In this document: positions 1-26,987 of the stretch, in pieces
How the letters are laid out: every line of letters begins with the position of its first letter
How positions within the stretch are numbered: position 1 is the first letter of the stretch
Source: a virus
IMG/VR virus record: IMGVR_UViG_3300020421_000113
Span: 1-26,987 of that record
Direction: 5' to 3' (one strand)
Length of the DNA: 26,987 nucleotides
Program-made: the position numbers and the translations under genes
Notes under the pieces: generated by a model
Seen by the model: the letters and a program-made list of their open reading frames with translations, nothing else
What the model was told of the DNA's origin: nothing
The model's database searches: none

Positions 1-29
1 GGAAATACTCAAACTCAAGAGTAAACCTG

Positions 30-37
30 TATAAATA
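30..37 (+). promoter_or_regulatory. T4-late-type promoter box TATAAATA (candidate)
   Basis: An exact TATAAATA lies in non-coding DNA 63 bases upstream of hsp20. In T4 this box is recognised by the gp55 late sigma factor, with transcription starting about 6 bases downstream. That would leave the hsp20 Shine-Dalgarno inside the transcript, so this copy is a better hsp20 promoter than the one at 79-86. The same octamer also occurs by chance inside several genes of this A/T-rich window. Confidence 0.45.
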
Positions 38-78
38 TAATAGGAATGCCGAATGGTTCGGGTTCCATATAACCTTGC

Positions 79-86
79 TATAAATA
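79..86 (+). promoter_or_regulatory. Second TATAAATA box overlapping the hsp20 ribosome binding site
   Basis: A second exact TATAAATA runs straight into AGGAGGAAA and then the hsp20 start at 100. If transcription began 6 bases after the box, the Shine-Dalgarno would be partly lost. It may therefore be incidental, or give an SD-poor transcript. Confidence 0.25.
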
Positions 87-99
87 GGAGGAAACTAAA

Positions 100-558
100 A
101 TGGTAAGAAATACTTTGAACGTACCTCGTTCATTATTCGTTGGTTTTGATACTTTATTTGAAGACTTAGAAAGGATTCATCAAAGTGCTAGAACTGGAAC
201 AGATAACTACCCACCACACAACATTGTGAAAATCGATGAGGAGAAATTCTTAATCGAGATGGCAGTGGCCGGGTTCTCAAAATCTGATATTGATATCGAA
301 CTTAAAGACGGTATCCTAAAGATTAAGGGACAAGTAGGAAATGATGATGAAAGAGAATATGCTTATAAAGGAATCTCATCTCGCAAATTTGAGAAAAGCT
401 TCCGACTCTCAGAATTTGTCGTAATAGATGGTGCTGACATTCAGGACGGTATACTAGTAGTGTATGCTAGAGTAGAAATCCCTGAAGAACAGCGTCCTAG
501 GAAGATCGATATAGGGTCTGCTGGGGCATCAAAGAAAAAGCAATATTTGAAAGGCTAA
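100..558 (+). CDS. hsp20: Small heat shock protein, Hsp20/alpha-crystallin family
   Basis: A 152-aa small heat shock protein, an ATP-independent holdase that binds unfolding proteins. The alpha-crystallin domain spans about residues 40-137: an IDEEKFLIEMAVAGF strand region, the DIDIELKDGILKIKG segment, the RKFEKSFRLSEFV segment and the terminal DGILVVYARVEIPEE strand with the family's G-x-L-like motif. A short basic tail (KKKQYLKG) follows. The start at 100 has a strong AGGAGG Shine-Dalgarno (86-91). Hsp20 genes are a conserved marker of marine T4-like phages, where a role in virion assembly or stress tolerance is suspected but not settled. The TATAAATA boxes upstream suggest late expression. 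Confidence 0.93.
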   Translation: MVRNTLNVPRSLFVGFDTLFEDLERIHQSARTGTDNYPPHNIVKIDEEKFLIEMAVAGFSKSDIDIELKDGILKIKGQVGNDDEREYAYKGISSRKFEKSFRLSEFVVIDGADIQDGILVVYARVEIPEEQRPRKIDIGSAGASKKKQYLKG

Positions 559-571
559 CATCAGCGAAAAC

Positions 572-599
572 CCAGTAGATAGTTTTAACTTTTTACTGG
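572..599 (+). promoter_or_regulatory. Possible SD-sequestering hairpin before the 43-aa gene
   Basis: CCAGTA (572-577) can pair with TACTGG (594-599), with an inner AGTT/AACT pairing at 581-590. The right arm overlaps the CTGGAG ribosome binding site of the gene starting at 609, so folding could hide it. The stem is only 6 base pairs, so this is tentative. Confidence 0.3.
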
Positions 600-608
600 A
601 GAAACAGA

Positions 609-740
609 ATGAAATATATCATTTCAAAATATGATGATATTGCAGAGACCCTTATAGACATCTTAGAGATGGTCGCAATAATGGCTATAACCGTAGGGTT
701 AGCACCAATGTTAATGTGGTTATCTACTTGGGGTATATAA
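609..740 (+). CDS. Small membrane peptide, 43 aa, unknown
   Basis: A 43-codon frame beginning MKYIISKYDDIAETLID, with a hydrophobic stretch from about residue 19 to the end (methionine-, alanine- and leucine-rich, ending WLSTWGI) that could form one membrane span. A GGAG Shine-Dalgarno lies 8 bases before the ATG, and a stable hairpin follows the gene. Phages often encode such one-span peptides as holin-like, lysis-timing or superinfection proteins. No family is recognised, so no function is assigned. The ribosome binding site and the bracketing hairpins are the main reason to believe it is translated. Confidence 0.5.
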   Translation: MKYIISKYDDIAETLIDILEMVAIMAITVGLAPMLMWLSTWGI

Positions 741-762
741 GGTCACTAAAATGAAATCATGC

Positions 763-782
763 GGGGGTAAGAAATTACCCCC
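763..782 (+). terminator. GNRA-loop hairpin, possible terminator or transcript-end stabiliser
   Basis: GGGGGTAA (763-770) and TTACCCCC (775-782) form a perfect 8-bp stem closed by a GAAA tetraloop. It is downstream of the hsp20/43-aa unit and upstream of the gp43 promoter. The following bases (aaccttat) are not a real U-tract, so it may stabilise a 3' end or terminate weakly. Confidence 0.55.
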
Positions 783-805
783 AACCTTATGAGTGAAATT
801 AATTG

Positions 806-834
806 TTTACATTATCAATAAACTGTGGTATAAT
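806..834 (+). promoter_or_regulatory. Sigma70-like promoter A, upstream of gp43
   Basis: TTTACA at 806-811, a 17-bp spacer, then TATAAT at 829-834 preceded by TGG (extended -10). The -10 box ends only 8 bases before the gp43 ATG at 843, so the expected transcript has a leader of about 0-2 bases and no Shine-Dalgarno. The core CTGTGGTATAAT is shared with promoters B, C and D. Confidence 0.85.
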
Positions 835-842
835 ATATACAT

Positions 843-3362
843 ATGTCAAAATTCTATACTAATGTCTCACGATACGGAAATATGATTCTCCTTCGTGGGT
901 ATGATCACAACAAACGAATCACAGAGAAAATCAAATACGGGCCGAGCTTGTATGTAAGTACAAATCGTCCAACCAATTGGAAAACCCTTGATGGTACAGC
1001 TGTCAGCGAAGTTTCATTCCAAACAATGCGTGAAGCAACCGAGTGGGTAAAATCAAACAAAGACACTGCCGGACGCCATATATTTGGTAACACACGATAT
1101 ATCTCAACTTTCATCAATGACCACTTTCCTGGTCACATCGAGTTCGATAGAAACAAAGTAAATGTGAGTACTATCGATATCGAGGTTGCGTCGGATGATG
1201 GCTTTCCCGAGCCAGATAAAGCTGAGCATAAAGTTATATCAATAACTATTAAAAACAATATCGACAATACCTATCATATATGGGGTCTCGGCGATTACGA
1301 TGTTGCATCTACATATATGAAAACAAATCGTGTCATATACAACAAATGCGATAATGAAGCAGACTTACTTATTAAGTTTGTTACTCATTGGTCTCAACCT
1401 TCTAACTATCCAGATGTAATCACTGGTTGGAATACAAGGTTCTTTGATGTACCTTACTTAGTCAATCGAATTCATAAACTGATTGGTGAGGCATATGTCA
1501 AAAGACTAAGTCCATGGGGTATGATTGAGCGTAGAGATATTACAACCATGGGTAGGACTCAAACATCATATGAACTCAAAGGTATTTCTAACCTGGACTA
1601 TCTTGACCTATTCAAAAAGTTTGGTTACTCTTATGGTCCACAAGAATCATATAAGTTGGATCATATTGCTCATGTAGTCCTTGGAGAGAAAAAGCTATCA
1701 TATGAAGAGTATGGTAACCTACATAGTTTATACAAACATAATCATCAGAAGTTTATTGACTATAACATCAAAGACGTAGAGTTGGTTGACCGAATAGAAG
1801 ACAAGATGGGTCTGATTACTCTATGTATGACTATGGCATATAAAGGTGGTGTAAACTATAATGATACATTTGGTACAACTGCGATATGGGACACAATCAT
1901 TTATCGTAAGCTACATGAAAACAATATTGTAATACCATTCATAGAAGATAAAGTCAAAACATTCTATCCAGGTGGTTATGTCAAAGAGCCACAAGTTGGT
2001 ATACATGAGAACCTGGTAAGTTTCGATTTAAACTCTCTATATCCTTCGATCATTATGCAATACAATATGTCACCAGAAACAATTGCTGAAGGTGAAGTAA
2101 CCAATGTAGATATCGAACAAATACTCACAAAATCATCTCGACCAAATAACAGAGGTAAAGCATTAGCCGCTAATGGTCAATACTTCAATACTGACAAAGT
2201 CGGAATCATTCCATTGATTATTGACGAGATGTATCAAGAACGTGTCGGCATCAAAGCTGATATGATTAAAGCACAAAAGAAATTACAAAAGGTGGATAAA
2301 AATGACAAACAAGAACTATACTCAATCGAACGAGAGATATCAATTGCCGAGAATAGGCAAATGGCTATTAAGATTCTACTTAACTCTCTTTATGGTGCTA
2401 TGGGTAATAAGTACTTTCGTTTTTTCGACCAACGGATTGCTGAAGCAATTACCCTCACCGGACAGCTTACAATACGATGGGCCGAGTATGCACTTAACTC
2501 CTACCTTAATCGAACAATGCGAACAACATCGTTTAAAGACTATGTCGTCGCAATCGACACCGATTCGTTGTATGTTAGCCTAGATAGTATCGTTGAGATA
2601 TTCAAACCAAAGAGCACTATTGATTTCCTAGATAAGATTTGCCAAGATACACTTGAACCTGTATTGGCTAAATCATATGATGAGTTATATTCTATGCTAG
2701 GCGGAATATCAAATCGAATGGTTATGTCTAGAGAAGTGATTGCTGACCGTGGTATATGGACAGCTAAAAAGCGATACATACTTAATGTATTGGATAACGA
2801 AGGTGTTCGCTATAAAGAACCTAAGCTCAAGATCATGGGTATTGAAGCAATCAAATCTTCAACTCCAGAACCATGTCGTGATGCTCTTAAGCAATTGTTT
2901 AAAGTTATCATGTCAAGTAATGAAGCAGAAGTCCAACAGTCTATTGAACAATTCAAAAACTATTTCAAGACATTACCTGCTGATGAGATTGCTTTCCCTC
3001 GTGGAGTCTCAAAGGTTAAAGAATACAAAGATCATAATACTATATACAAAAAAGGTACTCCGATACATGTTCGTGGTTCTTTATTGTTCAACAAACAAGT
3101 CCAGGATTTGGCTCTTACAAAGAAGTATGAGTTAATCCAAAATGGCGATAAGATTAAGTTCGTATACTTACGAACACCAAACATAATCAAGGAGAATGTT
3201 ATTGCTTTCCCTGATTACTTACCTGAAGAATTTAACCTTCACAAGTATATCGATTTCGATTTACAATTCCAAAAGACATTCTTGGATCCAATTGAACCGA
3301 TACTCGATGCTGTTGGTTGGAACTCCGAAGAGGTTGCATCCTTGGAGGATTTCTTTGGGTAG
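843..3362 (+). CDS. 43: DNA polymerase, family B (T4 gp43-like)
   Basis: The 839-aa replicative polymerase, with 3'-5' proofreading. Exonuclease motifs: TIDIEVA near residue 110 (Exo I, DxE), GWNTRFFDVP near 194 (Exo II) and YNIKD near 307 (Exo III). Polymerase motifs: SFDLNSLYPSII near 393 (motif A), KILLNSLYGAMGN near 510 (motif B), AIDTDSLYV near 570 (motif C), and a KKRYI site downstream. All catalytic aspartates are present and the frame is unbroken. T4 gp43 is 898 aa, so this is slightly shorter. The N-terminus (SKFYTNVSRYGNMILLRG) fits the family, so the start at 843 is credible even though it has no Shine-Dalgarno and sits next to the promoter -10 box. Confidence 0.97.
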   Translation: MSKFYTNVSRYGNMILLRGYDHNKRITEKIKYGPSLYVSTNRPTNWKTLDGTAVSEVSFQTMREATEWVKSNKDTAGRHIFGNTRYISTFINDHFPGHIEFDRNKVNVSTIDIEVASDDGFPEPDKAEHKVISITIKNNIDNTYHIWGLGDYDVASTYMKTNRVIYNKCDNEADLLIKFVTHWSQPSNYPDVITGWNTRFFDVPYLVNRIHKLIGEAYVKRLSPWGMIERRDITTMGRTQTSYELKGISNLDYLDLFKKFGYSYGPQESYKLDHIAHVVLGEKKLSYEEYGNLHSLYKHNHQKFIDYNIKDVELVDRIEDKMGLITLCMTMAYKGGVNYNDTFGTTAIWDTIIYRKLHENNIVIPFIEDKVKTFYPGGYVKEPQVGIHENLVSFDLNSLYPSIIMQYNMSPETIAEGEVTNVDIEQILTKSSRPNNRGKALAANGQYFNTDKVGIIPLIIDEMYQERVGIKADMIKAQKKLQKVDKNDKQELYSIEREISIAENRQMAIKILLNSLYGAMGNKYFRFFDQRIAEAITLTGQLTIRWAEYALNSYLNRTMRTTSFKDYVVAIDTDSLYVSLDSIVEIFKPKSTIDFLDKICQDTLEPVLAKSYDELYSMLGGISNRMVMSREVIADRGIWTAKKRYILNVLDNEGVRYKEPKLKIMGIEAIKSSTPEPCRDALKQLFKVIMSSNEAEVQQSIEQFKNYFKTLPADEIAFPRGVSKVKEYKDHNTIYKKGTPIHVRGSLLFNKQVQDLALTKKYELIQNGDKIKFVYLRTPNIIKENVIAFPDYLPEEFNLHKYIDFDLQFQKTFLDPIEPILDAVGWNSEEVASLEDFFG

Positions 3363-3366
3363 ACTA

Positions 3367-3395
3367 TTTACATTATCACAATACTGTGGTATAAT
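3367..3395 (+). promoter_or_regulatory. Sigma70-like promoter B
   Basis: TTTACA at 3367-3372, a 17-bp spacer and TATAAT at 3390-3395 with TGG before it. It lies just after the gp43 stop. The leader that follows contains ATGGAGAAA, giving the next gene (3417) a GGAG ribosome binding site. It shares TTTACATTATC and ACTGTGGTATAATATATA with promoter A. Confidence 0.88.
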
Positions 3396-3416
3396 ATATA
3401 ACTATGGAGAAAAAAA

Positions 3417-3692
3417 ATGAAATTAGTTAGATTGTCCTCAGGAGAGGAAGTAATTGGTAAAGTAGAACAAGGTTCTGATTCCATTACAATAAAAGACGGT
3501 TATTCACTAATCCCAGCGGGAGAAGGTAGAATAGGATTCATGCCATTTATGGCGTATACAAAAGCAAGTGAAGGTATCACTATTGACAATAAGTTTATTA
3601 TGTTTGTAGTTGATCCAATTGAACAGCTCATTGACCAAGTAAGGGAAATGGATTCAGGACTTGTAGTACCAGAGCAGAAGATAGTAACATGA
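3417..3692 (+). CDS. Small conserved phage protein, possible LSm/SH3-like barrel
   Basis: A 91-aa protein beginning MKLVRLSSGEEVIGKV, followed by strand-turn patterns (SITIKDGYSLIPAGEGRIGFMPF) and a short helical tail. This opening (hydrophobic strand, SGEEVIG turn, second strand) resembles small LSm/SH3-like barrel proteins found near replication genes in marine T4-likes. That is judged by pattern only. Lacking further evidence I treat its function as unknown; RNA or protein binding is possible. It is the first gene after promoter B and overlaps the MazG gene by four bases (ATGA), so the two are probably translated together. Confidence 0.7.
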   Translation: MKLVRLSSGEEVIGKVEQGSDSITIKDGYSLIPAGEGRIGFMPFMAYTKASEGITIDNKFIMFVVDPIEQLIDQVREMDSGLVVPEQKIVT

Positions 3693-4090
3693 GCAAAGAC
3701 TGGGTAAAAGACATACATGATATGCAAACAAAATATCAGACTCGTGAATGGGTTAGAGACAATCCTGAGAAACTCAGAGATTTCCTAGAGTTCAGAGTAG
3801 ACTTTTTACAAGAAGAGCTAGATGAAACCAGTGCTGCGCTAGTAAGTATGGATTCAGAAGAAATAGTAGATGGTCTGATTGACCTATGTGTTGTAGCAAT
3901 TGGAACACTTGATGCATTCGGTGTTGACCCATATAAAGCATGGGACGAAGTTCTCTATGCAAATATGAGAAAGAATGTAGGTGTCAAATCAACAAGACCT
4001 AATCCATTAGGAGTACCTGACCTGGTAAAACCAGATGATTGGGAAGCTCCTTCGCATAAAGGTAACTATGGTAAGCTTAACGATATTTGA
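3689..4090 (+). CDS. mazG: MazG-like nucleotide pyrophosphohydrolase
   Basis: A 133-aa all-alpha NTP pyrophosphohydrolase. The metal-binding signature is visible as EELDE (residues 42-46) followed by EEIVDGLIDL (57-66), matching the ExxE ... ExxD pattern of MazG/PRA-PH folds. Such enzymes hydrolyse (d)NTPs to NMP plus pyrophosphate. In marine phages MazG was proposed to lower (p)ppGpp, but dNTP house-cleaning is better supported biochemically for some cyanophage enzymes. Here it could also keep unmodified dCTP low, the role of gp56 in T4. It overlaps its neighbours on both sides (3689-3692 and 4068-4090), indicating one operon. Confidence 0.82.
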   Translation: MSKDWVKDIHDMQTKYQTREWVRDNPEKLRDFLEFRVDFLQEELDETSAALVSMDSEEIVDGLIDLCVVAIGTLDAFGVDPYKAWDEVLYANMRKNVGVKSTRPNPLGVPDLVKPDDWEAPSHKGNYGKLNDI

Positions 4091-4985
4091 TTCGATATAC
4101 GATAACAAAACAAATAAGAGAATGGACTATAATTCATTTGATGAGTTTGAAGCTATTCTCTATAAGTTATCCGAGTCAACAAAATATCCAACTAAAAAAG
4201 ATGCACCACTAATCAGCCCAGCTGTTTATGTCCCTGATACAACTCGTGCTAACGATAATGTTACTGGGTGGGGTGGATTTGGTATTCTTGACATTGATGA
4301 TTATGAAGGTGATATGAAAGATATCGAAAAGAAATATTCTAAATATCGATATGTATGTTATTCAACCGCATCATCAACTAAAGAAAAGCCAAAGTTCAGA
4401 TTAGTATTTCCATTAACAAGTGGAGTGGAAAAGGATAAGATTAAACATTTTTGGTATGCTCTGAATAAAGAGATTGGTGATATAGCAGATGCTCAAACTA
4501 AAGATTTGAGCCGTATGTATTATGTCCCAGCTAAATATGCGAATAGTTTTAACTTTATCTTTTCACATGCTGGTGTAACTATGGATCCTAACTTACTTAT
4601 GGATACTCATGCATATGTAGTACCAAATGAAAACTTTTTCTCTAGGTTACCAGATGCAATTCAAAAAGGTCTAATCGAACATCGTAAAGGTCAACTTAAC
4701 AATAAAGATTTCTCATGGACAGGTTATCAAGATTGCCCATTTATAAACAAAAGACAAGTAGAAGAATACAAAACTATTTCAGATACAGGTTGGTATGCAA
4801 AGATGTATCAAATCATGGTATCGGTTGCAGGAAATGCAATGTCAAAAGGTTATCCCATTACAGCAAAAGAAATAGAATACATTTGTAGAGACCTTGATAC
4901 TGACACAGGTGGTTGGTATATGAAAAGAGATATAGGAAGAGAGGCTGAGCGAGCAATAGAGTTTGTGTTCAGAAACAATATATGA
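4068..4985 (+). CDS. Primase-like protein (AEP/PrimPol-type fold, tentative)
   Basis: A 305-aa protein. Residues 67-82 (GWGGFGILDIDDYEGD) carry a DxD pair like metal-binding motif I of archaeo-eukaryotic primases. Residues 98-116 (CYSTASSTKEKPKFRLVFP) resemble the strand around motif II, and DLSRMYYVPA (147-155, with Arg149) resembles motif III. A helical C-terminal part (about 235-305) could be a PriCT-like domain. The usual motif II histidine (SxH) is not evident, so catalysis is uncertain. The first in-frame ATG upstream (4035) lies deep in mazG; the ATG at 4068 gives the more natural N-terminus (MVSLTIFDSIYDN). It may supply or modify priming, since no DnaG-like gp61 is seen in this window. 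Confidence 0.6.
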   Translation: MVSLTIFDSIYDNKTNKRMDYNSFDEFEAILYKLSESTKYPTKKDAPLISPAVYVPDTTRANDNVTGWGGFGILDIDDYEGDMKDIEKKYSKYRYVCYSTASSTKEKPKFRLVFPLTSGVEKDKIKHFWYALNKEIGDIADAQTKDLSRMYYVPAKYANSFNFIFSHAGVTMDPNLLMDTHAYVVPNENFFSRLPDAIQKGLIEHRKGQLNNKDFSWTGYQDCPFINKRQVEEYKTISDTGWYAKMYQIMVSVAGNAMSKGYPITAKEIEYICRDLDTDTGGWYMKRDIGREAERAIEFVFRNNI

Positions 4986-5137
4986 TTTTTTATTATGAGT
5001 GGCAATTACAAGAAGCCTATAATGATTATAAGAAAACGTTACCAAAAGCTTCAGAACTTTTAGATATAGAAAGTTTTAGAAGAGCGATATATGAACCATT
5101 ATTGAATGAGATGCATGATGAAAATAAAGAAGAATAA
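4982..5137 (+). CDS. Small unknown protein, 51 aa
   Basis: A 51-codon frame (MIFYYEWQLQEAYNDYKK... ending DENKEE) fitted exactly between two genes. Its ATG overlaps the upstream stop (ATGA at 4982-4985) and its end overlaps the SleB-like gene. It is acidic, aromatic-rich at the N-terminus and probably helical. No family is recognised. The ATGA junction fits the translational coupling style of the whole operon and is the main support for its being real. Confidence 0.55.
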   Translation: MIFYYEWQLQEAYNDYKKTLPKASELLDIESFRRAIYEPLLNEMHDENKEE

Positions 5138-5648
5138 ACGATTAAATCAAAACGAAGATAGAGGACTATTATACTTAGGTTGGATTATATTAATTACAAT
5201 CCTTGTACTCGTAAGTGGTAAAGCTTTTGCTAGTGCGGATGATAGATACTGTATGGCTCAAAACATTTACTTTGAGTCGGCCAACCAATCCTTTGCTGGT
5301 AAACTGGCTGTAGGTCATGTTGTTATAAATAGAGTTAGAGATGCTCAATTCCCAGATGATATCTGTGGAGTAATATATCAAGCCAAGACTAAAGTAAATT
5401 GGTTAGGTAATGAAGTTCCTATTAGGAATCAATGTCAGTTCAGCTGGTACTGTGATGGTAAATCCGATGAACCTGTTGACTCGGCTACATGGCTAAAGTC
5501 ATTATACATTGCTGATTTAATACTTGAGATTGGCTATAGCGATATAACAGAAGGCTCGTTATATTATCATGCTGATTATATATTACCTTATTGGGCAGAC
5601 GAACTCGAACATGTGGTTACTATTGACAATCACTTGTTTTATAAATAA
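5106..5648 (+). CDS. Cell wall hydrolase, SleB/Hydrolase_2 family, with signal peptide
   Basis: A 180-aa candidate endolysin. The N-terminus has a basic region (KIKKNKR), a hydrophobic core at about residues 21-38 (LLYLGWIILITILVLVSG) and an AFASA site just before DDRYC, a classical signal peptide or signal-anchor. The catalytic domain follows: MAQNIYFESANQ (with Glu57 as candidate catalytic acid), GKLAVGHVVINRV, FPDDICGVIYQ and QFSWYCDG, the order typical of SleB/CwlJ-type hydrolases. Product and role: cleavage of peptidoglycan at lysis. In-frame ATGs at 5106, 5115 and 5118 are all possible starts, with only weak Shine-Dalgarno support. A Sec-exported endolysin needs no large-pore holin. Confidence 0.85.
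   Translation: MRCMMKIKKNKRLNQNEDRGLLYLGWIILITILVLVSGKAFASADDRYCMAQNIYFESANQSFAGKLAVGHVVINRVRDAQFPDDICGVIYQAKTKVNWLGNEVPIRNQCQFSWYCDGKSDEPVDSATWLKSLYIADLILEIGYSDITEGSLYYHADYILPYWADELEHVVTIDNHLFYK
5640..5647 (+). promoter_or_regulatory. TATAAATA box at the end of the SleB-like gene (weak candidate)
   Basis: TATAAATA overlaps the last codon and stop of the hydrolase gene and runs into AGGGAG, the SNase ribosome binding site, an arrangement like that at 79-91. A start 6 bases downstream would cut into the ribosome binding site, so it may be incidental. Confidence 0.2.
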
Positions 5649-5660
5649 GGGAGTACAAAA

Positions 5661-6077
5661 ATGTACAGATATAAAGTAGAAGTTACGCGAATTGTAGACG
5701 GTGATACAGTAGATGTTGATATTGATTTAGGATTCGGAATGGTATATAAAAAGCAAAGAGTTAGAATGATGGGTATCGATACACCAGAAAGTAGAACACG
5801 AAACTTAGAAGAAAAGTTCTATGGTAAAGCGAGCAAAGCTAACTTAATTAGAATATTAGAAGGTCAAGACATAGAACTAGTGTCTCATGACAAAGGTAAA
5901 TTTGGTAGAATCTTAGGAGAGTTATTCATAGGTAATGGATCATACAGTATTAATCAACAACAAATTGATGAATGCCATGCTGTTCCATACTTTGGACAAT
6001 CTAAAGGAGATACTGAACAAGGTCACCTTTGGAATAGACAAGTGCTGAATGAGCAAGGTATTATTTACAAAGGCTAA
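5661..6077 (+). CDS. Staphylococcal-nuclease-like endonuclease (SNase fold)
   Basis: A 138-aa thermonuclease homologue that would cut DNA or RNA in a Ca2+-dependent way. Visible motifs: VDGDTVDVDID (residues 12-22, metal-binding aspartates), RVRMMGIDTPESR (33-45, with catalytic Arg35 and Glu43) and KGKFGRILGEL (78-88, with Arg83), matching the Arg/Glu/Arg triad of micrococcal nuclease. No signal peptide, so it acts inside the infected cell. A likely job is degrading host nucleic acid to feed phage DNA synthesis. AGGGAG gives a good ribosome binding site. It is followed by promoter C, so it may end a transcription unit. Confidence 0.88.
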   Translation: MYRYKVEVTRIVDGDTVDVDIDLGFGMVYKKQRVRMMGIDTPESRTRNLEEKFYGKASKANLIRILEGQDIELVSHDKGKFGRILGELFIGNGSYSINQQQIDECHAVPYFGQSKGDTEQGHLWNRQVLNEQGIIYKG

Positions 6078-6085
6078 ATTAACTA

Positions 6086-6114
6086 TTTACATTATACCAG
6101 AACTGTGGTATAAT
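6086..6114 (+). promoter_or_regulatory. Sigma70-like promoter C
   Basis: TTTACA at 6086-6091, a 17-bp spacer, TATAAT at 6109-6114 with TGG before it. It sits in the short gap between the SNase gene and the next operon (DUF1599-like, gp42, dCMP deaminase and onward). The leader carries TATGGAGAAA like promoter B. Confidence 0.88.
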
Positions 6115-6136
6115 AGTACTATATTATGGAGAAATT

Positions 6137-6475
6137 ATGAAAGAATCATTGCGTGTATTACAAGAATGTGCGGAGTTACAAACCAAGAAATCTAACGATT
6201 ATCAGAATCCAAATTCTAAGATAACTCAAGCCGACTATTATCCAAATGGTATCACAACCATACATGACATCATGCATGCTAAAATGCTACGCATGGCATC
6301 TGTTATGGAAGCGATGCAATCAGAGGATTATGAACCAAACTTTGAATCTCTTGAAGATTCAGCAAAAGATCTAATTAATTATGCATCATTCTTTGTTGCA
6401 TATTGCAGACATGGTGTACCAGGTCAAGACGAAACTAAAGATGTGTTCGGAGGTAATAATGTATCAAGTGAATAG
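6137..6475 (+). CDS. DUF1599-like protein (nucleotide-modification-associated domain)
   Basis: A 112-aa alpha-helical protein. KKSNDYQNPNSK (16-27), HDIMHAKMLRM (42-52) and FESLEDSAKDLINYASFF (68-85) resemble the helix pattern of DUF1599 / Nmad1 proteins, which recur beside phage base-modification genes. The relation to MazG-like helical folds (paired acidic residues) is plausible. I see no decisive catalytic motif, so the family call is moderate. It starts the operon behind promoter C and directly precedes gp42 with a 17-bp overlap, which supports a role in nucleotide or base modification. Confidence 0.6.
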   Translation: MKESLRVLQECAELQTKKSNDYQNPNSKITQADYYPNGITTIHDIMHAKMLRMASVMEAMQSEDYEPNFESLEDSAKDLINYASFFVAYCRHGVPGQDETKDVFGGNNVSSE

Positions 6476-7160
6476 CACAGCAGATGTTGCTGAAGTCTTT
6501 AAGAAACATCTTAAAGCAAAAAACTTTGTCCAAGATAGAACAGGAATGAAGACTATTGAAATACTTGGTGCTTCTTTCATTGCTGATAAACCTGCTATCT
6601 TTGGTACTCCGAATCAAGAGTATATCGAAGCAGAGATTAATTGGTATAACTCTAAGTCAACAAACATAAGAGATATCTATGAGACAGCTACAAGTCATGT
6701 AGGTCTAAGAAAACCAACACCTAAAGCATGGATATATTCCGCTAATGACCATGGTGAAATCAATTCAAACTATGGCCATCTCATTTATTCTGGTAAATAC
6801 TATAAACAATACGATAAAGTATTAAACGAATTACTAGAAAACCCAGACTCTCGTAGAGCTTCAATGGTATATCAAAGACCAAGTATATGGAAAGAATACA
6901 AAGAAAATGGTAAGAATGATTTCATTTGCACTAATGCTGTAACGTATTATATAAGAGACAATATGCTTCATGCTTCAGTACAGATGAGAAGTAATGATGT
7001 TATCTTTGGTTATCGAAATGATTATGCATGGCAAAGACATGTACAAGAAAAGCTACAAGATGATTTATATTACAATGGTATTCAAACAGAACTAGGTTAC
7101 ATATATTGGCAAGTTCAGAATTTACATGTTTATGAGAGGCACTTCGACCTTGTCGGCTAA
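6459..7160 (+). CDS. 42: dCMP hydroxymethylase (T4 gp42-like)
   Basis: A 233-aa enzyme of the thymidylate synthase superfamily. It converts dCMP and methylene-tetrahydrofolate to 5-hydroxymethyl-dCMP. From memory of T4 gp42, near-identical blocks are HGEINSNYG (98-106), NPDSRRASMVYQRPS (128-142), DFICTNAVTYYIRDN (154-168), MRSNDVIFGYRNDYAWQ (176-192) and LHVYERHFDLV (222-232). Nucleophile Cys157 and Asp188 sit at a constant offset of 9 from T4 Cys148 and Asp179. Asp179 replaces the dUMP-selecting Asn of thymidylate synthase and selects dCMP. The start at 6459 has a GGAGGT ribosome binding site. T4 gp42 is 246 aa, so this copy is complete. Confidence 0.88.
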   Translation: MYQVNSTADVAEVFKKHLKAKNFVQDRTGMKTIEILGASFIADKPAIFGTPNQEYIEAEINWYNSKSTNIRDIYETATSHVGLRKPTPKAWIYSANDHGEINSNYGHLIYSGKYYKQYDKVLNELLENPDSRRASMVYQRPSIWKEYKENGKNDFICTNAVTYYIRDNMLHASVQMRSNDVIFGYRNDYAWQRHVQEKLQDDLYYNGIQTELGYIYWQVQNLHVYERHFDLVG

Positions 7161-7587
7161 ATGGGATAAAAGATATTTAGGATTGGCTGAAGAAATAGCT
7201 TCTTGGTCAAAAGATCCTAGTACTCAAATTGGTGCAGTTGCTATTGGTACTAAAGGTCAAGTATTGTCACAAGGGTATAATGGATTCCCTAGAGGTATAG
7301 ATGATACTTACCAAAGACTCAATATCAGAGATGTAAAATATCAATATGTTGTTCATGCAGAAATGAATTGCATTTATAACGCAACATATAATGGAGTATC
7401 ACTACAAGGTGCTACGATATACATTCATGGTTTACCAGTTTGTCATGAATGTGCAAAGGGTTTAATCCAAGCAGGTATCAAAAGAGTTGTATACCAAGCA
7501 GATGAAATACCAGAGAAATGGGAAGAAAGCAATCAATTAACAATAGAACTATTCAGTGAGGCAAATGTAGACTATGAGCGATTTTAG
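7126..7587 (+). CDS. cd: dCMP deaminase
   Basis: A zinc-dependent deoxycytidylate deaminase of about 145-153 aa. Motifs: VVHAEMN (residues 75-81; His77 zinc ligand, Glu79 catalytic) and GLPVCHECAKGLIQAGIKRVVY (102-123; Cys106 and Cys109 zinc ligands). It makes dUMP from dCMP for dTMP synthesis and thus competes with gp42 for dCMP, as in T4. The start is uncertain. ATG 7126 overlaps gp42 by 35 bases, whereas a TTG at 7150 would give SAKWDKRYLGLA, the N-terminus most family members have. GAGG at 7136-7139 could serve the TTG. Confidence 0.9.
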   Translation: MFMRGTSTLSAKWDKRYLGLAEEIASWSKDPSTQIGAVAIGTKGQVLSQGYNGFPRGIDDTYQRLNIRDVKYQYVVHAEMNCIYNATYNGVSLQGATIYIHGLPVCHECAKGLIQAGIKRVVYQADEIPEKWEESNQLTIELFSEANVDYERF

Positions 7588-7834
7588 CGAGAATGGAACA
7601 CCTAAACATACAATAGATTGGTACATTAAATGGGTAGCTTCAATCATTGTCCTATGTGCAATGTCAATTAGAGGCGTAGCGGAATATGCTCAAGTTGATT
7701 TATATTTAAGTATAATAGGTATATCATTATGGTTATGGGTATCACTTATTTGGAACGATAGAGCATTAATACTTTTGAATGGTATGGGATTATTATTCCT
7801 ACTAAATAATCTATGGAGAAGTTTTGTAGTATGA
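7574..7834 (+). CDS. Small membrane protein, 86 aa (conserved phage unknown)
   Basis: Two to three hydrophobic segments: about residues 16-33 (WYIKWVASIIVLCAMSI), 42-60 (VDLYLSIIGISLWLWVSL) and 64-82 (RALILLNGMGLLFLLNNL). The pattern WYIKWVASI ... NDRALILLNGMGLL resembles a small membrane protein common in marine phages (DUF6552-like, from memory). Function unknown; a holin-like or membrane-tethering role is possible. It overlaps dCMP deaminase by 14 bases and the glycosyltransferase-like gene by 4 (ATGA). Confidence 0.65.
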   Translation: MSDFSENGTPKHTIDWYIKWVASIIVLCAMSIRGVAEYAQVDLYLSIIGISLWLWVSLIWNDRALILLNGMGLLFLLNNLWRSFVV

Positions 7835-9105
7835 AGATTGGTATAGGTAAGATAGGTAAGTCCACACTATTTGATAGTACTAGGTGGGGAGCAGTAGGCG
7901 GAGATAACGAAGCTCCGATTATATTTGAACATCTTATTCGTAATAATCCACAACATCAATTTGTTTTAGTATGTCCATCAGATTATGATAGATTACCATT
8001 ACACCGAAGACAAGAAATCAATGAACATGACAATTTAATTAATCCTTGGGATACTTTTGCTGAATGGAAAAAGCAAGGTGGTTGGAGTAGAAATCACCCG
8101 GCATCTGATAGACAAGAGTTTATGGAAAATGTATTAATAAAGAACCCAGACTTTAAAGTCGATACAGGAGTCTTTATGATGGGTATGTCAGCTACATCAA
8201 ATATACATGGTTGGTCTAAACTAATGACTGACCATACTGTATTAGCCAAACCCTTAGATATGCAAAGAAGATATGCAGGTCCACCGATTTGGTATCTTAA
8301 CCATTATAATAAAATACCATGGGTAATGTTACTCAATGACCCTAGGTTATATCCAGGTAAGATGAGGGATTTATGGAATCCACCACAAAAGATCTTTTCA
8401 CAGTACGATGAAGTCGTCGAGCATATAAACTATAAAAGCTACGAAGATGGAACCAGAGAAAGTCATACTATTAATTCGACTTATGAAGCTATTGAAACTA
8501 TTTTCCTTATTGGCAAAAAGAGAGGTGAAATGCTAGAGGAAGTACCTAATAGTTTAGAGTCATTCTTTGGTGAAGAAAAGAGTGCTGATGAAAAAGATAT
8601 ACAATTTATGATTGTATGTAATGAAGGAAAACCATCAAGGTATCCTGACTTAAAGAAATATATACTTGACCATGTACAAGATGTTGACATATATGGACAA
8701 TGGAATCCTGACACAATAGGTGATGACAAGAGATTCAAAGGTCCTAAGAAGTTTAATGATCTAATGCAGATGTTACCTAGAGTCAAGTATACATTTTGTA
8801 TTCCAATTAAGAAGGGTTGGTCAACTGCTAAGTTCTGGGAGATGGCTCATTATGGTATTATACCATTCTTACACCCAACATATGATGAACAAGATAATCT
8901 TAAAGTACCTGACTTTATTAGAGTTAAGGATTCTGAAGATTTGTTTAATAAGATTCAATTCTTAGAAGAACATCCTAAAGCATATGATGAGCTTAGAGGA
9001 TTACTTAATGATATACTTAAAGATGAATACTATAATGGTTCTTATTTGAATGATAAGATAATAAATGAAATGAATAGTTTACATACACAGGAAACTGTGG
9101 TATAA
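7831..9105 (+). CDS. Glycosyltransferase-like protein (GT-B type, tentative)
   Basis: A 424-aa protein beginning MKIGIGKIGKSTLFDSTRWG, then GGDNEAPIIFEHLIRNNP, like a first Rossmann domain. The C-terminal half has IQFMIVCNEGKPSRYPDL, VDIYGQWNP and, at about 325-350, IPIKKGWSTAKFWEMAHYGI followed by IPFLHP. The last is the acidic-residue-then-glycine pattern that binds the donor sugar in GT-B enzymes. The donor and acceptor cannot be read from sequence. Next to gp42, a role like T4 alpha-/beta-glucosyltransferase on hydroxymethylcytosine is attractive but unproven. The start at 7831 overlaps the previous stop (ATGA). The last codons and stop are built from the -10 box of promoter D. Confidence 0.6.
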   Translation: MKIGIGKIGKSTLFDSTRWGAVGGDNEAPIIFEHLIRNNPQHQFVLVCPSDYDRLPLHRRQEINEHDNLINPWDTFAEWKKQGGWSRNHPASDRQEFMENVLIKNPDFKVDTGVFMMGMSATSNIHGWSKLMTDHTVLAKPLDMQRRYAGPPIWYLNHYNKIPWVMLLNDPRLYPGKMRDLWNPPQKIFSQYDEVVEHINYKSYEDGTRESHTINSTYEAIETIFLIGKKRGEMLEEVPNSLESFFGEEKSADEKDIQFMIVCNEGKPSRYPDLKKYILDHVQDVDIYGQWNPDTIGDDKRFKGPKKFNDLMQMLPRVKYTFCIPIKKGWSTAKFWEMAHYGIIPFLHPTYDEQDNLKVPDFIRVKDSEDLFNKIQFLEEHPKAYDELRGLLNDILKDEYYNGSYLNDKIINEMNSLHTQETVV

Positions 9106-9106
9106 T
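9078..9106 (+). promoter_or_regulatory. Sigma70-like promoter D, inside the end of the glycosyltransferase-like gene
   Basis: TTTACA at 9078-9083, 17-bp spacer, TATAAT at 9101-9106 preceded by TGG. The upstream gene's TAA stop (9103-9105) lies within the -10 box. The next ATG (9114) comes 7 bases after the box, so as with gp43 a leaderless or near-leaderless transcript is expected. Confidence 0.85.
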
Positions 9107-9113
9107 ATATACA

Positions 9114-9476
9114 ATGAAACAAAAATCTATAGTCTTTGATTTAGACGATACAATATGCTACACCAATCATCAATATAAAGATGCACAACTCAAATATGGT
9201 GAGGCATTACCTAATGAAGAAATGATAGCAGGAATGAGGAAACTTAAAGCTGAAGGATTTCATATTACTATACTTACAGCACGAAGAATGCTAACTCATA
9301 ATGGAAACATAGAAGCAATCATTAAAGATGTTGGAAAGATTACAGAAGATTGGTTAGAACAACACGGTGTACCTTATGATGAATTAGTATGGGGTAAACC
9401 ATATTGCACTCACTATTATGTAGACGATAAAGCAATGAACTTGGAGGACTTTGACAAATGGATAAATTCAATTTAG
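9114..9476 (+). CDS. HAD-superfamily phosphatase
   Basis: A 120-aa HAD phosphatase. Motifs: FDLDDT (8-13; nucleophile Asp9, acid/base Asp11), ILTARR (53-58), Lys95 in VWGKPYC, and YVDDKA (102-107). The small size with no cap matches HAD subfamily IIIC proteins seen in capsule and NDP-sugar gene clusters. It would act on a phosphorylated small molecule, plausibly a sugar phosphate. The next gene (nucleotidyltransferase/kinase) overlaps it by 19 bases, and kinase, phosphatase and nucleotidyltransferase sets of this kind make activated sugars. There is no Shine-Dalgarno before the start; promoter D sits directly upstream. Confidence 0.85.
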   Translation: MKQKSIVFDLDDTICYTNHQYKDAQLKYGEALPNEEMIAGMRKLKAEGFHITILTARRMLTHNGNIEAIIKDVGKITEDWLEQHGVPYDELVWGKPYCTHYYVDDKAMNLEDFDKWINSI

Positions 9477-10936
9477 TAATACCAGCCGCTGGAGCTGCGA
9501 CCAGGCTAAGGCCTTTGTCGTCGAATACTTCTAAAGTAATGGTTAGAGTTAATGGTAAACCATGTTTAGATTATATCGTTGAAGCTGTCAATGGAAATGT
9601 TGCAGAAATCATTGTCGTAGATGGACAGTTTAGCGACATAAGAGATTACTGTGCAATTAAGCATCCTAATATTAAATTCATTAGACAGTCAAAACTTAGA
9701 GGACCAAGAGATGCAATCGAAAGAGGTATAAATGGATTACTTAGTCCACAATTACCTTTGGTTGTTTGGTTAGGAGATGCAATCATATTAGAAGAAGATA
9801 TGCCATTAGGTACTGACTTCTTATTAACAAAACAAGTAGATGATCAATCAGCATGGTGTATGTGGGATGGTCAAGAGTATTACAACAAACCAAATCAGCC
9901 AGTGCCAAACTCAGTTGCACTTGTTGGTTTATATTCATTCTTTGATGGTCGTCAAGCAAAAGAAGCATTCAGAGATACTGATGGATATGATATATCAGAT
10001 GCCTTAACAGAATATGGTAGTTTCGATAGAGTAGTTACAGATAAGTGGTATGACATTGGAGATTTACCAACATACTATAAAACATGTGCAGAGTTATTAA
10101 ACCTTAAAGCAAGAGCGTTCAATACATTACAATTCGACCATAAGTTAGGTACGATATGTAAGACTCCGGACTATCATGACTTACATTCTATTAAGACATT
10201 AAGGAATGAAAAGAAGTGGTACCAACATCTTAGTCCGGAGCAATCTATGTTTACCCCTAGGATATTACCACATGAAACAGATTTAATAATGTCATATGAG
10301 TCAGGTACATTGCTATCAGACTTAATGCTCTATGAAAATCTACCCGCTTCTGCATGGGAATATATAATAGATAGAGTATTTCAAATTAAGTTAGATTACT
10401 TTAATGATTCAGTAAACGATGCAACAGTGATAACAGATTTTACTAACTTATCAAAACAAATGTGGGTAGAGAAAACAAACGAAAGACTAATGGATCAATT
10501 CTTTCCAACTGTGCATATAGAAAAACTTAAAGAATACGCAGAAGAAATATACAAACATACTCGTCCTGTTGATGTACATCATGGTGATTTACATTTTGGT
10601 AATATATTATATAATCAAAACACAGACCAATTTAAACTGATTGATCCACGCGGTGAGTATGGAAAAGAAGTAGGTACATTAGGAGATAACATATATGATT
10701 GGGCAAAACTAGCTCATGACTTATATTATGGTTACAATGCTATCGTAGCAGATGTACCACAAAATATGGAAGTTAAAGAAATCTTTATTAATAAATTAAA
10801 AGAATATAACTTACCAACAGATATAATACTTAAGGGTGGGCTCTTGTTATTAGCGACATGCATACCTTTACATTATGATAACAACGCTAGACAGAAAAGA
10901 ATGATGGAGGTCGTATGGTCGAATCTAGAGAAATAA
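9458..10936 (+). CDS. Fused sugar-type nucleotidyltransferase and APH/choline-kinase-like kinase
   Basis: A 492-aa two-domain protein. Residues 1-210: NTP-transferase domain with IPAAGAATRLRPL (8-20), Lys26 and NGKP (32-35), and a VVWLGDAI metal-site segment. Residues 230-490: phosphotransferase domain of the aminoglycoside/choline kinase fold with HHGDLHFGNIL (374-384; Asp377, Asn382) and LIDPRGE (394-400; Asp396). It probably phosphorylates a small alcohol or sugar and couples it to a nucleotide. Substrate unknown. The start at 9458 has GGAGG (9444-9448). Together with the HAD protein and the glycosyltransferase-like gene it could supply a nucleotide-activated group for transfer. Confidence 0.82.
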   Translation: MDKFNLVIPAAGAATRLRPLSSNTSKVMVRVNGKPCLDYIVEAVNGNVAEIIVVDGQFSDIRDYCAIKHPNIKFIRQSKLRGPRDAIERGINGLLSPQLPLVVWLGDAIILEEDMPLGTDFLLTKQVDDQSAWCMWDGQEYYNKPNQPVPNSVALVGLYSFFDGRQAKEAFRDTDGYDISDALTEYGSFDRVVTDKWYDIGDLPTYYKTCAELLNLKARAFNTLQFDHKLGTICKTPDYHDLHSIKTLRNEKKWYQHLSPEQSMFTPRILPHETDLIMSYESGTLLSDLMLYENLPASAWEYIIDRVFQIKLDYFNDSVNDATVITDFTNLSKQMWVEKTNERLMDQFFPTVHIEKLKEYAEEIYKHTRPVDVHHGDLHFGNILYNQNTDQFKLIDPRGEYGKEVGTLGDNIYDWAKLAHDLYYGYNAIVADVPQNMEVKEIFINKLKEYNLPTDIILKGGLLLLATCIPLHYDNNARQKRMMEVVWSNLEK

Positions 10937-12153
10937 CTTATGGTTCTATAGTTCCCTTAATAGGAGGTGAGTCTTTGGGAATCTCAGAAGCATTAGGTAA
11001 ACAGCATCCAGAGTGGGTATTATCTTATACCGATTTTGAAAAGAATGATGCTCATTATATAAACTATCTAACCAAGAAAGGTTGGAAAGGTGATTATGTT
11101 AAACTTGATGAAAATCCAAAGTATAGAGCAAAGAAGGTTGATGTAGTCAATACTGTTTGTCCTTGTGCAGGATTATCTTCATTAAGTCCAGCATCGTCAG
11201 GAACTAATCCCACAAACAATTGGATGTATGAGTCAGCGGAATATGTATTAGGTAATATTAAACCTAAAGTATTCTGGGGAGAGAATGCGCCAAGACTTGC
11301 ACAAAGTACAGGTGTTCCTGTTGTTAAAAAGCTTAGAGAGATTGGTAAGAAACATGGTTATACATTATCCATATATAAAACCAAATCTAAAGTTCAAGGG
11401 TATTCACAGATTAGAGATAGAACATTCTATTTCTTTTGGGAAGGTACTAAGGTTCCTTTGTTTAATTATATCCATAGACCACACCAAAGGATTGAAGATT
11501 TACTTATGTCAGTAAAGAACAAGCCTGGTGATCCAATGTCTGAATGCCATAATCAAAATAAGCCATCAGACGATACAGTATATGCATGGATATTAGACCA
11601 ACATGGAATGACTCATAAAGAGTTTATTGAAAACCTAGATCAATCAAATGTTAATCTCTATACCATATTAGATACTATGGGTAAGACTAAGTTTGAAGCA
11701 TGGGATAATATCATAGCGGACTTAGAGAAGAGAGAAGATGATGGTGCTAAGAGATGGCATCGTGTATTAAAAAGAATGTCTGATAAAGAGAAAGCCGGTG
11801 GTCATACAATGCGTAGAACAATTACTCTACCTAAAGATTACATTGGAGCTTTTGTTGGACACTTACCTTCATGTCTAGTGCATCCGCAAGAAGATAGATA
11901 TTTGACTTATAGAGAAATGTTAAGTATTATGTATTTACCTGCAGACTTTGAGTTGCTTAATGCAAGAGGATCATATAATCATATATGTCAGAATGTACCA
12001 CTTAAGACTGCTCAAGATATGATGGAACAAATAATGCTTTACTTTGATAACAGGTTAGACTTAATAGATACAGATTACCTATTACAGGATAACAAAAGAA
12101 AAGTCTATGAATATGAAAAAAACCATTTACAGTTAGATGAATTTATGGTATAA
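10915..12153 (+). CDS. C5-cytosine DNA methyltransferase (Dcm-like)
   Basis: A 412-aa 5-methylcytosine-type methyltransferase. Motif I-like TYGSIVPLIGGESLGISEAL (9-27), motif IV CPCAGLSSLS (82-91, catalytic Cys84), motif VI WGENAPRL (121-128), motif VIII YSQIRDRT (163-170, QxRxR), then a target-recognition region. Motifs IX-X lie near the end (RYLTYREMLSIMYLPADF, and QNVPLKTA at 359-366). It is therefore complete. Ribosome binding site GGAGG is just before 10915, and the start overlaps the upstream gene by 22 bases. In a phage that may replace cytosine by hydroxymethylcytosine its substrate is puzzling. Protection of early DNA or modification of host DNA are options. Its last codons contain promoter E. 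Confidence 0.88.
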   Translation: MVESREITYGSIVPLIGGESLGISEALGKQHPEWVLSYTDFEKNDAHYINYLTKKGWKGDYVKLDENPKYRAKKVDVVNTVCPCAGLSSLSPASSGTNPTNNWMYESAEYVLGNIKPKVFWGENAPRLAQSTGVPVVKKLREIGKKHGYTLSIYKTKSKVQGYSQIRDRTFYFFWEGTKVPLFNYIHRPHQRIEDLLMSVKNKPGDPMSECHNQNKPSDDTVYAWILDQHGMTHKEFIENLDQSNVNLYTILDTMGKTKFEAWDNIIADLEKREDDGAKRWHRVLKRMSDKEKAGGHTMRRTITLPKDYIGAFVGHLPSCLVHPQEDRYLTYREMLSIMYLPADFELLNARGSYNHICQNVPLKTAQDMMEQIMLYFDNRLDLIDTDYLLQDNKRKVYEYEKNHLQLDEFMV

Positions 12154-12154
12154 T
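12126..12154 (+). promoter_or_regulatory. Sigma70-like promoter E, inside the end of the methyltransferase gene
   Basis: TTTACA at 12126-12131, 17-bp spacer, TATAAT at 12149-12154 with TGG before it. The methyltransferase TAA stop (12151-12153) is inside the -10 box, as in promoter D. It drives bS21, uvsX, an unknown and gp41. Confidence 0.85.
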
Positions 12155-12185
12155 ATAGTATATATGTTAAAAAATAGGAGTGACT

Positions 12186-12443
12186 ATGCCGTCAGTAGAT
12201 TTAAGACCTCGTAAGAGGCATCCAAAAGATAAACGCCCAGCTAGGCCAATGCCTTTCGATGTAGCTTTAAGAAAGTTCAGAAAGCAAGTGGAAAAAGCAG
12301 GGATTATACAAGAAGTTCGTAAAAGAGAATTTTATGAAAAGCCTACAGCCAAAAGGAAACGAAAAAAGGCTGAAGCAAGAAGTCGCCATCTCAAAACATT
12401 GAGAATGGAAAATCAATATAATAGCCCAAGAGGCAGGAGATAA
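12186..12443 (+). CDS. rpsU: Ribosomal protein bS21 (phage-encoded)
   Basis: An 85-aa homologue of small-subunit protein bS21. The core [18 protein letters not shown], then [18 protein letters not shown], aligns with the E. coli core (PFDVALRRFKRSCEKAG and [16 protein letters not shown]). It has an extra basic stretch of roughly 16 residues after MPSVDLR ([13 protein letters not shown]) and a basic C-terminus. A GTG at 12180 is in frame, but AGGAG (12176-12180) fits the ATG at 12186 and MPS is the family start. bS21 sits near the anti-Shine-Dalgarno and affects initiation. Phage copies are known in pelagiphages and other viruses and are thought to replace the host protein and bias translation. 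Confidence 0.93.
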
Positions 12444-12445
12444 TT

Positions 12446-13495
12446 ATGTCTATAATGGATAAATTAAAAAAGAATAGTAAAATCAAAAGTACTGATATAC
12501 TTGCTGATTCACCACTATTCGCAGAGAAGGATATGATTCCTACAGATGTACCTATGGTAAACGTTGCTTTATCAGGGGATATGGAAGGAGGACTGTCATC
12601 TGGACTAACAGTATTGGCAGGACCATCCAAACACTTTAAGACAAGTTTCGCGTTACTTATGGGCGCAGCTTATCTTAACAAATACGAAGATGCTGTAATG
12701 TTGTTTTATGATTCAGAGTTTGGATCACCACAAAAGTATTTTGAATCTTTTGGTATCGATACAAGTAGAGTATTGCATACACCAATTACAGATGTCGAAC
12801 AATTAAAATTTGATTTAGTTGGTCAACTTGAAAACATTGAGAGAGGAGATAAGGTTGTTATAGTTATCGATTCTATTGGTAACCTTGCATCTAAGAAAGA
12901 ATTAGAAGATGCACTCAATGAAAAGTCAGTGGCTGATATGTCAAGAGCCAAAGCGTTGAAGGGACTGTTCCGAATGGTCACTCCTTATCTTACGATGAAG
13001 AACGTCCCTTTACTCGCTGTTAACCATACTTATCAAGAGATTGGATTGTTTCCTAAAGCAATTGTTTCAGGTGGTACAGGTATTTATTACTCAGCTGATA
13101 ACATTTGGATTATTGGAAGACGCCAACAGAAAAAAGGTACTGATGTTACAGGGTATCACTTTATAATTAATGTAGAGAAATCAAGGTTTGTAAAAGAGAA
13201 ATCTAAAATCCCAGTTGAAGTTACTTGGGAAGGTGGTATCGCAACCTATGGTGGATTACTCGATGTAGCCTTAGCAGGTGGATATGTAACTAAACCAAAT
13301 GTTGGTTGGTATGCAAGAGTCGATAAAGCTACAGGTGAGATTGAAGATGGTAAGGTTAGAGAAAAAGATACTAAGACTAAAAAGTTCTGGGATCCAATCT
13401 TTAAAGATACAGACTTCAAAGAATTCGTAATGTCATATTACTCTATTGGTCACAAGCCATTGCTTGAGATTGATTTAGATCTTGAGGAAGAGTAG
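12446..13495 (+). CDS. uvsX: UvsX, RecA-like recombinase
   Basis: A 349-aa strand-exchange ATPase. Walker A is LAGPSKHFKTSF (57-68), very like T4 UvsX GPSKSFKSNF. Walker B is VVIVIDSIGNL (137-147). AVNHTYQEIGLF and SGGTGIYYSADNIWIIGRRQ match UvsX DNA-binding and interface segments. The acidic tail (DLDLEEE) is typical of RecA-family proteins. It supports recombination-dependent replication. AGGAGA lies before the ATG, two bases after the bS21 stop. T4 UvsX is 391 aa, so this is a shorter marine-type version. Confidence 0.95.
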   Translation: MSIMDKLKKNSKIKSTDILADSPLFAEKDMIPTDVPMVNVALSGDMEGGLSSGLTVLAGPSKHFKTSFALLMGAAYLNKYEDAVMLFYDSEFGSPQKYFESFGIDTSRVLHTPITDVEQLKFDLVGQLENIERGDKVVIVIDSIGNLASKKELEDALNEKSVADMSRAKALKGLFRMVTPYLTMKNVPLLAVNHTYQEIGLFPKAIVSGGTGIYYSADNIWIIGRRQQKKGTDVTGYHFIINVEKSRFVKEKSKIPVEVTWEGGIATYGGLLDVALAGGYVTKPNVGWYARVDKATGEIEDGKVREKDTKTKKFWDPIFKDTDFKEFVMSYYSIGHKPLLEIDLDLEEE

Positions 13496-13833
13496 TGTTT
13501 GAAATTACTGAAAACGACTACACATATGTAGAGAACGAGCAATCAATTGTACAGGGCGTGAAATATAAATCAGGCCCTTACAAAGATGTCATCGTAATGT
13601 ATGGGACAGTGTCTATAAAGGAAGACGAAGATCTAGATGTTGCTAGGTTAGGATTTACTTTTCAGATAGCTGACCCTGCAGAGTTTACAGTAGAAGAATT
13701 AGAGAAAGAAGAAGCTTTCAAAAATTACATGGGCGATGTGCTTAGGCATATCATTATAAATAACTTAGATAATAAAAAAGCAAGGATAGGAAATATTGAG
13801 TCAGAACAATCAACTCCCGACACACATACTTAA
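13495..13833 (+). CDS. Conserved unknown between uvsX and gp41, 112 aa
   Basis: A 112-aa acidic protein (MFEITENDYTYVENEQSI at the start), with beta-strand-like segments to about residue 62, then a helical segment (VEELEKEEAFKNYMGDVLRHII). It begins with GTG in a TAGTG junction, overlapping the uvsX stop by one base, with GAGGAAG just upstream. A gene in this position is common in marine T4-likes. No function is recognised; contact with UvsX or the helicase would fit the location. It overlaps gp41 by 38 bases. Confidence 0.65.
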   Translation: MFEITENDYTYVENEQSIVQGVKYKSGPYKDVIVMYGTVSIKEDEDLDVARLGFTFQIADPAEFTVEELEKEEAFKNYMGDVLRHIIINNLDNKKARIGNIESEQSTPDTHT

Positions 13834-15187
13834 TCACTTACTTAATAACGAAGAGTATTGCAGAAGAGTAATTCCATATATTAAAAAGGAATACTTTGAT
13901 GGTTCGCATCGTACTGTATTTGATTTAATTGTATCATTTGTTAATTCACATAACAAATTACCATCAGCAAATGTATTAGATCTTGAGCTTAAAAAGGTAA
14001 GTGCTCATGAAGAAATACTAAATGAAGCATCAAGACTGATTGAATCAATACAAGATAAGTCTGATGTTGATACTGATTACCTTATTAAAGAATCTGAAAA
14101 GTGGTGTAGAGACAGAGCTGTCTATATTGCCATAATGGAATCTATTCAGATTATTGATGGAAAAGACAAAGAAAGAAGTGAAGGTGCTATACCTGAAATA
14201 CTATCAGATGCATTAGGTGTATCGTTTGACCAAGCTATAGGTCATGACTATATCGATAACTCTGAAGAAAGATATGATTTCTATAATCTTAAAGAGGATA
14301 GGATTCCATTTGATTTAGATTACTTCAACAAAATTACAAAAGGTGGTTTACCAAACAAGACATTGAATATTGCTCTTGCCGGGACTGGTGTTGGTAAATC
14401 TTTGTTTATGTGTCATTGTGCCGCATCAGTTCTGGAACAAGGCAAGAACGTTTTATACATTACAATGGAAATGGCAGAGGAAAGAATAGCTGAAAGAATC
14501 GATGCTAATCTTATGAATTTACCAATAGAACAATTGGCATCTCTACCTAAAAATGTATTTGACAATAAGATTGGAAAGATAGCAAAAGGTGCAATAGGTA
14601 AACTTATTGTGAAAGAATACCCAACAGGTTCTGCTCATACTGGACACTTCAGAGCACTACTTAATGAACTAAAACTAAAGAAAACATTTAAACCAGACAT
14701 AATATATATAGATTATTTAAATATTTGTGCCTCTTCGCGTATGCGAGGAATGGGTGGAAGTATAAATAGTTATACATATATAAAAGCTATAGCGGAAGAA
14801 CTTCGTGGATTAGCTGTGGAATTCAATGTTCCGATAGTATCGGCAACTCAGACCACTAGGTCAGGGTTCAGTAATACTGACGTCGGTCTTGAGGATACAT
14901 CTGAATCATTTGGTTTACCGGCAACGGCTGACTTGATGTTTGCTCTAATTTCAACAGAGGAACTTGAAGAGTTAGGTCAATTATTGGTAAAGCAATTAAA
15001 GAATAGGTATAATGATCCAACTAAATATCGCAGGTTTGTGGTAGGAGTGGATCGTTCCCGCATGAAACTATATGATGTGGAAGAGTCGGCTCAGTCAGAT
15101 ATAATGTCTGACATGACGCCTGACAAACCTATAAATAAGTTCGGTGAAAGAGAACAACCAGATTCTTTCGCCGATTTCAAAGTATAA
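13796..15187 (+). CDS. 41: Replicative DNA helicase, DnaB-like (T4 gp41)
   Basis: A 463-aa hexameric 5'-3' helicase of the RecA/DnaB fold; T4 gp41 is 475 aa. The N-terminal helical domain spans about 1-150. Walker A is LAGTGVGKSLF (194-204). Walker B is DIIYIDYLN (301-309). VPIVSATQTTRSGF (about 347-360) is the DnaB-type sensor motif H3, and the DRSRMKLY segment near the end is also conserved. The start is a TTG (13796) giving MSQNNQLP, with AGGA before it, inside the preceding gene. Downstream come a small membrane protein and a strong terminator. Confidence 0.93.
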   Translation: MSQNNQLPTHILNHLLNNEEYCRRVIPYIKKEYFDGSHRTVFDLIVSFVNSHNKLPSANVLDLELKKVSAHEEILNEASRLIESIQDKSDVDTDYLIKESEKWCRDRAVYIAIMESIQIIDGKDKERSEGAIPEILSDALGVSFDQAIGHDYIDNSEERYDFYNLKEDRIPFDLDYFNKITKGGLPNKTLNIALAGTGVGKSLFMCHCAASVLEQGKNVLYITMEMAEERIAERIDANLMNLPIEQLASLPKNVFDNKIGKIAKGAIGKLIVKEYPTGSAHTGHFRALLNELKLKKTFKPDIIYIDYLNICASSRMRGMGGSINSYTYIKAIAEELRGLAVEFNVPIVSATQTTRSGFSNTDVGLEDTSESFGLPATADLMFALISTEELEELGQLLVKQLKNRYNDPTKYRRFVVGVDRSRMKLYDVEESAQSDIMSDMTPDKPINKFGEREQPDSFADFKV

Positions 15188-15199
15188 AGAGGAGACTTT

Positions 15200-15385
15200 A
15201 TGAACTATTTAAATATAGCAAAAGAATGGGTCCTGTCAAGATGGTCAGAAAGAACATCTTGGGATGGCGGTGTGATAATAGGGTTATCTCTCGGTTACAT
15301 TCTCTTAGGAGGATTAATTGATTGGTTAGCTTGGGTAGCACTTGCTTATGGTGTCTACACTTTTGTTAAATCAGAAGTTGCTTAG
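15200..15385 (+). CDS. Small membrane protein, 61 aa
   Basis: MNYLNIAKEWVLSRWSER is an amphipathic, aromatic N-terminal helix. It is followed by two hydrophobic segments (GGVIIGLSLGYILLGGLIDW and LAWVALAYGVYTFV), probably a hairpin in the membrane. AGAGGAG precedes the start. The gene is the last before a strong terminator, so it is co-transcribed with gp41. Proteins like this follow gp41 in related marine phages (from memory). Function unknown; holin-like action or replisome tethering to the membrane are possible. Confidence 0.65.
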   Translation: MNYLNIAKEWVLSRWSERTSWDGGVIIGLSLGYILLGGLIDWLAWVALAYGVYTFVKSEVA

Positions 15386-15408
15386 TATTAAGCTCTCATA
15401 AGTTCACA

Positions 15409-15433
15409 GGGGGCTTCGGCCCCCATCTTTTTC
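15409..15433 (+). terminator. Rho-independent terminator with UUCG loop
   Basis: GGGGGC (15409-15414) pairs perfectly with GCCCCC (15419-15424) around a TTCG tetraloop, followed by atctttttctctt. This very stable hairpin ends the promoter E operon (bS21 to the 61-aa membrane protein). Confidence 0.92.
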
Positions 15434-15438
15434 TCTTA

Positions 15439-15482
15439 TGTTACAGTTGTGTAACAGTTATGTAACAATTGTGTAACAATTT
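15439..15482 (+). repeat. Four tandem 11-bp repeats (TGTAACAgttg-like)
   Basis: Units: TGTTACAGTTG (15439-15449), TGTAACAGTTA (15450-15460), TGTAACAATTG (15461-15471) and TGTAACAATTT (15472-15482). The 11-bp period is close to one helical turn, so bound proteins would stack on one DNA face. The array ends 11 bases before the -35 of promoter F and begins directly after the terminator. It may be an operator, an activator array or an iteron-like element. Confidence 0.75.
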
Positions 15483-15493
15483 CATTTTAGCTA

Positions 15494-15522
15494 TTTACAT
15501 TACTAGCCAATAGTAGTATAAT
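15494..15522 (+). promoter_or_regulatory. Sigma70-like promoter F
   Basis: TTTACA at 15494-15499, 17-bp spacer and TATAAT at 15517-15522. Unlike promoters A-E it lacks the TG of the extended -10 (TAG instead). It is preceded by the 11-bp repeat array, so it may depend on a bound factor. Confidence 0.78.
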
Positions 15523-15554
15523 GGTATTATATTTTAAAAAAGGAGTTAGAAAAT

Positions 15555-15956
15555 ATGTTTAAAGAATGGGATCAATTATCAGAAAAGGAGCAACTGCTCC
15601 AGTACATTTCTGATGAGCACAAACGTGCTTATGGGTCAAGGCCTAGAGGTGGATATGACCACCTTTCCGTTGAGGAGCTTAAGGCTGAGCTTGACAGTCT
15701 CAACGCATATGCTAATGAGGTGTATGAGCAGGAGCAAAAGTTAGCGGAAGAAAACGCTGATGAGTTTGATGCTCGTGTTGAGTCTATTATTAGAGCTGGT
15801 GCAGGCTCTAGAGCTAAGGCTTTACAATGGATCCTTGAAGCTGATGAAGCTGACTTCGATATGGAGTTCTTTGTTTACCAACAAGGATTTCTATTCACTG
15901 AGAGAGGTAGAGCTCTCGCCGATGAACTTTGGAAACTACAAAAGGAGGTAGTATAA
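15555..15956 (+). CDS. Unknown acidic helical protein, 133 aa
   Basis: Begins MFKEWDQLSEKEQLLQYI, then HKRAYGSRPRGGYDHLSVEE (about 22-41), a pattern (AYGxRPR ... LSxEEL) seen in many small phage and plasmid proteins without known function. The rest is rich in Glu, Ala and Leu and likely helical or coiled. AGGAG lies 9 bases before the start, behind promoter F. Codon choice differs from its neighbours (many GAG, CTT, GCT, GTT; stretches near half G+C), which hints at recent acquisition or selection for high expression. Confidence 0.7.
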   Translation: MFKEWDQLSEKEQLLQYISDEHKRAYGSRPRGGYDHLSVEELKAELDSLNAYANEVYEQEQKLAEENADEFDARVESIIRAGAGSRAKALQWILEADEADFDMEFFVYQQGFLFTERGRALADELWKLQKEVV

Positions 15957-16174
15957 TGAGTAATATAATAAACGAACAAATCCTTGAGGACCTAGCTCAA
16001 GAGATAGATAATATGTCAGGTATGGCAATTGTTAATGAGGTCTTAGGTAGGTCAGAACCTTATAGTAGTGTAGCACCAGGATGCGATTCATGGGATGAAT
16101 TCTTTGCACTTGCTGATATGAATAGCTTTAAAAATAGGCTAATGAAAATTAGATTTGAGGAGATGAGCAGATGA
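15956..16174 (+). CDS. Unknown protein, 72 aa
   Basis: MSNIINEQILEDLAQEIDNM at the start, then APGCDSWDEFFALADMNSFK. Acidic and probably helical. The start is in a TAATG junction with the upstream stop, with a near-perfect AAAGGAGGT (15941-15949) ribosome binding site. No family recognised. Expressed with the 15555 gene from promoter F. Confidence 0.65.
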   Translation: MSNIINEQILEDLAQEIDNMSGMAIVNEVLGRSEPYSSVAPGCDSWDEFFALADMNSFKNRLMKIRFEEMSR

Positions 16175-16497
16175 GACATTCAGATAGTTATGTAGGAACA
16201 TATTGGACTGAAAGTGCAGGAGATATGTTAGAGATTCAAAAGATCAGAGAAGTTGTTAAAGTCATTAATAAACATAATAAGAATAAAGAGAAAAATGCTC
16301 TATATAGATTTGAGCATGGTTACTCTAAACAACCACCAGTTCAACTACCAAGAATGAGAGTTGAGCTAAAAGGTAGAGGACCAAGAGCAGAACATGCAAT
16401 TGCTGATGGTCGATATTCAGGTGCATATAATCAAACATTACCACTAAGACATGCTGAAAGAGTTGATGTCTATATTTACGAGAGGCATCAGTGGTGA
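16171..16497 (+). CDS. Unknown basic protein, 108 aa
   Basis: Begins MRHSDSYVGTYWTESAGDML, followed by a Lys/Asn-rich helix (EVVKVINKHNKNKEK) and a C-terminal half rich in Arg and Tyr (LPRMRVELKGRGPRAEHAIA). The ATGA overlap with the upstream gene (16171-16174) and the GAGGAGATG ribosome binding site support translation. No family recognised. Confidence 0.6.
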   Translation: MRHSDSYVGTYWTESAGDMLEIQKIREVVKVINKHNKNKEKNALYRFEHGYSKQPPVQLPRMRVELKGRGPRAEHAIADGRYSGAYNQTLPLRHAERVDVYIYERHQW

Positions 16498-16667
16498 GAT
16501 TATTAGAAGCAAACTATGGAGATGTGAGAGTATTTTCAGAAAGACCATTTGGCTATAAAAGATATATAGTCGAATGGCAAAATGGTGCAACCGCAATGTA
16601 TTCTGGATTGTGGTATAAAAAAGAAAAAGTATTACAAATAGTAGAGGAGAAACTAAAAAATGAGTGA
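16494..16667 (+). CDS. Small unknown protein, 57 aa, GTG start
   Basis: A 57-codon frame (MRLLEANYGDVRVFSERPFG ... EEKLKNE) filling the gap between two genes. GTG overlaps the upstream stop (GTGA at 16494-16497) with GAGAGG upstream. The end overlaps the next ATG (16660) by 8 bases. The strand-like pattern YKRYIVEWQNGATAMYSGLW resembles a small beta-sheet protein with a C-terminal helix. Function unknown. Confidence 0.55.
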   Translation: MRLLEANYGDVRVFSERPFGYKRYIVEWQNGATAMYSGLWYKKEKVLQIVEEKLKNE

Positions 16668-16908
16668 TAGTTATTATAACATGGACGATATTATGGATAA
16701 ACTCGATGATATCGATAAAAAGATCGATACACTAACAATGTATATTAAAGAAGATAAGCAGTTAGTATTTAAAGTAGTAGCAACAAAGGATAATGATAAA
16801 AAGCCAGTTGCTGATTATATATTTGACGAAATGAAAGAAGCCATTTTATTTCAAAAGCAAATGGTAGAAAAAGGCTATACAGTAGAATTCAATAGAAAAT
16901 GGATATAG
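16660..16908 (+). CDS. Unknown acidic protein, 82 aa
   Basis: Begins MSDSYYNMDDIMDKLDDIDK. A short heptad-like segment (IMDKLDDIDKKIDTLTMYI, about 11-29) could be a coiled coil, followed by a strand (QLVFKVVATK) and a helix (FDEMKEAILFQKQMVEKGY). AGAGGAGAAAC is a good ribosome binding site. No family recognised. It overlaps the next gene by 10 bases. Confidence 0.6.
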   Translation: MSDSYYNMDDIMDKLDDIDKKIDTLTMYIKEDKQLVFKVVATKDNDKKPVADYIFDEMKEAILFQKQMVEKGYTVEFNRKWI

Positions 16909-17087
16909 GAATATTCATCGTATTCGCTATTTGTATAGCAGGTTGCTCATACCAAGCATATAAAATTGGATGGCAAGATGGAGTCAGAACCGGAGCTGAA
17001 GGAGCTCTTGAAACATTACATGAACAGAAGGTAATTTCTTTTGATAATAAAGGAAATATTGTTCCGAACCCTTATTTTAAAGTTTAG
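16899..17087 (+). CDS. Small membrane-anchored protein, 62 aa
   Basis: A single N-terminal hydrophobic segment (IGIFIVFAICIAGCSYQAY), then IGWQDGVRTGAEGALETLHE and FDNKGNIVPNP. The soluble part matches a widespread small phage protein pattern (GxxDGxxxGxxxxLxxLhxxxiIxfD...G.IvPN, from memory). IAGC looks like a lipobox, but there is no basic n-region, so a plain membrane anchor is more likely. Last gene before the late-type TATAAATA box at 17093. Function unknown. Confidence 0.6.
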   Translation: MDIGIFIVFAICIAGCSYQAYKIGWQDGVRTGAEGALETLHEQKVISFDNKGNIVPNPYFKV

Positions 17088-17092
17088 AAAAG

Positions 17093-17100
17093 TATAAATA
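17093..17100 (+). promoter_or_regulatory. T4-late-type promoter box TATAAATA before the capsid-targeting-like cassette
   Basis: Exact TATAAATA in the short intergenic gap. A start about 6 bases downstream (near 17106) would leave AAGGAAA (17111-17117) and the ATG at 17125 in place, a fully workable arrangement. It opens the gene series with MKxFxxFIxE N-termini, matching late expression of head proteins. Confidence 0.55.
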
Positions 17101-17124
17101 GATTAGTAACAAGGAAATCTATTT

Positions 17125-18513
17125 ATGAAATTTAAATCTTTTATACAACAGCCATTAACCGAGGGGACAGCCCTCACACCATCTAATCTAGGTGAAAAGA
17201 ATTCTAAAACTGGCGAAGAGCGAATCGACATTCTGAGAGATTTGGTCAGAGGTAGTAAACCTTTAGAATTAGCAAAAGGTGGAACTGTTGTAGTAACTAA
17301 TATTGATGATGCACTTCATCATATTAAAAATTTCAAAAAGAATAATAACCACTATGGAAGACAAGGGTTTCCTTTAGAAACCAATGGTGGAACTGTTATG
17401 TCAAATCAACTTTTAAAATCAAAAGTATTTGGCGGAGGTGGTGGTGGAGCCGGTGGAGGTTCAGCTAACACTAAAAGAAACGAATCACATAATGCTGTAA
17501 TGCTTCATGCAATGTTAGAGCATGGATATAAACAGCCATTAGAATTTTTTACAAACGATATATTAAAGAATGCCTATAAGTTAGCAAAAGTAGATGCTAA
17601 GTGGGACGAAATATCTGCAATGCCAGATGACTGGATGTTATCATCGTATAATATCTCACAAGCTTTAATAGAAAAAGGTTATGTTCAAAAAGGACATACT
17701 ATACATCGTGGTAGTTCTGAAATGATTCGTATATATGCTAAAAAGAACGAAGCATATAAAAATATGGGTGTGAAACCACTTAAAGATGATAAGTGGAACC
17801 CTGGTGATGTATGGGCTATATCAAAAGGATTCGATATTGATTCATTACCTACTGACTCAGTAGATGCATTGAATACAGCAATACTTGAAGCTTATTTGGA
17901 TAGAACACTTGTTGGTATATCTTTAAAAGGACCTATGGTTAAAACAGTTCCAATCAAAGAGAATAATATTGACAAATCATTACTTAAAGAATATAAATAT
18001 GTCGCCTTTGAATTAGAAACAAAAGGTGGATCATATTGGTCAGCTAAGAACGCTACTCTGAAATACTCAGGTGGTGCATTACAGTTTAGAGACAATAAAC
18101 ATTTTGGTAATATCAAAGCTGAAAAGAAAGGTAAGAAAGCAATGGGTGGTGGATTATCATGGGGTATTATGTCAGACTATCTTGGAAGATATGGACGTAA
18201 ATACGCATTAAAACCACATACTCAATATGTAAAGAAAGTAGCTAAGAAAATAGAACGAGGCGATGAAAGAGCAATTAAGGAATACTACAAATACTTTAAT
18301 TACTTTTATAATAATGTTTCTTATGATGAGTTTGTAAAAGAACTCAAACAAAAACAAGGACATTGGATTTCAGCTAAGTTTGCTATAACATATTTAAGTT
18401 ATCAAATGCACCAGCTTGGTGGTAGAAAACTTAATGAATTAGTTACTAACTTTGTAAACTACGCTGGGTCAGAATTATCTGAGTCTAGTGCATATGTAAA
18501 GGCAGGGAAATAA
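17125..18513 (+). CDS. Virion-type protein with capsid-targeting-like N-terminus and possible nuclease core
   Basis: A 462-aa protein. The N-terminus MKFKSFIQQPLTE|G resembles the T4 internal-protein targeting peptide and ends in an LxE cleavage consensus of the gp21 prohead protease. It has a glycine-rich segment (FGGGGGGAGGGSANT, about 104-117) followed by KRNESHN (Glu120), HRGSS (194), KWNPGDVW (223-230; Asp228) and LVGISLKG (262-269; Lys268). The spaced Glu, Asp (PGD) and SLK are reminiscent of PD-(D/E)XK nucleases, and I recall phage proteins sharing the KWNPGDIW ... GISLK pattern. The nuclease call is inference only. First gene behind a late-type box. Confidence 0.6.
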   Translation: MKFKSFIQQPLTEGTALTPSNLGEKNSKTGEERIDILRDLVRGSKPLELAKGGTVVVTNIDDALHHIKNFKKNNNHYGRQGFPLETNGGTVMSNQLLKSKVFGGGGGGAGGGSANTKRNESHNAVMLHAMLEHGYKQPLEFFTNDILKNAYKLAKVDAKWDEISAMPDDWMLSSYNISQALIEKGYVQKGHTIHRGSSEMIRIYAKKNEAYKNMGVKPLKDDKWNPGDVWAISKGFDIDSLPTDSVDALNTAILEAYLDRTLVGISLKGPMVKTVPIKENNIDKSLLKEYKYVAFELETKGGSYWSAKNATLKYSGGALQFRDNKHFGNIKAEKKGKKAMGGGLSWGIMSDYLGRYGRKYALKPHTQYVKKVAKKIERGDERAIKEYYKYFNYFYNNVSYDEFVKELKQKQGHWISAKFAITYLSYQMHQLGGRKLNELVTNFVNYAGSELSESSAYVKAGK

Positions 18514-19145
18514 TGAAAAGATTTAAATCACATATTAACGAAGACATAGCTGTATATAAACCACAAGCTGAGCTTAAACCTGCTAAATACAAAGATATTA
18601 AAATATTTAAAGATGGATGGCAAAACATTCAGCTACCGCCGCCCCCGCCGGAGCGAATAGAAATAGACAAAGTAATAGAAATTTGTCATTCAGCAAGTGA
18701 AAAGGATATCGAAGAATACAAGCTATGTGATACAGATGCATCATATATGATTAAAGATTATATGGATAAGAATGATTTAGAATACGATAGTGTTAACATA
18801 GAATATATTGAAAGACAATGTGTACCTATTATTAGACATTATAAAAATCATTATAATAGACCAAGACCATATCAAGTAGCTGCGTATTATAACAAAGAAC
18901 TTAGAAGATTTAATACTGACACTGCTAGTACACCAGCATATCCATCAGGGCATACAGTTCAGCCATTGGTGGTAGCATTACATTATGCCAAAAAATATCC
19001 AGAGCATAAGTCACAATTAATAAAGATGGCAAACATATGTGGATATGGTAGAGTAATCGCAGGGTTACACTATCCTTCTGATTTTAGTTCAGGTGTAATA
19101 CTAGCAAATAAATTAATGGAATATATAGAACATGAAAAATTTTAA
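18513..19145 (+). CDS. PAP2-family acid phosphatase with capsid-targeting-like N-terminus
   Basis: A 210-aa protein. N-terminus MKRFKSHINE|D matches the targeting peptide with an IxE site at 8-10. A PPPPP linker lies near residue 46. The phosphatase signature is complete: HYNRPRP (113-119, from the KxxxxxxRP motif), YPSGHT (143-148, His147) and GRVIAGLHYPSD (179-190, Arg180, His186, Asp190). PAP2 enzymes remove phosphate from lipids, nucleotides or sugars through a phospho-histidine. No membrane segments are seen, so it is of the soluble class A type. Starts at a TAATG junction and overlaps the next gene by 14 bases. Confidence 0.82.
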   Translation: MKRFKSHINEDIAVYKPQAELKPAKYKDIKIFKDGWQNIQLPPPPPERIEIDKVIEICHSASEKDIEEYKLCDTDASYMIKDYMDKNDLEYDSVNIEYIERQCVPIIRHYKNHYNRPRPYQVAAYYNKELRRFNTDTASTPAYPSGHTVQPLVVALHYAKKYPEHKSQLIKMANICGYGRVIAGLHYPSDFSSGVILANKLMEYIEHEKF

Positions 19146-20367
19146 TAACTTTTTAGCCGAATCTAAAAACACTCATATGACTCATATTGAGGATTTAGTT
19201 TTAGACGGTGGAGTTAAGGGGGCACGCCAAGCAATCCTAGCGCTTAGGTCAATGAGGGATATGTTGAGCGGTAATGCAAAAGCACCAATGGACATTACTG
19301 TCAAGTGGGACGGTGCCCCCGCTTTATTTGCTGGAGAAGATCCAGAGACAGGTGAATTCTTTGTCGCTAAGAAAGGTATATTCGCAAAGAAGAAAGCAAT
19401 ATATCGAAACCATGCAGAGATTGATGCAGATACATCAGGCGACCTTAATAAGAAACTAAAGTTAGCATATGACTATCTCAAACCTCTTGGAATTAAAGGT
19501 ATTATCCAAGGCGACTTTATGTTTGAGAAAAAAGATTTAAAGAAAGAAAAGATCAATGGTGAATCTCATATTACTTTCCATCCAAATACAATTGTATATG
19601 CAGTCCCTACTAAGAGTCAGATAGGAAAAGAAATAAGTAAGGCTGAACTTGGTATAGTATGGCATACAACATATTCTGGTGGAACACTTGAGACAATGAG
19701 AGCAGAGTTTGGTAAAGAGATAGTTCCTAAACTCAAAAAGAGTTCTAAAGTATGGATGGTCGATGCAACACTTAGAGATTTATCAGGAACAGCAACATTA
19801 ACAGCTCAGGATAGTTTAGATATTTCTAAAAAGCTATCAGATGCAGGTAAAATATTCAAAAAAATTGCCAGTGGAGCACTTAAAGAAATCGAAAAAAATA
19901 AAGAACTTAATCTCATCATCAATGTATATAATAATACAAAGGTAAGAGAAGGACAGAGAATATCAAATACTAAGTCTCATGCAACAGGATTGGTTATGTT
20001 TGTAAATAATCGATATGCAAAAGAGATAGATAAGAGAAGTACTCAAAAAGGTAAGGATATACAAATACAAAAACGTGATGAGTTACTTGACTTTTTCAGT
20101 AAACAAAACATAAAAAACTTAAAATTAATCTTTGATTTGCAAAATTTAATCATCGATAGCAAATTAATTATTATAAATAAATTAAACAAACTATCTAAAA
20201 TTGATACGTTTGTTAAAACCAAAAATGGGTTTAAGGTTACCGGCGTAGAAGGCTTTGTAGCAATAGACCGATTAGAAGGTGGTGCTGTTAAGCTTGTTGA
20301 TAGAATGGAATTTTCTACAAACAACTTTAGCAAAGATATTATAAAAGGCTGGGACAATCCAGGCTAA
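19132..20367 (+). CDS. Ligase-fold nucleotidyltransferase-like protein (DUF6267-like) with capsid-targeting-like N-terminus
   Basis: A 411-aa protein. N-terminus MKNFNNFLAE|S is almost the T4 IPIII peptide (MKTYQEFIAE), with LAE at 8-10. Then THIEDLVLDGG, and DITVKWDGAPALFAGEDPE with KWDG (58-61), the KxDG motif I lysine of ATP-dependent DNA/RNA ligases and capping enzymes. Later VVEDLEGF-like motif IV equivalents: IQGDFMF near 126, EGFVAID (373-379) and AVKLVDR (385-391, motif V lysine 387). This layout resembles DUF6267 proteins of marine phages (from memory). The reaction is unknown: nick or RNA sealing, or nucleotidyl transfer to another substrate. The KWDG core argues for real chemistry rather than a structural part. 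Confidence 0.7.
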   Translation: MKNFNNFLAESKNTHMTHIEDLVLDGGVKGARQAILALRSMRDMLSGNAKAPMDITVKWDGAPALFAGEDPETGEFFVAKKGIFAKKKAIYRNHAEIDADTSGDLNKKLKLAYDYLKPLGIKGIIQGDFMFEKKDLKKEKINGESHITFHPNTIVYAVPTKSQIGKEISKAELGIVWHTTYSGGTLETMRAEFGKEIVPKLKKSSKVWMVDATLRDLSGTATLTAQDSLDISKKLSDAGKIFKKIASGALKEIEKNKELNLIINVYNNTKVREGQRISNTKSHATGLVMFVNNRYAKEIDKRSTQKGKDIQIQKRDELLDFFSKQNIKNLKLIFDLQNLIIDSKLIIINKLNKLSKIDTFVKTKNGFKVTGVEGFVAIDRLEGGAVKLVDRMEFSTNNFSKDIIKGWDNPG

Positions 20368-20388
20368 GATGGGATACCGAGGTAATAA

Positions 20389-21783
20389 ATGTCAGTTAAA
20401 TCATTCAGTGATTTTTTAACAGAGTCAACAAAAGAAGTTACATTCGTTTTTGGAAGGTTTAATCCTCCTACGATTGGACATCAAAAACTATTTGACCAAC
20501 TTAAAAAAATCAGTCGTGGCGGAGCATATCGTATATATGCTTCAAGATCCGTGGATAAAAACAAAAATCCACTTCAATTCAAAGATAAAATCAAATTCAT
20601 ACGTAAGATGTTTCCTAAACATGCTCGTAGTGTAATGGCAGATAAAGATGTCAGAACTGTATTAGATATTGCAGTTAAATTATATGACCAAGGATTTACA
20701 AAAGTAACTATGGTTGCTGGGTCAGATAGAGTTAAAGAATTTGATATCCTACTAAACAAATATAACGGTGCTAAATCAAGGCACGGTTTTTACGAATTCC
20801 AAGGTGCTATAAACGTAGTCAGCGCTGGAGAACGAGACCCAGACTCAGAAGGAGTATCTGGTATGTCAGCTTCAAAAATGCGAATGGCCGCTCAACAAAA
20901 TGATCTTGAAGGCTTCTCAAAAGGATTGCCTTCAGGATACCATCCTAACGACCTATTTAATGCTGTTAGGAAAGGAATGGGTCTGAAAGAAAAGAACTCT
21001 TTTAGAAAACATATACAACTTGCTCCTGTATCTGAAACAAGAGAAGACTATGTAGATGGTAATCTATATATTACAGGAGATAAAGTTCGTATAAAAGAAT
21101 CCAATGAGATAGGTTCTATTATACATTGTGGTGCAAATTATGTTATAATAGAATCTAACAATCAGAGAAAAAGATATTGGCTAGATGCAGTTGAAAAAGT
21201 AAATGAAGATTACGGAGCGGGAGAAATCGGAACTAAAAAATTACTAAAGAATTATTTAAAGATGACTCCATTCTCAGAAAAAGATACTTCATCAAAGAAA
21301 CCACAAGACCCTGATATAAAGGATAGAAAAGGTTCACAACCTGCTGGATATTATAAGGGTCTGAAATCTAAATCAACAAAAGATAAAAGAGCTGCACATT
21401 TCAAAAAGCATGCTAAGATGGACGATGATAATCCAAAAGCATATAAGAAAGCGCCAGGAGATGCAACAGCTAAAACAAAACCATCTAAACATACTAAGAA
21501 ATTTAAACAGATGTATGGTGAGATGTCAGAACATTTAACATTTGAAGACTTTACGATACAAGAGCAAGATAGTAAAAAAGCTCTTAAGAAAAAAGCCGAT
21601 AAGTCTGGTATGCCATACGGTATATTAAAAAAAGTTTTTGATAGAGGAGTAGCCGCCTGGAGAACAGGACATAGACCAGGTACTAATCCTACACAATGGG
21701 GTTTAGCAAGAGTTAATTCTTTTGTAACCAAATCAAAAGGTACATGGGGAGGCGCCGATAAAGACCTTGCCGCTAAAGTTTAG
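20389..21783 (+). CDS. NMNAT/cytidylyltransferase-like protein fused to a DUF5824-like domain, with two capsid-targeting-like motifs
   Basis: A 464-aa multidomain protein. Residues 1-12 MSVKSFSDFLTE|S form the targeting-like peptide. Residues 16-205 are a HIGH-superfamily nucleotidyltransferase: VTFVFGRFNPPTIGHQKL (17-34, TIGH), VAGSDRV, and SGMSASKMR (157-165, equivalent of ISSTxxR). Around 225-270 lies a KOW-like strand segment (DKVRIKESNEIGSIIHCG). Residues about 300-378 are a Lys/Asp-rich linker. LTFEDFTIQE (383-392) repeats the FxxFxIxE pattern internally, and the remainder (SGMPYGILKKVFDRGVAAWR ... LARVNSF) resembles DUF5824. NMN or related nucleotidyl transfer inside the injected host is possible. 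Ribosome binding site GAGG; 21-base gap upstream. Confidence 0.75.
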   Translation: MSVKSFSDFLTESTKEVTFVFGRFNPPTIGHQKLFDQLKKISRGGAYRIYASRSVDKNKNPLQFKDKIKFIRKMFPKHARSVMADKDVRTVLDIAVKLYDQGFTKVTMVAGSDRVKEFDILLNKYNGAKSRHGFYEFQGAINVVSAGERDPDSEGVSGMSASKMRMAAQQNDLEGFSKGLPSGYHPNDLFNAVRKGMGLKEKNSFRKHIQLAPVSETREDYVDGNLYITGDKVRIKESNEIGSIIHCGANYVIIESNNQRKRYWLDAVEKVNEDYGAGEIGTKKLLKNYLKMTPFSEKDTSSKKPQDPDIKDRKGSQPAGYYKGLKSKSTKDKRAAHFKKHAKMDDDNPKAYKKAPGDATAKTKPSKHTKKFKQMYGEMSEHLTFEDFTIQEQDSKKALKKKADKSGMPYGILKKVFDRGVAAWRTGHRPGTNPTQWGLARVNSFVTKSKGTWGGADKDLAAKV

Positions 21784-21792
21784 GAGAACGAA

Positions 21793-22218
21793 ATGAAATT
21801 TAAAGAAATTAGAGAAAAATATAGAAGTAAGTTCCCAGCGTCTCTAGTTGCTGCAGCTGTTAAGATTGCTCTTGACATGGGTGGTAATATGACTGGTGCT
21901 TATAAGAAAATCGAAAAAATGAAACGTGGGTTAGGGGACGACCCAATGGTTAAGGATGCATTACGATTAGCTAATGAATCTGTTGAAGAAATGACTGAAG
22001 ATAAAGATATACCATTTGGATATACATTCTTTGATAGATCTGATGTTAAAAAATTCACAGGACTTATTAAAACACTAAAAGGTTTAGAGTTAGTAAGTAG
22101 TGAAAAAATGAAAGGCGGACAATTTGTCGTAAGAGTTAAAGGACCAAGAAAGATTGTAGCAAAAGCTAATGCTCTAGCTATTAGAGTAATGTCAGAATGG
22201 GTGGAGAGTGTATCATAA
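21793..22218 (+). CDS. Conserved phage virion-type protein, 141 aa, capsid-targeting-like start
   Basis: N-terminus MKFKEIRE|K, a shorter variant of the targeting-like peptide. SLVAAAVKIALDMGGNMTGA and YKKIEKMKRGL follow (a motif widespread in marine T4-like virion proteins, from memory), then LRLANE. A C-terminal domain has FDRSDVKKFTGLIKTLKGL, GGQFVVRVKGPRKIVAKANA. That last block resembles one in the 22861 protein. AGGAG precedes the start. Function unknown. Confidence 0.65.
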   Translation: MKFKEIREKYRSKFPASLVAAAVKIALDMGGNMTGAYKKIEKMKRGLGDDPMVKDALRLANESVEEMTEDKDIPFGYTFFDRSDVKKFTGLIKTLKGLELVSSEKMKGGQFVVRVKGPRKIVAKANALAIRVMSEWVESVS

Positions 22219-22457
22219 TGAAAACATTTAATCAAGTAAGAGAAGCTAGGAAATTTAATTCAAAAAAAGAAGTAGCTGATGTTAAAAAAATAGACAAACA
22301 GTTAGAAGCAGCATATAAAGGTATGAATAGATTACAATATGGTAAATCAACTTATATGATGGATGTTAATGATGGTATCGTAACAGCAAGAAGAGCTTTA
22401 GCAGTCTATTCAGATATAGCAGCTAATGGCGAACTAGATGGGCCAATGGTTAAATAA
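22218..22457 (+). CDS. Small capsid-targeting-like protein, 79 aa
   Basis: MKTFNQVRE|ARKFNSKKEV, then KIDKQLEAAYKGMNRL and VNDGIVTARRALAVYSDIAA. Start chosen at the TAATG junction (22218) because the MKTF opening aligns with its neighbours and GGAGAG lies upstream; an upstream in-frame ATG (22197) would add seven residues within the preceding gene. Helical, basic. No domain recognised. VRE deviates from the strict (I/L)xE site. Confidence 0.6.
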   Translation: MKTFNQVREARKFNSKKEVADVKKIDKQLEAAYKGMNRLQYGKSTYMMDVNDGIVTARRALAVYSDIAANGELDGPMVK

Positions 22458-22861
22458 TGAAAACATTTAAAGAGCTCAGACAACAAGATATACTTAAAAA
22501 GCTTAAAAAGATTAAGGGTATTACTAAAGATCAATTGTCTGCGTTGGGTTCTATGAATCCTGCAACATTACAGATTGTTATTAATCAATTATCTTCGCTT
22601 GTTGCACACAATGAGCTCGACGAAAGGTCGGCACTTGTTATGAGTATACCAGAAATAATTAAAGTTATGCTTAAAGATATCCAGGCTAAATTGGAAAAAG
22701 AACTTAAAAAAGGCGATACAGAATTAGCAAACAATATAGGAAGAATTGTTGGACTCAGAGTAACTACTAAAGGACAACAAAAAAATAGAGCTTTCTTATA
22801 TGATTTAGAAAAAGGGTTTAGAAAAACAAATCCTAGAGGCTCTAGTAGAGGAAAACGATAA
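22457..22861 (+). CDS. Basic helical capsid-targeting-like protein, 134 aa
   Basis: MKTFKELRQQDILKKLKKIK, then DQLSALGSMNPATLQIVINQ, a helical middle, and a basic tail (KTNPRGSSRGKR). The start resembles MKTFxxLR of its neighbour but has Gln where cleavable proteins have Glu, so processing is doubtful. It begins in a TAATG junction with little Shine-Dalgarno support, suggesting translational coupling. No family recognised. Confidence 0.6.
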   Translation: MKTFKELRQQDILKKLKKIKGITKDQLSALGSMNPATLQIVINQLSSLVAHNELDERSALVMSIPEIIKVMLKDIQAKLEKELKKGDTELANNIGRIVGLRVTTKGQQKNRAFLYDLEKGFRKTNPRGSSRGKR

Positions 22862-23172
22862 TGGAAAGATTTAAAAATTATATAGAAGAAGAAAAGTTTC
22901 AGTTAGTAGATATGGATCCTGACACAGCAAGAGTTGCTGTTAAGCTTGCTAAGAAAGCTGGGCTGACACCAAAAAGTTATAAGTCAAGAAGCGGTGGTTT
23001 AGATATCTCTGTAGAAGGACCTAAGAAAAAAGTAGCTAAGTTTATAATGTCACTACCAGAGTCAAACGCTAACTGGGCTAAGTCATTAGAACTATTAAAA
23101 AGAAAAAGACTTTCTAGTAGTGATAAGAAAAAACTAGATGCTATTAGGGATTTACTCAATAAGGAAAAGTAA
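22861..23172 (+). CDS. Capsid-targeting-like protein, 103 aa
   Basis: MERFKNYIEE|EKFQLVDMDP: FKNYIEE matches the FxxFIxE pattern exactly, with IEE at 8-10. Then DTARVAVKLAKKAGLTPKSY and a strand-turn-helix block GGLDISVEGPKKKVAKFIM, which parallels GGQFVVRVKGPRKIVAKAN of the 21793 protein. Basic helical tail. Starts in TAATG with GAGGAAAA upstream. Function unknown. Confidence 0.65.
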   Translation: MERFKNYIEEEKFQLVDMDPDTARVAVKLAKKAGLTPKSYKSRSGGLDISVEGPKKKVAKFIMSLPESNANWAKSLELLKRKRLSSSDKKKLDAIRDLLNKEK

Positions 23173-23510
23173 TGAAAGATTTTAAAACATTCTTTGAAAA
23201 TAAAGGACCATGCTGGCCAGGTTATGTACAGGTTGGTATGAAAAAGAAAAATGGTAAAGATGTTCCTAATTGTGTTCCTAAAGAACAAGTAGAAGAAGGA
23301 AAAAACAAAAAGAGCGAAACTTGGGAAGATGGATTTAAACGAAGAGTTGTTCCAACCACTAAACCTGAACATAAGGAAGATGGATATAAGTGGAGAATTA
23401 AAGGTAAAGAGAAAGATCATTTATCTATTAAACTCTATAAGACTAAACCAGATTTTGCTGAATTTAAAAAACAAATGAGACGAGTTGCTGGACATGAATT
23501 CGGAGGTTAA
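23172..23510 (+). CDS. Capsid-targeting-like protein with phage CWPGY...PNCVP motif, 112 aa
   Basis: MKDFKTFFE|NKGPCWPGYV, then VGMKKKNGKDVPNCVPKE. The cysteine pair framed by CWPGY and VPNCVP is a recurrent element of marine T4-like virion proteins (from memory); the cysteines may bind metal or form a bridge. The second half is charged (WEDGFKRRVVPTTKPEHK). FFE deviates from the strict cleavage consensus. TAATG junction with AAGGA upstream. Confidence 0.65.
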   Translation: MKDFKTFFENKGPCWPGYVQVGMKKKNGKDVPNCVPKEQVEEGKNKKSETWEDGFKRRVVPTTKPEHKEDGYKWRIKGKEKDHLSIKLYKTKPDFAEFKKQMRRVAGHEFGG

Positions 23511-23871
23511 ACATTATACCTTTTCCGAATGGAAAGAAAGGTTTGCTATATACGAAGGTAAGTATGTACCTTTAGAGCAACCTATGTTAGAGCAACCAGA
23601 GTTAAACAAACCGAAAAGATCTTCAGGCCCTAGTAAATATGTGGTATATGTAAAGGATCCTAAGACAGGAAATATCAAAAAGATTAACTTCGGAGATGCA
23701 AAGGGTGGTTTATCTGCAAAGATAAGTGACAGAGATGCGGCAAGGAATTTTGCAAGTAGACACAATTGTGATACTAAGAACGACAAAACAAAAGCTGGAT
23801 ACTGGGCATGTAGATTACCAAAGTTTGCAAAAGAATTAGGAATGAAAGGTGGCGGCAACTATTTCTGGTAA
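23494..23871 (+). CDS. Conserved phage protein (DUF5872-like), capsid-targeting-like start
   Basis: A 125-aa protein beginning MNSEVKHYTFSEWKERFAIY, with FAIYE|G an IxE-type site near residue 19. The main domain, KYVVYVKDPKTGNIKKINFG, DRDAARNFASRHNCD and KAGYWACRLPKFAKELG, resembles DUF5872, a small domain often in phage virion proteins (from memory). Candidate metal ligands are His and Cys in SRHNC and Cys in WACR. A TTG at 23485 is an alternative start. Overlaps both neighbours. Confidence 0.65.
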   Translation: MNSEVKHYTFSEWKERFAIYEGKYVPLEQPMLEQPELNKPKRSSGPSKYVVYVKDPKTGNIKKINFGDAKGGLSAKISDRDAARNFASRHNCDTKNDKTKAGYWACRLPKFAKELGMKGGGNYFW

Positions 23872-24139
23872 ATTACAATTTCCTTTTGTGGAAGAAGTAG
23901 AGATAGGCGGAATGATTCGATCATTTGATCCGAAGATTGATGATTCCGAATATGTTTGGCATCGTGATAATGAAGACCGTGAGATTGAAGTTATTGAGGG
24001 TCAAGGTTGGCAATTCCAATACGATGGATGCTTACCGTATTTGTTAGAAGAAGGTATGATCTTTGAAATAAAGAGAGGTGAGTACCATAGATTAATCCGA
24101 GGAGTTACTCCTCTAAAATGTAGGATTATAAAAAGGTAA
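23849..24139 (+). CDS. Cupin-like small protein, 96 aa
   Basis: GTG start giving MAATISGKLQFPF, with AGGA upstream, overlapping the previous gene by 23 bases. The body shows strand pattern and histidines expected for a small cupin barrel: YVWHRDNEDREIEVIEGQGW (about 34-53), LLEEGMIFEIKRGEYHRLIR (66-85). His in WHRD and His in EYHR could bind metal with Glu. Similar proteins occur in marine T4-likes. It lacks the targeting-like N-terminus. Function unknown. Confidence 0.6.
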   Translation: MAATISGKLQFPFVEEVEIGGMIRSFDPKIDDSEYVWHRDNEDREIEVIEGQGWQFQYDGCLPYLLEEGMIFEIKRGEYHRLIRGVTPLKCRIIKR

Positions 24140-24462
24140 TGGATAGCGAAGATAGACAAGTTTACACTATTCAATCTCAAAGATTGGATAGAATTGAAGA
24201 AAAGATTGACCAGATGGGAGAGGCTATTGTTATGTTAGCTAGAGCTGAAGAAAAGATTCATACGCTCACAAGTTTTAGCAAACAGCAGTCAGAACAGATA
24301 CAAAATCTTATAAATAGAATAGACAGAGTTGATAGTATGGTTAACAACAATTCCAACACTGTCGCATTAATTAACAAAGTTTTTTGGTTAATTGTTGCAG
24401 GATTAATTGCGGCATTTACCTGGGAAATGGTTATACACAGTGGTTACTTTAACGGAGGATAA
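24139..24462 (+). CDS. Coiled-coil membrane protein with C-terminal anchor, 107 aa
   Basis: A long heptad-like helix (about 10-75: RLDRIEEKIDQMGEAIVMLA ... QIQNLINRIDRVDSMV) followed by one membrane span (about 82-99: VFWLIVAGLIAAFTWEMVI) and a short tail. This layout (soluble coiled coil, C-terminal anchor) is common for small phage lysis or holin-like proteins. Function cannot be fixed. Starts in a TAATG junction. Confidence 0.62.
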   Translation: MDSEDRQVYTIQSQRLDRIEEKIDQMGEAIVMLARAEEKIHTLTSFSKQQSEQIQNLINRIDRVDSMVNNNSNTVALINKVFWLIVAGLIAAFTWEMVIHSGYFNGG

Positions 24463-24467
24463 CTAAA

Positions 24468-24992
24468 ATGAAACTTACTGATAAAGAAGGCCTAGAGATT
24501 GCATCCGTCGTAAAAGATGTGTTGGAAGGAAAGGCTGTTAAAAAAGAAAAGAAAAACGTAAAAGAAGTAGAAGAGCCTAACAAGCCTTCTGGTAAACTAG
24601 GACAAGATTCTGGTGAAAGAGATTTTAAAAAGAAGCATGTAGTGAAAAAGTCTGGCGAAAAAGCAGATGGTACAGTTACTAAAGAAGATAAAGCTGAAGA
24701 AGCTGCATCTCCTGAAGAAAAAGCTCAATTAGCTCTGAAACAAGCTAAAGAAAAAGAACAGCTTAAAAAGAAACAGGATATGGAAAAAGAGAAATTAGCT
24801 AATGAAGAAGTTGACGAAGAAGAAGTCGACCAAAAAGAAGCTGAGGACAAAAAAGCTAAATATCAAAAATTCTTTCAAGCTGCATTGAAAAAGTTTGGTG
24901 TTAAATCACCCGCAGAACTCGAAGGAGATAAGAAAAAAGAATTCTTTGATTATATCGATAAAAATTACGAAGCAGAAAACGAAAGCGACTAA
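24468..24992 (+). CDS. Highly charged virion/scaffold-like protein, 174 aa
   Basis: Residues about 20-135 are extremely rich in Lys and Glu (KKEKKNVKEVEEPNKPSGKL, EKEQLKKKQDMEKEKLANEE), low complexity, probably disordered or coiled. The C-terminal 40 residues form a conserved block, YQKFFQAALKKFGVKSPAEL then KKKEFFDYIDKNYEA, recurring at the ends of marine T4-like head proteins (from memory). A prohead-core or packaged internal protein is plausible. GGAGGA ribosome binding site. Confidence 0.6.
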   Translation: MKLTDKEGLEIASVVKDVLEGKAVKKEKKNVKEVEEPNKPSGKLGQDSGERDFKKKHVVKKSGEKADGTVTKEDKAEEAASPEEKAQLALKQAKEKEQLKKKQDMEKEKLANEEVDEEEVDQKEAEDKKAKYQKFFQAALKKFGVKSPAELEGDKKKEFFDYIDKNYEAENESD

Positions 24993-25019
24993 TTTTAAAG
25001 TTATATATAATTTTATAAT

Positions 25020-25388
25020 ATGAAAAACTTTGATAAATTGACACATAGGAATTTTAAGCTTTATGCGGCTAAGCACTATGATAATCCAGATTGCTTAGAC
25101 ATAGAAGAGTTTAAACAAGACCTAAGCAGATTTAAATATCTCAAGAGATTACTCAAGAGATATGAAGTCACAGGTGATCTTCAGGAACGTCTGATACTAA
25201 ATCATATTATAGTTTTATATAATGTGTTTGGTATTGAACACTGTAATAAGATGATGTGGTTTAAGATTAACCAAGAACATTGGCATATGATTAAACCATT
25301 TCTTATCTTTTTAAATTACCTACCTGAAGATGAAAAGGTAGAAATAGCAATGGATCCACTTATAGTGGAGGTATTAAGAAAACTATAA
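25020..25388 (+). CDS. Conserved T4-like phage unknown (DUF7207-like), 122 aa
   Basis: MKNFDKLTHRNFKLYAAKHY, DNPDCLDIEEFKQDLSRFKY, LKRLLKRYEVTGDLQERLIL and NHIIVLYNVFGIEHCN form an all-helical protein well conserved among marine T4-likes (from memory). Function unknown. The upstream gap (24993-25019) is almost pure A/T with TATAAT-like runs and no Shine-Dalgarno. A TATAAT at 25006-25011 lacks a recognisable -35. Confidence 0.75.
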   Translation: MKNFDKLTHRNFKLYAAKHYDNPDCLDIEEFKQDLSRFKYLKRLLKRYEVTGDLQERLILNHIIVLYNVFGIEHCNKMMWFKINQEHWHMIKPFLIFLNYLPEDEKVEIAMDPLIVEVLRKL

Positions 25389-25984
25389 TGAGCTCACAAG
25401 TATTACTAAGAGAAAGCGCAGTATCGAGAATGGCCGACTTTGGCTATGCTATTCGATTTTTAAAACTATTAGTTACTCCCTTTGAAAAAACTAAAGCTTT
25501 TGAATTAGGTATAATAGATGCCAAAGGAAAGGTAATTAAAAAGGGTAAAGAACGAACAACGCCAGAAGAAAAGGCGGCCTTTACTGTATTCCATAGATTA
25601 GTATTTAATATTAAAAAATTAATTCCATTAGGCAAAGTAGGTTCTTACGCTGCGGCTTTATTTTTAATTAAAGAACATGCTAGTTTAACAGATGAACAAC
25701 TACATGATATATTCGACAAAGCTGATATAGACTATCAAGAAGATTTATCTGAAAGTACTATATACACTACAGATTTCGAAGAACTAAAACCTGGTACATA
25801 TATACTCAAGAATGTTATAGGTCATAGTGTAACTGGAGAAGAGATATTCCAAAAAGGAACTAAGGTAAGAGTTGAAGACTTTACTATTCCAGTTGATAAA
25901 GTATTTAGTATAAATATATTTGAAGCTAAACATATAGCAACAGGACAGAAAATATATATATCAGAGTATGATATAGAGAGATAA
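25388..25984 (+). CDS. Conserved T4-like phage unknown, 198 aa
   Basis: N-terminal helical half (MADFGYAIRFLKLLVTPFEK, FELGIIDAKGKVIKKGK, FTVFHRLVFNIKKLIP) followed by a beta-rich C-terminal part (TYILKNVIGHSVTGEEIFQK, IFEAKHIATGQKIYISEYDI). The RFLKLLVTPF ... GIIDAKGKVI ... FHRLVFNIKK blocks recur in marine T4-like phages (from memory), next to the previous gene. Role unknown, probably virion or assembly. TAATG junction with the previous gene. Confidence 0.72.
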   Translation: MSSQVLLRESAVSRMADFGYAIRFLKLLVTPFEKTKAFELGIIDAKGKVIKKGKERTTPEEKAAFTVFHRLVFNIKKLIPLGKVGSYAAALFLIKEHASLTDEQLHDIFDKADIDYQEDLSESTIYTTDFEELKPGTYILKNVIGHSVTGEEIFQKGTKVRVEDFTIPVDKVFSINIFEAKHIATGQKIYISEYDIER

Positions 25985-25985
25985 G

Positions 25986-26219
25986 ATGGCAACAAAATAT
26001 ACAAAATCATTCCAAGAATATTGTAAACAGTGGGAAGACGCTGCAGCCAATTCAGTAGCTGGTGGTGGTGTGTCTATGCCTGCAGATGCTATGGGTAGTA
26101 AAGCATTACTCAAAAGAAAGAAAAAAGTTTATGATGGCAGAACTAAAGAGGGCAAGAAGTTTATAGAACGAATGCTCGCTAGGAGAGCAAAGCGTGAAGC
26201 AACTAAAAAAATTACTTAA
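25986..26219 (+). CDS. Small basic phage protein, 77 aa
   Basis: MATKYTKSFQEYCKQWEDAA, then NSVAGGGVSMPADAM, and a Lys/Arg-rich tail (LLKRKKKVYDGRTKEGKKFI). SFQEYCKQWE faintly recalls the targeting peptide but is displaced and lacks an (I/L)xE site. Conserved small protein near this spot in related phages (from memory); function unknown. Confidence 0.6.
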   Translation: MATKYTKSFQEYCKQWEDAAANSVAGGGVSMPADAMGSKALLKRKKKVYDGRTKEGKKFIERMLARRAKREATKKIT

Positions 26220-26424
26220 GTGGATTAGAAGTTTCTTTGTTATACGATACACAGTACATGTATCGTTTGATAGTCAATGGGGAAACGAAGACGACCAAGT
26301 ATGGTATGGTGTTCGTAAAATAATCAAATCCAATTTCAAAGAATTAAAGTTTAGAACTGAAAATAAAAAGACCGTTCATATTAGAGGTATGAGTGGTTTA
26401 CGCTATAGGATAGAGGACGAATAA
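26194..26424 (+). CDS. Small unknown protein, 76 aa, GTG start
   Basis: Begins MKQLKKLLKWIRSFFVIRYT (basic amphipathic helix), followed by strands (VHVSFDSQWGNEDDQVWYGV, LKFRTENKKTVHIRGMSG, YRIED). AGGAGA 7 bases upstream of GTG 26194 supports this start inside the previous gene. Possibly membrane-associated through the first helix. Function unknown. Confidence 0.6.
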   Translation: MKQLKKLLKWIRSFFVIRYTVHVSFDSQWGNEDDQVWYGVRKIIKSNFKELKFRTENKKTVHIRGMSGLRYRIEDE

Positions 26425-26807
26425 TGCAACAGGTATTAATAGGTATTATACTTATTCTTGGTCTAGGTGGTTATTGGTTATATAATGAGAACCAAACCCT
26501 AACTGAAAATAATTACAAATTAGAAATTGCAGTCGAAGAGCAAAAACAAGCTATGACTGCTATGAAAGAACAATACGAAAAACAAGGTAAAGCTCTTATG
26601 AATATGAGTAGACAAAATGCTCAGATTGAAAAAGAGAAAGCAGAATATTTGGCGATATTCTCTAGGCATAATTTAGATTTACTTGCACTAAAGAAGCCAG
26701 GTATGATTGAATTGAGATTTAATAATGCAAGTCAAGAAGTGATGGAGGGTCTGGAAAATGATACTAAAGAATTCTATAATATCGATAATCCTAGTACTAA
26801 CGATTAG
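26424..26807 (+). CDS. Candidate i-spanin (Rz-like)
   Basis: A 127-aa protein with one N-terminal membrane span (about 3-20: QVLIGIILILGLGGYWLY), then a long coiled coil (about 25-75: ENNYKLEIAVEEQKQAMTAM, ALMNMSRQNAQIEKEKAEYL) and a small C-terminal end. With an outer-membrane lipoprotein gene starting inside its 3' end, this is the classical Rz/Rz1 layout. The i-spanin spans the periplasm and, with the o-spanin, fuses inner and outer membranes at the end of lysis. TAATG junction at the start. Confidence 0.75.
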   Translation: MQQVLIGIILILGLGGYWLYNENQTLTENNYKLEIAVEEQKQAMTAMKEQYEKQGKALMNMSRQNAQIEKEKAEYLAIFSRHNLDLLALKKPGMIELRFNNASQEVMEGLENDTKEFYNIDNPSTND

Positions 26808-26987
26808 TGGATGTTCACTATTAGGAACTAAACAAATAGAGGTCGTATCTAAACCTGTTCAAATAGATATTATGCAACCAGATTTACCAAGACCTGTAGA
26901 TTTAGTTGCTCCAAAATGGTATGTTGTATCAGAAGCAAGGATAGTCAATCCATGTAAAGCAACCCTATCGTTTGATCCAAAGAAATA
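26758..26987 (+). CDS. Candidate o-spanin lipoprotein (Rz1-like), partial at window end
   Basis: Seventy-six codons are visible before the window ends. MILKNSIISIILVLTISGCS has a lysine n-region, a hydrophobic core and lipobox ISGC (Cys19), a type II signal peptide. After it come proline-rich residues (QPDLPRPVDLVAPKW), as in o-spanins. It overlaps the i-spanin gene by 50 bases in another frame. The pairing and lipobox make the o-spanin call good; the 3' end is not available. Confidence 0.72.
   Translation, partial: MILKNSIISIILVLTISGCSLLGTKQIEVVSKPVQIDIMQPDLPRPVDLVAPKWYVVSEARIVNPCKATLSFDPKK

Follow-up and report, generated by a model that had tools for sequence, protein, structure and literature searches.

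The window, a stretch of viral DNA of 26,987 nucleotides, contains between positions 17125 and 23871 what is very probably a late operon of a marine T4-like phage, encoding about ten unrelated proteins that include several enzymes (Table 1). The N-termini listed in the original prediction, which had noticed a shared capsid-targeting-like start in these proteins, are all present in the sequence at the places it gave. Two starts were corrected: the sixth gene begins with the ATG at 22218 (the mechanically called ORF at 22197 adds MGGECII), and for the tenth an ATG is available at 23494.

Table 1. Features of the tagged gene run (positions in the window; ↓, predicted cleavage site)
Feature	Position	Strand	Product or description	Tag (position)
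Late promoter element, T4 type	17093..17100	+	TATAAATA, 32 nt before the start of gene 1	
Gene 1	17125..18513	+	462 aa, phrog_1462	MKFKSFIQQPLTE↓G (17125-17163)
Gene 2	18513..19145	+	210 aa, PAP2 phosphatase	MKRFKSHINE↓D (18513-18542)
Gene 3	19132..20367	+	411 aa, DUF6267, ligase-like nucleotidyltransferase	MKNFNNFLAE↓S (19132-19161)
Gene 4	20389..21783	+	464 aa, NMNAT/cytidylyltransferase-like, C-terminal DUF5824	MSVKSFSDFLTE↓S (20389-20424)
Gene 5	21793..22218	+	141 aa, basic	MKFKEIRE↓K (21793-21816)
Gene 6	22218..22457	+	79 aa, basic	MKTFNQVRE↓A (22218-22244)
Gene 7	22457..22861	+	134 aa, basic	MKTFKELRQ, degenerate (22457-22483)
Gene 8	22861..23172	+	103 aa, basic	MERFKNYIEE↓E (22861-22890)
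Gene 9	23172..23510	+	112 aa, basic	MKDFKTFFE↓N, P3 Phe, not I/L (23172-23198)
Gene 10	23494..23871	+	125 aa, basic	FAIYE↓G at the end of a longer leader (23494-23556)
Candidate eleventh member	25986..26219	+	77 aa, pI 10.2	FQEYCKQWE↓DAA

The gene 2 product matches Pfam PAP2 above the cut-off (1.6e-10), and the three-part catalytic motif of this family (K-x6-RP, PSGH, R-x5-H-x3-D) is complete in 22/22 relatives. Gene 3 belongs to PF19782 (1.1e-98), and KWDGAP, with the KxDG motif I (KWDG), is present in 62/62 relatives; it may adopt a ligase fold, as the best ten structural matches are RNA ligases, at a Z of 6.8 or less and from a model with a pLDDT of 66. Gene 4 matches phrog_3041 (5e-98) and PF19141 (2.6e-17), falls slightly below the 21-bit cut-off of Pfam CTP_transf_like (20.6 bits), and has the nucleotide-binding (H/T)xGH and the S/T-x-x-R motifs of the NMNAT superfamily, as GR[FY]NPPTxGH and S[AG][ST]xxR, in all of 54 relatives. 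The proposed nuclease-like domain was not retained: the best matches of gene 5, RNB (0.012) and phrog_13933 (0.048), are both below cut-off. For gene 1, neither Foldseek nor VIA-align against the PDB gave a convincing fold (best Z 4.1), and a sequence search of solved structures gave no significant match. Its AF2 model (pLDDT 84.7) has a single low-confidence N-terminal stretch, residues 1-13, corresponding to the predicted propeptide, and such a disordered leader counts in favor of the head-cargo reading. Gene 9 carries the motif CWxGYxxxGxKxKxGxxVPNCVP. The protein encoded at 25986..26219, with relatives starting MRRTFKEFEAMWE↓DAA or MKTFKDMWE↓DAA, is a possible eleventh member of the set, a weak one since its P3 residue differs from I/L.

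The strict pattern of the T4 capsid-targeting sequence (CTS) is matched by 6 of the 10 consecutive genes for an expectation of 0.14, and none of 20,000 shuffles of residues 2-14 of the ten N-termini reached six. The tag was not found at any of 179 internal methionines of the window nor on its replication proteins, and was likewise absent from the 126 distinct N-termini of five neighboring families in relatives. The shared N-terminal tag is therefore real and beyond chance. AT-rich phages commonly start proteins with MK[KTN]F, and a loose pattern yields some chance matches elsewhere in each genome. Genome-wide tag counts are lower bounds because the simple gene caller missed some tags, such as that of the DLP6 DUF6267 gene; little or no genome-wide excess was seen in HTVC008M, DLP6 and S-SZBM1. 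That the pattern is a meaningless product of such N-termini and a chance Glu is nevertheless extremely improbable, being contradicted by the composition-preserving shuffles, the internal-Met and neighboring-family controls, and conservation over about 80 related marine contigs.

The match extends to the residues known to matter in T4, where the MKTYQEFIAE start of IPII and IPIII served as a positive control. Mutants of the T4 CTS have shown that residues 4 and 7 are needed for targeting and residues 8 and 10 for processing (PMC9026906), and the tag residues coincide with these positions. Genes 2, 3 and 8 have aromatic residues near 4 and 7 in the T4 register (F4 with H7, F7 or Y7), gene 1 has F3/F6, the tag of gene 4 is offset by two, and those of genes 5 and 6 are shorter by one residue. 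As had been predicted for most of these N-termini, a site of the (I/L)xE type is present: I/L/V-x-E lies near the start in 7/10 (LTE, INE, LAE, LTE, IRE, VRE, IEE). Gene 10 has IYE, its likely site lying deeper, at residues 17-21, and its relatives ending in GLYE↓G or ALYE↓N. Genes 7 (LRQ) and 9 (FFE) are without a canonical site in this genome and keep the aromatic half of the tag, F4/L7 and F4/F7, respectively. In gene 7 the targeting residues are thus kept and the cleavage Glu is lost; its relatives read MKTFFELRE or MKTFKEIQE, and a proper site is present in some relatives of the two genes (MKTFFELRE, MITFGDYLIE, MKTFEQYFTE).

The cleavage sites of the major capsid protein (FLTE↓A in T4, FLTE↓T in C48C1, YISE↓A in G001) have the same sequence as the tag ends. 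In T4 gp24 the first 10 residues are removed (PMC9958956), and these, MAKINELLRE, resemble the ELRE/EIRE variants of the tag. The protease itself, gp21 (S77 prohead protease), was not found in the 27-kb fragment; all 10 complete reference genomes encode it, as do 4/10 partial relatives (G001, G008, G009 and G010). A small gene directly upstream of gp21 carries MRTFKELRE, MLSFVELRE or MLSFAELRE.

Among the relatives, counted as distinct N-termini, the tag is kept on 39/39 NMNAT-like proteins, 31/34 members of the gene 5 family and 4/4 of the gene 8 family, and in its strict form on 28/38 DUF6267 proteins, where the next residue is A or S, and 13/18 PAP2 proteins. Untagged DUF6267 relatives start immediately beyond the predicted cut: those of S-PRM1 and S-SZBM1 begin MAKNTHLEHLEDD, the tagged form reading ...FLAE↓SKNTHMTHIED. 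The gene 5 domain is found inside larger tagged proteins (G001, C48C1). Melnitz-3 and C48C1 have the gene 9 counterpart joined to their NMNAT-like protein, and gene 10 matches the C-terminal domain of a tagged NMNAT protein of 650 aa in Melnitz-3 (6.7e-33). A polyprotein with gp21 sites between fused domains was considered and rejected, as 9 internal sites were counted versus 7.9 expected, without enrichment.

The promoter element upstream of gene 1 is kept in 23/25 distinct upstream regions of gene 1 relatives and is found about 0 times upstream of 15 other families. The late promoter published for S-PM2, T4 and KVP40 has this sequence, NATAAATA/TATAAATA (PMC2984593); late expression of the run from this one promoter is predicted from sequence. 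A second conserved TATAAATA at 20172, inside DUF6267 and upstream of gene 4, is not claimed as a promoter because it encodes conserved residues. Nine of the ten proteins are strongly basic, with a pI of at least 9.5, as are the T4 internal proteins; the median pI of tagged proteins is 9.4 versus 5.9 (p 1.3e-6). The run adjoins the replication genes gp41 and gp61, and its FxxFL resembles the C-terminal LEDFF-type polymerase ends of these phages. The shared N-terminus could then bind another partner such as the sliding clamp (PIP-like h-x-x-F-[FL]), the proteins being replication or repair accessories, a function that would suit ligase-like and NMNAT-like activities, and not head cargo. We consider this very improbable: it does not account for why (I/L)xE↓A/S is conserved, why the leaders are identical to those of T4 internal proteins, why a late promoter precedes the run, why the small gene next to gp21 is tagged or why homologs have been detected in virions (see below), and the replication proteins of the window are without the tag.

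Homologs of the NMNAT-like protein have been found by mass spectrometry in virions of S-SM1, S-SCSM1, S-CREM2 and S-SZBM1 (PMC3037559, PMC9602691, PMC9146016, PMC10665884). All four are tagged (MKKFSAFLNE, MKSFLQFLKE, MKNFSSFLTE and MRFRQFIIE, respectively). Relatives of genes 1 and 9 are also among the reported virion proteins of other phages: gene 1 has a homolog in S-SCSM1_90 (E 1.7e-11), annotated as a virion protein, and gene 9 matches the detected S-CREM2 gp160 (1.3e-5) and S-SZBM1_139 (1.8e-4, over 25 residues only). In the matching interval of S-SCSM1, 7/10 genes are annotated as virion proteins (hypergeometric p 1e-4); the enrichment was not significant for the blocks of S-CREM2 (p 0.09) and S-SZBM1 (p 0.14). 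S-SCSM1_90 and S-SCSM1_92 are annotated virion proteins without a clear tag, and the tag is therefore not required for presence in the virion. The authors of two of these studies caution that co-purification is possible (PMC9602691, PMC10665884). It is very improbable that the virion homologs are co-purified cytoplasmic proteins and that the tag has some late-infection role: detection was independent in four cyanophages and by several groups, and for S-SZBM1 the tagged NMNAT-like protein is listed in the virion and its untagged DUF6267 neighbor is not.

Taken together, packaging through a T4-type capsid-targeting tag, as originally predicted, is well supported: the CTS residues match, the cleavage site is conserved, a late promoter precedes the run, the proteins are mostly basic, the tag end is modular and homologs have been detected in virions. 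With high probability, this late operon of a Kyanoviridae-type T4-like phage encodes head cargo of the CTS type, for which the S77 prohead protease is the predicted trimming enzyme. Every protein of the set would start with a capsid-targeting peptide of 8-13 residues (21 in one case), whose aromatic or hydrophobic residues near 4 and 7 would dock it into the prohead core. gp21 would then cut after (I/L/V)-x-E at the predicted bonds, and the trimmed, mostly basic proteins would remain in the head beside the DNA, presumably to be ejected into the host. Cleavage and injection are the parts that we infer. Since these proteins begin with a presumably removable, T4-like head-loading label, infecting particles probably deliver a preformed set of proteins to the host along with the viral DNA.

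The same proteins could be packaged and yet serve mainly as structural or scaffolding components of the prohead core, kept in the shell and not injected, their enzyme folds being exapted. T4 IPIII also influences head assembly (PMC9026906), the small gene in the core position has the same tag, and small size and basic charge are frequent among the cargo proteins. We regard this as unlikely: the NMNAT, PAP2 and ligase-like catalytic motifs are intact in all relatives checked, as would not be expected if their use were purely structural. For the payload reading, this intactness makes enzymatic action in the first minutes (on NAD/nucleotide pools, or in DNA or RNA end repair) the likeliest role judging from the motifs, and the small basic proteins resembling T4 internal proteins are possible counter-defense factors.

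T4 IPI, IPII and IPIII resemble the present proteins in their N-terminal leader, about 10 residues long (aromatic 4 and 7, I/L 8, Glu 10), and also in having unrelated basic mature parts and a gp21 site. However, T4 has three small non-enzyme proteins at two distinct loci, whereas here about ten tandem genes follow one late promoter, are placed between gp41 and (by synteny) gp61, and encode cargo that includes enzymes of 23-51 kDa. T4 Alt, a virion-borne ADP-ribosyltransferase, enters the head as an enzyme, undergoes trimming by gp21 and is then ejected (PMC9026906), but has no recognized sequence relation to the present cargo, other folds and a propeptide of 7 residues; cyanomyoviruses are without alt (PMC2984593). 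Polyvalent proteins, injected multi-domain conflict proteins (PMC5512222), recall Melnitz-3, where domains of the operon are fused, whereas the proteins here are mostly single-domain, each with its own tag. The virion-associated cyanophage NMNAT/cytidylyltransferase (T4-GC190; S-SM1, S-SCSM1, S-CREM2, S-SZBM1) is homologous (34-41% identity) and tagged; the accessible parts of the reports mention neither leader, protease site nor operon, and the cargo set is larger here. The original statement that such a cassette is not described in marine T4-like phages holds only in part. NMNAT-like proteins in cyanophage virions have been reported since 2010, while we found no literature link of them to a CTS or a tagged operon, and none of the open-access papers on capsid targeting that our search covered has cyanophages or other marine T4-like phages as its subject. 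The CTS principle is already known; with the enzyme cassette, it seems to occur here in a new variant.

A broader reading is tentative: the leader may be a portable address that marine T4-like phages attach to any protein for delivery, and the operon a swappable multi-enzyme payload, with NMNAT-like, ligase-like and phosphatase members in this phage and, in relatives, a HAD phosphatase, a zeta-toxin-like kinase and an ATP-grasp/protease. The payload would restore NAD and repair DNA/RNA, or protect it from host defenses, before phage genes are read, and the leader alone would predict which proteins uncultured phages inject.

The internal-protein principle of T4 disarms GmrSD restriction (PMC12373910). 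If our interpretation is correct, this principle, so far one of small inhibitors, would be widened to take in an enzyme cassette, and the recurrence of NMNAT-like enzymes in cyanophage virions would be explained. The native targeting peptides may also be offered for loading proteins into phage heads. For most genes of the abundant marine T4-like phages no role is known. Should the leader be a mark of head cargo, a group of their 'hypothetical proteins' would become a testable list of delivered proteins.

All ten N-termini of the original prediction were found in the 26,987-base viral window, and most do fit a gp21-type site: 6/10 run proteins carry the strict tag, defined as M-x(1-4)-[FY]-xx-(hydrophobic)-[LIVMF]-x-E with a variant one residue shorter also allowed. 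Shuffling residues 2-14 of each protein gave a mean of 0.14 matches, and six were reached in 0/20,000 shuffles. Across eleven related or reference genomes (2,142 genes) the pattern occurs 68 times versus 13.9 expected, and is therefore not limited to the window. As a positive control, it recovered IPII, IPIII and gp61.1 of T4. In T4, gp61.1 opens with a good capsid-targeting sequence (CTS); its gene sits in the interval flanked by genes 41 and 61, which in marine T4-like phages holds the tagged block. A basic protein of the window may be a further member (Table); its relatives have the leader MRRTFKEFEAMWE/DAA (slash, predicted cut).

The IMG/VR scan yielded 330 stretches with a relative of DUF6267 (gene 3). 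In the best 80 of these 330 loci and 16 further, partly overlapping loci found via the PAP2 gene, the strict tag is carried, counting distinct N-termini, by 39/39 NMNAT (gene 4), 28/38 DUF6267, 13/18 PAP2 (gene 2), 31/34 gene 5 and 4/4 gene 8 relatives. It is less frequent in genes 1, 7, 9 and 10, whose leaders differ in length or have lost the Glu. Five neighbouring families in these loci gave 0/126. Selection therefore acts on the tag, which ends with the run. In tagged DUF6267, Glu is always followed by A (22) or S (6). The gene 1 leader is free to vary (MNFKSFTLTE/A, MKSFLSLEPIKE/A, MNFKSFINKPQVISE/G), yet mostly ends in Glu followed by A/G. AlphaFold, modelling gene 1 at a mean pLDDT of 84.7, leaves exactly the leader MKFKSFIQQPLTE, residues 1-13, disordered. 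Domains shift between genes across relatives. Untagged DUF6267 of S-PRM1 and S-SZBM1 starts (MAKNTHLEHLEDD) precisely beyond the tag, compared with MKNFNNFLAE/SKNTHMTHIED in the window and MINFSKYITE/DKGGKNLHLEHIED in phage Melnitz. A 650-residue Melnitz-3 protein (leader MKKFSEIIE/A) combines relatives of genes 4, 9 and 10 in a single chain, and in phage C48C1 the C-terminal domain of gene 4 stands alone as a 90-residue protein headed by a leader of its own, MITFKKYLEE.

Mutagenesis of the ten-residue T4 IPIII CTS assigned residues 4 and 7 to targeting and 8 and 10 to processing, and gp21 cleaves after L/I-x-E (PMC9026906). At positions 4/7, MKNFNNFLAE, MKRFKSHINE and MERFKNYIEE have F/F, F/H and F/Y, with L/I/I at 8 and E at 10. 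The S77 protease family was found in 10/10 complete reference genomes and 4/10 partial contigs related to the window, and the major capsid protein retains the cleavage site (T4 SFLTE/AEIGG, C48C1 GFLTE/TGPT, related contig G001 NYISE/AAAP). ELRE/EIRE variants of the tag resemble the T4 gp24 leader MAKINELLRE, which is known to be cut off (PMC9958956). The small tagged genes 5' of gp21 (Table) occupy the position of the T4 prohead-core genes gp67/gp68.

The T4/KVP40 late promoter sequence TATAAATA, of which the S-PM2 form is NATAAATA (PMC2984593), lies 32 nt upstream of gene 1. It is retained in 23/25 distinct regions upstream of gene-1 relatives, with one match in total in the other 15 families tested, and also precedes the first tagged gene in contigs G001 and G002. 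The tagged HAD-like phosphatase gene of these contigs (Pfam match slightly under cut-off), distant from the main block, has its own TATAAATA 47 nt upstream. The run proteins have a pI of 9.5-10.3 in 9/10 cases, their neighbours being mostly acidic; across genomes the median is 9.4 for tagged proteins versus 5.9 (p = 1.3e-6), similar to T4 IPII/IPIII (9.3/9.5).

Features located in the window, related phages and T4
Feature	Source	Position	Leader or remark
DNA polymerase	window	843-3362	T4-like replication gene
RecA/UvsX-like	window	12446-13495	T4-like replication gene
gp41 helicase	window	13796-15187	T4-like replication gene; tagged run follows
Basic 77-aa protein	window	25986-26219	FQEYCKQWE/DAA, altered P3
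gp61.1, 54 aa	T4 NC_000866	18966-19130, - strand (L187:967-1131)	MKTFKEFIKE
Small gene immediately upstream of gp21	C48C1	14434	MRTFKELRE
Same	G001	13472 (L196)	MLSFVELRE
Same	G008	1758 (L209)	MLSFAELRE
HAD-like phosphatase	G001	71037 (L199:11037-11642)	MKKFNEFLAE
Same	G002	34047 (L204:14047-14652)	MESFKQYIYE
Zeta-toxin/AAA_33-like P-loop kinase	G008	41267 (L211:1267-1947)	MNFKSYLSVLEG, tag-like
Same	Melnitz-3	65855	MKTFAELQEG, tag-like
RimK-type ATP-grasp fused to zinc-protease-like domain	G002	101123 (L208:1123-2559)	MERFNDFLTE
Genes 5, 9, 10 as domains of larger tagged proteins	C48C1	66817	
Same	G001	52717	
Same	Melnitz-3	14914	
SSCSM1_93, annotated virion protein	S-SCSM1	L184:7627-7836	C-terminal tag-like ...RTFKEFLEYIE

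Mass spectrometry detected an NMNAT/cytidylyltransferase homologue in virions of the cyanophages S-SM1 (PMC3037559), S-SCSM1 (PMC9602691), S-SZBM1 (PMC9146016) and S-CREM2 (PMC10665884). All four homologues carry the tag (MKKFSAFLNE, MKSFLQFLKE, MRFRQFIIE and MKNFSSFLTE, respectively). Between the gp41/mazG region and primase of S-SCSM1, 7/10 genes are annotated 'virion protein' (p = 1e-4), among them a gene-1 homologue (1.7e-11); we take this annotation to reflect the 45 proteins detected by the same authors. Short matches place the gene 9 motif in the detected proteins S-CREM2 gp160 and S-SZBM1_139. In the S-SZBM1 virion table the untagged DUF6267 is absent and the tagged protein of the adjacent gene is present. 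Co-purification was allowed for by the authors of two of these studies, and some virion-annotated neighbours lack the tag.

The predicted NMNAT-like and PAP2 domains have intact motifs in 54/54 gene 4 and 22/22 gene 2 relatives. KWDGAP is present in 62/62 gene 3 relatives, and the ten best structural matches of the gene 3 model, only fair at pLDDT 66, are all RNA ligases (REL1 1xdn: Z 6.8, 113 residues, rmsd 3.4).

Most likely, the cargo proteins would be made late in infection, docked by their leader into the prohead core, trimmed by gp21, kept in the head with the DNA and ejected. For the proposed packing in the head, sequence and homologues speak for late synthesis, core docking and the cleavage site. 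Actual trimming, like ejection, would follow by analogy with T4. The novelty first claimed stands in part: a review has suggested that T4-like phages could load a range of proteins by means of a CTS (PMC9026906) and NMNATs in virions are published, but, as far as the open-access papers searched show, a CTS on a late enzyme operon of marine T4-likes is new, as is the finding that the published virion NMNATs bear one. The set is compatible both with NAD supply plus end repair and with counter-defence, as for those T4 internal proteins that block GmrSD (PMC12373910).
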